A DNA stretch of 64,000 nt from Ignatzschineria sp. RMDPL8A (lineage in GTDB: Bacteria; Pseudomonadota; Gammaproteobacteria; Cardiobacteriales; Wohlfahrtiimonadaceae). Location: contig NZ_JAPPWA010000002.1 of assembly GCF_029815055.1 (NCBI RefSeq), forward strand, positions 744,001-808,000, given 5' to 3'. Every line of letters starts with the position of its first letter. Position 1 is the stretch's first letter. Below are positions 1 to 64,000 of this stretch, one piece after another. A model generated the notes under the pieces. The model was given only the letters and a program-made list of their open reading frames with translations, had not been told where the DNA came from and did not search any database. A program made the translations under genes and the position numbers.

Positions 1-246
1 GCTTATAACCGGTTCGGGGATAAAAAGAATCACGTTAAATCCACGAGAATCGAGATTAAGCGCCACCCAAAGTGCATCGCCACCATTATTTCCTGTTCCA
101 ACGGCCACTAAAATTGGGCGACTTTTAGAAATATGGACACTCACCCAGTCGGTGGCAGAACGCGCCGCTCGCTGCATTAGATCGATGCCTGCATGGTCAG
201 CATCATGTTCAATCTGTCTTAACTGCGTTAAAGAATAAAACGTCAT
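1..246 (-). CDS. nnrE: NAD(P)H-hydrate epimerase, N-terminal part (runs off the window)
   Basis: The first 82 codons of a gene that continues beyond the left edge. The YjeF N-terminal domain epimerises the S/R forms of damaged NAD(P)H hydrate so that the partner dehydratase can repair them. The visible peptide has the amphipathic start MTFYSLTQLRQIEHD and the signature VGTGNNGGDALWVA, the phosphate-binding loop of the family. The ATG at 246 has a GAGAGGGGG ribosome site about 6 bases upstream. The gene is divergent from scdA with about 160 bp between starts. In many bacteria this domain is fused to the ADP-dependent dehydratase; the window does not show whether that is so here. Confidence 0.85.
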   Translation of the reverse strand, partial: MTFYSLTQLRQIEHDADHAGIDLMQRAARSATDWVSVHISKSRPILVAVGTGNNGGDALWVALNLDSRGFNVILFIPEPVIS

Positions 247-286
247 AATGAATCCCCCTCTCTTTCCTTTAGCTTATCAAAATTGA

Positions 287-315
287 TTGACAAATAGACA
301 GGATTTTTAGATGAT
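287..315 (+). promoter_or_regulatory. Candidate promoter of scdA
   Basis: A perfect TTGACA -35 element lies at 287-292. A poor -10 (GATGAT, 310-315) follows at 17 bp. The NsrR-like box at 321-343 lies just downstream, where a bound repressor would block the polymerase. A weak -10 suits a promoter that is silent until derepressed. Inferred from sequence only. Confidence 0.4.
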
Positions 316-320
316 GCTTA

Positions 321-343
321 AAGATTCATTTTATATGAATGTT
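321..343 (+). promoter_or_regulatory. NsrR-like operator upstream of scdA
   Basis: The 23-bp element starts AAGATTCATTT and ends TATGAATGTT. It is an imperfect dyad of 11-bp half sites. Aligned by eye to the enterobacterial NsrR consensus (AAGATGCATTT and its mirror) it matches at 19 of 23 positions. It lies 64 bp before the chosen scdA start, and an NsrR-like gene is the next gene on the map. A second similar box sits at 1664-1686. Confidence 0.7.
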
Positions 344-407
344 TAATGGTAACCTTGGAATTAAACCGAACATGCAAACAGAAAGTGCAAACAGAAAAGG
401 AGCGGGT

Positions 408-1145
408 ATGTTGCTAGATAAAACGGTATCAGTGGGGGCGGTTGTCGCGGAGCAATTTAGAGCGGCTGAGGTCTTTAATTTTTATGGCATTGATTTTTGT
501 TGTGCGGGCGAACGTACGTTAGAGGAGGCAGCAAGTGAGCATCAAATCGAGCTGGATGTTTTACTCAATGCGTTAAGCAATGTGCTTGAAAATGAGGCGG
601 GGCAAGGTGGTGTTGGCCTGCTTGATTTTAAAGCGTGGTCATTGGAGCTATTGGTGGATTACGTCATAAAATATCATCATCGCCGTATTCGAGAAGTGGG
701 ACCAAAAACGTTGGTGCTTTTAGAGAAAGTGTGTGAGGTTCATGGCGAAGATCATCCGGAATTGCACGATGTCCACAGGCTGTATGAGAGCTCGTTAAAT
801 GAGTTAACGCTGCATTTGCAAAAAGAGGAGCGAATTCTTTTTCCATTTATCTACCAAATTGCACAGGCCTATGAAGCACAAACTCCGATGCCACACGCGC
901 CGTTTGGTACGGTTGAAAATCCCATTAATATGATGATGCACGAACACGACCAAGAGGGCGAGCGGATGCGCCAAATCTCAGAGATTACGGGTAAATACAG
1001 CGTTCCAGAAAACGCTTGCAACAGTTACCGGCAAGTAATGTGGGAATTGCACGCATTTGAAACCCATCTTCATGAGCATATTCATATTGAGAATAATATT
1101 ATTTTTCCACGAGCCATTCATCTTGAAAAGGGTGGGCGCTTGTAA
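408..1145 (+). CDS. scdA: Iron-sulfur cluster repair protein, ScdA/YtfE (RIC) family
   Basis: A 245-residue cytoplasmic di-iron protein of the family that restores iron-sulfur clusters damaged by nitric oxide or peroxide. The N-terminal ScdA domain carries GIDFCCAG with the conserved Cys pair. The hemerythrin-like domain that follows has the iron-ligand pattern YHHRRIRE, then KEERILFPF, MMMHEHD, and HEHIHIENNIIFPR near the C-terminus. The start at 408 is preferred over an in-frame ATG at 339 because AAAAGGAG lies about 6 bases upstream and because the family begins near this point. An NsrR-like box sits upstream, and the convergent nsrR ends only 27 bp downstream, which together suggest an NO-inducible repair gene. 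Confidence 0.92.
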   Translation: MLLDKTVSVGAVVAEQFRAAEVFNFYGIDFCCAGERTLEEAASEHQIELDVLLNALSNVLENEAGQGGVGLLDFKAWSLELLVDYVIKYHHRRIREVGPKTLVLLEKVCEVHGEDHPELHDVHRLYESSLNELTLHLQKEERILFPFIYQIAQAYEAQTPMPHAPFGTVENPINMMMHEHDQEGERMRQISEITGKYSVPENACNSYRQVMWELHAFETHLHEHIHIENNIIFPRAIHLEKGGRL

Positions 1146-1172
1146 TGGTTGTTTGCCAATTTTAGGAGTGCA

Positions 1173-1616
1173 TTAGGATAAATGGGTCAATTGGCTAAGA
1201 TCAATGGTATTTAAAGGCAGTGAGGGAAGCAAAATATCAGCGAGTGTGTAGTGATCGAGCACCGCTAAAAAAGCACGGGTGGCCTCCGCTAAAATGGCTT
1301 TAAATTCACATTGTGGGCGGATGACGCATTGGTTTTTTTCACCAAAACACTCCACTAAGGTGAAGGATTCCAGTGCTCGAATGAGCTCACCTAAGGGGAT
1401 CAATTCAGGGGCTTTCCCTAGTTTAAGGCCGCCCCCTTTCCCGCGAATGCTTTTTAGATAGCCAAGCTCACTTAAAAACGCCACAATCTTGGTTAAATGG
1501 CTCCGCGAAATGGCATAAAACTCGGCAATTTCAGTAATATTGACAAGACGATCCGCGTGAAATGCCGTATAAATTAATGTACGGATTGCATAATCAGTTT
1601 GTTGGGTGAGTTGCAT
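1173..1616 (-). CDS. nsrR: Rrf2-family nitric-oxide-sensing repressor NsrR
   Basis: A 147-residue Rrf2 transcription factor. The start MQLTQQTDYAIRTLIY and the winged-helix segment with GKGGGLKL are typical of NsrR. Three cysteines spaced C-x5-C-x5-C in VECFGEKNQCVIRPQC are the ligands of the NO-sensitive iron-sulfur cluster in NsrR, and the spacing separates it from IscR. No good ribosome site is visible before the ATG. The gene is convergent with scdA and divergent from the oxidoreductase at 1708. An NsrR-like box (1664-1686) lies in the divergent gap, consistent with autoregulation and control of the neighbour. Confidence 0.9.
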   Translation of the reverse strand: MQLTQQTDYAIRTLIYTAFHADRLVNITEIAEFYAISRSHLTKIVAFLSELGYLKSIRGKGGGLKLGKAPELIPLGELIRALESFTLVECFGEKNQCVIRPQCEFKAILAEATRAFLAVLDHYTLADILLPSLPLNTIDLSQLTHLS

Positions 1617-1663
1617 AGTAATGGGGCTTATTTTAAGTGAGAAACAAAAGATTGAATGATTAT

Positions 1664-1686
1664 AACATTCATTTTAAAGCGATCTT
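1664..1686. promoter_or_regulatory. NsrR-like operator between nsrR and the oxidoreductase
   Basis: The element starts AACATTCATTTTAAAG and ends CGATCTT. It matches the 23-bp NsrR consensus at 18 positions by eye. It lies 48 bp from the nsrR start and 22 bp from the oxidoreductase start, so it could govern both. Confidence 0.6.
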
Positions 1687-1707
1687 TAAAAGAAGAGAGG
1701 AGAGCGG

Positions 1708-3078
1708 ATGAAAATAGTGGTGATTGGTGGAAATGCGGCGGGCATGAGCGTCGCGCTAAAGGCAAAGCGGGAGTGTAAAACGGCAGAGGTGATCGTGATC
1801 ACGAAAGAGAATCAGATCTCCTTTGCCCCGGGCGCACTCTCTTTTTATTTAAAAGGGGCGATTGAAGATGAAGCGCTCTATGCAAGAACGCCGGATTCGG
1901 TGAGAGCCGCGGGGATTGAACTCTATTTGCAAAGCCCCGTGATTGAAGTGGATACCGTCTTAAAAAGTGTTACGTTTCTTCCTCATAATCAGGCCCAAAA
2001 GGGCGAGAAGAAAACACTTATGTATGACCGATTAATGATCGCAACTGGTGCTCGTCCACAGGATCATCCGCTTAAACTTAAGCACTATCACAATGTCTAT
2101 ACATTTAAATCCTTTTTTGAGGTGGATCGTCTTAAAAAAGCGCGAGCAGAGTATAAGACGATGGCAGTGATTGGCGGGAGCATTGTGGCCGTGGAGGTGG
2201 CTCAAACCCTTAGCTCAATGGGAATCAAAACCTATTTAATTCATCGAGGCGCCTATCCGCTTGATCGTTATTTTGGAGCCTCTGAAAAAGAGCGGATTTT
2301 AGAGAGCTTGGACGCTCAAGGGATTGAGTGCATCATGGGAGCTACAATTGAGGCTATTAAGGCAGGTCAGTTGAAGCCGTCGACCTTAACATCATTATTG
2401 ATTCATCAAGAGCAGGATACGAGATGGATCGATATTGATGGGGCGGTATTGGCTCTTGGCGTTGCGCCTAATAGTGAATTGTTTGGTTCACTGGGTGGGG
2501 ATGGGCTAGAGACGACCGCCAATGGAGCCATTGAGATTGATCTTTATGGTGAAACCTCGTTGCAGGATCATTATGCCGCCGGTGATGTGGCGACCATTCC
2601 CCACTTTCTTTTGGGATCGCGCTATCTACCGGTTGCCGCATCGGCCAATAAGATGGGGCGTATCATTGGGCAAAACATTGTCTCAAATCGTTCCGATCGC
2701 GTGCCCTATTTAGGCTCGCTCGGCAGTGCAATGGTTCGGCTAGGGGAGTGGGAATTAGGCGCTACAGGCATTACTGAGCGAGAGGCTCGTTTGGCCAATA
2801 TCCCCTATCAAATGGCAACCATTACTGCGCCGTCTGCCGCTGAATTTATCGAGCATCAACATCCCGTTACAATTACGCTTCTTTATCATGCTAAGACCCG
2901 AGTTTTATTAGGGGGAACGATTATTGCTAAAGGAAATGCCTCACTGCGTTTAACCGCTCTCACCGCCCTTATTTATGGAAAACAGACCGTTGATGCCATT
3001 GGATTTATGGATTTTGCCTATGAGCCATCGTTATCGGCCATGTGGGACCCGCTCAATATTGCTGGGAATCGAGCGTAA
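1708..3078 (+). CDS. FAD/NAD(P)-dependent oxidoreductase, CoA-disulfide reductase/NADH oxidase-like, without the active-site Cys
   Basis: A 456-residue flavoprotein. It has an N-terminal FAD Rossmann motif (VVIGGNAAGMSVALKAK), a central NAD(P) Rossmann motif (MAVIGGSIVAVEVAQ), the ATGARP turn, the second FAD motif (AAGDVA) and a C-terminal dimerisation domain of the CoA-disulfide reductase type. In that family the residue in SFANCALPY-type motifs is the redox cysteine. Here the segment is SFAPGALSF, with Gly42 in its place, and a C-terminal Tyr of the family is also replaced (EPSLS). Disulfide reductase chemistry therefore looks unlikely. Electron transfer from NAD(P)H to an NO-detoxifying partner, or a direct NADH oxidase, are alternatives. 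It diverges from nsrR across an NsrR-like box. AGAGGAGAG upstream is a good ribosome site. Confidence 0.8.
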   Translation: MKIVVIGGNAAGMSVALKAKRECKTAEVIVITKENQISFAPGALSFYLKGAIEDEALYARTPDSVRAAGIELYLQSPVIEVDTVLKSVTFLPHNQAQKGEKKTLMYDRLMIATGARPQDHPLKLKHYHNVYTFKSFFEVDRLKKARAEYKTMAVIGGSIVAVEVAQTLSSMGIKTYLIHRGAYPLDRYFGASEKERILESLDAQGIECIMGATIEAIKAGQLKPSTLTSLLIHQEQDTRWIDIDGAVLALGVAPNSELFGSLGGDGLETTANGAIEIDLYGETSLQDHYAAGDVATIPHFLLGSRYLPVAASANKMGRIIGQNIVSNRSDRVPYLGSLGSAMVRLGEWELGATGITEREARLANIPYQMATITAPSAAEFIEHQHPVTITLLYHAKTRVLLGGTIIAKGNASLRLTALTALIYGKQTVDAIGFMDFAYEPSLSAMWDPLNIAGNRA

Positions 3079-3312
3079 CAGTTGGATGTTGGATCAAGAA
3101 AAAGTCTCACCCCCCAATGGATGTAACCCTTCTGTCATAGAGTCTTTGCAAAATGGGCTCATTCAACAAAACATGGATTGTAAAAATATCGCATGTAACT
3201 TATTGATATTCATCTGGGTATTTGATGATTATCATATTGGAATTATGCAAATCAGATATCCTAAGAACATTCTGCATAAGCAATTGTTTTTAATATAAAT
3301 ACGGGAGACATC

Positions 3313-3540
3313 ATGGATTTTGAAGAGAAAGGCTTAATGGATGAGGTCTATCACGATACGTTAGCCTCAGTATGTGAGCGAGTGAAATATCAGGCGAACC
3401 ACTATTTAAATGAGAGCGAAAAATTATCGCCTTCAGCATCGCTTGAAGAATATGCCGAATTTAAGGAGCGCATTCGTCACTTAGCAGAATCGGCCATTGA
3501 CGACATTGAAAAGTGGATGCAAACCTTCCTTTGGAAATAA
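3313..3540 (+). CDS. Small hypothetical protein, 75 residues
   Basis: Not recognised. It is a short acidic protein, predicted largely helical, with no signal peptide or membrane segment. It contains one Cys and a C-terminal WMQTFLWK patch. CGGGAGA lies 7 bases before the ATG and a hairpin terminator follows at 3586-3637, so it looks like a real monocistronic gene. The 234 bp between the oxidoreductase stop and this gene hold no convincing coding sequence and probably carry its promoter. Confidence 0.65.
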   Translation: MDFEEKGLMDEVYHDTLASVCERVKYQANHYLNESEKLSPSASLEEYAEFKERIRHLAESAIDDIEKWMQTFLWK

Positions 3541-3585
3541 TTAACCGCGCTAATTGAATTTAGCCATTACGTAGACAAACCCGTT

Positions 3586-3637
3586 GCACCGAATTTTTTT
3601 AAGTGGATTAAGACTTAAAATCACTCGGTGCTTTTTT
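3586..3637 (+). terminator. Intrinsic terminator after the 75-residue gene
   Basis: Outer arms GCACCGA (3586-3592) and TCGGTGC (3625-3631) enclose an inner inverted repeat TTTTAAGT/ACTTAAAA. A run of six T follows. The long two-tier stem is unusual but looks like a real terminator. Confidence 0.7.
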
Positions 3638-3664
3638 ATGAGTGCATTTTATACAAAGGTGTTA

Positions 3665-5167
3665 TTAGGGTTCTACTTTTTCTGGTGTCTCTATTTTGGG
3701 CGGGTTAATAATCTTTTGAGTGCCATCGAATAAAATAATTGGATTGCGTTGCCAGAGCGATGGGCCATCATATCTAAAACTATCTTCCATGGACCACCAC
3801 TCTTCAAAGCGCACTTTTTGTTCAGCTTCAAGCCGTTGAAGATGGGGAAGCGTCAACACAGTCATATAGAGCGTGGTACAAAGCGCCATAAAGGTGAGGC
3901 TTTTAAGTAGTAACATTCCGAGTAGTGGATAATCAAGTGATATCTTAACCGTTGGTGTATGCGCGCGTTTCCCATGATTGATTGAGCGGAGATCAAGCGG
4001 AAAGGTAGCCAGATAGAGATGGAAGGCATAGGCAAAAATCAGTACTGAGATAAATTGGCTGAGCGGATAGACAAATGCCCCTGAAAAGAGTGCATTCATC
4101 GACACCATCGCAGGTGCCGCCCAAATCCAACAGGGCATTAGTTTACGGCGTAAAAAGAGTTTGAGTGCCGTAAAGAAAAAGCCCACTAAAAAGAGGACAC
4201 CGATGAGGCCAAACTCCGCCATCCAGTGGAAAATAAAGCTGTGTGGGTGAGAGGCATAATAACCCTGCCAACCTTTATAATTGCTACCGCCAATCCCGAA
4301 GAGAGGATGTGCTAAAAAGTCTTTAAGAGCGTGTGAATAGAGAAGCGTACGGCCGGAGCTTGACGTTCGAACGAGTTCATGGGCATCTTGCACAATTGCA
4401 TTGATGGTGATGTAGAGTAAAAACCCAAGAAGCAGCGAGATAAGCGGGATTTTAAGGGCGCTTTTTTTATTGGTGCCAAAAAGAGCGATCATCAATAGTG
4501 CAAGCCCGAGGCTTAATAGTGCACTGCGCGCACCATCCATAAAGAGATTAAAGATGTAGAGAGTGCTTAAGAGAATGATCCAAGGCGTCCATTTTTTTGC
4601 GGATAAAAACCCCGGTCTAAGCCATAAAATGGCTAGTGCAGGCAGTAATACATCGTCTAAATAACGGATATTTTCAAAAGTGTCGTGCCAAAACATATCA
4701 CCATCTGGAATGAGCATCTTCATAATGATATTGGTGATAAAACGAATCATCACTGGGAGCGGCGCAAGGGCGAGGAGCGCAAAGAGATTCCCCATCCATT
4801 TGGCATCGTAACGAAAGAGGATTCCCGCGTAGAGTCCGCTAATTAAGAGCAGTGATCCAACTCCGTAGGTGAGATAGGCCGTGACATTTTTAACACCAAA
4901 AAGCGCCAGCACCATAAAGCCTAATAATACGGCGGTGAGATAGTAGGGGAGATTTCCTAAAGTATTGAGGGTTTTGAGGGGGAGTAATAAAAAACCAACG
5001 GCAAAGAGGGAGAGTACGGTAATTTGATAAAAGCGCCAACGGTCATAGTGATTCTCTAATAAAGCGAGATAATCATAGCCACTAAATGCGAGGAAAAACC
5101 AGATTACTGCGATGAGTGCCAGTGTACGGTGGAGCCATTTTATGGGAAGGTATTGGGTCATTGCCAT
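3665..5167 (-). CDS. O-antigen ligase/polymerase-type membrane protein (WaaL/Wzy superfamily)
   Basis: A 500-residue inner-membrane protein with about a dozen hydrophobic helices. The family signature is the large periplasmic loop with the conserved Arg and His context: SGRTLLYSHALKDF, FGIGGSNYKGW and SHPHSFIFHWMAEFGLIG. WaaL/Wzy/PglL-type enzymes join or polymerise undecaprenyl-linked glycans; sequence alone does not separate O-antigen ligase from polymerase or protein O-oligosaccharyltransferase. The C-terminus has a hydrophilic periplasmic extension with many aromatic residues. It stands alone. The ribosome site is weak, and the ATG at 5161 (third residue) is an alternative start. Confidence 0.75.
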   Translation of the reverse strand: MAMTQYLPIKWLHRTLALIAVIWFFLAFSGYDYLALLENHYDRWRFYQITVLSLFAVGFLLLPLKTLNTLGNLPYYLTAVLLGFMVLALFGVKNVTAYLTYGVGSLLLISGLYAGILFRYDAKWMGNLFALLALAPLPVMIRFITNIIMKMLIPDGDMFWHDTFENIRYLDDVLLPALAILWLRPGFLSAKKWTPWIILLSTLYIFNLFMDGARSALLSLGLALLMIALFGTNKKSALKIPLISLLLGFLLYITINAIVQDAHELVRTSSSGRTLLYSHALKDFLAHPLFGIGGSNYKGWQGYYASHPHSFIFHWMAEFGLIGVLFLVGFFFTALKLFLRRKLMPCWIWAAPAMVSMNALFSGAFVYPLSQFISVLIFAYAFHLYLATFPLDLRSINHGKRAHTPTVKISLDYPLLGMLLLKSLTFMALCTTLYMTVLTLPHLQRLEAEQKVRFEEWWSMEDSFRYDGPSLWQRNPIILFDGTQKIINPPKIETPEKVEP

Positions 5168-5422
5168 GGATTAAACCAAATCATCAAATCATTGAAAAGG
5201 AGTCTAAAAATAGCATGTTTTATCGGTAAAATCTCGCTTACCATCAATTTTGATTGTTTAACTCACGACGTGATTTTATTTAATGCTCAGATTGTCATTA
5301 AACTTCTTATATTGCGGGGGAAATTCGGGAATTTATCTCGATAATCCCGTGCAAATATGGAATACTATAAGGGATCTTTACAAAACTTAAGAATAACAAA
5401 TCAAGATGATAGGAATTGCTCT

Positions 5423-6526
5423 ATGCTAAGCATTGGCCAACGACGAAATCGACGCGTTTCTCTTCCAATAATAATCCTCGCGGGGATGTTTGGATTATCG
5501 CCTTTTGTAGCGCTAGCGGATACGGAAACGTTGACGGAAGCGGAAAAACTCGATAACTTTCGCCATTTTGCTGATGGAATGTGGGATGTGCAGATGAAAA
5601 GTGATGAGGGCGTCATCGTTGATCAGTTTAAAACCTGTTTGCCCGGCGATGCGCTAGAAAATTATCTGGAAGCGACGCTAATTTATAAAAATTCAGGCTG
5701 TCCGCTCCTTAAAAAAGAGATTACTGAGGAAGACATTACGCTGCGTTATGAGCTAACCAAAGCGTGTGCAAATAGAGCGATGGAGCACTATTATCTACCC
5801 TTTCCAGAAGGAGAGATCGAGCTTGCTTTTAGTAAGCTTGGCGATAATCACTATCGTTATGTGACCGATATTCGCGCGAATGATGAAACGGAGCTGAACG
5901 GGAGCGAGCGCATTATCTATGAGTTTGATTATCTTGATCACTGTAACCGCTTTGCGCCGACGGGATTATTTACCCCGCCAGATGGGAAATGGAGCTATTG
6001 GCTGCAGACTGATGATCTTACCAATGAGTCGATTTTGGAATTAAGTGGTGCTGAGCTCAATGCGCGTCTGTTGCGTTATCACGACCGCACCCAAATTCCT
6101 TGTGAGCGCCGATTTTATCTTATTGAAGAGGGCGAATATCGCGTCAATTATTTGATCGATAATAGCTGTATTAATGATGTCGCGCCCGATCTTAAAGAGG
6201 AGCTCGGTCTTGAGCTGATGGAAAACATTCCCTTTTATACCGACATCAGCGTGAGTGAACTTTTCCCTGACGCTTATCAGATTCGCGTTAATAATCTTGA
6301 TCTTAATTTGGTGGAAAAATGCCAAAATCGGGTGATTGAATATCGCAAAGTTGCCGAGATGGCTGAGGGCAAAATCCCTTCAAAATCGGCGCTTGATGAG
6401 GCGAATTGCCCGCAAGAACCGATGGGGCTTAAAGGGGGCGGGGTGCATCCGTTAGAGCTAAAAGAAGAGGTGGCGGGGAAACTCTCTGATGCGCTCGAAA
6501 AGAGCTTAAATGAGCGTGAGGATTAG
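5423..6526 (+). CDS. Secreted Cys-rich protein of unknown function (DUF3617-like N-terminal region)
   Basis: A 367-residue protein with a signal peptide: basic residues RRNRR, then a hydrophobic stretch ending at VALA. The start at 5423 is chosen over an in-frame ATG at 5357 because it puts the signal peptide at the N-terminus and has AGGA 8 bases upstream. The region after the signal, DGMWDVQMKSDEG followed by a TCLP Cys motif, resembles DUF3617 periplasmic proteins. Eight Cys residues remain in the mature part, spread over two apparently similar halves, so disulfides are likely; the disulfide isomerase gene dsbC lies two genes downstream. Function unknown. Confidence 0.7.
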   Translation: MLSIGQRRNRRVSLPIIILAGMFGLSPFVALADTETLTEAEKLDNFRHFADGMWDVQMKSDEGVIVDQFKTCLPGDALENYLEATLIYKNSGCPLLKKEITEEDITLRYELTKACANRAMEHYYLPFPEGEIELAFSKLGDNHYRYVTDIRANDETELNGSERIIYEFDYLDHCNRFAPTGLFTPPDGKWSYWLQTDDLTNESILELSGAELNARLLRYHDRTQIPCERRFYLIEEGEYRVNYLIDNSCINDVAPDLKEELGLELMENIPFYTDISVSELFPDAYQIRVNNLDLNLVEKCQNRVIEYRKVAEMAEGKIPSKSALDEANCPQEPMGLKGGGVHPLELKEEVAGKLSDALEKSLNERED

Positions 6527-6586
6527 CGTAAACAGGGGCTAAACTGTGGTATCCTAACGATCAAAAGCGTTAAAAAAAGGAGACTA

Positions 6587-7507
6587 ATGCCGATCGATTC
6601 ACCGCTTGAAACGGATAAAAAAACCAATCTAACCCTTGAGCATTTTAAAGATACGCTCTGGTTTCATGAAAATTTAAGTGAGCATACGCTTGCGTCCTAT
6701 TTATCGGATCTCTATAAATTGGAAGCGTCGCTTAAAAAGCGTTTTAAACATATTGAAACGGCGACCACGAAAGACCTGCAGGGATTTATTGATCGGGAAG
6801 GGCGTGCGGGGATTAGCCCTCGTTCGCTTGCGCGCTATCATTCCTGTTTTAAGCACTTTTATACCTATCTCATTGTTGAAAAATATCGCGACGATAATCC
6901 CGCCGAAAAGCTTATTTTGCCTAAATTTAGCGCCTCGCTCCCCGTTTCGCTCTCTGAAGAGAAGGTGGAAGCGTTGCTCGATGCCCCTGATACCTCGACT
7001 GTGATTGGCCTTCGTGATAAAGCGATGCTGGAGATGCTTTATTCGTGCGGATTTCGGGTGACGGAATTGGTGCGGCTTACCTTTTCGGAGATTAATCTTC
7101 GTGCGGGGTATGTGCGTGTTGTTGGGAAGGGGGATAAAGAGCGCCTCATTCCCCTCGGCGAGGTGGCGATCGATTGGTTAAAGCAATATGTGGAGCGTTC
7201 GCGTCCGGCATTATTGAAAGATGGGCGTTCGGAAGCGGTCTTTGTGAGTAATCGCGGGACCTTTATGACGCGACAAACTTTTTGGCACATTATCAAAAAA
7301 TATGTGCGACAATTAGGGATTAATGAAGAGGTTTCGCCTCACACGTTGCGCCACGCCTTTGCGACGCATCTTGTGAATCACGGGGCAGATCTCAGGGTTG
7401 TTCAGCTCCTGCTTGGGCATAGCAATCTGTCGACAACGCAGATCTATACTCACGTGGCAACGGAACGCCTCAAAAAACTTCATCAAGAGAATCACCCACG
7501 AGGATAG
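6587..7507 (+). CDS. xerD: Site-specific tyrosine recombinase XerD
   Basis: A 306-residue tyrosine recombinase that, with XerC, resolves chromosome dimers at dif in an FtsK-dependent way. The N-terminal SAM-like core-binding domain covers about residues 10-100. The catalytic domain carries Arg157, Lys181 (VVGKGDKER), His252 and Arg255 (HTLRHAF), His278 (GHSNLS) and nucleophile Tyr287 (TQIYTHV). AAAAAAGGAG precedes the ATG. dsbC follows after 7 bp, the same order as in Escherichia coli, which supports XerD rather than XerC. Confidence 0.93.
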   Translation: MPIDSPLETDKKTNLTLEHFKDTLWFHENLSEHTLASYLSDLYKLEASLKKRFKHIETATTKDLQGFIDREGRAGISPRSLARYHSCFKHFYTYLIVEKYRDDNPAEKLILPKFSASLPVSLSEEKVEALLDAPDTSTVIGLRDKAMLEMLYSCGFRVTELVRLTFSEINLRAGYVRVVGKGDKERLIPLGEVAIDWLKQYVERSRPALLKDGRSEAVFVSNRGTFMTRQTFWHIIKKYVRQLGINEEVSPHTLRHAFATHLVNHGADLRVVQLLLGHSNLSTTQIYTHVATERLKKLHQENHPRG

Positions 7508-7514
7508 TGAATTT

Positions 7515-8228
7515 ATGATTAAAAAAGTATTAATAACGATGACACTCGGCGCACTTATGACAACTGGCGCGATGGCAAAAGAGAAAGTCGATCTGAAATA
7601 TTTTAACGAAACCTTTCAAGGCGTAACGGTAAAAAATATCTCAGAGAGTGAGATCAAAGGCATCTATCAAGTGGAAATCGAAGAGATTGCACAGCCCATT
7701 TATGTCTCTAAAGATGGGAAATATATGTTTGAAGGCCATTTAATCGATCTTGTTAATAAAGAGAGCCTTACCGACAATTACGCGAAAAAGATGAAAAAAG
7801 CGATCATTGATGACATCTCAGAAGATGACATGGTGGTCTATAAAGCGAAAAACGAAAAGCATAAAATTACCGTCTTTACCGACGTTGACTGTCCCTATTG
7901 CCAGATGCTTCATAAAGAGGTGAAAGATTATAACGATAACGGCGTCACCGTGCGTTATATGGCCTATCCTCGTACCGGAATTCCATCGGCGGGCTACAAT
8001 CATTTAGTGTCGGTGTGGTGCTCGGACGATAAGCCAAAAGCGCTAACCGATGCAAAAAATGGCCGTAGCGTTAAAAATGCAACGTGTGCGAATAGTCCCG
8101 TTAGCAATCAATTTGATATAGGCATGAAGCTTGGTGTGCAAGGAACGCCCGCGATCTTCCTTGAAGATGGCACAATGCTGGGCGGATATCTCCCTTACAA
8201 ACAACTTCTCATGCAACTCGATCGCTAG
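7515..8228 (+). CDS. dsbC: Periplasmic thiol:disulfide isomerase DsbC
   Basis: A 237-residue periplasmic protein that reshuffles wrong disulfides. It has a signal peptide ending GAMA (residues 1-20), a small N-terminal dimerisation domain and a thioredoxin domain with Cys126-Pro-Tyr-Cys129. The cis-Pro loop is GTPAIF, and a second Cys pair (WCSDD and ATCANS) matches the structural disulfide of the family. Escherichia coli DsbC has CGYC; CPYC is a modest variation. The ATG at 7515 is used because it starts the signal peptide. It is probably cotranscribed with xerD. recJ, the usual next gene, is absent. Confidence 0.9.
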   Translation: MIKKVLITMTLGALMTTGAMAKEKVDLKYFNETFQGVTVKNISESEIKGIYQVEIEEIAQPIYVSKDGKYMFEGHLIDLVNKESLTDNYAKKMKKAIIDDISEDDMVVYKAKNEKHKITVFTDVDCPYCQMLHKEVKDYNDNGVTVRYMAYPRTGIPSAGYNHLVSVWCSDDKPKALTDAKNGRSVKNATCANSPVSNQFDIGMKLGVQGTPAIFLEDGTMLGGYLPYKQLLMQLDR

Positions 8229-8264
8229 TCTCACAGGTTTATGGTAAAAGAGATTAAAAGAGAG

Positions 8265-8342
8265 CGATTGTCTTAACAATCGTCTTTTAGAAAAAAGCAA
8301 TGCCCGTTCGATGATTCATCCTAAACGGCATTGCTTTTTTAT
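8265..8342 (+). terminator. Tandem hairpins ending the xerD-dsbC unit
   Basis: A first stem CGATTGT/ACAATCG (8265-8282) is followed by TCTTTT. A second, stronger stem, AAGCAATGCC with CGTT against AACGGCATTGCTT, ends in six T at 8335-8340. Confidence 0.8.
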
Positions 8343-8723
8343 TGCGCGGTAAAATGTTGAGAGCGGGCTGATTTGAAATGGAAAGAGAGCTAAAAAGGGA
8401 AAGAGCGGTTTTTTATCCAAATTAACTACAAATAAGTTACCTTTTAACCCTCATTCTTATGGGCTTCTCAATTTTTACGCTTTTTATAGAATACCCATTG
8501 CGCCCTTTTTTGAAATGGTGTATTAATGAACGATGCACTTCTGCAAAGTGAGTGTTTTCTTGGCCAAGCATCCAAAAGATGGGCCAAATTACTAAAAAAC
8601 ACGCCGTCCAAAAGATGGTCAAAAATATTGCAACAACAGCGCGAATGCACTCGATATTCGCCGATAATACAATAATATCTTACTATTTTTGACTTACTAT
8701 ATTTTATAAAAGGAAGTATACCC
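8343..8723. other. Non-coding gap before the first MHS transporter
   Basis: About 380 bp between the dsbC terminator and the transporter. On the minus strand (8437-8679) an open frame without a good start encodes one strongly hydrophobic stretch, but nothing supports it as a gene. The plus strand must hold the transporter promoter; no consensus -35/-10 pair stands out. Confidence 0.5.
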
Positions 8724-10091
8724 ATGAGTTCTGCAACTGGGGCTGATGGTCAGCCCATGGCGCGCCCATTAAATCGTGAAGATTATAAAACGTTAACGCT
8801 TTCATCGCTCGGTGGAACGCTTGAATTCTACGATTTCGTCATTTATGCACTCTATATTGAAACGATCGTCAAACCGCTATTTCTCCCGGCGGACATTTCA
8901 CCACTCATTGCCGACCTCTTTGCATGGGGCGGATTTGCCGCAGGGTATATTGCTCGCCCGATTGGTGGGGTAATTATGGCGCACTTTGGTGATGTCCTTG
9001 GCCGTAAAAAGATGTTTACTTTGAGCGTTGCGATGATGGCGCTCCCGACCTTTATTATTGGGCTCCTTCCTACCTATGCGCAGATCGGTATGTTTGCGCC
9101 GATTTTACTCGTGATTATGCGGATGTTCCAAGGCGCTGCGATTGGCGGTGAAATGCCGGGCGCGTGGGTCTTTATTGCAGAACATACTCCGAAAAACCGC
9201 TACGGTCTTGGTATTGGTACCTTAACAAGTGGTATCACAGGCGGAATTTTACTGGGCTTTTTAGTCTCAATCATTATCGACTTAAATTATTCGAAAGCCG
9301 AGATCTTATCGTACGCATGGAGAATTCCATTTATCGCGGGCGGTATCTTTGGAATTATCGCGGTATTCTTACGCCGTTATCTATCTGAAACACCGATTTT
9401 TAAAGAGATGGCTGCGCAAAAAGCGCTCTCAAAAGAGATCCCGATGATGACGGTGTTAAAAAGTCATAAAATTGCCTGTTTAATTGTGGCATTTTTAACT
9501 TGGTCGCTCTCAACGGCGATCATGGTGGGGATTTTAATTACCCCTGTTGCCGTACTTGGAAAAATGCATGGAATTGAGCCGCTTAACGCTCGTATCGCCG
9601 GGTCAATTGCCGCATTAACGTTAACCATTGGATGTGTATTTTGGGGTTGGTTGGAAGATAAAATTAAAACGCGTCTTAACATGCTTTTTGCATGGGGTGG
9701 ACTCGCCGTTTCAAGCCTCTATTTTTACTACAGCTTAACGCAAGGCATTTCGATGAATATGGTCTATATCAATTACGGGATTATGGGCTTCTTTGTGGGC
9801 GCGATTGCGTTAACGCCGGTGGTTGGAACGCGCGCATTCCCGCCAGCGATCCGCTATTCAGGTCTATCATTTTCATACAATTTAGCCTACGCGGTATTCA
9901 GTGCGATTACGCCGATGTTGACGCTTAAATTGCTCGGCGTGACGCCACTTGGCGCAGGCATCTATATTGCCGGTGTTTCGATCTTAGCGATCTTAGTGGC
10001 GTTCTATCCGCTCTCGTATAAAGGGTGGGAAGCGAAAGGAGCGACTCCAGCCGTTAAGCCTGAGGTGAAAGGGGCATTAGGCGCAATGTAA
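8724..10091 (+). CDS. MHS-family (metabolite:H+ symporter) MFS transporter, copy 1
   Basis: A 455-residue inner-membrane protein with 12 predicted helices. The opening LGGTLEFYDFVIYAL is typical of the MHS family (ProP, KgtP and citrate carriers). The loop 2-3 motif is GDVLGRKKMF, and loop 4-5 has RMFQGAAIGGE. The substrate cannot be told from sequence; organic acids or betaine-like compounds are typical. AAAAGGAAG precedes the ATG. A paralogue lies 343 bp downstream on the same strand. A terminator between them suggests separate transcription. Confidence 0.85.
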   Translation: MSSATGADGQPMARPLNREDYKTLTLSSLGGTLEFYDFVIYALYIETIVKPLFLPADISPLIADLFAWGGFAAGYIARPIGGVIMAHFGDVLGRKKMFTLSVAMMALPTFIIGLLPTYAQIGMFAPILLVIMRMFQGAAIGGEMPGAWVFIAEHTPKNRYGLGIGTLTSGITGGILLGFLVSIIIDLNYSKAEILSYAWRIPFIAGGIFGIIAVFLRRYLSETPIFKEMAAQKALSKEIPMMTVLKSHKIACLIVAFLTWSLSTAIMVGILITPVAVLGKMHGIEPLNARIAGSIAALTLTIGCVFWGWLEDKIKTRLNMLFAWGGLAVSSLYFYYSLTQGISMNMVYINYGIMGFFVGAIALTPVVGTRAFPPAIRYSGLSFSYNLAYAVFSAITPMLTLKLLGVTPLGAGIYIAGVSILAILVAFYPLSYKGWEAKGATPAVKPEVKGALGAM

Positions 10092-10163
10092 ATTCGCTTA
10101 AAACGTTTCAGACGCTTATCCCATCGATAGTCGGCCATCGATAGGGATGAAGATGCATAAACT

Positions 10164-10198
10164 AGGGAAGCATGGTCATCTGCCAGCTTCTCTTTTTG
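10164..10198 (+). terminator. Terminator between the two MHS transporters
   Basis: GGAAGC-A-TGG pairs with CCA-GCTTCT around the loop TCATCTG. TCTTTTT follows. The rest of the 343-bp gap (10092-10434) is AT-rich; ATCGAT occurs twice, 10 bp apart, near 10124-10140. It probably carries the promoter of copy 2. Confidence 0.65.
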
Positions 10199-10434
10199 TT
10201 ATGTCCTAATTAAAAAATTGAGGTGATCGCCATTGCTAAACAGGGTTAAGTTGTGTATTAATGAATGAAACGAATTAAATTATTCGTTTTTAAATCGATA
10301 AAATTAAAATAATTCTAAAGATGTATCTAAATAAAGAATATTATTGCTCCAAATGCTTTTTTAGGGCAATCAATAAAAATAGAGATACACAACCGATACA
10401 CAATAATACGACTAAAAGATACGAGGATGGGTTC

Positions 10435-11778
10435 ATGAGTATTGCGATCAATGCCGACGGCTACCCGGTGGCGCGGCGCTTAAATCGTCACGACTATAAA
10501 ACACTAACATTATCATCACTTGGCGGGACGCTGGAGTTTTACGATTTCGTCATTTATGCGCTTTATATTGAGACCATTGTTAAACCGCTTTTTCTGCCGA
10601 GTGATATTTCGCCGCTCATTGCCGATCTTTTTGCATGGGGCGGATTTGCCGCGGGGTATATTGCTCGCCCGATTGGTGGCGTGATTATGGCGCACTTTGG
10701 TGATGTGCTTGGCCGTAAAAAGATGTTTACTTTGAGCGTTGCGATGATGGCGCTCCCGACCTTTATTATTGGGCTCCTTCCGACTTATGCGCAGATCAGC
10801 ATGTTTGCGCCGATTTTACTGGTGATTATGCGGATGTTCCAAGGGGCTGCGATTGGTGGTGAGATGCCGGGCGCGTGGGTCTTTATTGCCGAGCATACGC
10901 CGAAAAATCGTTCCGGTCTTGGGATTGGGGTATTAACGAGTGGCATTAGCGGCGGAATTTTATTGGGCTTTTTGGTCTCAATCATGATCGATTTAAACTA
11001 CTCAAAAGCTGAGATTTTATCCTACGCATGGCGGATTCCCTTTATTGCCGGCGGTGTTTTTGGAATTATCGCGGTCTATTTACGCCGTTACTTATCGGAA
11101 ACGCCGATCTTCCAAGAGATGTCCGAAACTAAAAGTTTATCGAAAGAGATTCCGGTGATGACGGTATTAAAACGCCATAAAATTGCCTGCGTTATTGTGG
11201 GACTCTTAACTTGGTCGCTTTCCACGACGATTATGATCGGGATTTTGATTACGCCGGTCGCGATTCTTGGAAAAATGTATGGCATGGAACCGCTCAATGC
11301 GCGGATTGCGGGATCGATTGCGGCGCTGAGTTTAAGCTTTGGTTGTATCTTCTGGGGCTTTATGGAAGATCAATTAAAAACGCGTCTTAATATGGTGCTC
11401 TCGTGGGGTGGACTCGCGCTCTCGAGCCTCTATTTTTACTATAGTTTAACCCGCGGGATTAGCCTTGAGATGATCTATGTTAATTATGCAGTGATGGGCT
11501 TTTTTGCAGGGGCTGCGACGACGCCTCCCATTATTGGAACGCGTGTTTTCCCGCCTGCAGTGCGTTATTCAGGCTTATCGTTTTCTTATAATTTGGCCTA
11601 TGCGATCTTTAGTGCGATCACGCCGATGTTTACTCTCTATCTCCTCGGGATTACCCCGATGGGGGCAGGAATCTATATTGTGGGGATCTCGATGCTTGCG
11701 ATTTTGGTGAGCTCCTATCCGCTTTCGTATAAAGGTTGGACGGCGCCGGTTGAGAGTAAATTTACTGAAATTGCGTAA
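10435..11778 (+). CDS. MHS-family MFS transporter, copy 2
   Basis: A 447-residue paralogue of the 8724-10091 product, alike along its whole length and nearly identical over the first 150 residues. It has the same LGGTLEFYDFVIYAL, GDVLGRKKMF and RMFQGAAIGGE motifs. An in-frame ATG at 10321 would add 38 residues not seen in copy 1, so the ATG at 10435 with GAGG upstream is preferred. A 74-bp run is identical at nucleotide level between the copies (8997-9070 and 10708-10781) while flanking third positions differ, hinting at local gene conversion. Confidence 0.85.
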   Translation: MSIAINADGYPVARRLNRHDYKTLTLSSLGGTLEFYDFVIYALYIETIVKPLFLPSDISPLIADLFAWGGFAAGYIARPIGGVIMAHFGDVLGRKKMFTLSVAMMALPTFIIGLLPTYAQISMFAPILLVIMRMFQGAAIGGEMPGAWVFIAEHTPKNRSGLGIGVLTSGISGGILLGFLVSIMIDLNYSKAEILSYAWRIPFIAGGVFGIIAVYLRRYLSETPIFQEMSETKSLSKEIPVMTVLKRHKIACVIVGLLTWSLSTTIMIGILITPVAILGKMYGMEPLNARIAGSIAALSLSFGCIFWGFMEDQLKTRLNMVLSWGGLALSSLYFYYSLTRGISLEMIYVNYAVMGFFAGAATTPPIIGTRVFPPAVRYSGLSFSYNLAYAIFSAITPMFTLYLLGITPMGAGIYIVGISMLAILVSSYPLSYKGWTAPVESKFTEIA

Positions 11779-11810
11779 AAAGTTGCGTAACAGATAAGCC
11801 ATCTGGACAA

Positions 11811-11850
11811 CAAAGAGGGAATGCATTTTACAACATTCCCTCTCTTTTTA
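11811..11850 (+). terminator. Terminator after MHS copy 2
   Basis: GAGGGAATG pairs with CATTCCCTC around CATTTTACAA, followed by TCTTTTTA. It lies 35 bp after the transporter stop. It may also help stop transcription coming from yhbY on the other strand. Confidence 0.85.
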
Positions 11851-12013
11851 TTTATGGCTTTTGTGTGCTTTGAACGGCGGGTCGCTCTTATTACGCGGCA
11901 ATTTAATTGCTAAATGAGACTCTTTTTCGTTGCGCTGAACCGGGCTTTTTGTTAGGATTCGGTCGTACCCATTTAATACCGATCAAAGTGAAATCGTACG
12001 GTGCTTGGCTCGA

Positions 12014-12322
12014 TTATTTGATCGAATCAAACATAATTTTTGGCGCTTCATGATTGCGCTTAAAGAGAACGGCCATGCGTCCAATTTGTTGAACGAGTTG
12101 GGCATCGACTACTTGAATCAGCTCTTTTACGAGCGCATCACGCTCAGCTTTATCGCCTGCGACCTTAACTTTAATAAGCTCATGGTGAGTGAGCGCGCGG
12201 CGAGTCTCTTCAACGAAATTTTCCGTGAGACCTTTATCGCCCATGATCATGACGGGGTTTAAATGGTGCGCTTTCGCTTTTAAAAGTTTAATATGGTCGT
12301 TTGTTAATTTAATTTGTGTCAT
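12014..12322 (-). CDS. yhbY: Ribosome assembly RNA-binding protein YhbY (CRM domain)
   Basis: A 102-residue CRM-domain protein that associates with pre-50S particles. It shows LKAKAHHLNPVMIMGDKGLTENFV, whose GDKGLT loop matches the GxxG RNA-binding loop of the family, and the closing GRMAVLFKRN. The start is taken at 12322, where the family begins (MTQIKLTNDHIK); the open frame runs on upstream without support. In Escherichia coli yhbY is also divergent from rlmE-ftsH. Its start codon overlaps that of the divergent gene at 12321. Confidence 0.9.
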   Translation of the reverse strand: MTQIKLTNDHIKLLKAKAHHLNPVMIMGDKGLTENFVEETRRALTHHELIKVKVAGDKAERDALVKELIQVVDAQLVQQIGRMAVLFKRNHEAPKIMFDSIK

Positions 12323-12626
12323 GAATAGTAATAATAATCCAGATAATAAAGAGATAAGGGTAGCACAAAATTCGCAAATAAGTAACCTTTTTACAGGGCT
12401 TAGAGGCGTTGCGGCAGTGATGTTAATCACGGGAATTGTGCTCGTTATCATCTTCTCATTTTTAGAGGTGTCACCGCTCGTTGAGTGGGGCGTTTTACTT
12501 TTGTTTGGCGTCGCAAGCGGCGGCTATTTAATGGGTAGAGCGCGGTCAATTTTGACCCAAATCGAGGCGCACAAGGCGCAGACAGAACAAAGAGAAACAC
12601 AGAGGGAACACGATGAACAAGAATAG
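12321..12626 (+). CDS. Small membrane protein, unknown function
   Basis: A 101-residue protein not recognised as a known family. An Asn-rich polar N-terminus is followed by two hydrophobic helices (about residues 31-52 and 58-75). A strongly charged Gln/Glu/Arg-rich helical tail of about 25 residues follows, probably coiled-coil. It overlaps the next gene by 14 bp (stop 12624-12626, rlmE-like ATG 12613), suggesting translational coupling. The proposed ATG shares the CATG palindrome with the divergent yhbY ATG and has no clear ribosome site, so the start is uncertain. An inner-membrane adaptor is possible because FtsH is encoded downstream; that is inference. Confidence 0.6.
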   Translation: MNSNNNPDNKEIRVAQNSQISNLFTGLRGVAAVMLITGIVLVIIFSFLEVSPLVEWGVLLLFGVASGGYLMGRARSILTQIEAHKAQTEQRETQREHDEQE

Positions 12627-13239
12627 ACAACCCCACATGCGAGAGCGCGATGCGATGCAAGATCAGGCGCACCGCGATGGTTATCGCTCAAAAGAGATCT
12701 ACTCACTTTTAGAAATTGATCAAAAAGATCGGATTTTCAAACCTGGACAACTCGTCGTTGATCTTGGTGCATGTCCCGGCAGTTTCAGCGAATATGCCCT
12801 TGAAAAAGTGGGGCGTAAAGGGCGTGTAATCGGCCTTGATAAACGTGAGATTTTTAATCCCGTTCCTAATTTAGAATACGTTGTGGGCGATTTTCACGAT
12901 GAAGCGGTTTTTAATGAACTGATTGAAACGTTAAATGGTGAAAAAATTGATGTGGTGCTTTCTGATATGGAGCCGCGCATCAGTGGAATTAAGGATGTGG
13001 ATCAATCGCGCCGTATCTATTTAGCGGAACTTGCGTATGATCTTGCAATCAATCACCTCAATAAAGGCGGAGCATTTATCACGCGGATGAGTAAAGGCAA
13101 AGGGTTTGATGAATATTTGCAAGCGCTTCGCGACCATTTTTCGAAAGTGAGAACGCAAAATATTGTGGAGCAAAATGCCGATCCACGTCGTGAAAAAACG
13201 CCTGTACTATACTTAGTAGCAACGGGATTTCGAGGATAG
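12613..13239 (+). CDS. RlmE/FtsJ-family rRNA methyltransferase homologue with altered catalytic tetrad
   Basis: A 208-residue Rossmann methyltransferase-fold protein. RlmE makes 2'-O-methyl U2552 in 23S rRNA and helps 50S assembly. The SAM site is recognisable (VVDLGACPGSFSE, residues 48-60), as are LSDMEPRISG and GKGFDEYL. Aligned by eye with Escherichia coli RlmE, the K-D-K-E tetrad (K38, D124, K164, E199) reads Ser31, Asp118, Arg158, Val198, so only the Asp is kept. Position in the genome (yhbY side, before ftsH) is that of true rlmE. Either the protein is inactive and kept for a structural or binding role, or it uses other residues. GAGGGA precedes the ATG. Confidence 0.8.
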   Translation: MNKNRQPHMRERDAMQDQAHRDGYRSKEIYSLLEIDQKDRIFKPGQLVVDLGACPGSFSEYALEKVGRKGRVIGLDKREIFNPVPNLEYVVGDFHDEAVFNELIETLNGEKIDVVLSDMEPRISGIKDVDQSRRIYLAELAYDLAINHLNKGGAFITRMSKGKGFDEYLQALRDHFSKVRTQNIVEQNADPRREKTPVLYLVATGFRG

Positions 13240-13475
13240 TGATTTAATCGGTAAAAATCGCCATTAAATTTGCGCTTTTTGCTTGAAAATCGAAAATTTA
13301 TCTACACTATAGAGAGGATATCGGCATCTTTTAGACAAAAATACGGTATTATAGTGAGTGGATTAATGAGGCAGCACGCCCTCATCAGCGGAGCATCCTA
13401 TTAAGGAGATTCCATTCGTATCATCGGACTTACGCAAAACGCGGGGTCTTTTTAACGATAATTGAGGTTAGTCTT

Positions 13476-15380
13476 TTGAAGTACACTGGAAGAGATATCG
13501 CAATCTGGCTCGGTATTGGAATGTTTATTTTATTCCTATTCCAAGGCTTTGGCAGTAGCGGTGGAAGAGAAATTAGATACTCTGATTTCCTCGATCAAGT
13601 CGATCGTGGACAGATTAAAGAAGTGACAATTACCGGGTCAGCCATTGATGGTGTGACCAATGATAATCGTCGTTTTTCAACCATCAGCCCGGAAACAGAC
13701 AACGGTCCAATGATTGATACATTGCGCCAAAATAAAGTCTCTTTTGATGGGCGTTCGATGAAAACGCAAGGCGTCTTATTAAGCGTCTTTTTAAACCTAT
13801 TGCCGATCTTACTCTTGCTCGGTTTCTTTGTCTTTATGATGCGCCAATCTTCAGGCGGGGGTAAAAACCCGATGAGCTTTGGTAAATCAAAAGCACGAAT
13901 GTTAACGCAAGATCAGATCAAAACCACCTTTGCTGACGTTGCAGGGGCTGATGAAGCGAAACAAGAAGTGGGCGAAATTGTTGAGTTCTTGCGTGATCCA
14001 TCGCGATTCCAAAAACTCGGGGGCACAATGCCTCGCGGTATCTTAATGGTGGGATCACCCGGTACCGGTAAAACATTGCTCGCAAAAGCGATTGCAGGGG
14101 AAGCGCGCGTTCCGTTTTTCACCATTTCAGGCTCTGACTTTATGGAGATGTTTGTCGGGGTTGGGGCCTCGCGTGTTCGTGATATGTTTGAGCAAGCGAA
14201 AAAACATGCGCCGTGCATTATCTTTATTGATGAGATTGATGCGGTCGGTCGCCATCGTGGTGCGGGATTAGGCGGCGGTCATGATGAGCGTGAGCAAACC
14301 CTTAACCAGCTACTCGTTGAGATGGATGGATTTAACGAAAATGAAGGCGTGATTGTAATCGCAGCGACGAACCGTCCTGACGTATTAGACCCAGCGCTCC
14401 TTCGTCCGGGCCGTTTTGACAGACAAGTGGTCGTACCGCTTCCGGATGTTAAAGGCCGTGTGCAAATCTTAAATGTCCATATGAAGAAAATTAAAGCGTC
14501 GAGTGATATCAATGTCGAACACATTGCCCGCGGGACACCTGGATTTTCGGGGGCAGACCTTGCAAATCTTGTGAACGAAGCGGCTCTTTTTGCAGCGCGT
14601 CGTGATCAAAAAGAGGTCTACATGAAAGATATGGAAGATGCGAAAGATAAGATCATGATGGGCGCTGAGCGCAACTCAATGGTGATGACCGAAGATGATA
14701 AACGTTTAACGGCGTATCATGAAGCGGGGCACGCCATTGTGGGCTATCGCCTTAAATCGGATCCGGTTTATAAAGTGACGATCATTCCGCGCGGCCGCGC
14801 ACTTGGTGTGACGATGACGCTTCCTGAGCGTGATCATGTGAGTGTTCCTCGTCGTTGGCTTGAAAATAAACTTGCGATGGTATTTGGTGGCCGAATCGCT
14901 GAAGAAATTATCTTTGGTTACGATGCGGTTACAACTGGTGCGGCGAGTGATATTCAGCACGCAACGAGCTTAGCGAAAAGCATGGTTACCAAATGGGGTC
15001 TTTCCGATAAACTCGGATTTAGAACCTATTCAGACGATAATGATGAGCCATTCTTAGGTCGCTCTATGGGCGGTGGCGCGAATGGTGTATCGGATCAAAC
15101 GGCTCGTTTAGTCGATGAAGAGATCCGCGCAGTGATTGATCGAAATTATGAGCGTGCTGAGCAAGTTCTGAATGATGATATCGATAAACTTCACAAAATG
15201 GCAGAAGTCCTCTTAGAGCTTGAAACGATCGATGCGGATCAAGTTAAAGAGATTATGGAAGGCAAGCCTGTGACCGGTTATTCAAAAGATAACGAGGGCA
15301 GTGATGATGATTTAAGCGATAGTGATGTTGCGGAAGAGAAAGAGTTCCGTGCACCGCCAAAGCTTGATCCGATCTCATAA
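13476..15380 (+). CDS. ftsH: ATP-dependent zinc metalloprotease FtsH
   Basis: A 634-residue membrane-anchored AAA+ protease that degrades misfolded membrane proteins and regulators. Two transmembrane helices (about 8-24 and 100-122) flank a periplasmic domain. The AAA domain has Walker A G193SPGTGKT, Walker [12 protein letters not shown] and the SRH region with RPGRFDR. The zinc motif HEAGH is at 415-419. The Walker A reads GSPGTGKT rather than the usual GPPGTGKT. The acidic low-complexity tail is normal. The TTG start at 13476, with GAGG upstream, matches the family start; no in-frame ATG exists upstream. The gene is 236 bp after the rlmE-like gene and may have its own promoter. Confidence 0.95.
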
Positions 15381-15424
15381 TTCGGGACACACTTAAGTAA
15401 CGACTGACTTCAAATAAAAAAGAG

Positions 15425-15455
15425 CGCCATCTTGAATGCAAGGTGGCGTTTTTTT
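15425..15455 (+). terminator. Terminator of ftsH
   Basis: Ten-base stem CGCCATCTTG/CAAGGTGGCG (one G:T pair) with loop AATG, followed by seven T. Confidence 0.92.
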
Positions 15456-15615
15456 ACGCCTAAAGATAATTTATAGGGGCACATGCCGGCTCGATTGCTT
15501 TATTAAGGAAGCGTGTTAGGATTGGTAAAGAGCGCTGTTTTACCCCGGTAATTGCGTGAATTAATCAACCTCGTTATACACTAAAAAATCTGCCAAAAAT
15601 CCAAGGAGAATTTCC

Positions 15616-16860
15616 ATGTCACACGCTGATGACGCCCCCATTATTGATCCTGAATCCGCTCATGAATTGACCGCTATTATGGCGCAACTTAAAGCCTGGC
15701 AACCGCTTGCTAAACGGACAAGACAAGCGATCCATCAAGCGCCCGAGCTTGGCTTTCATGAACATAAGACCCGCGATCTGATTATTCAAAAATTGACGGA
15801 ATATGGCGTCGATGAGATCGATACACGGTTTGGCGGGACGGGCGTTGTTGCGGTGATCTATGGTGATCCTAAATCAGCGGATCAAAATAAAGGCCCCACC
15901 ATCGGACTTCGCGCGGATATGGATGCATTACCGATTGAAGAGGAGAACACTTTTTCGCACATCTCACCCCATAAAAATTGCATGCACGCTTGCGGGCACG
16001 ATGGGCATGTGACGATGCTTCTGCTTGCGGCAAAATATTTGGCTACTTTCCGCGGGTTTAAGGGGAAAGTGATTCTCTATTTTCAGCCAGCTGAAGAAGG
16101 ATTAGGCGGTGCGCGCCAGATGATTGATGATGAAAAACTCTTTGATTTTTATCCTGCCGATCGCGTCTATGCGCTTCATAATTGGCCGGGCATTCCGGCG
16201 GGGAAAATGGCGTTTAAACCCTATAATGTGATGGCCAGTACCGATAATTTCACCATCCATGTAGAGGGCAAGGGCGGGCATGCGGGGATGCCACAAACCT
16301 CGAACGACCCGCTTTTAATGGCGATGCATATCTATCAAGGGATTCAGGGCATGGTGAGCCGTACCTTTAGTCCGCTCGATCCGGTTGTGATCTCGGTAAC
16401 GCAAATTCATGGCGGCGATACCTTTAATGTAATTGCCGATTCCGCCGAGATGAATGGGACGATTCGTACCCAGTCTGATGAGGTGCGTGAGGATCTGCTT
16501 GCGCGCCTTGAGACATTAGTTACCCATATAGCTAAAGCCTTTGGTGGAAGTGCACGTTTTGAGCTTTCGGATCTTGAAAATCCGGTGGCAGTCAATGATC
16601 TTGAAGCGACGCATGAAGCGACAACGATTGCACGAAATCTTTTAGGCGATGAAAATGTACTAACCGATATTGAACCAATGATGGCCGGTGATGATTTCTC
16701 CTACTTTTTACGCCATATTAAAGGCTGTTACGCATTTATTGGAAATGGCTCAGACAGTGCGCCACTCCATAATAGTTTCTACGATTTTAACGATGAGATT
16801 TTGCCGATTGGCGCGGCATATTTTGCAGCGTTAGTGTATGGTTCGCCGTTACAAGCATAA
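15616..16860 (+). CDS. M20-family amidohydrolase (hippurate/N-acyl-amino-acid hydrolase type)
   Basis: A 414-residue cytosolic metal-dependent hydrolase that removes acyl groups from amino acids or related amides. Family motifs are GLRADMDALPI, the metal-binding ACGHDGHVTM, FQPAEEGLGGARQMI with the catalytic Glu, HNWPGIPAG, and MMAGDDFSYF near the C-terminus. A dimerisation domain sits in the middle (about 200-310). Substrate preference cannot be assigned. AAGGAG is 8 bases before the ATG. It appears monocistronic. Confidence 0.88.
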   Translation: MSHADDAPIIDPESAHELTAIMAQLKAWQPLAKRTRQAIHQAPELGFHEHKTRDLIIQKLTEYGVDEIDTRFGGTGVVAVIYGDPKSADQNKGPTIGLRADMDALPIEEENTFSHISPHKNCMHACGHDGHVTMLLLAAKYLATFRGFKGKVILYFQPAEEGLGGARQMIDDEKLFDFYPADRVYALHNWPGIPAGKMAFKPYNVMASTDNFTIHVEGKGGHAGMPQTSNDPLLMAMHIYQGIQGMVSRTFSPLDPVVISVTQIHGGDTFNVIADSAEMNGTIRTQSDEVREDLLARLETLVTHIAKAFGGSARFELSDLENPVAVNDLEATHEATTIARNLLGDENVLTDIEPMMAGDDFSYFLRHIKGCYAFIGNGSDSAPLHNSFYDFNDEILPIGAAYFAALVYGSPLQA

Positions 16861-17080
16861 ACTAGCACTTAAAACAAACGTAAAGTATTCGTAACTCATT
16901 ATTATTCCGCTCAAATTCATCATCATTGCTGATATCCGCTTGATCGAATGCTCATTGATTGGTGGAGATAGATGGACGACAACCCTTGCAAATACTGCTT
17001 TATGTCATCTTTCCGCAAGGTGGTTATAGTATGATGAAGTCAGGTAGAAAACTTAATTAACGTTCATAAAGGAGTATCGC

Positions 17081-18118
17081 ATGGTTAAAAAGCGTAAACT
17101 TTCGTCTACGATTACAAAAGGTTTAGGCATCGTAGCTTGCTCTGTTTCGTTACTTCTCTCAGCATCTTATGCTCAGGCACAAACGCCACGTAATGAGATC
17201 ATTAAACCGATCCCAGCGCCGGTCGTGACTGATGAAGCAAAAGTTGAATTAGGGAAAAAACTTTGGTTTGATCCACGCTTATCAAAATCAGGATTTATTT
17301 CATGTAACTCATGCCATAACTTAAGCATGGGGGGATCGGATAACCTGCCAACGTCAATTGGTCACGATTGGCAAGAAGGCCCAATTAACTCACCGACCGT
17401 TCTGAACGCAACGCTTAACTTCGTACAATTTTGGGACGGACGTGCGGCGGACTTAAAAGAACAAGCCGGTGGCCCGATTGCAAACCCAAAAGAGATGGCA
17501 TCAACGCACGAATTAGCGGTGGACGTAATCTCATCAATCCCACAATATGTAGACGAGTTTGAAGCGGTCTACGGCGATCGCGATGTGAATATTGATCGCA
17601 TTACCGATGCCATTGCGGTGTTTGAAGAGACGTTAGTAACGCCCAACTCGCGCTTTGACAAATGGCTTAAAGGCGATGATAACGCCATTACAGCAGAAGA
17701 GTTAGAAGGGTATGAAATCTTCAAAACAAGTGGCTGTATTGCATGTCACTATGGTGAAAATATCGGTGGAAGCTCATTCCAGAAAATGGGACTTCTTGAA
17801 GAGTATAACACTGAAAACTTAGCGCAAGGCCGTGCCGATGTAACCGGTAAAGACGCTGACCGCATGATGTTTAAAGTGCCAACGCTTCGTAACGTTGAAC
17901 TTACCTACCCCTACTTCCATGATGGGGCAGCAGAGACACTTGAAGATGCAACCAAGCTGATGGGCCGCTTACAATTAGGTCGTAACTTTACTGAAGATGA
18001 AGTGACAAAAGTCGTTGCATGGTTCAAAACCTTAACCGGTGATCAGCCACAACTTGTGATGCCGATCTTACCACCATCGAACAATAACACTCCAAAACCT
18101 GAGCCGTTTACTAAATAG
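17081..18118 (+). CDS. Di-haem cytochrome c peroxidase
   Basis: A 345-residue periplasmic peroxidase that reduces H2O2 with electrons from cytochrome c or quinol pools. The signal peptide ends SYAQA. Two haem c sites are visible: C75NSC78H in the N-terminal domain and C219IAC222H in the C-terminal domain. Length and layout fit the CcpA/MacA group. AAAGGAG is 7 bases before the ATG. The 220-bp upstream region has a GTTATAGTATGATG segment near 17025 usable as a -10. It has no clear FNR dyad. Confidence 0.92.
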   Translation: MVKKRKLSSTITKGLGIVACSVSLLLSASYAQAQTPRNEIIKPIPAPVVTDEAKVELGKKLWFDPRLSKSGFISCNSCHNLSMGGSDNLPTSIGHDWQEGPINSPTVLNATLNFVQFWDGRAADLKEQAGGPIANPKEMASTHELAVDVISSIPQYVDEFEAVYGDRDVNIDRITDAIAVFEETLVTPNSRFDKWLKGDDNAITAEELEGYEIFKTSGCIACHYGENIGGSSFQKMGLLEEYNTENLAQGRADVTGKDADRMMFKVPTLRNVELTYPYFHDGAAETLEDATKLMGRLQLGRNFTEDEVTKVVAWFKTLTGDQPQLVMPILPPSNNNTPKPEPFTK

Positions 18119-18154
18119 TATTGCCCTCAGTACTCGCTTAAGGTGAGTGTCAAT

Positions 18155-18191
18155 AAAAAGCCCTCGAACCAATTGGTCTGAGGGCTTTTTT
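18155..18191 (+). terminator. Terminator of the peroxidase gene
   Basis: Perfect 11-base stem AAAAAGCCCTC/GAGGGCTTTTT, with ACCAATTGGT forming an inner dyad, then T. The A-rich left arm would also serve a minus-strand transcript from the CDF gene. Confidence 0.92.
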
Positions 18192-18273
18192 ATGTTGAAG
18201 GTTAAAAGATTGAGGCCCGTTTAATCACAAAAAGTGAGAGCCAGGCCATCATAAACATCAGGCATTTCATCGT

Positions 18274-19395
18274 CTATTTTGCGTTATCGTGATGCTCATT
18301 CTCTAGCGCTCCATGTTCTTTAAGATCAGTGGTGAGCTGGGTAATTGCGGGGTTTTCGCTTTCGTTATAGGGAACGGGATTTTTAATATCTTCGATGGAA
18401 TGTTTTTTGTCCAAGATAATAATATCTTTCGTCCATTCGACGCGATCAACAAAGCGGCGTTCGCGATGCACACAGGCTTTAAGCGGGCAGATCTCACACG
18501 ATTCAGGCAAACAATCATCGGTATGAACAAACATTTCGAAATTATTGCCAAATTTTGAAAAGAGAATTTTCTCAAAGGCATCGAGTTCTTTATGAGCATC
18601 GCGGAGCGTTAAATACCACGGCAACGTTAAATGGCAATCAAGATGCATGTGATTGCCATATTTAATAAAACGGACTTTGTGGAGATCGACCCAGCTTGAT
18701 TTACGGTGACGATTCACCTCATCGACAAAACGCTCAATGAGATCTTCATCCGCCTCGTCCATAATGCCCGCAATGGAAGAGCGAATGATCTTAACGCCGG
18801 TATAGATAATAATTGAGCCAAAGATCAGCGCGATTGCCGCATCGAGCCACGCAATTTTAGTGATTAAAATTAGCAGCAGCCCGATCATGAGTCCCGCTGT
18901 TGAATAGGCATCGGACTGAAGATGTTTCCCGCCGGCGACAAGGGCAAGCGAATTACTATGACGACCTTTTTGAACTGCAATAAATCCTACCAGATAGTTG
19001 ATCACACCGGTGATTCCCACAAGGACAAGCCCCGCATTCATCTGACCTAAAAGTTGGTCGATATTGGCATCTTGGAAGAAGAGGCGTTTGAACGCTTCGT
19101 AGAGAATAAAACAGCCGGCAACGACAATTAATGTGCCTTCAATGCCGGCGGAGACAAACTCTATTTTTCCGTGCCCGTACGGGTGATTTTTATCCTGCGG
19201 GAGGGCAGATAGATAGAGACTATAAAGGGTAAAACTCCCGGCTAATATATTGACGATACTCTCTAATGCGTCGGTTAAAATGGCCACCGAATCGGTGAGA
19301 TACCAAGCGGTGATTTTAATGCCAAAGAGCAGTACACCGACGGCCACAGCGACCGCTTGAAAGTTAAAGTTGGAACGATCCTCGAAGGTCATCAT
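18274..19395 (-). CDS. Cation diffusion facilitator (CDF) metal efflux protein with Cys-rich tail
   Basis: A 373-residue inner-membrane metal:H+ antiporter of the FieF/CDF type, exporting Zn, Fe, Mn or similar ions. Six helices are predicted. TM2 carries TDALESIVNI and TM5 carries SDAYSTAGLMIG in place of the usual metal-site D/H residues. The loop KNHPYGHGKIEF is the classic CDF signature. The cytoplasmic C-terminal domain ends with CLPESCEICPLKAC, a four-Cys cluster, plus a His/Asn-rich end. This is longer than in standard FieF (about 300 residues) and may bind metal. AAGAGG lies before tandem ATGs. Confidence 0.86.
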   Translation of the reverse strand: MMTFEDRSNFNFQAVAVAVGVLLFGIKITAWYLTDSVAILTDALESIVNILAGSFTLYSLYLSALPQDKNHPYGHGKIEFVSAGIEGTLIVVAGCFILYEAFKRLFFQDANIDQLLGQMNAGLVLVGITGVINYLVGFIAVQKGRHSNSLALVAGGKHLQSDAYSTAGLMIGLLLILITKIAWLDAAIALIFGSIIIYTGVKIIRSSIAGIMDEADEDLIERFVDEVNRHRKSSWVDLHKVRFIKYGNHMHLDCHLTLPWYLTLRDAHKELDAFEKILFSKFGNNFEMFVHTDDCLPESCEICPLKACVHRERRFVDRVEWTKDIIILDKKHSIEDIKNPVPYNESENPAITQLTTDLKEHGALENEHHDNAK

Positions 19396-19411
19396 TTCGA
19401 TTCCTCTTAGG

Positions 19412-19939
19412 TTAAGGGATTAAACTGCAGATCACAAGATCTCGGAAATCACCCCTAAAGTTACGGTCGTTGCGTCGGATCATCTCTTGCGTCATGCCAA
19501 GTTTTTCCATAACACGGCCCGATGCCGGATTATTGGTATCATAGACGGCAAAAATTCGTTTAGCATTGAGATGATGAATTGAGAAATCGATCAGTTTCTT
19601 CGCAGCCTCAGGCGCATAACCACGACGCCAATAATTCTTATTCAGGGCGTACGCGATCTCTACCGCATCTTCCTCTACATTAGGGCGAATATTACATGTG
19701 CCGATCATCTTACCACTTTCTTTTAATTCAATGGCAAAATTTCCGAGCGGGCTCTTCATAAAGAGATTAACGATGGTTTTTTTCGTATCTTCGATCGAGG
19801 TGTGCGTTGGGAAAATAAAGCGCGTTGTCTCTGCATCTTGCCCATACTCGAACATATCGTCCGCATCCTCGAGCGTAATCGGACGAAGAATAAGGCGTTC
19901 TGTCTCCATCACACGGTGTTTTGCTAATTGATAGTACAT
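19412..19939 (-). CDS. GNAT-family acetyltransferase (RimJ/RimL type), copy 1
   Basis: A 175-residue acetyl-CoA-dependent N-acetyltransferase. It shows ERLILRPITLEDADDMFEY at the start, IGTCNIRPN in the beta4 region, the acetyl-CoA loop WRRGYAPEAAKKLIDF and the helix ASGRVMEKLGM. The family acetylates protein N-termini or small amines; the substrate is unknown. It is the sister of the 20080-20616 product and lies 16 bp upstream of the CDF start. TTAGGAG precedes the ATG. Confidence 0.85.
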   Translation of the reverse strand: MYYQLAKHRVMETERLILRPITLEDADDMFEYGQDAETTRFIFPTHTSIEDTKKTIVNLFMKSPLGNFAIELKESGKMIGTCNIRPNVEEDAVEIAYALNKNYWRRGYAPEAAKKLIDFSIHHLNAKRIFAVYDTNNPASGRVMEKLGMTQEMIRRNDRNFRGDFRDLVICSLIP

Positions 19940-19990
19940 AGTTATGCTCCTAAAACAGGCCCGTTACTTTATTGCAAGCACGGGCTATCC

Positions 19991-20010
19991 AAGCCCATTT
20001 TCATGGGCTT
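19991..20010. terminator. Hairpin between the two acetyltransferase genes
   Basis: Perfect 8-base stem AAGCCCAT/ATGGGCTT with a four-base loop. It lacks a T-run on either strand, so it may be an mRNA-stabilising or weak termination structure rather than a full terminator. Confidence 0.4.
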
Positions 20011-20079
20011 TAGAGTGATTTGTTATTTTATTTATTTAGAAAATTTTGGAAAATCCTAGCGAGGTATCATTAATGAGGC

Positions 20080-20616
20080 TTAATGCTCAGAAACGATATA
20101 GCTATGGATCACGGCATCGCGCAGTTCACCGCAGAGGTTTTTACGCATGCGAATCACGCCTTCGTGCGTCATCCCGATCTTTTCCATTACACGGCCGGAC
20201 GCATGGTTTTCGTAGTCATGCGCGGCCCAAATACGTCGGGCTTTAAGGTGTTCGATTGAGAAATCGAGAAGTTTTTTTGCCGCTTCCGGAGCAAGACCTT
20301 GGCCCCAATAGCGCTTATTGATTGCGTAGGCAAGCTCGACACTTTGTGCGGTTTCATTCGGGCGAATGTCGCAGGTGCCGATCATTTTTCCACTCTCTTT
20401 TAATTCGATGGCAAAATGGCCAAGCGGATTTTTCATAAAGAGATTGGAGATGACCCAGTTGGTTTCGTCGATCGATTGATGCGTTGGAAACACGTGGCGG
20501 GTATTGTCGATATCGCTTGCATACTCAAAGAGATCATCTGCATCATCAAGTGTAATTGGGCGCAGAATTAAACGTTCTGTTTCCATCACACGATGTTTCG
20601 CTAATTGATAATACAT
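20080..20616 (-). CDS. GNAT-family acetyltransferase (RimJ/RimL type), copy 2
   Basis: A 178-residue paralogue of the neighbouring acetyltransferase. The first 20 residues are almost identical (MYYQLAKHRVMETERLILRP in both) and the acetyl-CoA loop is WGQGLAPEAAKKLLDF. AAAGGAG precedes the ATG. The pair looks like a tandem duplication that has since diverged in the substrate-side residues (DNTRHVFPTHQS against ETTRFIFPTHTS). Confidence 0.85.
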   Translation of the reverse strand: MYYQLAKHRVMETERLILRPITLDDADDLFEYASDIDNTRHVFPTHQSIDETNWVISNLFMKNPLGHFAIELKESGKMIGTCDIRPNETAQSVELAYAINKRYWGQGLAPEAAKKLLDFSIEHLKARRIWAAHDYENHASGRVMEKIGMTHEGVIRMRKNLCGELRDAVIHSYIVSEH

Positions 20617-20772
20617 AAAGACTCCTTTTTTTCGGATGATAATTTTAAGCGTCTATCATACACATAAAATTTGAGGTAATAAAAAGGTAGTCTACCTAAA
20701 AAATAGGCAACGCGGCACTTTTTTTGTAAAAATTTTAGACAAAAGCAGATAAAACAGCGCCTTTTCAGCGAG

Positions 20773-20814
20773 ATATAAAAAGAGAGATTGCCGCAGTTAA
20801 CGGATCAATCTCTC
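20773..20814 (-). terminator. Terminator of the catalase gene
   Basis: GAGAGATTG and CAATCTCTC (20782-20790 and 20806-20814) form a nine-base stem. On the minus strand the left arm runs into TTTTTATAT. It lies about 80 bp past the catalase stop. Confidence 0.85.
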
Positions 20815-20896
20815 GGGTTAATTTTCAAAATTTATCGTTTATTTAACTAAAATTTCACTAAATAACTGATCTTTTGCTCATTTTTTGAAGGATTCA

Positions 20897-22372
20897 TTAT
20901 GAACGATCAATCTTATCGAGCGAAATCCCTAGTGCCGTTGCCACACCTTCACCATACGCTGGGTCTGCTTTATAGCAGTTATTAATGTGGCGTAATTTAA
21001 TTTTCTCTTCGGCATATCCCATGTTGCGCGCGGTATTGTCAAAGAGTACTTGTTGCTGCTCTGGGCTCATAAGGCGGAAGAGTTTGCCGGGTTGCTCGTA
21101 ATAATTATCATCATCTTCACGGAAATCCCAACGTGTGCCGTAGCCATCAAGTGCTAATGGTGGCTCTGCATATTGTGGTTGCTCTTGCCATTCGCTATAA
21201 CTGTTGGGCTCGTAGGTAATGCGGCTGCCATTATTGCCATCGACACGCATTGCACCATCGCGGTGATAATTATGGAAGGGGCAACGGGGCTGATTCACCG
21301 GAATCTGATAGTGATTAACGCCAAGACGATAGCGCTGTGCATCGCCGTAAGAGAAGAGGCGACCTTGTAGCATGCGGTCAGGCGAAAAACCAATGCCCGA
21401 TACGATATTGGCAGGATTAAATGCCGCTTGCTCAACATCGGCAAAGTAGTTCTCAGGATTGCGATTTAATTCAAACTCACCGACTTCAATGAGTGGGAAG
21501 TCTTTTTTGTACCACACTTTAGTCAGGTCAAACGGATTAAACGGCATATTGTTCGCTTCTTCTTCCGTCATCACTTGGATATAGAGCGTCCATTTCGGGA
21601 AGTTGCCTTTTTCGATATTGGTATAGAGATCGCGTTGGTGGGTTTCACGGTCGCCCCCAATTAATTTTGCCGCTTCCTCATCGCTTAAGTTTTCAATCCC
21701 TTGTTGTGTATGGAAATGGAATTTCACCCAAACGCGCTCATTATCGGCGTTGATCATACTAAAAGTATGGCTTCCAAATCCGTGCATATGGCGATAGGAT
21801 TTAGGAATCCCGCGATCACTCATGGTAATTGTCACTTGATGAAGCGCTTCTGGCAGAAGACTCCAGAAATCCCAGTTCATATTAGGGCAGCGGAGGTTCG
21901 TGCGAGGGTCACGTTTTACTACGTGGTTAAGATCGGGGAATTTAAGCGGATCTCTAAAGAAGAAGACCGGCGTATTGTTGCCTACTAAATCCCAGTTGCC
22001 TTCTTCGGTATAAAAACGCATGGCAAATCCGCGGATATCACGTTCAGCGTCGGCCGCACCTCGTTCACCGGCAACGGTTGAAAAGCGCACGAACATATCG
22101 GTTTTTTTGCCAATTTCAGAGAAGATTTTTGCTTTGGTATATTGAGTGATATCGTGAGTCACGGTAAACGTACCAAATGCGCCAGAGCCTTTGGCATGCA
22201 TACGTCTTTCAGGAATTACTTCACGATCAAAATGAGCCAGTTTCTCTAAAAACCAGACATCTTGAAGTAACATCGGACCGCGTTTTCCCGCAGTCATCAC
22301 ATCTTGGTTATTGGCAACCGGCGCGCCGGCTACGGTGGTTAATTTCGCTTTTTGATCATGATCGTTTGCCAT
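20897..22372 (-). CDS. katA: Haem catalase (small-subunit, KatA/KatE-type clade)
   Basis: A 491-residue monofunctional catalase that disproportionates H2O2. Active-site His59 is in [12 protein letters not shown], the distal Asn is in [13 protein letters not shown] (about 132-133) and the proximal haem Tyr is in [13 protein letters not shown]. Length fits the small-subunit clade. No signal peptide is seen, so it is cytosolic. AAGGAG is 8 bases before the ATG. A Fur-like palindrome lies 29 bp upstream, and a strong terminator follows. Confidence 0.94.
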
Positions 22373-22397
22373 GGTGAATCTCCTTGTTGTTGTGATA

Positions 22398-22416
22398 AGT
22401 AATGATTATCATTTTA
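22398..22416 (-). promoter_or_regulatory. Fur-like box upstream of the catalase
   Basis: The core AATGATTATCATT (22401-22413) is a perfect 6-1-6 palindrome. Over 19 positions it matches the Fur consensus at about 14. It is 29 bp before the start codon. Iron control of a haem enzyme is plausible, but the call rests on sequence only. Confidence 0.5.
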
Positions 22417-22648
22417 TGGAAATCAATTTAAAAGACTAATTAAGCTTCTTTATCTCTCTAATTTATGAGGACGGATAAGGAAAAAGGCTCCTATTAATAT
22501 AGTCAATAATGACTGATTTATAGATATAAACAGGCTGTTATATTGATGCTAGGTCAAAAAGTCGGCAAAAATAGCCTCATTTAAAACGATTATGATCCTC
22601 TTTTAGGGGGAAGTATGCACACAAGAGTAATAAAACTGGCAATAAAAA

Positions 22649-22691
22649 GCCCCATCGTAAGTCTGATTGAATATACGATGAGGAGCTCTTA
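22649..22691 (-). terminator. Terminator after the broken gamma-glutamyltransferase gene
   Basis: GCCCCATCGTA pairs imperfectly with TACGATGAGGAGC. On the minus strand it ends in TTTTTATT. The gap from 22373 to here (about 275 bp) contains the catalase promoter and nothing else recognised. Confidence 0.7.
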
Positions 22692-22718
22692 TGTTATCGA
22701 TTGTTTAATTACTATGGG

Positions 22719-24441
22719 CTAATAGCCAAGGCTTAAATCATCAGCGGTTCTCGGGTCGGAAGCGCCGTAAAATCCCTTGTCATCTTTCATGATGCTTTGA
22801 GTGCTCCCCATGACAGGCTCAACCTTAACGGCGTGACCTTTTTCTTTTAAACGATCGATTGTGTCACGGCTAATTCCATTTTCAACACGAATATAATCAG
22901 GCAACCATTGGTGATGAATACGAGGAGCGCTACTTGCTTCAGCAATATTCATCTGATATTCAAGCGTGTTAAGAATCACTTGCAGCACGGTGGTGATAAT
23001 TCGGCTGCCGCCAGGGCTTCCCGTCACTAATACGACATTCCCATCTTTAGTAACAAGCGTAGGGGACATGGATGAAAGTGGGCGTTTGAAGGGTTCAATG
23101 GCATTTGCTTCACCGCCAATTAAGCCATATACATTGGGGACGCCGGGTTTGCTTGAAAAGTCATCCATCTCATTATTGAGTAAAATTCCCGTCCCTTCCG
23201 CGACAATCCCCGTACCAAAATTGGTGTTGAGAGTGTATGTGACGGCAACGGCATTGCCTTCAGCATCAATCACTGAAAAATGGGTGGTTTGATCCGATTC
23301 ATAGAGTGTTAAATCGCCCGGTTTGATCATCTCAGACGGAGTCGCTGTCTTTAAAGAGATCGCGTCTGCGATGGTTTTAGCATACTGTTTGTCGAGAAGC
23401 GCATGGGTTGGCACATCGTTAAAATCAGGGTCGCCAAGATATTCAGAGCGGTCTGCATAGGCTCGTTTCATCGCTTCACTCATAATATGAATGCTATCTG
23501 CACTATTGTGTCCGAGTGCGTTTAGATCAAAGTTTTCTAAAATATTTAAAATTTGAATGATATGAATGCCACCCGAAGAGGGAGGAGCCATTGAATGGAT
23601 GGTATAGCCTTTATAATTTCCTTCAACGGGCGCGCGTTCGATGGCGCGGTAAGCATTGAGGTCTTGTAGTGTAATCAGCCCATCGTGTCGTTCCATTTCT
23701 TGGACAATTTTTTCAGCGATCTTGCCTTGATAAAAGGCCGACTCTCCCTGATCGCGAATTAATTTAAGCGATTGCGCAAGATCTTTTTGGATAAGCTGCT
23801 CTTGATAGTGTAGAGGTCTCTCTTTATTGTAGAATATAGCGCGACTTGCAGCACGACTTCCCATCACCTCATCGGCATAGTTTTCTAATGTATCACTCAA
23901 CGCTATTTCCAATAGGAAAACCCTCTTCGGCGAGTGTAATTGCAGGGTTGATAACTTCATCGCGAGGTAGCGTGCCATAAGTTTCAAGGGCATAGAGGAG
24001 ACCTTTTACAGTGCCAGGAATCCCAACGGCCTTATGGCTTTTAAGTGATTTATTGGCATCGGCCTCACCGTCCTCATTTAAAAAAAGATCGCGGAATGCC
24101 GCTTCAGGCGCCATTTCCCTGAAATCAATTGAGGTGGTTTTTCCCTCTTTTGTGTGAATTAACATAAATCCGCCACCGCCGATATTACCGGCTTGCGGAT
24201 GGGTGACCGCTAGGGTAAATCCGATGGCAACGGCAGCATCAATGGCATTGCCACCATTTTTTAAAATATCTACACCCACTTGCGTGGCGTGCGCTTCTTG
24301 GGTTGCGACCATTCCATTTTTAGCAAATACAGGATGATGCCGAGCATGTTCAACGCCATAAGAGAGTTGAGCTAAGGCGGGATTAAGAGTCGTAAATCCG
24401 AGAATAAGCGTAAGTGTTGCAAATGATTTTCGTAAAATCAT
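22719..24441 (-). pseudogene. ggt: Gamma-glutamyltransferase, interrupted by a single-base frameshift
   Basis: Together the two frames encode a full-length periplasmic gamma-glutamyltransferase (glutathione breakdown). Frame 1 starts at 24441 (GGAG upstream) with a signal peptide ending PALA and runs to EEGFPIGNSVE, stopping at 23893. Frame 2 resumes with ALSDTLENYADEV and runs to DDLSLGY at 22719. Intact homologues read continuously across this join, and removing one base near 23904-23908 (GGA-AAT-A-GCG on the coding strand) restores it. The catalytic Thr region (QTTHFSVIDAEGNAVAV), LSSMSPT and the GSPGG loop are all intact, so the lesion is recent, or a sequencing error or phase-variable slip. 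The run at the site is only three bases. Confidence 0.85.
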
Positions 24442-24568
24442 AGATGCCTCCAAAGTTGTTATTATTGTTATCAGTTATGGATTATTGTGGCGATAGGCCT
24501 ATATGCAATTTACTTTAATTTTTCAATTGAGTAAATCAAATATTGGAGGCTATATGTTTAGGCGGGTA

Positions 24569-24603
24569 ATAAAAAGCCCCATCGGAGTAAATCTGATAGG
24601 GCT
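24569..24603 (-). terminator. Terminator after isocitrate dehydrogenase
   Basis: AGCCCCATC pairs with GATAGGGCT (one mismatch). The minus-strand side runs into TTTTTATTA. The left 18 bases nearly repeat the terminator at 22640-22660. Confidence 0.75.
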
Positions 24604-24673
24604 GATCTTATTTAATGATATTTACTATATGTTTACTATATACAAATATGCTTAGCTAGAAGCAGTCGGCGTG

Positions 24674-26908
<2,235 letters not shown>

Positions 26909-27139
26909 TCATCTGTTATTGTTTCAAGAGGCAGTGCCCATATAGATAGTGTGCAGAGCATTTCGTACATATAAACTATCAATATAGCTAGAAGATCGCC
27001 ATTTAAAGCGAGCACTGCGCGTTGTAGGAAAGGTCTCTCCGCGCCTCTCCAAAGTGTCCATTTTACAAAGCCATATAATGTACCGTTAGCAGTATATACA
27101 ATCAAAGCGACGGCTTTCAACTACACCTATTTTCGGTGC

Positions 27140-27171
27140 ATATATAGCTATGTATAGAGCTAGCTATATAT
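27140..27171. repeat. AT-rich inverted repeat
   Basis: Exact 11-base arms ATATATAGCTA and TAGCTATATAT, separated by 10 bp. No T-run follows, so it is more likely a protein site or cruciform-prone element than a terminator. It lies upstream of icd on the minus strand, about 245 bp from its start. Confidence 0.6.
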
Positions 27172-27419
27172 ATAGGGTCTGTTTTTGGAAATTCAAGGAT
27201 AACGGTTTTTCGTTGATGCAGAAAGTAAAATTTCTCTATCAGAATCGTTTAATACCTCTTTTGACAGTCAGTTATGAAATTGTTACACTGGTCGTTCGTT
27301 TCGTGATCAAGCGAATGTTGATCGGGCTCATTAATGTGAGTCAGTTCATATAAAACAATGTGATAACGATCATGAATGCGCAACTTGTAAGCAAATGTGA
27401 ATTTATTTCAAATTTGGTG

Positions 27420-27447
27420 TTGACGTAATCTAAATCTTCGCTATAAT
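27420..27447 (+). promoter_or_regulatory. Consensus sigma-70 promoter P1 without a downstream gene
   Basis: TTGACG at 27420, a 16-bp spacer, and a perfect TATAAT at 27442. A GATCACC discriminator resembles those of rRNA promoters. No open frame follows on this strand. Confidence 0.7.
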
Positions 27448-27531
27448 TGATCACCTGTTTCGGCAGAGAACAAAAAATCTTCCAAGCGGCGAGGTTAGTT
27501 TCATGAGTAAATTAGCGGAGTTTGCAAGATT

Positions 27532-27543
27532 GGCACTTTAACA
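27532..27543 (+). promoter_or_regulatory. boxA-like antitermination sequence
   Basis: GGCACTTTAACA matches the rRNA boxA TGCTCTTTAACA at 10 of 12 positions and is followed by ATT, as in rRNA leaders. It lies 85 bp downstream of P1. Confidence 0.45.
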
Positions 27544-27661
27544 ATTGGGTTTGTCAGTTTCGTTTTTATCCCCTCAAGTTGATTTGAGGCGTTGATTAAA
27601 CGGTCTGTTTTACGAGTTTTAAGTTGATCGATTTTCGAACACAAAAACTTTTAAAATAGAG

Positions 27662-27689
27662 TTGACAGATCAAAAAAAGTTGCTAGAAT
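27662..27689 (+). promoter_or_regulatory. Consensus sigma-70 promoter P2
   Basis: Perfect TTGACA at 27662, a 16-bp spacer, TAGAAT at 27684, then GTTCGTCTGC. A further TATAAT lies at 27702. The transcript would run into the convergent end of lig E. Confidence 0.65.
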
Positions 27690-27819
27690 AGTTCGTCTGC
27701 TTATAATACAGCTAGAGGCTTTTTCTTTTGCCCGGAGAAAAAGTGAAAATAACAACGAGAGACTGGAAACGATGGAAGTGTAAGGGAAGGACGGAGGTGC
27801 GGAAAAAGGAGCGAGGAGA

Positions 27820-28701
27820 TCATTCTAAACAGGTTTGACTGTCCCGATCGTGTCGAATCCGTAAGAATCGTGCAAAGCGCGGAATATCATTATTGGTATA
27901 TCCATTATATTGGAAGGTGATACATTCACCAATCTCTGGTGGGTTCTCTCTTTCTTCATAAGTAAATCCTGATCCAATCTTAAATTGCGTTCCATTTTTA
28001 ATTTCAATTAGCATGGATCCGAGCATTCCTTTAAACTTTCCTTTTCCTTCGAAATGCTCGATCACTATGCCTTCCGCATCATGATGTTCTTTAACTTTTA
28101 AGAGATGGTTCACACGACCTGAATGATAATAGGCATCTTGATGATGGAGCATTAAGCCTTCGCCTCTTTTTTGAATAATCTCTTGGTGATATTGATGCAT
28201 CTCATCAATGGTATTGACTTGAATTTGAGGAATCTTTTTGAGCCATGGAACATTTTTTTCAGTGACGATCTCTCTCATCTTTACTACTCGTTCACTAAAA
28301 GGCTCGGGGTAATTGGGGAGATCGAAGATCATAAATTGTACCTCTCTCCAATCGTGATCACTTGGCGCTTTCGTTCGAACAATTCCAGAGACTCTTTCAA
28401 ACTGATCGCGATCGATCCATAGCTCTCCATCAAGTGGAATAGAGCCGAAGTTTTCAGTAAACCAATCGGGCGCAGGAATGGGGTTCCCTTGTCGAGTTAA
28501 TAATTGTTTTCCGGTCCAATAACCGCGGACACCATCGAGCTTTTCACTGATATAGTAATGCTCGATATTGATCGTATCCTCATGTGCTTCGAGGAAATTG
28601 GAACCATGTTGAAGGGGAGGATTTGCGTACAATAATAAGGGTAGGAATAGCGCAAAGAGAGGAGTAAATAATCGAACGATGGGGGATGTTGAATGCTTCA
28701 T
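27820..28701 (-). CDS. Periplasmic ATP-dependent DNA ligase (Lig E type)
   Basis: A 293-residue minimal ATP-dependent DNA ligase with a signal peptide (hydrophobic LFTPLFALFLPLLLYA, cleavage near residue 26). Motif I is EKLDGVRG with nucleophile Lys54. Motif III is in QFMIFDLPN, motif IV is GEGLMLH, and motif V is in HLLKVKEHHDAEG. The OB domain follows (about residues 215-285). The signal peptide and size match the Lig E group of Neisseria and Haemophilus, proposed to act on imported DNA in the periplasm. It complements but does not replace the NAD-dependent LigA, which is not in the window. Confidence 0.88.
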   Translation of the reverse strand: MKHSTSPIVRLFTPLFALFLPLLLYANPPLQHGSNFLEAHEDTINIEHYYISEKLDGVRGYWTGKQLLTRQGNPIPAPDWFTENFGSIPLDGELWIDRDQFERVSGIVRTKAPSDHDWREVQFMIFDLPNYPEPFSERVVKMREIVTEKNVPWLKKIPQIQVNTIDEMHQYHQEIIQKRGEGLMLHHQDAYYHSGRVNHLLKVKEHHDAEGIVIEHFEGKGKFKGMLGSMLIEIKNGTQFKIGSGFTYEERENPPEIGECITFQYNGYTNNDIPRFARFLRIRHDRDSQTCLE

Positions 28702-28804
28702 AATATATTGATATTGAATAAGTTTTTAGATGGATAAGGGACTCTAATAAACCATAAAAGCACTTTAATATCAAATGGTTAAGTTTTAAGGAATAGTTTG
28801 AGCG

Positions 28805-28840
28805 TAAAAAAGCCCTGCAGTTTATGGCGTGCAGGGCTTT
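28805..28840 (-). terminator. Terminator after the dnaB unit
   Basis: Perfect 11-base stem AAAGCCCTGCA/TGCAGGGCTTT with a 10-base loop. On the minus strand it ends in six T. Confidence 0.92.
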
Positions 28841-28883
28841 GATGAATGGAGATTAATGAGCTTGAATTCTATGTTATATAGAA

Positions 28884-29741
28884 CTACTCGGCGACTGGTT
28901 CAGTTGAATTATTAGGAATGGCATCACGAACGACTTTACCGATAAATCCATATTTTAAAACTGAAAGATTGAGTTTGTTGGTTTCAGGCAGAGTGGATTC
29001 AAATAGGAGATCCATCGCAATCTCTTCCGTTTCAGAGGCCTCATTCATAGCATCATAGCTTACAATCAATCGGCAAAGACGTTTATTTCGTCCCGCATCA
29101 AAATAGAGTTCTTCTCCCTGTAGTAATGCTTTATAGGTGAGGTTTAATTCAGGATTATCTTTTTTGATGTGGTTTGGGAAATGCTCTGTCACAAGCGCCG
29201 TTACAGTCGATTCCGAACCCTCAGAGAGGCATCCTGGTACAATCTGCTCATACTCAATCTTATCTAAGCCCAGATTTTCCAAGCTCTTTTTAATATTTGT
29301 ATTTTCTTTTTTGAGATTACTTTCTGTGACAACATGCTGATAGTTACGTTCTTCAAGCGTTGCATTGCTCTCGGTTAATTTACCAATCTGCATATAGAGA
29401 AAACCGCTCAGCGCGGCAAGCCCAATAATCATGGGAATGGTAAAAACGAGCGCCGCTTTATTTGAATTTTTTGGTAGCGGTGCTTGGTGGAGAGTATCTT
29501 TTTCGTTTGGATTAGACATTATTGTTACCTCGGTTTGAATGCCGATGTCGGCCAGTTTTGTTTGTAAAATTGAGGCTTCCGTTTCGCTAAGATTTTTGTA
29601 GAGTGGCGGATTAGGTTGATCATTAAGATAGAGATCGAGCGCTTCATCGCTAAGATTAAGGAGTTTGGCGAGCCGTTTTTTCGTGCTATTTTGATCAATA
29701 TGATCTAAAAAAGACTGAAATCGTAGTTGGTATCTCGCCAT
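28884..29741 (-). CDS. Membrane-anchored hypothetical protein cotranscribed with dnaB
   Basis: A 285-residue protein not assigned to a family. The first 75 residues look like a small cytoplasmic domain (ARYQLRFQSFLDHIDQNSTK then DLYLNDQPNPPLYKNL). One transmembrane helix follows near residues 99-118 (LVFTIPMIIGLAALSGFLY). Next comes a coiled coil of about 45 residues (KLTESNATLEERNYQ onward), then a periplasmic domain with two Cys. The start at 29741 (GAGG upstream) is chosen because the upstream in-frame ATG at 29837 lies inside dnaB. Only 10 bp separate it from the dnaB stop. Confidence 0.7.
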   Translation of the reverse strand: MARYQLRFQSFLDHIDQNSTKKRLAKLLNLSDEALDLYLNDQPNPPLYKNLSETEASILQTKLADIGIQTEVTIMSNPNEKDTLHQAPLPKNSNKAALVFTIPMIIGLAALSGFLYMQIGKLTESNATLEERNYQHVVTESNLKKENTNIKKSLENLGLDKIEYEQIVPGCLSEGSESTVTALVTEHFPNHIKKDNPELNLTYKALLQGEELYFDAGRNKRLCRLIVSYDAMNEASETEEIAMDLLFESTLPETNKLNLSVLKYGFIGKVVRDAIPNNSTEPVAE

Positions 29742-29751
29742 ATAAATCCTC

Positions 29752-31134
29752 TTATTCTTCGTCGAAATCTTGGAATGAATTGCTATAATCACGGGTTTCC
29801 AGGTTGGTAAAGCGTGAGTATTTCCCTTGGAACGCAAGTTTTACTGTACCGATTGGGCCGTTCCGTTGCTTCCCGATAATAAGTTCCGCAACCCCTTTTT
29901 CCGGTGAGTCTTCATTATAAACCTCGTCGCGATAGATAAAACAGATCAAGTCCGCATCCTGCTCAATCGCCCCTGAGTCACGCAGGTCACTCATTACTGG
30001 GCGTTTATTAGGGCGTTGCTCAAGGCTACGGTTTAACTGTGAAAGGACAATAACCGGAACATTCAGTTCACGAGCCATCAATTTTAACGAGCGTGAAATT
30101 TCCGAAACCTCCGCTACCCGCTGATCACTCATTCCGGGGATACTCATCAATTGAAGGTAGTCCACCATCACAAGTCCCAGTTGGCCGTGATCACGTTGTA
30201 ATCGGCGCGCGCGCGAACGCACTTCAGAGGGGCTAAGGCCACTCGTATCATCAATAAAGATCTTCGTATTGGCGAGCGTTTTTGTGGCATCACTCAGTTT
30301 TTTTGTATCGAGATCATCGAGTTTTCCGCTACGAATTTTCCCCTGCTCAATCGAACCAAGCGAAGAGAACATCCGCATCACAAGCTGTTCTGCCGGCATC
30401 TCTAAGCTGAAAATTGCCACCGGTTGACGGGTATACATCGCCACGCGTTCAACCATATTCATCGCAAGTGTGGTTTTACCCATCGACGGACGGCCTGCAA
30501 CGATAATCATATCGCCATTTTGAAGTCCGGAGGTCATCTCATCGAATTGACTCCATCCCGTCGGTGCTCCGGTGATGCCATCTTCCGCTTTCGCCATCTC
30601 ATCGATTCGCTCAAGGGCATGCTCCATCACATCGCGGATATTAGTCAAACCTTGATCGCTCTTTGCCCCTTGCTCGGCAATAGCAAATACCGCTTGTTCG
30701 GCAAATTGAATCAGCTCATCGGGCGTGCGACCATCCGGGTTAAAACCAGAATCGGCAATATTCGTACCGACGGCAATAAGACGGCGAACCACCGAGCGCT
30801 CGTACACAATTTTCGCATACGCAACAATGTTACTAACACTCGGCATATCCTGCGCAAGCGTAGCTAGATAGGGGCGACCACCGACCTCTTCAAGCAGATT
30901 TTGTTGCCCTAATTGATCGGCAACAGTTAAAATATCAACGGACTTTACATTCTTGTAGAGATCCTCAATAACTTCATAAATTTGGCGATGATCTTTACGA
31001 TAAAAATCACCGGGAGTTAACATTCCATCAATCTTATCCCAAGCCTCAGCGGAGATAAGTAAACCGCCTAAGACGGCCTGTTCTGCCTCAATTGAATGGG
31101 GAGGCGTTTTGATTTTTTCGAGCTGTAGATCCAT
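29752..31134 (-). CDS. dnaB: Replicative DNA helicase DnaB
   Basis: A 460-residue hexameric 5'-3' helicase that unwinds the fork. The N-terminal primase-interaction domain covers about 10-110 (PPHSIEAEQAVLGGLL). The RecA-like domain has Walker A AGRPSMGKTTLAMN, the Walker B region LGLVMVDYLQLM, the DSGAIEQDADLI arginine-finger region and RNGPIGTVKLAF near the end. No intein is present. AAGAGA precedes the ATG. rplI and rpsR, which precede dnaB in many relatives, are not adjacent here. Confidence 0.95.
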   Translation of the reverse strand: MDLQLEKIKTPPHSIEAEQAVLGGLLISAEAWDKIDGMLTPGDFYRKDHRQIYEVIEDLYKNVKSVDILTVADQLGQQNLLEEVGGRPYLATLAQDMPSVSNIVAYAKIVYERSVVRRLIAVGTNIADSGFNPDGRTPDELIQFAEQAVFAIAEQGAKSDQGLTNIRDVMEHALERIDEMAKAEDGITGAPTGWSQFDEMTSGLQNGDMIIVAGRPSMGKTTLAMNMVERVAMYTRQPVAIFSLEMPAEQLVMRMFSSLGSIEQGKIRSGKLDDLDTKKLSDATKTLANTKIFIDDTSGLSPSEVRSRARRLQRDHGQLGLVMVDYLQLMSIPGMSDQRVAEVSEISRSLKLMARELNVPVIVLSQLNRSLEQRPNKRPVMSDLRDSGAIEQDADLICFIYRDEVYNEDSPEKGVAELIIGKQRNGPIGTVKLAFQGKYSRFTNLETRDYSNSFQDFDEE

Positions 31135-31347
31135 CTTGTCTCTTTAAGTTATTGATATAAGTTAATATATCCTATATAAATATATGGTTAAATATTATAG
31201 CATGCTTATTTGCTTCGGATCATTTCACCACCAGATTTCTAAATGAAAATAGTTGCTAAATGAATGCTCAGAAGTTAAAATACAAAGCTCATTATTTAAT
31301 AAATAAATATGTTTAATTGACAGAGTAAAAATTAGAGGTACTTACGC

Positions 31348-31971
31348 ATGATTTCAGAAGAGAAGGATCAAACCGTCGAACGTTATATTCAGCTTCATAA
31401 CGAGCTTGTTTGTGAAAACCGTCGCGATCTACTTAAAAAATCAACTGGAATCTTAGCCGGTTGTGCGGCATTAGGATTATTTGGTCTTCAGCCTGCGATG
31501 GCAAAACAAGCGTTTAGCAAAGAGCGCGAGTTGACTATTTTTACCCCCGCATTAGGGGAAACTTCACGGGTGACTTACTGGATCCCTGGAGAAGGGTACA
31601 TTAAAGAATCGCTCGATGAGCTGTCTTGGGCACTTCGCGATCGTCGTACTAATACAGCAAAACTATATGATCCGCATGTACTCGATCAATTGTATGCATT
31701 AAGCCTTCAATTAGAATATGGTAAACCGGTTCATGGATTAAGCGGATATCGCTCACCTCAAACCAATGCCATGCTTCGCCGTACGATGGGCGGGGTGGCA
31801 AAACAGAGCTTCCACATGAAAGGTCAAGCGATCGATATTCGTATGCCAGGCGTTTCCACACGAAATCTTCGTAACGCGGCGTTATCGCTTAAAGCCGGTG
31901 GCGTAGGTTATTACAGCCGTTCAGCATTTGTTCATATTGATAGCGGTACCGTTCGCTCTTGGGGTCGTTAA
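31348..31971 (+). CDS. Tat-exported DUF882/M15-like peptidase (MepK family)
   Basis: A 207-residue protein of the MepK (YcbK) murein endopeptidase family, which trims peptidoglycan cross-links. A twin-arginine signal (NRRDLLKKSTG, then a hydrophobic segment ending PAMA) sits about 25 residues into the chain, after an unusually long polar N-tail. The mature domain carries the metal-site pattern of M15 peptidases: SGYRSPQTN, FHMKGQAIDI (His and Asp ligands) and AFVHIDSG. AGAGG is upstream of the ATG. A strong terminator follows. Confidence 0.85.
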   Translation: MISEEKDQTVERYIQLHNELVCENRRDLLKKSTGILAGCAALGLFGLQPAMAKQAFSKERELTIFTPALGETSRVTYWIPGEGYIKESLDELSWALRDRRTNTAKLYDPHVLDQLYALSLQLEYGKPVHGLSGYRSPQTNAMLRRTMGGVAKQSFHMKGQAIDIRMPGVSTRNLRNAALSLKAGGVGYYSRSAFVHIDSGTVRSWGR

Positions 31972-32050
31972 TTCATTAACGATTACAATTCGATTACTTA
32001 TTTCTCTATACGATAATCTGTCAATTAACGTGTAATAAAATAGTTGTAAT

Positions 32051-32084
32051 AAAGGTCATTATGGCATGCCATAATGGCTTTTTT
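32051..32084 (+). terminator. Terminator after the MepK-like gene
   Basis: A perfect 20-base palindrome CATTATGGCATGCCATAATG at 32057-32076, extended by a few pairs, then six T. Confidence 0.88.
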
Positions 32085-32109
32085 ATTATGAAATAATAGA
32101 GAGGGTGCA

Positions 32110-32745
32110 ATGAAGCGGGTGGTTAAAAAAGGGACGTTTACTAATAAAGATATCACCATTAAAGCGTGTGAGCGTGCATATAATGGGTTTTTCAAACTCG
32201 ATAAAGTGACGTTTGATCATAAACGTTTTGATGGTGGTATGAATTATGACGTTGTTCGTGAAGTTGTGCAGCGTCAAGATGCGGTAGGTGTCTTGTTATA
32301 CGATCCGAAACGGGATGAAATTCTGTTGATTGAGCAGATTCGCATTCCGCTCTATGAGAAGAGTGAATCGCCGTGGACTTACGAGATTGTTGCGGGTATT
32401 ATGGATCAAGAAGGCGAGGATCGAGAGGCTTTGGCGCGCCGTGAAGCGCTTGAAGAGGCCGGTGTCACGATTGATCAATTAATTCCGATGCATCATTATT
32501 TTAGCTCCACCGGCGGAAGTACTGAGCAACTGTTTCTCTATTTAGGGATCTGTTCGCTTGAAAATGCCGGCGGTGTGTTTGGCGTTGAAAATGAGCATGA
32601 AGATATTCGTGCGTTTACCCTCGCTAGGGAAGAGGCGTTTCAATTACTTGATCAAAACCGTCTCGATAATGCATCGACTCTGATCGCTTTATTATGGTTT
32701 CGTCAAAATTATCAAAAATTTCAGGAGGAGACACATGCTAATTAA
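32110..32745 (+). CDS. nudF: ADP-ribose pyrophosphatase (Nudix, NudF type)
   Basis: A 211-residue Nudix hydrolase that splits ADP-ribose to AMP and ribose 5-phosphate. The Nudix box spans about residues 96-119 and fits G-x5-E-x7-REx2EExG, with ARREALEEAGV at its end. The N-terminal beta-rich dimerisation domain and the VEQIRIP-type strand fit NudF. GAGAGGG is 5 bases before the ATG. It overlaps the next gene by 11 bp. Confidence 0.88.
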   Translation: MKRVVKKGTFTNKDITIKACERAYNGFFKLDKVTFDHKRFDGGMNYDVVREVVQRQDAVGVLLYDPKRDEILLIEQIRIPLYEKSESPWTYEIVAGIMDQEGEDREALARREALEEAGVTIDQLIPMHHYFSSTGGSTEQLFLYLGICSLENAGGVFGVENEHEDIRAFTLAREEAFQLLDQNRLDNASTLIALLWFRQNYQKFQEETHAN

Positions 32746-33355
32746 TATTCATCCCGTTGATCCTCAGCCGCGAAATATCAAGATGGCAGCGGATATTCTT
32801 CGAAAAGATGGCGTGCTTGTCTATCCCACCGATTCCAATTATGCGCTATGCTGTATGGTCGGGAATCAAAAGGGTATGGAACGGATTATTCAAATTCGGG
32901 CTGAGAGTAAGCAGGTACACTATTTTTCGCTCGTGTGTCGCGACCTGTCGGAATTATCGCAATATGCACTTGTCGATAATCGCCAATATCGATTGTTGAG
33001 AGCGGTATTGCCGGGGGCATATACTTTTATTTTAAAGGGTTCGCGCGAGGTACCAAAACGATTGTTGACGCCAAAACGAGATACGGTGGGGTTGCGAATG
33101 CCCGATCACCCCATCACGCAAGCGCTCCTCGATGAGCTAGGTTCTCCGCTAATGTCAGCAACGCTTAAAGTCCCGAATATGGAACTCTATGAGCTCAATA
33201 CTCCGAGTTTAGTCGATGATGTGCTTGGCAATCGAGTCGATGCGGTGATTGATGGCGGCCCTTGTTCGATGGAACCGACCACCGTCATTGATTTAAGCGA
33301 TGGCATGCCCGAAATTATTCGCCAAGGTCAAGGCGATGTTTCCCTATTTATCTAA
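32735..33355 (+). CDS. YciO/TsaC-Sua5 family protein (threonylcarbamoyl-AMP synthase-like)
   Basis: A 206-residue YrdC-fold protein. TsaC makes threonylcarbamoyl-AMP for tRNA t6A; YciO paralogues share the fold with uncertain roles. It shows GVLVYPTDSNYALCCMVGN at the nucleotide site, LLRAVLPGAYTFILKGSREVPK (the PGPxTxIL-like motif), and VGLRMPDHPI. The substitutions favour the YciO branch over TsaC. The 11-bp overlap with nudF and the GGAGGAG site inside nudF imply coupled translation. Confidence 0.75.
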   Translation: MLINIHPVDPQPRNIKMAADILRKDGVLVYPTDSNYALCCMVGNQKGMERIIQIRAESKQVHYFSLVCRDLSELSQYALVDNRQYRLLRAVLPGAYTFILKGSREVPKRLLTPKRDTVGLRMPDHPITQALLDELGSPLMSATLKVPNMELYELNTPSLVDDVLGNRVDAVIDGGPCSMEPTTVIDLSDGMPEIIRQGQGDVSLFI

Positions 33356-33443
33356 ATAAATGTGCGTTTATTTGAGCAATAGTATATAATGCTTTGCTTA
33401 GTACGAATTTAGGCTAGTTGGTTTTTATTAAAGGTTTATAATT

Positions 33444-33806
33444 ATGAATATTATTCAGATGTTAGAGCAAGAAGCGATGCAAGGTAAAGAGCTTCCTGAA
33501 TTTAACCCTGGTGATACTGTTGCAGTACAAGTACGGGTAAAAGAGGGAGAGCGTGAGCGTCTTCAGGTTTTCGAAGGCGTTGTAATTGCAAAACGTAACC
33601 GTGGATTAGGTTCAGCATTCATCGTAAGAAGAATTTCTCACGGTGTAGGCATGGAGCGTACTTTCCAAACTTACAGCCCAATGATTGCGGGTGTTGAAGT
33701 TAAAAGACGTGGTGACGTTCGTCGCGCGAAACTTTACTATCTCCGTGAGCGCGCAGGTCGTGCAGCACGTATCAAAGAGAAATTATCACGCAAAGCAACT
33801 GCGTAA
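33444..33806 (+). CDS. rplS: 50S ribosomal protein L19
   Basis: A 120-residue ribosomal protein that sits at the subunit interface. The sequence is strongly conserved: [40 protein letters not shown] and [19 protein letters not shown]. In most gammaproteobacteria it is the last gene of rpsP-rimM-trmD-rplS. Here YciO-like and LPS genes flank it, with its own upstream gap and terminator. Confidence 0.97.
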
Positions 33807-33833
33807 TTTCTCACGATCAGATCGATCAAAATC

Positions 33834-33868
33834 AAAACCTAGAAGCGTTCATGTTTCTAGGTTTTTTT
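33834..33868 (+). terminator. Terminator of rplS
   Basis: Stem AACCTAGAA/TTCTAGGTT with loop GCGTTCATGT, then seven T. Confidence 0.93.
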
Positions 33869-33941
33869 GTGCCTCTTTATTTTAACTCTGTATAATATCC
33901 TACTTATTCATTTCATTAAGTATCAAATCTGGAGCCTTGGT

Positions 33942-35192
33942 TTGAAAAATACCTGGTTTATTCGCAATAGTTATCTTTTACTCATTGCCATGTTTATGGC
34001 TATTCCTCTTTTTCCTAGAGGAATTAGTATTATTCCGACGTTAGTATTTTTAATTGGTTTGGGCTATTTTATTTATCGCCCCAAACTGATCTGGAATGAG
34101 CTTGTTAAAAGCCGATATATCTACGTGTTTTTAGTCTTTTTTATTCCCGGTTTAATCTCTCTCATCGACTCTCTTGATCCAGCAAAAACGTCTCATGCAT
34201 TGTGGCGTATGGTTCGTTATAGTGCCTTTAGTATTATTGCTTTATTTATGGTTAATAATGAAAAAAGTGAGAAACGATTTGAAACCGTTATGTTTTGGTT
34301 TATGGTCTTTATCTGTGTTGATGCAATGAGTCACTGGCTGTTTCATTTTAATATCTATGGTCATAACCCGCTTCCTTCAAATAGTCGAGTAAGAGGAATC
34401 TTTGGTGAGCGCTATCATCTAAGTTATTTTGTTGCGACGCTTTCTCCCCTTGTTTTCTTTTATTTAGCAGAACGAATTCAAGAGAAGAAAACACTATATT
34501 TGATTTTGACACCGATTATTTTAGTGATGCTTATCTTGACGGTATTAGTGGGCGGGGCAAGAGCAGGATTTGTATCGCTTTTTGTTAGTATGTTCTTATT
34601 TGTGCTGGTTGCCATGAAGAAGGGTTGGATTAAACGCAAATTGCGTTTTATTGGTATTTCGCTCGTTTTGCTTGTGATTGCAGGTGGAATCGCGGTTCAA
34701 TCCGATACGATTCAAAAGCGGTTTAAACAGACAACGACGGTTAGCCAAAATCAGGATTTTTTAGATCGATTTACTTCGATGAGAACCAATATTTGGCACG
34801 TTACGATTGAGCAAATCCCCAATTATTGGGTAAATGGACTAGGTGTTAGAGCTTTTGATAAGGTTTATCAGACATATCCGGATGATTATAAAATCTTTGA
34901 ACAAGTACACCATGTTCATTTGCACTTATTAGAAGTACTTATTGAAACAGGGATCATTGGTCTAATACCCTATATTTTATTATGTGGATACTTGTTGTAT
35001 ATGGTGCTTGTGGCAAGAAAAGGTAACGCATGGTTTTTGGTCGCTTTTCTTGCCATTATGCCGATTAATAGCCATGCTTCTTTGTTCGATGCGGATTGGT
35101 TACCCGTTATTTGGTCGTCATTGGCAATTGCATTAATGCTCGAGCGTAATAGCGTAAGAATAGAATGTGAAGCGCCTTCGATAGTTTTTTAA
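33942..35192 (+). CDS. O-antigen ligase-like membrane protein (WaaL/RfaL superfamily)
   Basis: A 416-residue inner-membrane protein with about 11 helices and a large periplasmic loop near the end. Family landmarks are RGIFGERYHLSYFVATLSP, VGGARAGFVSLFVS (conserved Arg), and VHHVHLHLLEVLIETGIIG, where the His is typical. WaaL attaches O-antigen to lipid A-core in the periplasm. The TTG at 33942, with GGAG 7 bases upstream, is preferred because the longer open frame starting at 33867 begins inside the rplS terminator. A convergent glycosyltransferase gene follows, so this looks like an LPS-core locus. Confidence 0.8.
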   Translation: MKNTWFIRNSYLLLIAMFMAIPLFPRGISIIPTLVFLIGLGYFIYRPKLIWNELVKSRYIYVFLVFFIPGLISLIDSLDPAKTSHALWRMVRYSAFSIIALFMVNNEKSEKRFETVMFWFMVFICVDAMSHWLFHFNIYGHNPLPSNSRVRGIFGERYHLSYFVATLSPLVFFYLAERIQEKKTLYLILTPIILVMLILTVLVGGARAGFVSLFVSMFLFVLVAMKKGWIKRKLRFIGISLVLLVIAGGIAVQSDTIQKRFKQTTTVSQNQDFLDRFTSMRTNIWHVTIEQIPNYWVNGLGVRAFDKVYQTYPDDYKIFEQVHHVHLHLLEVLIETGIIGLIPYILLCGYLLYMVLVARKGNAWFLVAFLAIMPINSHASLFDADWLPVIWSSLAIALMLERNSVRIECEAPSIVF

Positions 35193-35215
35193 TTAAAGCA
35201 CGAGAAGTTCTTAGT

Positions 35216-35246
35216 AAATAGGGAGCATAATAGGTGCTCCCTATTT
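35216..35246. terminator. Bidirectional terminator between waaL-like and glycosyltransferase genes
   Basis: Perfect 11-base stem AAATAGGGAGC/GCTCCCTATTT with a 9-base loop. The right arm overlaps the stop codon of the minus-strand glycosyltransferase. No long T-run is seen on either side. Confidence 0.6.
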
Positions 35247-36386
35247 GTTTTCTATTACATAATGATTGATTTTTTCGATAAAATTATTTAAATAGCTTTG
35301 TGTCCCGTATTGTTGAACACTATTTTGAATTAATAATGGATCAGGTAGTTCTGTAGAGTTGTTTAAAATGCTTTGTAATATGCCTTTAATTTGATATTCA
35401 GCGTCAATGGGGTAGAGCCAACCATTAGTCCCATGTTGTATCAATTCAGCAGGACCAACAGGACAGTTGCTCGAAAGAACAGGTATTCCACGCATCATTG
35501 CTTCAGCAATAACGAGTCCAAAACCTTCTTGTTTAGAATTTAGTAGTAGCACACCAGCCTCTTCTATATGCTCCCAGGGGTTATTAACCCATCCATGGAA
35601 AGTTACGTTTTGTGTTAAATTTAAAGAGTTTATATATTCTCTAAAAGCGTCATCACTATTTTCTGAGCCGGTACTTCCGTAAATATCTAAGTGCCAATCG
35701 CCTTGTAGATTTTGAAGTACCTTAAGTAATGAATGAACTCGTTTATTAGCATCAATTCGTCCGATGTATACGAAGGCATTATTTTTTCTTGGAAGGAGAG
35801 GAGCATCTTCAATAGGATTATAGATTACATGAGTATTGTGTTGGTTATATAGGGTTGCAATTTCGTTTGCAATACCTTGGCTGATAGCAAGGTGCATATC
35901 GAAGATTTCTATTTTATTTTGAATTTTCGCTTGAAGTTTAGGGGAAGTGTTGCTTAATGAGCTATGAACCCAAGAAACCAAAGGAATCTTATATTTATTC
36001 TTAAACGTTTTGAGAAAAGAATAGTTTTTTAAAAATTGTTTTGATAGGTCTAATGTAATAAGAGCATCAATTTGATCTTCTCCCATCTTCTTGAATAGGG
36101 TGTAGCCTTTACAGCGAACAAAGAGTTTGTGAATGGCTCTTTGCGCTTTTTTTGGAAAAAACTTTATAATTTTTTGTAGAGCTAAAGGTGTTGCTAAATA
36201 ATAAATATTCTCAAAGTTATTTGTAAAATTTTGATATGACGGTTTATATAGACCATAAAAGTAGAGTGATACCCCTTGCTTTTTAAACTCATCGGCTACG
36301 ATTGATAGCACTTTTTCAAGTCCACCAGGGCCATCGTGGCGGTTGCGCAATAAGATTCCAATTTTCAATTTTTTTGTTGTATTCAT
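35241..36386 (-). CDS. Glycosyltransferase family 4 (GT-B), probable LPS biosynthesis
   Basis: A 381-residue GT-B glycosyltransferase. The N-terminal domain begins IGILLRNRHDGPGGLEKVLS, a GG-type acceptor loop. The C-terminal donor domain shows FVYIGRIDANKRVHSLL and VTFHGWVNNP. The catalytic signature EQEGFGLVIAEAMMRGIPVLSS gives the E-x7-E motif. It belongs with WaaB/RfaG-like enzymes that use UDP- or ADP-sugars. It is convergent with the O-antigen ligase-like gene. AT content is higher than in flanking housekeeping genes, as often seen in surface-polysaccharide loci. Confidence 0.85.
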   Translation of the reverse strand: MNTTKKLKIGILLRNRHDGPGGLEKVLSIVADEFKKQGVSLYFYGLYKPSYQNFTNNFENIYYLATPLALQKIIKFFPKKAQRAIHKLFVRCKGYTLFKKMGEDQIDALITLDLSKQFLKNYSFLKTFKNKYKIPLVSWVHSSLSNTSPKLQAKIQNKIEIFDMHLAISQGIANEIATLYNQHNTHVIYNPIEDAPLLPRKNNAFVYIGRIDANKRVHSLLKVLQNLQGDWHLDIYGSTGSENSDDAFREYINSLNLTQNVTFHGWVNNPWEHIEEAGVLLLNSKQEGFGLVIAEAMMRGIPVLSSNCPVGPAELIQHGTNGWLYPIDAEYQIKGILQSILNNSTELPDPLLIQNSVQQYGTQSYLNNFIEKINHYVIENK

Positions 36387-36564
36387 AATCCAAATACTGA
36401 GATAGTCAGATGAGAAAACATCATTATATCGGATAAGTGATGAGTATTATAAGAATCTTGAAAATCCCCAAAATATGCTAAAATTAGCAACAGCATATGT
36501 AGATATATATTTATAACTTTTTTGACAATCTACAGTCGATATCAACAACTAAGAGGTTAAATCG

Positions 36565-37452
36565 ATGTTAAAACGAGTGGGTCTATTTATTTTAACGAAC
36601 ATTGCGGTCATTGCGATTGTGACAGTGATCTTCGTGCTGTTACAGGCGCTCGGCATTGTGCCAAAAGGGGGAACGTCGACCTATGGCGGGCTCTTTATTT
36701 TCTGTTTGGTGTGGGGTATGGCGGGCTCTGGCTTTTCGCTACTTATCTCAAAATGGATGGCAAAACGAGCGATGGGTGTGCGCGTGATCGAATCACCCAG
36801 TAATGAATTTGAGGCGTGGTATGTGAGCGTTGTGACGCGTCAGGCGCAGATGCTTGGTATTAAAACGCCTGAAATCGGAATTTTTGATGATCCCAATCCC
36901 AATGCGTTTGCAACGGGTGCGACTAAAAACTCATCACTGGTGGCGATCAATACCGGGCTGATTCATTCAATGAATCGTGATGAATTAGAGGCGGTCATCG
37001 GGCATGAAATGGCGCACGTAGCAAATGGTGACATGGTAACGATGATGTTACTTCAAGGGGTGGTGAACGCCTTTGTGATGTTCTTTGCTCGGGTGATTGC
37101 TCAAGTAGTTGCACGTAATAATGATGGTGAGATTTCGCAAGGAACGTACTTTATGGTGACGATGGTTATGCAAATTCTCTTTGGGATTTTGGCGTCGATT
37201 ATCACCTCAGGATTTAGCCGTTATCGTGAATATCGTGCAGATGAAGGCGGTGCGAAACTGACCTCAAACGCTCAGATGATCTCAGCGCTTAAAGCGCTCG
37301 GTCGTGGTGCAAATCCAAGTGCGGAGCTTGAGGGTGAATTTGCGGCGTTTGGTGTAAGCGGTAAATTTGGCAATCTTTTCAGTACGCATCCGCCATTAGA
37401 GCAGCGCATTGCGGCGTTAGAGAGCGGTCATCGCCCGAGCGTGATGGCGTAA
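36565..37452 (+). CDS. htpX: Membrane zinc metalloprotease HtpX
   Basis: A 295-residue inner-membrane protease that, with FtsH, removes damaged membrane proteins. Two N-terminal helices (6-30 and 41-62) are followed by the zinc motif HEMAH at 147-151. Two further helices are near 160-185 and 195-220, and the third zinc ligand is in YRADEGGAKL. Length matches Escherichia coli HtpX (293). AAGAGG is 8 bases before the ATG. A strong terminator follows. Confidence 0.94.
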   Translation: MLKRVGLFILTNIAVIAIVTVIFVLLQALGIVPKGGTSTYGGLFIFCLVWGMAGSGFSLLISKWMAKRAMGVRVIESPSNEFEAWYVSVVTRQAQMLGIKTPEIGIFDDPNPNAFATGATKNSSLVAINTGLIHSMNRDELEAVIGHEMAHVANGDMVTMMLLQGVVNAFVMFFARVIAQVVARNNDGEISQGTYFMVTMVMQILFGILASIITSGFSRYREYRADEGGAKLTSNAQMISALKALGRGANPSAELEGEFAAFGVSGKFGNLFSTHPPLEQRIAALESGHRPSVMA

Positions 37453-37474
37453 TCGCATATCTGTAGAGAATGAG

Positions 37475-37510
37475 AAAAGCCTGAGATGATTTAATGTCTC
37501 AGGCTTTTTT
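37475..37510 (+). terminator. Terminator of htpX
   Basis: Stem AAAGCCTGAGA/TCTCAGGCTTT with a 10-base loop and a T-run. Confidence 0.93.
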
Positions 37511-37559
37511 ATGGGTGATGGAGAATGGTCGATAATGGGCAGGGCGAATCAGTTCTTAT

Positions 37560-38411
37560 TTAGACTGCTGTTGTCCATTGTCCTAAAGTGACGCGGTTAT
37601 TATCCCCATAATCTTTAAGTGTTTGCACTGATTGATAGCCAACCACTTCCATGTATTCGCGTAAAAATGGGCCTTGATCGTATCCATGTTCTAGAAGGAG
37701 CCAACCATTTTGGGTAAGGAAATCGGGCGCGGTTTTGATGATGGTTTTAAGATCCGCAAGACCTCTGTCTTCTGCGGCAAGCGCACGAATCGGCTCATGT
37801 TTAACGCCATCGTCTTGCAAGTGATGATCGAGCGGATCGATATACGGAGGATTGGAGACAATGAGTTCAAATCGCCCTTTAACGTTGCTAAACCAATCGC
37901 TTTGAATAAAAGTGACATCGAGATGATTCTGCACTGCGTTATGTTTCGCAACGAGAAGCGTATCGGGATTATAATCGACGGCTGTTACAGGGCAATGGGG
38001 GCGATATTTTTTTAGCGTGAGTGCAATCGCGCCAGTGCCGGTACCAAGATCGAGAATGTTCCAAGGCGAATTTAAATGGTCGCTTTCAGGAATTAAATCG
38101 AGCGCTGCATCTACAATAATTTCAGTATCATCGCGGGGAACGAGCGTATCTTTCGTCACTTTTAGGGTGAGACCATAAAACTCTTTTTCACCGGTGAGAT
38201 AGGCGAAGGGGAGCCCTGAGGCGCGCTTATCAAGCCAGTCGTCGTAGATGATCGCCGTTTCTTCTGCGACCTTATTTTCGGGAAACGCGATAAAATGCGC
38301 GCGATTGACCTTTAATAGGTGCGCTAAAATCACTTCCGCTTCAAATTTAGGATTAGGGAGATGGGCAAGTCGAATTTGCCCTTTTTTTAAGAGTGTTTCG
38401 ATAGATTCCAT
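37560..38411 (-). CDS. prmC: Release factor glutamine methyltransferase PrmC
   Basis: A 283-residue SAM-dependent enzyme that N5-methylates the GGQ glutamine of RF1 and RF2. An N-terminal helical domain (1-80) precedes a Rossmann domain with ILDLGTGTGAIALTL and the catalytic NPPYID. The closing LLEHGYDQG also fits. It is not next to prfA, its partner in many genomes. The gene lies just downstream of rnpB on the same strand. Confidence 0.93.
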   Translation of the reverse strand: MESIETLLKKGQIRLAHLPNPKFEAEVILAHLLKVNRAHFIAFPENKVAEETAIIYDDWLDKRASGLPFAYLTGEKEFYGLTLKVTKDTLVPRDDTEIIVDAALDLIPESDHLNSPWNILDLGTGTGAIALTLKKYRPHCPVTAVDYNPDTLLVAKHNAVQNHLDVTFIQSDWFSNVKGRFELIVSNPPYIDPLDHHLQDDGVKHEPIRALAAEDRGLADLKTIIKTAPDFLTQNGWLLLEHGYDQGPFLREYMEVVGYQSVQTLKDYGDNNRVTLGQWTTAV

Positions 38412-38433
38412 AGCGATCGATCAAAAAATAAAA

Positions 38434-38778
38434 GGTTGAGTTGGTCTGTAAGCCGGGTTCTGTCGAGGACAATCATTCATCTAGGATAGAGATCACTCTC
38501 TACCTCCAGCAACCTACCCGAGTACGGCACGGATCACGCCACATGTACTCCTATTTGGTCTTGCTCCAGGTGGGGTTTACTTCAGCTACACAAAGTCGCC
38601 TCGTGTACGGTGCGCTCTTACCGCACCTTCTCACCCTTACCGATAAATCGGCGGTCTAATTTCTTCAGCACTTTCCGTCAGCTCACACTGCCTAGACGTT
38701 ATCTAGCACCTTGATCCGCGGAGCCCGGACTTTCCTCTAATTTTGCAACTAGCGATTATCCAACCAACTCAAGCGGTC
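38434..38778 (-). ncRNA. rnpB: RNase P RNA, bacterial class A
   Basis: The catalytic RNA that matures tRNA 5' ends. Reading the minus strand, the conserved blocks appear in order: GAGGAAAGTCCGGGCTC (CRI), GTAAGGGTGA and GGTGCGGTAAGAGCGCACC (P10-P12 region), GAGCAAGACCAAATAGG, and AGATGAATGATTGTCC to GACAGAACCCGGCTTA (CRV) near the 3' end. The ends pair as GAGTTGGT/ACCAACTC (P1). Exact ends are uncertain by a few bases. A T-rich tract follows the 3' end and may serve as the terminator. Open frames on the opposite strand are chance. Confidence 0.95.
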
Positions 38779-38921
38779 TATTCTGCGCTACTTTGATGAA
38801 AAGATCAACCGAAAATCGCCATGTTACCGCTTTATAACAGATATATTTAACCAAGCACGGCAAGAGGCACTATACTTTAAGGGTTAATCAAAAATGATCA
38901 TTATTGACCTTAGGAATTTGC

Positions 38922-40337
38922 ATGCTAGATCGCGCTGAAACGCTCTCCGTTCGCACGAAACGATTTCTCCCCTATCTGCTGGCGGTGGCCATCTTTATGC
39001 AGATGCTCGACACCACCATTCTCAATACCGCACTCCCATCGATCGCCTATGATCTCAACGCCTCCCCCTTAACGATGCACTCGGTGGTGATTAGTTATAC
39101 GTTAATTTTAGCGATTTTCACCCCCATTAGTGGGTATTTGGCCGATCGATTTGGCACCAAAACACTCTTTTCTGCGGCGATCTTTTTCTTTACTCTGGGT
39201 TCGCTATTGTGTGCGCTTGCGCCTAATTTAACCGCGCTCATTGGCGGGCGCATGGTACAAGGATTGGGCGGGGCATTTTTAACGCCAGTGGCACGTTTAG
39301 CGCTGATTAAAAGTTATCCCCGTGATGAGATTATGCCGGTACTCAATTTTGCTGTAATGCCTGCACTCATCGGCCCTTTAATCGGTCCGATGCTGGGGGG
39401 ATATATTGTGGAAGTGGCGAGCTGGCACTGGATTTTTCTAATTAATCTGCCCATCGGGGCGCTCGCGTTTATCGCAGGGCTCTCCTTTATGCCCAATCTT
39501 AAAGAACGTTGTTCGAAACTCGATCTGAAAGGATTTTTGCTCTTTAGCTCGGGGCTTTTTCTGTCGGTCTACGGGTTTGATCGGTTAGGGCATGGAGGCC
39601 ATCTCGTCGGTGCTTTAATTGGGCTTATTTTAGGTGGGACGCTGTTTGCGCTCTATTGGCGTTACGCCGCTTTTTATGAAAAGGCACTCTTTCCCACAAA
39701 GCTGTGGCTGATTCGTACCTATCGTGTTGGACTGACGGGGAATTTAGTGGCGCGTTTAGGCATGAGCGCCATTCCATTTTTGGTGCCGCTCTATCTGCAG
39801 GTTGCGCGAGGATATTCACCAAGTGAAGCGGGATTTATGCTGATCCCGATCGCCGCTGCCGGCCTTTCAGCAAAACCATTTATCCCCCATCTTCTGCGCC
39901 GGATTGGATATCGCCCGATGCTGGTGGTCAATACCATGATTTTAACGCTCATTATTAGCGCGATCGCCTACCTTGGCGAATCGCTCAGTAAGCCGGGGTT
40001 TATGGCGTTGCTGTTTTTGGCGGGATTTTCCAATTCATGCCAATTTAGCACGATGAATACCCTAACAATCGCGCGTCTTCGCCCCGATCATGTGAGCGCG
40101 GGCAGTACCTTAATGGTGGTCAATCAGCAGCTTGCTTTAAGTTTAGGCGTGGCATTAAGTGCGCTCCTTCTCAATCTATATCCGCATTTTGTGCCAGAGG
40201 CAACCAAAATGGCGCAATTTAAATTCACCTTTGGCACCGTCGCCTTTTTCACTTTTGCCTCTTCCTTTGTCTTTATGCGCCTTCATAAACATGATGGGGA
40301 AGGGCTAATTAAAAAACGCTCGAAAGATCGGCGTTAG
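38922..40337 (+). CDS. MFS multidrug-type transporter, DHA2 (14-helix) family
   Basis: A 471-residue inner-membrane drug:H+ antiporter-type protein. It shows MLDTTILNTALPSIAYDL (motif D1), GYLADRFGTKTLF (motif A), and GRMVQGLGGAFLTPVAR (motif B). LIGPLIGPMLGGYIVE is the motif C drug-efflux signature. The size fits MdtD/EmrB-like carriers. The ATG at 38922 with AGGA upstream is preferred over an in-frame TTG 18 bp earlier. It ends 9 bp from the convergent AAHS gene, with no terminator between. Confidence 0.85.
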   Translation: MLDRAETLSVRTKRFLPYLLAVAIFMQMLDTTILNTALPSIAYDLNASPLTMHSVVISYTLILAIFTPISGYLADRFGTKTLFSAAIFFFTLGSLLCALAPNLTALIGGRMVQGLGGAFLTPVARLALIKSYPRDEIMPVLNFAVMPALIGPLIGPMLGGYIVEVASWHWIFLINLPIGALAFIAGLSFMPNLKERCSKLDLKGFLLFSSGLFLSVYGFDRLGHGGHLVGALIGLILGGTLFALYWRYAAFYEKALFPTKLWLIRTYRVGLTGNLVARLGMSAIPFLVPLYLQVARGYSPSEAGFMLIPIAAAGLSAKPFIPHLLRRIGYRPMLVVNTMILTLIISAIAYLGESLSKPGFMALLFLAGFSNSCQFSTMNTLTIARLRPDHVSAGSTLMVVNQQLALSLGVALSALLLNLYPHFVPEATKMAQFKFTFGTVAFFTFASSFVFMRLHKHDGEGLIKKRSKDRR

Positions 40338-40346
40338 GAGAGCAGT

Positions 40347-41723
40347 TTATGATAGTGGTTTGTGGTAGTAGCGAAAATAGATAACGAGCATGGCGATCGT
40401 CCCGATAAGAGCGGGAAGTGCCAAAATCAAGAAAATATCGAGTAAGCAGAGATTGCGCCTGGTGAGCGCGGCGACTAAATAAGAGCCCGCGATGCCACCA
40501 AAGCGGCCAATTCCGAGCATCCATGAGACGCCCGTTGTGCGCCCTTCGGTGGGATAAAAGTTCGCGGCAAAGGAGGGCAGTGAGGATTGCGCCGTATTCA
40601 TCACCAGTCCCGAAAAGAGGGTAATGCCCACTAAAAATGCAAGCTCAAGGCGGATGGAATAACCAATGAGTCCAACGCTAAGTGCCGTTAAAAATGTGCA
40701 CGCCATAATTAAAAGTGCGGGATTGTAGCGATCCATGAGCCATCCATTTGCAATCGCGCCAAGTCCTCCCACCGCAAAGAGCGCAGTGACAATTTTAGCG
40801 GTGCCGGCGGAGAGATTCAGATCACTAAAGAGAATCGGCATCCAATTGATGACTCCATAAAAGATCACCAGCCCCATAAAATAGGTGATCCATAATAGGA
40901 TCGAGCCAATGATGTAATGCTTGGAAAGAATCGTGGCGATCCCCTGCTTTGCCGAGCTCTTTTTCGGTTCATCGAGATAAAATTCACAAGGCGCGGGGAG
41001 CGGAGCAATCTGCGTCATAATACGTTGAATCTTTGCCTGAATCTTTACTTGAATCTCCTCTCGATTTTGATTGTTTTGGTCATTTTTCGTTTGATGAAGC
41101 AGATAGCGCGCCGATTCCGGTAGCTTTTTGAGCATTAAAACCAGAAGAAAAAGCGGAGCAATGCCTCCAACAAAGAGAATCGATTGCCAGCCAAATTTTG
41201 GAGTGAGATAGGAGGCGAGAAACCCGCCGAGAGCAACGCCAACCGGGAAGCCGCAAAACATCGTGTTCACGAGGAAAAATCGGCGTTTACTTGGGCAGTA
41301 TTCACTAAAAAGGGTGACCGCATTTGGCATCGCGGCACCGAGTCCAATCCCGGTAATAAAGCGCATAATCTCTAAAAATTGGAGCGTAGTGGAATAGGCG
41401 GAGATGATGGTGCCAATCGCAAAAATAAGCACTGAGATGAGGAGGACATTTTTCCGGCCAAATCGGTCAGCCACGGGGCCAAAAAAGATCGCACCTAACG
41501 CAATCCCGAAGAGCCCAGCACTCATTGCAGGCGCGAGCGCCGCTTTTTCAATATTCCATTCAGCTAGAAGACTTGGGCCAATATAGCCAATCGCGGCGGT
41601 ATCGTAACCATCGATGAGCGCCACTAAAAAACAGAGAATAAAGATCCCCCATTGAAATCGGGAGATGGGCGCGTCATTTAAAAATTGTTGTAATTCGACA
41701 CGAGCGGGGTGTGAATGCGTCAT
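40347..41723 (-). CDS. AAHS-family (aromatic acid:H+ symporter) MFS transporter
   Basis: A 458-residue inner-membrane symporter related to PcaK and BenK. The aromatic-acid signature is in helix 1 (DGYDTAAIGYIGPSL). Loop 2-3 has GPVADRFGRKNVLL, helix 4 has GLGAAMPNAVTL, and a long central loop covers about residues 205-260. Typical substrates are 4-hydroxybenzoate, benzoate or protocatechuate. Its position between a LysR gene and the paa cluster makes phenylacetate or a similar acid a candidate, but that is inference. GGAG precedes the ATG. Confidence 0.85.
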   Translation of the reverse strand: MTHSHPARVELQQFLNDAPISRFQWGIFILCFLVALIDGYDTAAIGYIGPSLLAEWNIEKAALAPAMSAGLFGIALGAIFFGPVADRFGRKNVLLISVLIFAIGTIISAYSTTLQFLEIMRFITGIGLGAAMPNAVTLFSEYCPSKRRFFLVNTMFCGFPVGVALGGFLASYLTPKFGWQSILFVGGIAPLFLLVLMLKKLPESARYLLHQTKNDQNNQNREEIQVKIQAKIQRIMTQIAPLPAPCEFYLDEPKKSSAKQGIATILSKHYIIGSILLWITYFMGLVIFYGVINWMPILFSDLNLSAGTAKIVTALFAVGGLGAIANGWLMDRYNPALLIMACTFLTALSVGLIGYSIRLELAFLVGITLFSGLVMNTAQSSLPSFAANFYPTEGRTTGVSWMLGIGRFGGIAGSYLVAALTRRNLCLLDIFLILALPALIGTIAMLVIYFRYYHKPLS

Positions 41724-41830
41724 GAAAATCTCCGAAATGAACGTATTTCTCTATTGTAGCCTCTTTTTATCGCAAGGCTTTAATATTTAAGATTTAGGTA
41801 GAGTATTCGCATTTTTAACGCCAAATCCCG

Positions 41831-42754
41831 TTACTCAATAATATTAAAGTGTGAATCGCAGAGATTGCGAATAATATTGAGCATCGTTTTTTGCGTTTTC
41901 GTGATAATGCGTTTATTCGAGGTTGCCATATAGATACGGCTCACCACGTGCGGCGAGTGAATGCAGTGCGATTGTAGGCGTTCCCGATCTTTCTCGGAGA
42001 TAATTTCGAGCGTTTTACTGGAAAAAATGGCGCAACCAATCCCTTCAGCGACAAGTTCTAAAATGGTGTTGACGCTATTCATCTCTAAAATCACGCGGGG
42101 TTTGGCGGAAATTTTCGCCATCTGCATCTCAACTAAAAGGCGATAGCTATTGGGGTAACTTGGCAAGATGAGCGGCAGTTTCGAGACCTCTTCGAGCGAC
42201 ACCCCTTTTTTAGTCGTTTTAAATTTGAGCTCTTTCGGCGCCATTAAAAAGAGATTTTCTTTGGCGAGCATAAAGATATCGAGCTCCGGCGAGCGGGTGG
42301 GATTATGAAGAACGCCCATATCGAGCTTTCCGGTAATAATCTCCTCCTCAATCGAAGCGGAAAGTTTTTCCGTGATCACAAGATTCGCATCCGGCAAGAG
42401 CTCATGGAAATCTTTGGTCATCGGGACGGAAAAAATTCGCGCAAGCGTTGGGGGAAGCCCCATAGAGATATGCCCCGAGAGTTGCCCGCGAGTCACATCT
42501 TCAAAGGCGCGCTCAAGCTGGTGCAAAATTCCGCGAGAATGCTCAAGTAGCACGGCGCCCGAGTCGGTAAGTGACACGCCACGCCCATCGCGAATCAAGA
42601 GGTTTTGCCCAAGATCCACCTCAAGCTTACGAATCTGACGGCTCAAGACCGGTTGTGCCACATCCAGAAAATTGGCCGCTTTGGTAAAACTCCCAAATTC
42701 GGCAATGTGCACAAAGTAACGTAATTGCTTTAGATCGATTGGAATCTCTTTCAT
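41831..42754 (-). CDS. LysR-type transcriptional regulator
   Basis: A 307-residue LysR protein. The helix-turn-helix (about 8-67) reads LKQLRYFVHIAEFGSFTKAA and AQPVLSRQIRKLE. The remaining part is a periplasmic-binding-like effector domain. The N-terminus resembles the CatM/BenM/Nac branch. It is divergent from paaN with 743 bp between starts and lies 107 bp upstream of the AAHS gene on the same strand. It is therefore a good candidate regulator of the transporter, the paa cluster, or both. No PaaX-type (GntR) or TetR-type PaaR gene is present in the window. Confidence 0.88.
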   Translation of the reverse strand: MKEIPIDLKQLRYFVHIAEFGSFTKAANFLDVAQPVLSRQIRKLEVDLGQNLLIRDGRGVSLTDSGAVLLEHSRGILHQLERAFEDVTRGQLSGHISMGLPPTLARIFSVPMTKDFHELLPDANLVITEKLSASIEEEIITGKLDMGVLHNPTRSPELDIFMLAKENLFLMAPKELKFKTTKKGVSLEEVSKLPLILPSYPNSYRLLVEMQMAKISAKPRVILEMNSVNTILELVAEGIGCAIFSSKTLEIISEKDRERLQSHCIHSPHVVSRIYMATSNKRIITKTQKTMLNIIRNLCDSHFNIIE

Positions 42755-43193
42755 ACAAACCTCTTAAATAGCCCGCGTTTAGATATGTGTTTTTGTTATA
42801 ACGGATATGACATTATAGGCAAATCTCAACGGAATTAGCGAATTTGTTTACTCGGATTTATGCCGTTTTACCGAAGCTCGGGTTTATGCGCATTTGTATG
42901 ATAAATCAAAATTTAATGGTAAGTTTCAGTGTTTTTATAGAAGGATTTTTATCGATTTAAGTACCCATTTTGAGTGATTAGGCGAGACGATTATCGCCAA
43001 AGAGGATGCGAATTTGGGTTGATATTAACGAAAAAACTAATAGTAGAAAAACGTGATTAAACCTTCGGAAAGTACTATCAATTTTCAGATACGGGGCTTA
43101 AATCCGATCAAAATTTGAATGAAAAGTACCATAATAGCCTTGAAAAATACCATTGCTGTGGCATTTATCCTATTGAATTGCAAATAATAATGA

Positions 43194-43222
43194 TTGACGC
43201 GAAAAAACAAAATTACTAGGAT
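43194..43222 (+). promoter_or_regulatory. Promoter of the paa cluster
   Basis: TTGACG (43194-43199), a 17-bp spacer, and TAGGAT (43217-43222). Transcription would begin near 43229, just before the leader hairpin. Confidence 0.65.
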
Positions 43223-43233
43223 GAAACTGACTT

Positions 43234-43303
43234 AGGTCAAAGGGGTGATTGCCCAGAACGTCGTCAGACTAAGTTCAAGCGGGCAGTCCGCCGTGGCCTT
43301 TTA
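43234..43303 (+). promoter_or_regulatory. Structured leader RNA/attenuator candidate of the paa cluster
   Basis: AGGTCA (43234-43239) pairs with TGGCCT (43294-43299), allowing a U:G pair. Inside it, GGTGATTGCCC pairs with GGGCAGTCCGCC around a 26-nt loop. A short T-run (CTTTTAG) follows. The layout could be a terminator-like attenuator or an unrecognised cis-regulatory RNA. It does not match a riboswitch known to me. Confidence 0.45.
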
Positions 43304-43497
43304 GAAAAATAGATTAAAACAATAATAACAAACGATACACGATACATAACCGATTTCATCCATAACTGAAATCATCTAAACATCATAGAACCTGCTTTTT
43401 AAATCCTTGTAAAAAATGACTTACTCAAGGAGAGGACGATTTTACCTTAAAAAACGGGTCAACATGATGACAACACGATTATTTGAGGAGAACTAGA

Positions 43498-45174
43498 ATG
43501 CCAAAAGCTCTGTTTGATACGCATAAACCGATTCTTGAGAAAGCGCTTGATGCGATTGAGAAACGTCATTTCTGGGCACATTATAGTGAAATGCCAAGCC
43601 GTTCCACCTACGGAGAAACTGCCGCAGAGGATGGGAAGAAAGCCTTTGATGCCCTTTTGAATCAGCGTTTTGAGATCGATCAGGTTGGAATCACTGGTTG
43701 GGGCGGATCGGAAGAATCTCCCTATGGTCAAGCCTTAGGGGTTTCCTATCCCATTTCGGATCACGAGGCACTAATTGAGGCAAGTACTCAAGCGATGAAA
43801 GCGTGGCAAGCGATCGGATATGAGGCGCGTACAGCCATCTGCATTGAGATATTGGAGCGCCTAAATCAGAAAAGTTTTGAGATTGGCCATGCGGTAATGA
43901 TGACATCCGGTCAGGGCTCGATGATGGCCTTCCAAGCGGGTGGTTCACATGCGCAAGAGCGTGGCCTTGAGGCGGTGGCGTATGCCTATCGCGAGCAAGA
44001 TTTTATTCCTACAGAGACGCTTTGGGTGAAACCCCAAGGGAAGCATCCCTCCCTTGTGATGAAAAAACATTATGAGATTGTTGGGCGCGGTATTACCCTT
44101 GTTTTGGGCTGCTCAACGTTTCCGACATGGAATAGTTACTCAGGTCTTTTTGCCTCGCTGACAACGGGAAATGGCGTGATTTTAAAGCCCCATCCCAATG
44201 CAATTTTACCGGTAGCGATGACGATTCGAGTGATTCAAGAGGTGCTAAAAGAGTATGGTCTTGATCCGCATTTAGTCGCGCTCTCCATCGAGGAAGATCA
44301 CGAGAAAATACGCGCGCTTGCGACTCACCCCAAGATTAAATCGATCGATTACACGGGGAATAATGCCTTTGGAAATTGGCTCATTGAGAATGCCACTCAA
44401 GCGCATGTCTATGCGGAGCTTGCGGGGGTGAACCACGTCATTATTGAGTCCACCGATCAATATAAAGCGATGTTACGCAATCTCGCTTTCACGCTTTCGC
44501 TCTACTCAGGGCAGATGTGTACCACAACGCAGGCGATTATTATTCCTGAAACGGGGATTGATACCGATGAGGGGCATAAAACTTTTGATGAGGTGGCGAG
44601 CGATCTATCTGCGGCGGTAAGCAAATTTTTATCAAAACCTGAGGTGGCATTTGCGGTGCTCGGCGCGATCGGATCTGAAGCGACGGTGGCACGAATAGAG
44701 ACTGCCAATTCAGGTAAGTGGGGCGAGGTGATTCTTAGATCTGAGGCGTTAACGCATCCAGAATTTGAAGGTGCGCGCGTTCATTCGCCGGTGATGCTCA
44801 AAGTGACCGATGAGAATCAATATTATGCCGAAGAGCAGTTTGGGCCGATTAGTTTTGTCATTAGTACGCACACTATTGAGACGGGGATTGAGCTTTCTAA
44901 AAGCTTAACCCGTGAGAAAGGGGCGTTAACGGTGGGGCTTTATAGCACTAAAGAGCCGATTATTGAGGCAGTGATTGAGGCAACGCTTGAGAGCCAAGTG
45001 GCACTTTCGATCAACTTAACGGAAGGGGTGTTTGTGAATCAATCATCGGCCTACTCTGATTATCACGGCACCGGTGGGAATCCTGCGGCGAATGCCTCCT
45101 ATGCAGATTCAGCCTTTGTGGCCAATCGTTTTCGGGTGATACAGCGCCGTTATCACACCCAGGAGGCGGTATGA
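43498..45174 (+). CDS. paaN: PaaN-type aldehyde dehydrogenase of phenylacetate degradation
   Basis: A 558-residue aldehyde dehydrogenase. In the pathway it oxidises the open-ring CoA semialdehyde (3-oxo-5,6-dehydrosuberyl-CoA semialdehyde). The catalytic Cys341 is in SGQMCTTTQ, and the NAD fold shows SIDYTGNNAFGNWL and ELAGVNHVIIE. The N-terminus (KPILEKALDAIEKRHFWAHYSE) is typical of the roughly 550-residue PaaN family. Unlike PaaZ it has no C-terminal MaoC hydratase domain. It is the first gene of the operon, and its stop overlaps the paaG start (ATGA). Confidence 0.88.
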   Translation: MPKALFDTHKPILEKALDAIEKRHFWAHYSEMPSRSTYGETAAEDGKKAFDALLNQRFEIDQVGITGWGGSEESPYGQALGVSYPISDHEALIEASTQAMKAWQAIGYEARTAICIEILERLNQKSFEIGHAVMMTSGQGSMMAFQAGGSHAQERGLEAVAYAYREQDFIPTETLWVKPQGKHPSLVMKKHYEIVGRGITLVLGCSTFPTWNSYSGLFASLTTGNGVILKPHPNAILPVAMTIRVIQEVLKEYGLDPHLVALSIEEDHEKIRALATHPKIKSIDYTGNNAFGNWLIENATQAHVYAELAGVNHVIIESTDQYKAMLRNLAFTLSLYSGQMCTTTQAIIIPETGIDTDEGHKTFDEVASDLSAAVSKFLSKPEVAFAVLGAIGSEATVARIETANSGKWGEVILRSEALTHPEFEGARVHSPVMLKVTDENQYYAEEQFGPISFVISTHTIETGIELSKSLTREKGALTVGLYSTKEPIIEAVIEATLESQVALSINLTEGVFVNQSSAYSDYHGTGGNPAANASYADSAFVANRFRVIQRRYHTQEAV

Positions 45175-45968
45175 GTTATGACACCATTCTTTATAGCGTC
45201 TCCGGTGGCGTTGCGACATTAACTCTCAATCGCCCCGATAAACTCAACAGTTTTAATCGCACGATGCATGAGGAGATTCAGCAGGTATTTAAGGCGATCG
45301 CTAGCGATTCATCGGTGCGGGCGTTGGTGATTAAAGGTGCAGGGAGAGGATTTTGCGCAGGGCAAGATCTCTCTGATCCGGCGGTGCAGTTCAATGATGC
45401 CGGTGAGGTGCCTGATTTTGAAGCGCTGGTGACATCGCTCTATAAGCCGTTAATTTTAAATCTTCGGGCGTTAAATATTCCTACGATTGCGGCGGTCAAT
45501 GGCGTTGCGGCTGGTGCGGGCGCCTCATTAGCCCTTGCATGTGATCTTGTGATTGCCTCAAAGTCCGCCGCCTTTATTCAGGCTTTCTCCCAAATCGGAT
45601 TGATTCCTGATACCGGCGGAACGTGGTTTTTGCCACGGCTTGTGGGCAGTGCTCGAGCAATGGGGCTTGCGCTGTTGGCGGAAAAGTTGAGTGCAGAAGA
45701 GGCCGAAGCGTGGGGGCTGATCTGGCGCGCTGTGGATGAGGTTCGATTTGAGGAAGTGGTGGCGGAATTAGCGCATAAGATCGCTACGATGCCAACGAGA
45801 GCCCTTGTTGAAATTCGTCATTTAATGGAGCGATCCACTTATACCTCGCTTGAAAAACAACTGGATGATGAAGCCCGGGCGATGGGGATTTTGAGTCAAA
45901 GCGATGATTACCGCGAAGGCGTTACTGCATTTATTGAGAAGCGCAAACCAAGTTTTAAGGGGGCGTGA
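45171..45968 (+). CDS. paaG: 1,2-epoxyphenylacetyl-CoA isomerase PaaG
   Basis: A 265-residue crotonase that turns the ring epoxide into the oxepin-CoA and also isomerises a later enoyl-CoA. It shows GAGRGFCAGQDLSD, NGVAAGAGASLALACD with the oxyanion hole, and FSQIGLIPDTGGTWFLPRL with the catalytic Asp. These match Escherichia coli PaaG closely. GGAGG is 7 bases before the ATG. It overlaps paaN by 4 bp. Confidence 0.93.
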   Translation: MSYDTILYSVSGGVATLTLNRPDKLNSFNRTMHEEIQQVFKAIASDSSVRALVIKGAGRGFCAGQDLSDPAVQFNDAGEVPDFEALVTSLYKPLILNLRALNIPTIAAVNGVAAGAGASLALACDLVIASKSAAFIQAFSQIGLIPDTGGTWFLPRLVGSARAMGLALLAEKLSAEEAEAWGLIWRAVDEVRFEEVVAELAHKIATMPTRALVEIRHLMERSTYTSLEKQLDDEARAMGILSQSDDYREGVTAFIEKRKPSFKGA

Positions 45969-45970
45969 TC

Positions 45971-47551
45971 ATGACAAATACCATTGAAACATTACCATTA
46001 GGCGCGTCTGTGGGCGTGATTGGTGCCGGAACGATGGGGGAAGGCATTGCCCAAGTACTCCTGCAATCGGGCTATCAGGTCTTATTGTTTGATCAATCCT
46101 CATCGAGTGCGATTCGTGCGGAAGCTTCCATTGAGGCACGGCTTGCGCGCCTTGTTGAAAAAGGGATTCTCTCTTCTCAAGAGAAAAACCGAGCGCTTGC
46201 ATCACTTCAAGTCGTCAGCACCTTAGAGGCATTTCATAAAACAGAGCTGGTGATTGAAGCGATTGTCGAGAATTTAGAGGTTAAGCAGACCTTATTTAAG
46301 AGACTTGAGGAAATTGTGAATAACGAGACGATCTTGGCTTCCAATACTTCATCGATCTCAATTACCGCGATTGGATCGGCGTTGGCACATCCGGAGCGCC
46401 TTGCGGGCTGGCACTTTTTTAATCCTGCCCCGTTGATGAAACTGGTGGAGGTGGTATCCGGGCTTGCAACTGATCCAGCGATTGCCGAGACACTCTATAA
46501 AACCGCTGAAGCGTGTGGTAAAACGCCCGTTCATACAGCATCAACACCGGGATTTATTGTCAATCGAGTGGCGCGTCCCTTTTATGCTGAGGCGCTCCGC
46601 GTGATGCAAGAGTCAAAGGCTCATGTGGCGGAAATTGATCAGCTCTTTAGAGAGAGTGGCAACTTTAAGATGGGGCCTTTTGAGCTAATGGATCTGATTG
46701 GCAATGACGTCAATTACAGTGTGACGGAATCGGTGTGGCAAGCATTTTATTACGATGCACGTTTTACCCCATCGCTGATCCAAAAATCCTATGTTGATGC
46801 AGGGTTTTATGGGCGAAAAACGGGGCGAGGATTTTACCGTTACGAAAAAGAGAGTGGTGGTGCGCTTCGAAAAGTGATTGCCGATCAGCGGGAGTCTGCC
46901 CAAAAGCGTGTGAGTCAGAGCGTTTTACCGGCGATCAGACTCAATCAGCTCTCCCCTTTTTATACGGCGTGGATCGAGCGTTTTAACAGAGCAGGAGTTG
47001 AGCCTCATTTAATTGAGACCATTTCCGATGAGTCGGCACCTTTTATGACAATCGGTGAGGCTGAATGCTTTATTACAAAAGGCATTACCGCAACGGAAGT
47101 GGCGTATACGCGCCAAACCCAATCTGTGGTCATGCTTGATTTGGCAAGGGATTATAGAGAAGCGAAATCGATCGGAGTGAGCCGCAGCAAGAACTGTCTT
47201 GAGGCTAATTTTGAAGCGGTGTTAGCGGTGTTAACGGCACTTGAGTTTAATGTTGTTGAGCTTGATGATCTGCCGGGGATGCTGGTGATGCGAACCGTTG
47301 CAATGCTCGTCAATGAAGCATCCGACACAGTTCATCAAGGCGTGAGCACGATTGCAGAGGTCGATACCGCGATGACGCTAGGGGTGAATTATCCCCAAGG
47401 CCTGTTTGATTGGGCGGATCAGATCGGTACAGGCTACCTATGCGATCTATTAAACAATCTGCATCAGCGTTACGGTGATCCTCGTTATCGATTATCCCCA
47501 CTGTTACAGCACTATTTATATTCAGGGAGACCCTTTTATGATGAAACCTAA
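45971..47551 (+). CDS. paaH: 3-hydroxyadipyl-CoA dehydrogenase PaaH
   Basis: A 526-residue NAD-dependent 3-hydroxyacyl-CoA dehydrogenase. The NAD fold begins VGVIGAGTMGEGIAQVLLQSG. It continues with the catalytic HFFNPAPLMKLVEVV and NRVARPFYAEALRV. A second, degenerate dehydrogenase C-terminal domain follows (MTLGVNYPQGLFDWADQIG), as is normal for PaaH. The ATG at 45971 or a GTG at 45965 could be the start. The end overlaps paaI by 14 bp. Confidence 0.92.
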   Translation: MTNTIETLPLGASVGVIGAGTMGEGIAQVLLQSGYQVLLFDQSSSSAIRAEASIEARLARLVEKGILSSQEKNRALASLQVVSTLEAFHKTELVIEAIVENLEVKQTLFKRLEEIVNNETILASNTSSISITAIGSALAHPERLAGWHFFNPAPLMKLVEVVSGLATDPAIAETLYKTAEACGKTPVHTASTPGFIVNRVARPFYAEALRVMQESKAHVAEIDQLFRESGNFKMGPFELMDLIGNDVNYSVTESVWQAFYYDARFTPSLIQKSYVDAGFYGRKTGRGFYRYEKESGGALRKVIADQRESAQKRVSQSVLPAIRLNQLSPFYTAWIERFNRAGVEPHLIETISDESAPFMTIGEAECFITKGITATEVAYTRQTQSVVMLDLARDYREAKSIGVSRSKNCLEANFEAVLAVLTALEFNVVELDDLPGMLVMRTVAMLVNEASDTVHQGVSTIAEVDTAMTLGVNYPQGLFDWADQIGTGYLCDLLNNLHQRYGDPRYRLSPLLQHYLYSGRPFYDET

Positions 47552-47987
47552 TGAGATATTAGAGAGCCCTCAAGCCACGGCGGAAGCGTGCGTTTCGATC
47601 ATGCGTGACCATGAGAATTTTCCAACCTATTTGAAGGTTGAACTCTTAAACACCGCACCGGGTGAGGCAATCGGCACGATGGTGATTGAGAGCTTTATGT
47701 TAAATGGCCATCAAACGTGTCACGGTGGCGTTATCTTCAGCTTTGCCGATACGATCTTTGCCTATGCTTGCAATAATCGTAATCAGAAAATGGTGAGCTC
47801 GGGATGTTCCATTGATTTTATGGCGCCCGCCTTCTTAGGAGACCAATTAACTGCACGGGCAGAAACGACGGTACAGGCGGGGCGAAATGGCATTTATGAC
47901 GTTGTCGTAACCAATCAAAACGAGCAAATTATCGCCGTTTTTCGAGGAAAAAGCCGCACTATTCCGGGCCTTTATATTGAGGCGTAG
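47538..47987 (+). CDS. paaI: Phenylacetyl-CoA thioesterase PaaI
   Basis: A 149-residue hot-dog-fold thioesterase. It releases CoA from stalled ring-hydroxylated phenylacetyl-CoA intermediates. It shows LNGHQTCHGGVIFSFADTIFAYA (catalytic Asp in the helix) and IDFMAPAFLGDQLTA. GGGAGA is 8 bases before the ATG at 47538. It starts inside the end of paaH. Confidence 0.92.
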   Translation: MMKPNEILESPQATAEACVSIMRDHENFPTYLKVELLNTAPGEAIGTMVIESFMLNGHQTCHGGVIFSFADTIFAYACNNRNQKMVSSGCSIDFMAPAFLGDQLTARAETTVQAGRNGIYDVVVTNQNEQIIAVFRGKSRTIPGLYIEA

Positions 47988-48098
47988 CTCGCCTTAAGCA
48001 CGATTAAACCACGGTTTAAAAGTAGTCGTAATCACGATAATAACAATACTAATAAGACTTATAAGAATAATACTAATAATGACAAAGAGGACGATATC

Positions 48099-49430
48099 AT
48101 GGATAAACCATTAGGATTACACGCAATTGAACACGCAAGTCGCGATGAGATTACCGCGCTCCAATTAACGCGTTTAAAAGAGACGCTCCACAATGCGTAT
48201 AACAATGTTCCTTATCACCGTGCGCGATTTGATGAAGCCGGTGTGCATCCAGATGATCTAAAGACGTTGGAGGATCTCAAAAAATTTCCAACGATGAATA
48301 AACAGTCGCTCCGTGAAACTTATCCCTACGGCCTATTTGCGGTGCCAAAAGAGAAAATTGTGCGCCTACACGCCTCCTCAGGAACGACGGGAAAACCCAT
48401 TGTGGTGGGCTATACCAAAAATGATATTGACCATTGGGCAGACCTGATTGCGCGTTCGATCTATGCGGCGGGTGGCCGTCCGGGCGATACCTTACAAAAT
48501 GCCTATGGTTATGGGTTATTTACTGGGGGACTTGGAGCCCATTATGGCGGTGAACGCTTAGGAACGGTGGTTGTACCGATTTCTGGCGGGAATACTGAGC
48601 GTCAAGTGCAATCGATTGTGGATTTTAAGAGCGATATTTTAATGTCGACGCCATCATATGCACTCGTGGTGGCGGAAGAGTTGATTCGTCAGGGTTTTTC
48701 ACCATCAGACATTCCCTTAAAAATTGGAATTTTTGGCGCAGAACCGTGGACCGGTGATATGCGTAACGCTCTGGAGGAGCAACTAGGCATTGATGCGCTC
48801 AATATCTATGGACTCACTGAAGTGATGGGGCCGGGCGTTGCTTCAGAGTGCGTTGAATCGAAAGATGGCCCTGTGATTTGGGAAGATCATTTCTTAGTTG
48901 AAGTGATCGATCCTGAAACCGGCGAGGTATTGCCAGATGGTGAGGTCGGTGAGCTTGTCTTTACCTCTCTCACTAAAGAGGCCTTCCCGGTGATTCGTTT
49001 CCAAACGCGCGATTTAGCCAGCGTTTTACCGCCAACATCACGGGCATTTAGACGGATTGGTCCAATGGCAGGGCGCATTGATGACATGTTGATTATCCGC
49101 GGGGTGAATGTGTTCCCAACGCAGATCGAAGAGTATATTTTGCAAACGCAAGAGCTCTCTGGCAACTACCTTATCGAGGTCAATCGTGATGGCATTTTAG
49201 ATACGATTGAGGTGAAGTGCGAACTCAAACAGATTAATGAAGCCCTCTTTAATAATCCTCAATATACCCGCCGAATTGCGCGCCACTTACAGCGCCTCAT
49301 TAAAAATAATGTCGGCGTTTCGGCAAACATTGATATTGTTGCATTTGGCTCGATTCCACGCTCTGAGGGTAAAGCTAAACGTGTGGTGGATCATCGTCAT
49401 ATTTATGCGGCAAATGGAGCAGTACTATGA
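48099..49430 (+). CDS. paaK: Phenylacetate-CoA ligase PaaK
   Basis: A 443-residue adenylate-forming enzyme that activates phenylacetate with ATP and CoA, the first step of the pathway. The P-loop-like motif is HASSGTTGKPIVVGYT. Further motifs are NIYGLTEVMGPGVASEC, TRDLASV and the C-terminal hinge GRIDDMLIIRGVNVFPTQIE. It is preceded by a 111-bp gap and AAAGAGGA. The stop overlaps paaJ (ATGA). Confidence 0.95.
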   Translation: MDKPLGLHAIEHASRDEITALQLTRLKETLHNAYNNVPYHRARFDEAGVHPDDLKTLEDLKKFPTMNKQSLRETYPYGLFAVPKEKIVRLHASSGTTGKPIVVGYTKNDIDHWADLIARSIYAAGGRPGDTLQNAYGYGLFTGGLGAHYGGERLGTVVVPISGGNTERQVQSIVDFKSDILMSTPSYALVVAEELIRQGFSPSDIPLKIGIFGAEPWTGDMRNALEEQLGIDALNIYGLTEVMGPGVASECVESKDGPVIWEDHFLVEVIDPETGEVLPDGEVGELVFTSLTKEAFPVIRFQTRDLASVLPPTSRAFRRIGPMAGRIDDMLIIRGVNVFPTQIEEYILQTQELSGNYLIEVNRDGILDTIEVKCELKQINEALFNNPQYTRRIARHLQRLIKNNVGVSANIDIVAFGSIPRSEGKAKRVVDHRHIYAANGAVL

Positions 49431-50641
49431 GCATGATTAAAGAGGCTTATATTTGCGATGCGATCCGGACTCCGATTGGGCGTTATGGTGGGGCATTAGC
49501 CTCCATCCGCGCCGATGATTTGGCGGCGCTTCCGTTAATCGCACTACAAGAACGTCACCCGAATGTCGATTGGAAAGCGGTGGAAGATATTATTTTAGGG
49601 TGCGCCAATCAAGCCGGTGAAGATAACCGCAATGTGGCGCGTATGGCCGGATTACTGTCCGGGCTTCCGCTTGAGGTTCCTGGGACGACCATTAATCGAT
49701 TATGCGGCTCCGGAATGGATGCGGTGGGGATGGCGGCTCGTGCGATTAAGGCTGGCGATGCAGAGCTCTTAATTGCGGGCGGCGTTGAGAGCATGACCCG
49801 CGCGCCTTTTGTGCAAGCGAAGCAGGAAAAGGCTTGGGGCCGAGCAGCTGAATTGTACGATACCACCATTGGTTGGCGCTTTCCCAATCCTAAGATGGAG
49901 GCAGCCTTTGGTGTGCATACCATGCCGGAAACGGCGGATAATGTTGCCGCTGAGTTTACCGTCTCGCGAGAAGATCAGGATCTGTTTGCGCTTCGCTCTC
50001 AAGAGAAGTGGGTAGCTGCCGAACAAGCAGGAAAATTTCAAGATGAGATTATTCCGGTAACCATTGAGCGCCCAAGGCAAGAGCCTTATCTATTTGATAA
50101 AGATGAGCATCCTCGCCCCGATACTAATTTAGAAAAATTGGCGCGTCTAAAAGGCGTTAATGGCGCGGATTTAACGGTGACTGCGGGGAATGCGTCAGGC
50201 ATTAATGACGGTGCGTGCGCGCTTTTAATCGCCTCAAACGATGCGGTAGAGCGCTATGGCCTAATCCCTAAAGCCAAAATTGTAGCGATGGCGGCTCGCG
50301 GCGTTCGTCCAGAGGTGATGGGAATTGGCCCGATCCCTGCGGTCGAGGCGGTATTGGAAAAAGCAGGATTGACCTTAGATGATATCGATTTAATTGAGCT
50401 TAATGAGGCATTTGCGGCGCAATCGCTAGCGGTGATTCGCGGGCTTGGATTATCCGATGATGATCCGCGCATTAATCCCAACGGTGGTGCCATTGCGATG
50501 GGGCACCCTCTTGGAATGAGTGGCGCACGACTTGTCACAACGGCGATGTATGAGTTGATTCGCACCCAAAAACGCTATGCACTCTGCACGATGTGTATCG
50601 GGGTTGGGCAAGGAATCGCCATCATTATTGAGCGGGTGTAG
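49427..50641 (+). CDS. paaJ: 3-oxoadipyl-CoA thiolase PaaJ
   Basis: A 404-residue thiolase that releases acetyl-CoA and succinyl-CoA in the last step (and also cleaves 3-oxo-5,6-dehydrosuberyl-CoA). The nucleophile Cys is in TTINRLCGSGMDAV, with GGVESMTRAPF next. The second catalytic His is in NGGAIAMGHPLGMSGARL and the acid/base Cys is in ALCTMCIGVGQG. It overlaps paaK by 4 bp. Confidence 0.94.
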   Translation: MSMIKEAYICDAIRTPIGRYGGALASIRADDLAALPLIALQERHPNVDWKAVEDIILGCANQAGEDNRNVARMAGLLSGLPLEVPGTTINRLCGSGMDAVGMAARAIKAGDAELLIAGGVESMTRAPFVQAKQEKAWGRAAELYDTTIGWRFPNPKMEAAFGVHTMPETADNVAAEFTVSREDQDLFALRSQEKWVAAEQAGKFQDEIIPVTIERPRQEPYLFDKDEHPRPDTNLEKLARLKGVNGADLTVTAGNASGINDGACALLIASNDAVERYGLIPKAKIVAMAARGVRPEVMGIGPIPAVEAVLEKAGLTLDDIDLIELNEAFAAQSLAVIRGLGLSDDDPRINPNGGAIAMGHPLGMSGARLVTTAMYELIRTQKRYALCTMCIGVGQGIAIIIERV

Positions 50642-50650
50642 GAGGGCAGT

Positions 50651-51436
50651 ATGAATCACAATCACGAATCCTCAATTTTAATTGAGCAGGATGGAAAAGT
50701 GGGCATTATTACGCTCAATCGCCCCGAGGTTTTAAATGCTTTAAATGATGCGGTAGTGAGTGAAATCGCCAATGCGGTAGAGGCATTTGAAGCCAATGAT
50801 GCCATTCATTGCATCGTACTTGCAGGCTCTGAAAAGGCTTTTGCCGCCGGTGGTGATATTGATGAGATGCTCGGATTTTCCTTTGCAGATGTCTATCAGA
50901 TCGATTTTGTCAGCCACAATTGGAATCGTATTAAGCGTGCGCGTAAACCTCTAATTGCTGTCGTTTCGGGCTATGCCTTAGGTGGCGGGTGTGAGCTTGC
51001 GATGCTGTGCGACCTTGTTTTTGCAAGTGATACCGCTAAATTTGGCCAGCCTGAGATTACACTTGGAACGATGCCGGGCGCTGGAGGGACGCAACGATTA
51101 CCGCGAGCGATTGGTAAAGCTAAAGCGATGGATCTCTGTTTGACGGGGCGTTTTATGGATGCCCAAGAGGCTGAAAAGGCAGGGCTTGTAGCACGTATTT
51201 TCCCCGTTGCAACCCACTATGATGAGAGTTTAACCATCGTTAAAAAGATGGCGGAACACTCGCTTCCCGCGCTCATGATGGTCAAAGAGTCGGTCAATCG
51301 TGCCTTTGAGAGCGGGCTTTCTGATGGGCTTTGGTTTGAACGGCGCCTATTTCACAGCTCCTTTGCCCTTGAGGATCAAAAAGAGGGGATGCGCGCCTTT
51401 GTAGAAAAACGTAAAGCGCAATTTACCAATCGATAA
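50651..51436 (+). CDS. paaF: 2,3-dehydroadipyl-CoA hydratase PaaF
   Basis: A 261-residue enoyl-CoA hydratase. It shows LNRPEVLNALND, EKAFAAGGDIDEM, SGYALGGGCELAMLCD and the two catalytic Glu in FGQPEITLGTMPGAGGTQRL. Strong likeness to Escherichia coli PaaF and the neighbours support the role. AGGAGGG is 7 bases before the ATG. Confidence 0.92.
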   Translation: MNHNHESSILIEQDGKVGIITLNRPEVLNALNDAVVSEIANAVEAFEANDAIHCIVLAGSEKAFAAGGDIDEMLGFSFADVYQIDFVSHNWNRIKRARKPLIAVVSGYALGGGCELAMLCDLVFASDTAKFGQPEITLGTMPGAGGTQRLPRAIGKAKAMDLCLTGRFMDAQEAEKAGLVARIFPVATHYDESLTIVKKMAEHSLPALMMVKESVNRAFESGLSDGLWFERRLFHSSFALEDQKEGMRAFVEKRKAQFTNR

Positions 51437-51443
51437 GCAGGGG

Positions 51444-52235
51444 GTGGATGTGTATCAAACATTAGAGGTTGAAAAAAAATCCGGCGTAACCACGCTATGG
51501 ATGGATCGCCCAGAGGTCTATAACGCCTTTGATGAGCGCTTAATTGCTGAATTATCGGCGGTTTTAACCGAGCTTGAATCCGATGCCGAGACTAAAATTT
51601 TGGTGTTAGCGGGGCGCGGAAAGCATTTTTCTGCAGGGGCAGATCTCAATTGGATGAAGCGTGCGGCGATGATGAGCGATGAGGAGAATCTTGCGGATGC
51701 GAAACGGTTTGCCTCGATGCTCTATCAATTAGCCCATTTTCCCAAACCGACGATTGCTCGAATCCAAGGCGCGGCGTTAGGAGGCGGGACGGGGCTGGCT
51801 GCCGCCTGTCATATTGCAATTGCAGCGGAGAATGCGCGATTTGCTACATCGGAGGTGAAGTTTGGCATTATCCCGGCGGTGATTAGCCCTTATGTGCTCC
51901 GAGCTATTGGGGGGCGAGAGGCGATGCGCTATTTCCAAACGGCTGAAATCATCAGTGCCGATGAGGCGTTGCGCATCCATCTTATTCATCAGGTGGTGCC
52001 GTTAGAAACCCTTGATGAGGCGATCACAGGCATGGCCGACTCCCTTAAAATCGGAGGTCCACGTGCCCAAAGAGCGGCTTTAGAACTGATTCAGAGTATT
52101 GGCAATATGCCACTTGATGAGGCGGTGATTGAGGCAACAGCAAAGCGGATCACAGCGCAACGAAATACCGATGAAGCGCGAGAAGGAATGGACGCTTTTT
52201 TTGAAAAGCGATCGCCCAATTGGATCCATTCTTAA
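51444..52235 (+). CDS. Extra crotonase-fold enzyme (enoyl-CoA hydratase, methylglutaconyl-CoA hydratase-like)
   Basis: A 263-residue crotonase beyond the standard paa set. It shows HFSAGADLNWMKRAA, which is characteristic of methylglutaconyl-CoA hydratases of leucine breakdown. QGAALGGGTGLAAACHIAI and the FATSEVKFGIIPAVISPYVL region with a Glu in the active position follow. The start is GTG at 51444 (or GTG at 51450), 7 bp after paaF, so it is in the operon. It may supply the hydratase step missing from PaaN, or handle another acyl-CoA. Function is inferred only from context. Confidence 0.8.
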   Translation: MDVYQTLEVEKKSGVTTLWMDRPEVYNAFDERLIAELSAVLTELESDAETKILVLAGRGKHFSAGADLNWMKRAAMMSDEENLADAKRFASMLYQLAHFPKPTIARIQGAALGGGTGLAAACHIAIAAENARFATSEVKFGIIPAVISPYVLRAIGGREAMRYFQTAEIISADEALRIHLIHQVVPLETLDEAITGMADSLKIGGPRAQRAALELIQSIGNMPLDEAVIEATAKRITAQRNTDEAREGMDAFFEKRSPNWIHS

Positions 52236-52302
52236 GATTAAAAACCATAACAACAAAAACAATTATTAATCATCATTAATCGAAACCGATAAGGAGGAAT
52301 CG

Positions 52303-53325
52303 ATGTATACACAAGCATTAAGTATTCCAGAGGATAAGCAGGTTCAAGCCCTTGAAAAAGCGGCCGTTCATGAAGATCCTAAACAGCTTGAGCATTTTCA
52401 AGCACGCATTGATGCCGATGGTCGAATCGAGCCACAAGAGTGGATGCCAGAGGCCTATCGTAAAACATTAATTCGTCAAATTAGTCAGCATGCACACAGT
52501 GAAGTGGTGGGAATGTTGCCGGAAGGGAACTGGATTTTGCGCGCGCCAAGCCTTAAACGCAAAGTGATTTTAATCGCCAAAGTGCAAGATGAGGGTGGGC
52601 ACGGGCTCTATCTCTATTCCGCGGCGGAGACCTTAGGCATTAGCCGTGATGAGCTTATTGAACAGCTTCACAGTGGGCGGGCAAAATATAGTTCCATCTT
52701 CAATTATCCAACGCTTTCATGGGCAGATGTCGGAGTGATTGGCTGGCTTGTTGATGGGGCGGCGATTATGAATCAGATTCCCCTGTGTCGCTGTTCTTAT
52801 GGGCCGTATGCGCGGGCGATGATCCGGATTTGTAAGGAGGAATCGTTTCATCAGCGCCAAGGATATGAGGCATTATTAGCGCTTATGGAGGGTTCGCCTG
52901 AACAGCACGAAATGGTGCAAGATGCGGTGAATCGTTGGTGGTGGAAGTGCCTTGCTATGTTTGGGCCTCCCGATAGTGAAAGTACCCATAGTGCGCTCGG
53001 GATGAAGTGGGGCATTAAGCGTTTTACCAATGATGATCTGCGCCAAAAGTTTGTCGATGCAACCGTGCCTCAAGCGGAAGTATTGGGCATTACTATTCCC
53101 GATCCGGATCTTAAATGGAACGAAGCGCGGGGCCATTATGATTTTGGCGAGATCGATTGGGATGAGTTTTGGGCAACAGTAAAAGGCGAGGGGCCTTGCA
53201 ATCACGACCGCTTACGGACGCGCGTGAAAGCCTATGAAAATGGTGCGTGGGTTCGCGAAGGGGCACTTGCCTATGCGGAAAAAAACGCTCAAAGAGACGC
53301 ATCAGCCACAGAGATGGCGGGATAA
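52303..53325 (+). CDS. paaA: Phenylacetyl-CoA epoxidase subunit PaaA (catalytic di-iron subunit)
   Basis: A 340-residue di-iron oxygenase subunit that epoxidises the phenylacetyl-CoA ring. Two E-x-x-H iron-binding motifs are visible: [13 protein letters not shown] and [14 protein letters not shown]. The C-terminal region [19 protein letters not shown] is typical of PaaA. GGAGGAAT lies before the ATG. A 67-bp gap separates it from the crotonase gene. Confidence 0.96.
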
Positions 53326-53410
53326 GAAGGGGGTTCTCTTCCTATCTAAATAAAACCAAAATACAAACTAAAAACAATAAAAATAGAGATATATCCAAAG
53401 GAGAATTTGT

Positions 53411-53704
53411 ATGAAACCTGCATTAAAAGAGTGGCCTTTATGGGAAGTATTTGTTCGCAGTAAACAAGGATTGGAGCATAAACATTGTGGCAGTCTTCAT
53501 GCCTCCGATGCGGTTCAAGCGCTTGAGATGGCGCGCGATGTCTATACAAGACGCCAAGAGGGGGTAAGCATTTGGGTGGTGCCTTCTAAACTGATTACCG
53601 CAAGCCAGCCCGATGAAAAAGGTGAATTATTTGACCCATCAAATGACAAAATCTATCGTCATCCAACGTTTTACACCATTCCAGAAAAAGTGGGGTACAT
53701 GTAA
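53411..53704 (+). CDS. paaB: Phenylacetyl-CoA epoxidase subunit PaaB
   Basis: A 97-residue subunit that bridges the PaaAC dimers. It shows EWPLWEVFVRSKQGLEHKH, GSLHASDAVQALEMARDVYTRR and the closing HPTFYTIPEKVGYM, all typical. AAAGGAG is 8 bases before the ATG. The stop overlaps a possible paaC ATG at 53704. Confidence 0.94.
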   Translation: MKPALKEWPLWEVFVRSKQGLEHKHCGSLHASDAVQALEMARDVYTRRQEGVSIWVVPSKLITASQPDEKGELFDPSNDKIYRHPTFYTIPEKVGYM

Positions 53705-53754
53705 TGAAAAAGACGAATAATCACGGAAACAGTTTAGTGAATGAAGGGGATCGC

Positions 53755-54531
53755 ATGAAATATGAATATCTCCTCCATTTGGCGGATAACGCCCTTATTT
53801 TGGGGCAACGTAATGCGGAGTGGTGCGGGCAAGGTCCGGTGATTGAAGAGGATATTGCGATGGCCAATATCAGCCTAGATCTGATTGGTCAGGCGCGTAT
53901 GCTCTATCAATATGCGGCAACGCTGCGAGCAGACGAGGTAACGGAAGATACGCTAGCCTATTTTCGGCACGAGCGGGAGTTTCGTAACTATACGTTATTG
54001 GAATTACCGCATCATATTGCATACTCTTCCTATATGACGACCGATAAAGATTACGCCTACACCATTGTGCGCAACTATCTGTATAGCACTTTGATGGTCT
54101 TGCTTTGGAATGAGCTGAGCGATTCCAACGATGAAACCTTAAAAGCGATTGCCGAAAAGAGCATTAAAGAGGCGCAATATCACCTGAGGCATTCAAGCGG
54201 ATGGTTGCAGCGTTTAGGCGATGGCACAGAGGAGTCTCATCAGAAAATGCAATCGGCGTTAGATGCACTTTTTCATTATACGCAGGAGTTTTGGCAAGAT
54301 GCAGACTTTGAAACGGCCGCAAATTTGGAAGGATTTGGGGTGCTGCCTTCAACCTTAAAAGCGAGCTGGGAGGAGGCGGTGAGCACAACCGTTACCGCGT
54401 CAACCTTAACGCTCCCCGAGGCTACGGGCTTTATTACCCAAGGGAAAGTGTGCTACCACTCTGAGTATTTAGGTCCTTTATTAGCCGAGATGCAATATGT
54501 GGCTCGGAGTTATCCTGATGGAAATTGGTGA
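53755..54531 (+). CDS. paaC: Phenylacetyl-CoA epoxidase subunit PaaC (structural subunit)
   Basis: A ferritin-fold partner of PaaA, 258 residues from this start. It shows YLLHLADNALILGQRNAEWCG, SLDLIGQARMLYQYAA and EAQYHLRHSSGWLQRLGDGT. The ATG at 53755 with AGGGGA upstream aligns with the family N-terminus. An in-frame ATG at 53704 would add 17 polar residues and would couple directly to paaB, and it cannot be excluded. The stop overlaps the paaD start (TGATG). Confidence 0.92.
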   Translation: MKYEYLLHLADNALILGQRNAEWCGQGPVIEEDIAMANISLDLIGQARMLYQYAATLRADEVTEDTLAYFRHEREFRNYTLLELPHHIAYSSYMTTDKDYAYTIVRNYLYSTLMVLLWNELSDSNDETLKAIAEKSIKEAQYHLRHSSGWLQRLGDGTEESHQKMQSALDALFHYTQEFWQDADFETAANLEGFGVLPSTLKASWEEAVSTTVTASTLTLPEATGFITQGKVCYHSEYLGPLLAEMQYVARSYPDGNW

Positions 54532-55064
54532 TGAGTATGATTGCAAACGAGATGAACCGACATGCGTCAGAGATTACCGAAATCTGGGCGATTTTAGAGG
54601 CGGTCAAAGACCCTGAAATCCCGGTGATCTCTCTGCGTGAACTCGGTATTTTACGAGAGGTCTCCTATGATAATGGCGAGTGGGTTGTGGTGATTACGCC
54701 CACCTACAGTGGTTGCCCCGCAATGGAGCAGATCGAGGATGATATTGTTGCAGAGCTTGCAAAAAATGCGATCCAAAATGTGCGCGTTGAAACGGTATTA
54801 TCGCCCGCTTGGAGCACCGATTGGATGACAGAGAGTGGCCGTGCAAAACTTAAAGCCTATGGCATTGCGCCTCCAGAAAAACAGTGTGGGAAAACCATTC
54901 AGATCGTCCATTTTGAACGGCATTATGAGACAGAGTCTGTTGAGTGTCCCCATTGCGGTTCAAACAATACGGTTGTAACGTCTGAATTTGGTTCGACGTC
55001 GTGTAAAGCGCTCTATCGTTGCCAAACATGCCACGAGCCATTCGATTATTTTAAGCCTCATTAA
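54531..55064 (+). CDS. paaD: Phenylacetyl-CoA epoxidase assembly protein PaaD
   Basis: A 177-residue MIP18/DUF59-family protein implicated in iron-sulfur maturation for PaaE or the complex. The DUF59 part shows VKDPEIPVISLRELGILREV and TPTYSGCPAMEQIEDDI. A C-terminal zinc-ribbon-like region has CPHCGS and CQTC pairs. The start at 54531 overlaps the paaC stop; the two codons upstream (a GTG) are an alternative. Confidence 0.92.
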   Translation: MSMIANEMNRHASEITEIWAILEAVKDPEIPVISLRELGILREVSYDNGEWVVVITPTYSGCPAMEQIEDDIVAELAKNAIQNVRVETVLSPAWSTDWMTESGRAKLKAYGIAPPEKQCGKTIQIVHFERHYETESVECPHCGSNNTVVTSEFGSTSCKALYRCQTCHEPFDYFKPH

Positions 55065-55097
55065 AAACAATAATAATTTAACAAAGGAGGTATGAAG

Positions 55098-56198
55098 ATG
55101 ACTTCATCATTTCATTTTCATCAATTAGCTGTGAAAGCCGTCAATATTGAAGCGGATAATGCCATCGCGGTAACATTTTTTGTACCCGATGAGATCAAAG
55201 ATCAATTTGATTTTAAAGCGGGGCAGTTTTTAACGCTTAAAACCGATATTCAAGATGAAGAGGTACGCCGTACCTACTCCATTTGCAGTCCACGCAGTCG
55301 CTTGCAGACGCAAAATGAGGTGAGTATTGGGATTCGTTCCATTGAAGAGGGACTCTTTTCGAATTGGGCCTATGAGCACCTTAAACCCGGAATTTCCCTT
55401 GAGGTAATGCCTCCAAGTGGCCGCTTTGTGGTTAAAAAAGAGCGCGCATTGCACCGAGTTGGCTTTGCATCGGGATCGGGAATTACCCCCATTTTAGCGA
55501 TCATTGCGACGACACTTGAGGAAAACCCTATCGCAAAATTTACGCTCGTATATGGCAATCGTCACGTCAATACAGTGATGTTTAATGAGGCATTGCAAGA
55601 TTTGAAAGATCGTTTTGCTGATCGCTTAACTCTGATCCACATTTTCTCACGTCAAGCGCAAGAAGTGCCACTGTTAGAGGGGCGAATTACTGCCTCTAAA
55701 GTCAAAGAGATCGTCGATACTTTACTCCCCATTAAGAGTATGGATGAGGTCTTTATCTGCGGGCCTGAAGGAATGATCGATGAGGTGGAGGCAACTTTAA
55801 TTGAGCTTGGCGTGCCAAAAAAGCGTGTCTATAGCGAGCGTTTCATGGCGTTTGATCCTGAGCATCATACCAAAAATAGCGTCGTATCCGATATTATCCG
55901 CGAGGCGCCCAAAGAGAAAAATGTGGCAATCTCCGTTATTTTAGACGGCGTTACGCATGCGCTTCACATTAGCGATGAAGATGTGATTTTAGATGCACTT
56001 ATTGCCGAAGGGTTGGATGTTCCTTTTTCCTGTAAGGCGGGGGTTTGCAGTACCTGCCGAGGCAAAGTCTTACAAGGGAAAATCACCATGGATAAGAACT
56101 TTACCTTAGAGGCCGATGAGGTAGATAAAGGGTATGCGTTAACGTGCCAATCACGACCGGCCACCTCAACGTTAGTGATTAGTTATGATGAACGTTGA
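55098..56198 (+). CDS. paaE: Phenylacetyl-CoA epoxidase reductase subunit PaaE
   Basis: A 366-residue NADPH-dependent reductase that feeds electrons to the di-iron centre. An FAD-binding barrel (RTYSICSPRS) and an NAD domain (GFASGSGITPILAII, FICGPEGMIDEVE) come first. A plant-type 2Fe-2S ferredoxin domain (CKAGVCSTCRGK plus a distal Cys in LTCQSRP) closes the protein. The ATG at 55098 is preferred because AAAGGAGGT ends directly against the earlier ATG at 55092. It is the last paa gene. Confidence 0.94.
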   Translation: MTSSFHFHQLAVKAVNIEADNAIAVTFFVPDEIKDQFDFKAGQFLTLKTDIQDEEVRRTYSICSPRSRLQTQNEVSIGIRSIEEGLFSNWAYEHLKPGISLEVMPPSGRFVVKKERALHRVGFASGSGITPILAIIATTLEENPIAKFTLVYGNRHVNTVMFNEALQDLKDRFADRLTLIHIFSRQAQEVPLLEGRITASKVKEIVDTLLPIKSMDEVFICGPEGMIDEVEATLIELGVPKKRVYSERFMAFDPEHHTKNSVVSDIIREAPKEKNVAISVILDGVTHALHISDEDVILDALIAEGLDVPFSCKAGVCSTCRGKVLQGKITMDKNFTLEADEVDKGYALTCQSRPATSTLVISYDER

Positions 56199-56219
56199 TT
56201 GTAGTAGTTTGCACTGATT

Positions 56220-56335
56220 GCGCTACCTCCTCTCGGTAGTGCGCTGTGTAAATTAGACTCCATCGTTGAATGCTTTTTAACTCTGATGATTGGCTAGATG
56301 ACTAGCAGGTGATCGGCAGTTAAAAAGCTTTTTTA
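56220..56335 (+). terminator. Terminator region of the paa cluster
   Basis: A first hairpin GCGCTACC/GGTAGTGCGC (56220-56244) lacks a T-run. A second has perfect 11-base arms GCTTTTTAACT and AGTTAAAAAGC (56272-56282, 56318-56328), a 35-base loop and six T, and is the likely stop. Confidence 0.75.
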
Positions 56336-56344
56336 TGGGGCGAA

Positions 56345-57265
56345 CTAATCCCAAAATCCGCGATGGCGAATATAGAGCAGTGAGCCGATTAGAATCGAGA
56401 TGGAGAGGATAATCACATAGAGATAGCCATATTTTGATTCAAGCTCGGGCATGCCTTGGAAGTTCATGCCATACCAGCCGACAATGAGGGTCAGAGGCAG
56501 GAAAACGGCGGATAAAATGGTGAAGGTTTTCATCGTTTTATTGAGATTAAGATCGATCTGAGCGCGGTAGCGATCATTAATTTGCGACACATATTCACCA
56601 AGCATCGTCGTATATTTATAGAGCCGATTGAGTTTGTTGAGGATGCGCTGATAATCGCGGGCGGCCTCAAGGGTTAAAAGCTCGCGGTAATCGTCGGTAA
56701 TATCTTCAAAGAGATCAATTAAGGACATATAGTGATGCTTGTAGATGGAGAGCGTTTTTCGAAGCGAGAGAATCGATTCTTCTGGGTTTTTAGGCTCTCT
56801 AGTAAGTGAAAGTTCAAGCTCTAAAATGGTGTTTTCAAGATCGCGGAGAAAGGTGCGATCGGTAAGAAGATCGTAGCGAGTGAGCGCATAGGGAATTAAG
56901 AGATTGGCATCATCAACGTCGCCGATTTGGCTGTAGACGTAATTAATAATTTCAATATAATCTTGCGGCGTGCGGAGCGTTTCATCATAAAAAAGGAGCG
57001 CCGATTGCGCATGTTTAATAAAGACGAGCTCCTCATTTTTCTCAAGCTGGGTATGATTTTTAATGGTAAGGCTAAAGAGCATATGGTCGCGATACCGCTC
57101 GACATAGGCATCATTTTTAGCGTTCAAAACTTCGGTAATCATCGTGCTCGGCCAGCCGTTTTCAGACGCCACCGTTTCGAGTTGATCAAAGGGAATGCAC
57201 CGCAAGGTCGCCGTATCGACATCGGATGTTATAAATTGATTATCGGTAAATTGATAGCATTCCAT
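56345..57265 (-). CDS. CorA-type (MIT superfamily) divalent metal channel
   Basis: A 306-residue protein of the CorA/ZntB group that moves Mg, Co or Zn. A large cytoplasmic domain includes long helices. Two C-terminal transmembrane helices (about 245-267 and 281-299) follow, with the selectivity loop YGMNFQGMPE holding the GMN triplet. The short positively charged tail is normal. AGGAG is 7 bases before the ATG. It converges with the paa cluster 146 bp away. Confidence 0.9.
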   Translation of the reverse strand: MECYQFTDNQFITSDVDTATLRCIPFDQLETVASENGWPSTMITEVLNAKNDAYVERYRDHMLFSLTIKNHTQLEKNEELVFIKHAQSALLFYDETLRTPQDYIEIINYVYSQIGDVDDANLLIPYALTRYDLLTDRTFLRDLENTILELELSLTREPKNPEESILSLRKTLSIYKHHYMSLIDLFEDITDDYRELLTLEAARDYQRILNKLNRLYKYTTMLGEYVSQINDRYRAQIDLNLNKTMKTFTILSAVFLPLTLIVGWYGMNFQGMPELESKYGYLYVIILSISILIGSLLYIRHRGFWD

Positions 57266-57316
57266 GGTGATCTCCTTTCTGTACGGTAAAAGATCATTAT
57301 AGGAAATGCGCGCGGA

Positions 57317-57961
57317 TTAATCGATGCGGATATTTTGTACCGCTTCGGTGGTGCCGTCTAAATAGGTGATGGTGCCAAAGAGTTTTCCGGCTTTGATCTC
57401 GCCTTTAAAAGTGCCCAGTTCAGGGAGATAGAAGGTGCCGGATTTAGCGTAGCCATTTTCGTAAAGCCCTTCAAAATAGCGTCCTTCGGCATAATCCATG
57501 CGCCCGTAACCATGCATGACACCATTGACAAATTGCCCATCATATCGGCTAAGTGCTGAGACTGAGGTGCCCATCCCATCGGGAACGCCGTGTTTAATGG
57601 AACCTGTATACACCGAATGAGGGGTCACAATGCGGCCTTCGCCTTCGGCAACGCCATCGATAAATCCGGCTACAATGACCGTACCGCTAAAGGGAGAATC
57701 GTCGCTATAGCGATATTTTCCAATGCCGTTCGGAACACCATTTTCCACATCGCCCGCGTAGCGATCACCATTTTCAAAGACAATCACTTCCGGATTGATC
57801 GGTTCAGGAACTAAAAAGGTGGGAATCGATTTGGCATTGATATGGGCGGGAATCTCTATCTCGGTGACTGAATCGTTATAGTGCGCGCAACTTGTAATCA
57901 AGAGCGTTAAGAGAAGCGCGAGCACAAAATATTTGCTACGAAAAGCGGTTAGAACAGTCAT
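57317..57961 (-). CDS. MORN-repeat lipoprotein
   Basis: A 214-residue predicted lipoprotein. The signal peptide has the lipobox LLITSC, so Cys25 would be lipidated. Several MORN-type repeats follow: ENGDRYAGDVENGVPNGIGK, SVYTGSIKHGVPDGMG, RYDGQFVNGVMHGYG and RYFEGLYENGYAKSG. Such repeats form open beta sheets and often mediate envelope interactions; no enzyme domain is attached. It lies 51 bp upstream of the CorA start on the same strand. Confidence 0.75.
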   Translation of the reverse strand: MTVLTAFRSKYFVLALLLTLLITSCAHYNDSVTEIEIPAHINAKSIPTFLVPEPINPEVIVFENGDRYAGDVENGVPNGIGKYRYSDDSPFSGTVIVAGFIDGVAEGEGRIVTPHSVYTGSIKHGVPDGMGTSVSALSRYDGQFVNGVMHGYGRMDYAEGRYFEGLYENGYAKSGTFYLPELGTFKGEIKAGKLFGTITYLDGTTEAVQNIRID

Positions 57962-58080
57962 TTTTTATCCGATCAGTAAGAAGCAAAAAGCATGAATGAA
58001 TGGGGGTATTTTAGCGTGAAGTTTAGGAAATCCCAATCAAATTCCTAAATATATCCGATCACCTTAATGTAGGGTGGCAA

Positions 58081-58110
58081 TAAAAAAAGAGCCACCGAAG
58101 TGACTCTTTT
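58081..58110 (-). terminator. Terminator of the dctPQM unit
   Basis: On the minus strand, AGAGTCAC-TTCG-GTGGCTCT closes with a UUCG-type tetraloop, then seven T. A very stable textbook terminator. Confidence 0.95.
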
Positions 58111-58141
58111 ATGATGATGCTAATCCTCTTAAGATTAATAC

Positions 58142-59425
58142 CTATTTTGCATTTAATAGCTCGGGTAAAGTGAGCGAAATGGCAGGGATATAGGTGATTA
58201 AGAGTAAGAAGAAAATCAAGATCATTAACCATGGTAGTGCTGCGCGAATCGTGCGGGTGATCGGCATGCCGGTAACCGCTGAGGTCACAAAGAGGTTGAG
58301 CCCTACAGGCGGGGTAATCAGACCAATTTCCATGTTAACCACCATGATAATTCCTAAGTGGATTGGGTCGATGCCAAGCTCCATCGCGATCGGGAAGAAG
58401 ATTGGCGCGAGAATTAAAATCACCGCCGATGGCTCCATAAAGCTCCCCGCAATTAAGAGCACAATGTTCACAATCACCAGGAACATCCATGGAGATAGCC
58501 CCATATCGGTCACCCATGCTGCGATCATTTGTGGAATTTGCTCAGTGGTTAAAACGTGGGCAAAGAGCATAGCGTTGGCGATGATAAACATCAGCATAAC
58601 CGTCATTTTTCCAGAGTCGAGCATCACTTTCGGGAAGTCGCGAATGCGCATATCTTTATAGACAAAGAGCGCGATAAACGCGGAATAAACGGCCGCAACC
58701 GCCGCCGCTTCTGTCGGAGTATACATCCCAGAATAGATCCCGCCGAGGATAATCACCATTAACAGAAGTCCCCAGAGGGCGCGTCTAAAGGAGACGATCC
58801 AATCTCTGAAGCTTGCGCGAGGTTGAGCCGGTAAGTTTTTAATGCGCGCGACGATATAGATCGCCACCATTAACGCAACCCCAAGTAGGGCACCGGGTAC
58901 GATTCCCGCGATAAACATTTTACCGACCGATTGCTCCGTCGCCGCTGCGTAAACAACCATGACGATGGAAGGAGGAATTAAGATTCCGAGGGTTCCCGCG
59001 TTACAGATAATGCCTGCCCCAAATTCTTGTGGATAGCCTGAACGAACCATTCCCGCAATCGCAATTGATCCGACGGCTGCAACGGTAGCTGGACTTGAGC
59101 CTGAAAGTGCCGCAAAGAGCATACAAGCGAGTACTGAACCAATGGCAAGACCGCCACGAATATGGCCAACGCAGGTGTTTGCAAAGTCGATAAGACGACG
59201 AGCAACGCCACCTGTGGTCATAAATGCGCCGGCAATTAAGAAGAAAGGAATCGCGAGAAGCGTTGTATGTTCGGAAGTTTCGAACATTTTAATCACTAAG
59301 CCACGGGGTGAGTCGGGGCTAAAAAACATAATGGTCAATGCACTTGAAAGCCCGAGTGAAATCGCGACCGGCACGCCGATCAGCATCAGTGCAAAGAGGA
59401 TGACAAATAGAAATAGTACAGTCAT
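58142..59425 (-). CDS. dctM: TRAP transporter large permease (DctM)
   Basis: A 427-residue inner-membrane protein with about 12 helices, the ion-coupled translocation subunit of a TRAP importer. It shows TEHTTLLAIPFFLIAGAFM, LSGSSPATVAAVGSIA, GTLGILIPPSIVMVVYA and GLITPPVGLNLFVTSAV, all family hallmarks. It starts 2 bp after the dctQ stop. The substrate is set by the binding protein. Confidence 0.93.
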   Translation of the reverse strand: MTVLFLFVILFALMLIGVPVAISLGLSSALTIMFFSPDSPRGLVIKMFETSEHTTLLAIPFFLIAGAFMTTGGVARRLIDFANTCVGHIRGGLAIGSVLACMLFAALSGSSPATVAAVGSIAIAGMVRSGYPQEFGAGIICNAGTLGILIPPSIVMVVYAAATEQSVGKMFIAGIVPGALLGVALMVAIYIVARIKNLPAQPRASFRDWIVSFRRALWGLLLMVIILGGIYSGMYTPTEAAAVAAVYSAFIALFVYKDMRIRDFPKVMLDSGKMTVMLMFIIANAMLFAHVLTTEQIPQMIAAWVTDMGLSPWMFLVIVNIVLLIAGSFMEPSAVILILAPIFFPIAMELGIDPIHLGIIMVVNMEIGLITPPVGLNLFVTSAVTGMPITRTIRAALPWLMILIFFLLLITYIPAISLTLPELLNAK

Positions 59426-59427
59426 GA

Positions 59428-60096
59428 TTATTTAAGCTCCTCTGCTTGGCTTTTTTTCAACTCATCAATGGCATCGGCCGCTTCGTCGGCTAACCCGAGG
59501 GTGTCTTGTTTGTGGGTAAAAATGCGATAGCCCACTTCGATATAGCGGAAAATAAGGAGCGTAAATCCGATCGGAACAATGATGGAGATCTGCCAACGCA
59601 TTACGCCAAAGCGGTCAAGCCCTTCGGCAAGCGTGCCTAAACGGTAGAAGTTTAAGACCCAGTCGATACTCGCAAAGAGCATAATCCCGCCGTATAAAAG
59701 ACAAGCGCCTAAGCCTAAATAAGCAAAGAAGCGTTTTACCGGTGTGCTAAAAAGTTTAACGAGTGCATCCACGCCGATATGGCCGCCGATACGCACGCCG
59801 TACGACATACAGAAGAAGATAAGCCAGGCAAAGCAGGCCGCTGTAAATTCATTTGACCAACTAAACGAGCTCGCCGATTCCATCATGAAATCGCCGGCAT
59901 CTAATAAAAAATCTTCCAGTTTAGATGGTTCATCGCCCGCAACCCAGTCCGCCAATTTATAAAATGGCATATAGAGATTGTTGAGCATGGTGTAGATAAA
60001 AGTAACCAGTGTCATCGATGTTAGGATAAAAACCGTCATAAAAATTTCAGTTTTTTGCCATAAATTATCCATGAACCGGTAGATGTTCATAAACAT
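59428..60096 (-). CDS. dctQ: TRAP transporter small permease (DctQ)
   Basis: A 222-residue membrane protein with four helices, the scaffold partner of DctM. Cytoplasmic and periplasmic charge patterns and the ACFAWLIFFCMSYGVRIGGH segment fit the family. Compared with typical DctQ (about 160-230 residues) it has a periplasmic insert between helices 1 and 2. GGGGA precedes the ATG. Confidence 0.88.
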   Translation of the reverse strand: MFMNIYRFMDNLWQKTEIFMTVFILTSMTLVTFIYTMLNNLYMPFYKLADWVAGDEPSKLEDFLLDAGDFMMESASSFSWSNEFTAACFAWLIFFCMSYGVRIGGHIGVDALVKLFSTPVKRFFAYLGLGACLLYGGIMLFASIDWVLNFYRLGTLAEGLDRFGVMRWQISIIVPIGFTLLIFRYIEVGYRIFTHKQDTLGLADEAADAIDELKKSQAEELK

Positions 60097-60138
60097 GGTG
60101 AGTTCCCCTTACAGATTGCTTGACGCACACAAAAACGC

Positions 60139-60174
60139 GATAACCCCCTTAATACAGGGATTAAAGGGGCTATC
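60139..60174 (-). terminator. Intercistronic hairpin between dctP and dctQ
   Basis: GATAGCCCCTTTAAT pairs with ATTAAGGGGGTTATC on the minus strand, around a 6-base loop. GCGTTTTTG follows. It is probably a leaky terminator or mRNA-end stabiliser that sets binding-protein excess over permease. Confidence 0.75.
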
Positions 60175-60220
60175 ATTGATTCATCTAACAAGATGAACTG
60201 TTGTTGTGCGCTAACCTACA

Positions 60221-61840
<1,620 letters not shown>

Positions 61841-61917
61841 TGGGGTGATCGACGGGATTTGAACCCGCGACAACCGGAATCACAATCCGGGGCTCTACCA
61901 ACTGAGCTACGACCACC
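61841..61917 (-). tRNA. tRNA-His (GTG)
   Basis: The minus-strand cloverleaf begins GGTGGTCGTAGCTCAG. The anticodon loop is TTGTGAT with GTG, the T-loop is GGTTCAAATCC, and the acceptor CGATCAC ends with CCA encoded. The extra 5' G that marks tRNA-His is present. Confidence 0.97.
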
Positions 61918-61942
61918 ATAGTCGAATTTTTGCAGATTTGAG

Positions 61943-62019
61943 TGGCGCGCTCGGCAGGACTCGAACCTGCTACCCTCGGCTTAGAAGGCCGATGCTCTAT
62001 CCAGATGAGCTACGAGCGC
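61943..62019 (-). tRNA. tRNA-Arg (TCT)
   Basis: The minus-strand cloverleaf begins GCGCTCGTAGCTCATCTG. The anticodon loop CTTCTAA gives TCT, the T-loop is GGTTCGAGTCC, and the acceptor CGAGCGC-G ends with CCA encoded. It reads AGA and AGG codons. Confidence 0.97.
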
Positions 62020-62064
62020 CTTACAACCCTAAAGGGCCAAGTTGAGTTACTAATCAAATCAAAA

Positions 62065-62141
<77 letters not shown>

Positions 62142-62174
62142 TTTTTTTGATCTTCCGTTGAAGGAAGGATTAGT

Positions 62175-62203
62175 ATGATATAGCCGAAGCCATCATTCGT
62201 CAA
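62175..62203 (-). promoter_or_regulatory. Promoter of the tRNA Pro-Arg-His operon
   Basis: On the minus strand, TTGACG (62203-62198), a 17-bp spacer, and TATCAT (62180-62175). The -35 overlaps the stop codon of cca. The start site would be about 25 bp before tRNA-Pro. Confidence 0.75.
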
Positions 62204-63441
62204 GAGGGTGTGTAACTTTTAATCATTTCACTGATTCGTTGTAACCTAAGTCGTTCAATTACCAATGGAATTTCTTTGGGTTCACAAGACTGAATCGCCT
62301 CATTGATGGGGAGTGATTGTAGTGCATTAAAAATGGTTTGTAAATAGTTTTTTTGCGGATATTCTCGCGTTTCCAACCCAAGGCGTCCGCGCGCGTCAGC
62401 TAAACAAGCATTTATAAAGCGTTCTACATTGATTGGCCGCCTAAATCCATCAAGATTTAAAATCAGTTTTAAGATCGTTTTTGGGCGAACATTGAGCAGT
62501 TGATGCATGATGAGATGGTGTTCAGTCACCTTAAGTGCGATATCGCGATACTCATTGGGCACCCGTAACCGCTCCGAAAAGGCTCTCGTAATCGGCACGC
62601 CGCGAATTTCGTGCATTTTATGGCTCGGTAATTCATCAGTCGGGGTCACGGCCTTGCCAAAATCGTGGCAGAGCACAGCGTAACGGGTGGGAAGATCGCC
62701 CGTAATCTTCGCAACTTGCTCAAGCGCCATCATTACATGGATGCCGGAATCAATTTCAGGGTGATATTTCGCCGTTTGCGGTACGCCAAAAAGAGCATGG
62801 ACCTCCGGAAATAGCGTTTCTAGCGCACCGAGCTCTTTTAAACAGTAGAAAAAGGCTTGGGGCTGATCCTCAGATAGCGCTTTCACAAGCTCCTGCCAAA
62901 TGCGCTCCGGCACCAGTGCATCGAGCTCACCGGAATCAATCATTATTTTAACTAACGCTTTTGTCTCATCGGCAACGGTAAAGCCATAGGGCTGATAGCG
63001 CGCGTAAAATCGTGCAAGGCGAAGTACTCGCACCGGATCTTCAATGAAGGCATCGCTCACATGGCGTAATATACGATTGTTAAGATCGTCCGCGCCGTGA
63101 TAGGGGTCGAACAAATTCCCCGTTTCATCTTGAGCCATGGCATTAATGGTGAGATCGCGGCGGAGGAGATCCTCTTCTAATGTAGTGTTTGGCGAGGCAT
63201 CAATCTCAAAGCCGTGATAGCCTTTTGCCGTTTTCCGTTCACTGCGAGCAAGGGCATATTCTTCCCCGGTTTTCGGGTGCAAAAAGACCGGGAAATCTTT
63301 CCCCACTTGTTTAAAGCCTTTTTCGAGCATCATCTCAGGCGTCGCGCCCACAACGACCCAATCGTGCTCATGAAACGGGTGTCCAAGCAATGCATCACGC
63401 ACCGCGCCTCCCACTAAATAGACTTTAAATTCCTGCGCCAT
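62200..63441 (-). CDS. cca: CCA-adding tRNA nucleotidyltransferase, class II with HD domain
   Basis: A 413-residue enzyme that builds or repairs the CCA 3' end of tRNAs. The nucleotidyltransferase head has YLVGGAVRDALLG and EHDWVVVGA carrying the catalytic acidic residues. DLLRRDLTINAMAQD follows, and the template-reading motif is EDPVRVLRLARFYARY. The C-terminal HD phosphohydrolase domain (LCHDFGKAVTP, TEHH) fits the Escherichia coli bifunctional type. It lies directly upstream of three tRNA genes. The ribosome site (CAGAG) is weak. Confidence 0.94.
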   Translation of the reverse strand: MAQEFKVYLVGGAVRDALLGHPFHEHDWVVVGATPEMMLEKGFKQVGKDFPVFLHPKTGEEYALARSERKTAKGYHGFEIDASPNTTLEEDLLRRDLTINAMAQDETGNLFDPYHGADDLNNRILRHVSDAFIEDPVRVLRLARFYARYQPYGFTVADETKALVKIMIDSGELDALVPERIWQELVKALSEDQPQAFFYCLKELGALETLFPEVHALFGVPQTAKYHPEIDSGIHVMMALEQVAKITGDLPTRYAVLCHDFGKAVTPTDELPSHKMHEIRGVPITRAFSERLRVPNEYRDIALKVTEHHLIMHQLLNVRPKTILKLILNLDGFRRPINVERFINACLADARGRLGLETREYPQKNYLQTIFNALQSLPINEAIQSCEPKEIPLVIERLRLQRISEMIKSYTPS

Positions 63442-63949
63442 ACTCTGTTTTTATTCCATTAAATTGCTGAAAAACGATGAGAAAAGTATATCAGTTTTTG
63501 AGAATAAACGTTCGATCGGAGTCTTGCTAAAAAGCAGAAAATATCGAGAAAGTGACAAAAAAGCGCCATACATTTGTTTACATAAGTTAATGCCAATCAG
63601 GTGTTGGGTTGAAACTTTTTTTGGATTTCTGGGATGAACACAAAAAAGACCGCGGGAATCTTTGCAGAGATTAATGATTATCAGATGAGTGTCTCGATTT
63701 GTAAATGTATACAATATTATACTTTATTTGATTTTATTCGATATGTGACAAAATCCCGTAATTTATCTGAAAATCCACAACTTAAAACCATTTTAAAAGT
63801 AAGTGATTGATTTTTGTCTTATTTGAAATCATTAAAGCATTGATAATGCTAGGTTTATTTTTTATGGCATATATTCTGCTATGGATATGGGGATAATATT
63901 TTGTCGAATATTTCGGCAGTGTTGATTTCAACAAGACGAGGATATCCAA
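63442..63949. other. AT-rich upstream region of the adhesin gene
   Basis: 508 bp separating cca and the adhesin, with AT content visibly above the housekeeping neighbours. AGCATT-GAT-AATGCT (63836-63850) is a short perfect dyad near the likely promoter. No gene was recognised in either strand. Confidence 0.5.
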
Positions 63950-64000
63950 ATGAATAAAATTTATAGAGTGGTCTGGAATGAAGCAGTGAATCGCTGGGTC
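63950..64000 (+). CDS. Autotransporter/haemagglutinin-type adhesin, N-terminus (runs off the window)
   Basis: Only 17 codons are visible, reading MNKIYRVVWNEAVNRWV. This is the extended signal peptide region (ESPR) found at the start of large type V secreted proteins: trimeric autotransporters, classical autotransporters and two-partner secretion exoproteins. GAGG lies about 9 bases upstream. Which type V class it is cannot be told from this part. Confidence 0.85.
   Translation, partial: MNKIYRVVWNEAVNRWV

Follow-up and report, generated by a model that had tools for sequence, protein, structure and literature searches.

What does a gene for an rRNA methyltransferase encode when its frame is intact, its locus is conserved and most of its catalytic residues are gone? 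The question is raised by an rlmE-like gene of Ignatzschineria sp. RMDPL8A, which lies in a window of 64,000 nucleotides (the whole stretch of DNA analysed here, positions 744,001 to 808,000 of contig NZ_JAPPWA010000002.1). A preliminary description of this DNA placed the gene where true rlmE sits, between a divergent yhbY and ftsH, and considered its frame intact. Our analysis bears out both the gene order and the frame, and adds a small membrane-protein ORF to the locus:

12014 to 12349, minus strand: yhbY-like gene, divergent, upstream of rlmE.
12321 to 12626, plus strand: small membrane-protein ORF of 101 aa with a weak DUF4064 match, between yhbY and rlmE.
12613 to 13239, plus strand: RlmE/FtsJ-family orthologue of 208 aa with active site S31-D118-R158-V198 instead of K-D-K-E, as judged by profile match and alignments.
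13476 to 15380, plus strand: ftsH, encoding 634 aa, downstream of rlmE.

The rlmE frame runs from an ATG at 12613 to a stop codon at 13237-13239, with a putative Shine-Dalgarno sequence (gaggg) immediately 5ʹ of the start. It is likewise intact in L035, which is a second and separate assembly of this species (~97% DNA identity). The small membrane-protein ORF overlaps the start of rlmE by 14 nt, and its homologues are also found upstream of rlmE in sister genera. Just upstream of yhbY-rlmE there is a tandem duplication of transporter-like segments (8758-10028 and 10469-11739, with ~80% DNA identity), both of which are present in the second assembly as well.

Is this gene the rlmE of its species? 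The protein matches the FtsJ/RrmJ family profile (PF01728; 131 bits) and, end to end, the NCBIfam rrmJ/RlmE profile (177.9 bits, E 1.5e-52), the latter with a score under the curated threshold of 300 bits, as is the case for 275 of the 276 class genomes. An AlphaFold model (pLDDT 88.9, pTM 0.87) has the FtsJ/RrmJ fold. Among solved structures, the protein is closest to E. coli RlmE/FtsJ (1EIZ) in both sequence and fold, with an rmsd of 1.6 for the model across 179 columns. The best sequence matches are RlmEs of the same family, at 45–48% identity. Plasmid matches are canonical RlmE at ~41% identity, and a search of viral contigs found no relatives of the protein. Each of the two assemblies encodes a single FtsJ protein at the level of RlmE. 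A second, canonical RlmE elsewhere in the genome was sought in both and rejected. In Ignatzschineria sp. RMDPL8A, the other FtsJ matches score at most 22 bits, and the best of them is an RsmB-like protein. The locus and the ranking of identities both point to vertical descent. We therefore read the gene as the one rlmE orthologue of its species, inherited vertically.

RlmE is characterized by a K-D-K-E catalytic tetrad, and it is here that the protein departs from its family. Residue-by-residue alignment to E. coli RlmE places S31 at K38, D118 at D124, R158 at K164 and V198 at E199, the same residues that had been assigned by eye. The register is secure, since each of the four positions falls in a gap-free stretch of the alignment. 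Three of the sites involved are:

12703 to 12705, plus strand: codon of S31 (E. coli K38).
12964 to 12978, plus strand: motif IV, D118-M-E120-P-R122; D118 is retained, and next to it A has become E and N has become R.
13084 to 13086, plus strand: codon of R158 (E. coli K164), CGG in the window and the synonymous CGA in the second assembly.

The second assembly shares the S-D-R-V pattern. All 68 other gammaproteobacterial orthologues examined, some of which are only 25–30% identical, have K-D-K-E; 49 of them are from the order and class, and 19 are from the bottom of the score ranking in a survey of 276 class genomes. No other natural loss of the tetrad was found among these 19 readable low-scoring orthologues. 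Since every other orthologue keeps the tetrad, its loss is, as far as sampled, specific to the lineage of Ignatzschineria sp. RMDPL8A. In one single-contig genome, rlmE is split in two frames (G200:C1:1662930-1663488; L145, L151), reflecting a frameshift, a pseudogene or an assembly error, and is uninformative for the tetrad. A limited literature search that covered few subscription papers found no natural bacterial RlmE without the tetrad.

What are the consequences for Um2552? E. coli RlmE with the K38A substitution is catalytically inert (PMC11221467), and by analogy Um2552 formation should be lost in this species. An alternative explanation is that the protein is still an active Um2552 methyltransferase, possibly a slower one, that uses displaced residues such as K27 or R158 with E120. 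The SAM motifs and D118 are intact, R158 and K27 are conservative swaps, and the A-loop target sequence is unchanged in a species where the gene is strongly constrained; slow chemistry might still be possible with the displaced residues K27, E28, E120, R158, K161 and K163. However, K38 has no replacement at its position in any alignment, and alanine at this position abolishes the activity of the E. coli enzyme (PMC11221467). Moreover, the tetrad is invariant in the 68 orthologues, including very divergent ones. We consider continued Um2552 formation improbable.

Sequencing error and a pseudogene were also considered as sources of the altered residues, and both are ruled out by the same residues in the second assembly together with the dN/dS ratio. 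Between the two assemblies, rlmE has 27 synonymous and 6 non-synonymous differences (dN/dS 0.054). The corresponding ratios are 0.014 for ftsH, 0.032 for the M20 peptidase gene and 0.064 for the transporter gene, and the range of 0.014–0.064 is that of the neighbouring genes with enough changes for comparison. The rate of change in the past was very different. In an FtsH tree, the species adjoins a genus of the same family (g4) that has a canonical RlmE, and its stem is short (0.13 changes per column), whereas in RlmE the stem measures 3.4 changes per column or more. In other long lineages, RlmE change is only ~2–3 times FtsH change. Because the branch is so long, the exact placement of the protein in the RlmE tree is unsure; constraining the family to a single clade gives a tree that is not rejected (p-AU 0.21). 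Given the 27 synonymous and 6 non-synonymous differences, and a dN/dS within the range of the neighbours, the phase of rapid change has ended and rlmE is now under strong purifying selection.

These data also bear on the suggestion that the gene is decaying and heading for loss after an RlmP-type enzyme took over the A-loop. Decay would fit the fast evolution and the lost functional residues, an RlmP homologue is present in the genome, and RlmE is missing from some genomes of the class. Nonetheless, the frame is intact in two assemblies, the dN/dS of ~0.05 is inside the range of the neighbours, and the SAM motifs have been selectively retained, such that we regard decay as highly improbable.

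The changes in the protein extend well beyond the tetrad. If a column is counted as conserved when 85% or more of 43 orthologues conserve it, there are 67 such columns, and 25 of these are changed in the window protein. Most orthologues have 0–4 such changes, and the maximum, 20, is in one at 25% identity that keeps the tetrad. The changed columns cluster in the N-terminal element, in the surroundings of the active site (R27K, A28E, K31S, A120E, N122R, K158R and F160S) and in the C-terminal loop. For the N-terminus, active-site strand and C-terminal loop combined, 18 of 26 columns are changed, as compared to 7 of 41 elsewhere (Fisher p 3e-5, with a grouping of columns that was drawn post hoc, after the data had been seen). 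The two terminal segments, and the SAM motif between them, are:

12613 to 12678, plus strand: N-terminal tail and helix, residues 1-22, with conserved S, W, L, H and V positions changed.
12751 to 12792, plus strand: SAM motif I (LVVDLGACPGSFSEY region, residues 47-60), kept.
13159 to 13215, plus strand: C-terminal segment, residues 183-201, which replaces the KPxASRxRSxEY loop and has V198 for E199.

Hence, neither the N-terminal W-L-x-E-H element nor the C-terminal KPxASRxRSxEY loop of RlmE is found in the protein; the loop has been rewritten with an insertion, and the confidence of the AlphaFold model is low at residues 187-192. Human mitochondrial MRM2 inserts its N-terminal helices into rRNA, and these draw the A-loop towards and into the active site (PMC8209036). 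Judging from MRM2 and from their conservation, the N-terminal helix and the KPxASRxRSxE loop of RlmE are expected to grip the A-loop. Net charge was considered as a further sign of lost RNA binding, the pI of the protein being low (6.5), and was dropped because some canonical RlmEs of sister genera have an equally low pI.

In contrast to these elements, the motifs of the predicted SAM pocket are all retained (DLGxxPG, D76, GDF and D118), in agreement with the SAM-binding loop recognized in the preliminary description. The survival of D118, the lone remaining “catalytic” residue, is explicable, since its equivalent in human MRM2 (D154; E. coli D124) binds the methionine moiety of SAM (PMC8854578). 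D118 has probably survived because it, too, holds SAM.

Could the protein be a non-catalytic 50S assembly factor, still docking at the A-loop and remodelling late intermediates of the 50S subunit without methylation, as catalytically dead human MRM2 does? Indeed, MRM2 with the K59A or D154A substitution restores mitochondrial translation without methylation (PMC8854578), and a methylation-independent role of RlmE has been proposed in E. coli (PMC11194073). Retention of the locus and fold, and purifying selection, are consistent with such a role. However, the N-terminal helix and the C-terminal loop, the putative holders of the A-loop, rank with the most heavily decayed regions of the protein, and for this reason a purely structural factor is less favoured. 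Furthermore, the SAM pocket has been kept, which is the opposite of the expectation for such a factor, and E. coli K38A fails to rescue and is inhibitory (PMC11221467). A 50S factor thus seems to us rather unlikely. The preliminary description had proposed either a non-catalytic 50S factor or different chemistry; with the N-terminal helix and C-terminal loop also decayed, the first of these proposals is weakened, and the second, as a changed substrate or another SAM-dependent function, is favoured.

Is the A-loop itself altered, or is it modified by another enzyme? The 23S A-loop (GGCTGTTCGCC) is intact, including U2552, and a 23S comparison found no genome-unique bases in the 75 nt to either side of U2552. 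The few genome-unique 23S bases are 180–310 nt upstream of it. A changed target was rejected, since the A-loop is unchanged. An extra SPOUT enzyme unique to this genome was rejected likewise, since its four SpoU-family proteins equal the count in the sister genus g4. A protein encoded elsewhere in the genome (L108:1022-1786:-; G000:C2, about 1.71 Mb) has B. subtilis RlmP as its best PDB match (7QIU; E 1.4e-62, 46.6% identity). It consists of an L30-like substrate-binding domain and a SPOUT domain with intact motifs; RlmP is its nearest solved SPOUT relative, and its match to RlmP (215 bits) far exceeds that to RlmR (88 bits). In B. subtilis, RlmP is the Gm2553 methyltransferase, and Gm2553 is present with no Um2552 (PMC12123411). 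On the basis of its identity to RlmP, the protein is predicted to make Gm2553, adjacent to U2552.

We propose, as a hypothesis, that RlmP relaxed the constraint on RlmE. We go no further than this because g4 carries both RlmP and a canonical RlmE, and because genomes without RlmE are not enriched for RlmP-type proteins. An RlmP orthologue is absent from the next genus, and within the order as sampled g4 alone shares it. The RlmP-type substrate-binding domain (PF22435) is uncommon, occurring in 16 of 276 class genomes, with the strongest match in this genome. It is found in 1 of ~15 class genomes without a convincing RlmE and in 15 of ~261 with RlmE, which does not support a general swap of RlmP for RlmE. 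Three further genomes of the class have an RlmP-type SPOUT gene beside canonical rlmE or less than 2 kb from it (L043:1104-1910 and 1866-2621; L156:779-1525 and 3274-3999; L157:831-1598 and 3301-4056), and this proximity hints that the two A-loop enzymes may be functionally linked. RlmE can also be lost outright, since ten of the 276 class genomes (completeness ≥90%) have no RlmE match (G033, G078, G093, G097, G117, G152, G183, G195, G277 and G281).

Catalysis and A-loop contacts have been lost together while the SAM site has been kept, and for this reason we favour a repurposed SAM-binding protein. From the sequence, we infer a loss of Um2552, retained SAM binding and a new role. We put the chances at about even that this RlmE orthologue has lost its Um2552 chemistry and is now a SAM-binding protein with a changed role. 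The fuller version is more tentative, and falls somewhat short of even: RlmE at its native locus may have turned into a SAM-dependent enzyme with a new acceptor, or a SAM-gated binder, with A-loop methylation left to RlmP. After the split from the sister genus, RlmE would have changed very fast, losing K38, K164 and E199, which are needed only for catalysis, and most of the elements that grip the A-loop (the N-terminal helix and the KPxASRxRSxE loop). The Rossmann fold and SAM pocket would have been retained, with D118 probably kept to hold SAM. The product could be a methyltransferase that modifies another acceptor through a new D-M-E-P-R/R158 site; alternatively, it could be a binder gated by SAM. 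The A-loop would depend on the RlmP-type SPOUT enzyme (Gm2553), as in B. subtilis. In E. coli, K38A does not rescue the deletion and inhibits growth, perhaps through trapping on the substrate (PMC11221467), and the shedding of RNA-binding elements would avoid such trapping.

The protein resembles E. coli RlmE (RrmJ/FtsJ) in its locus by ftsH and yhbY, its length, its Rossmann fold, its SAM motifs and the residue equivalent to D124. Unlike E. coli RlmE, it is without K38, K164, E199, the N-terminal WLxEH element and the KPxASRxRSxE loop, and has E for A126 and R for N128 beside the active site. It shares the RlmE-family fold with human mitochondrial MRM2, which is a precedent for the importance of presence over catalysis. 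However, MRM2 keeps K59, D154, K194 and its N-terminal helices, and dead MRM2s are laboratory mutants, whereas the case described here is natural. B. subtilis RlmP (YsgA), which has a homologue in the genome, has a SPOUT fold unrelated to RlmE, and would be a possible back-up at the A-loop. In Thermus, the SPOUT enzyme RlmR makes Um2552 instead of RlmE, but the SPOUT protein of this genome is closer to RlmP.

What is the significance of an RlmE without its catalytic residues? It remains a matter of debate whether a cell depends on the RlmE protein, on the Um2552 mark or on the two together, since dead MRM2 suffices in mitochondria but dead RlmE fails in E. coli. The lineage described here, whose sole RlmE lacks the catalytic residues and yet is under selection, provides a natural and direct test of protein versus mark. 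The RlmP-type Gm2553 enzyme predicted elsewhere in the genome suggests a route by which Um2552 could become dispensable. If our reading is correct, this lineage would be a natural bacterial case in which the RlmE protein is separated from Um2552 chemistry.
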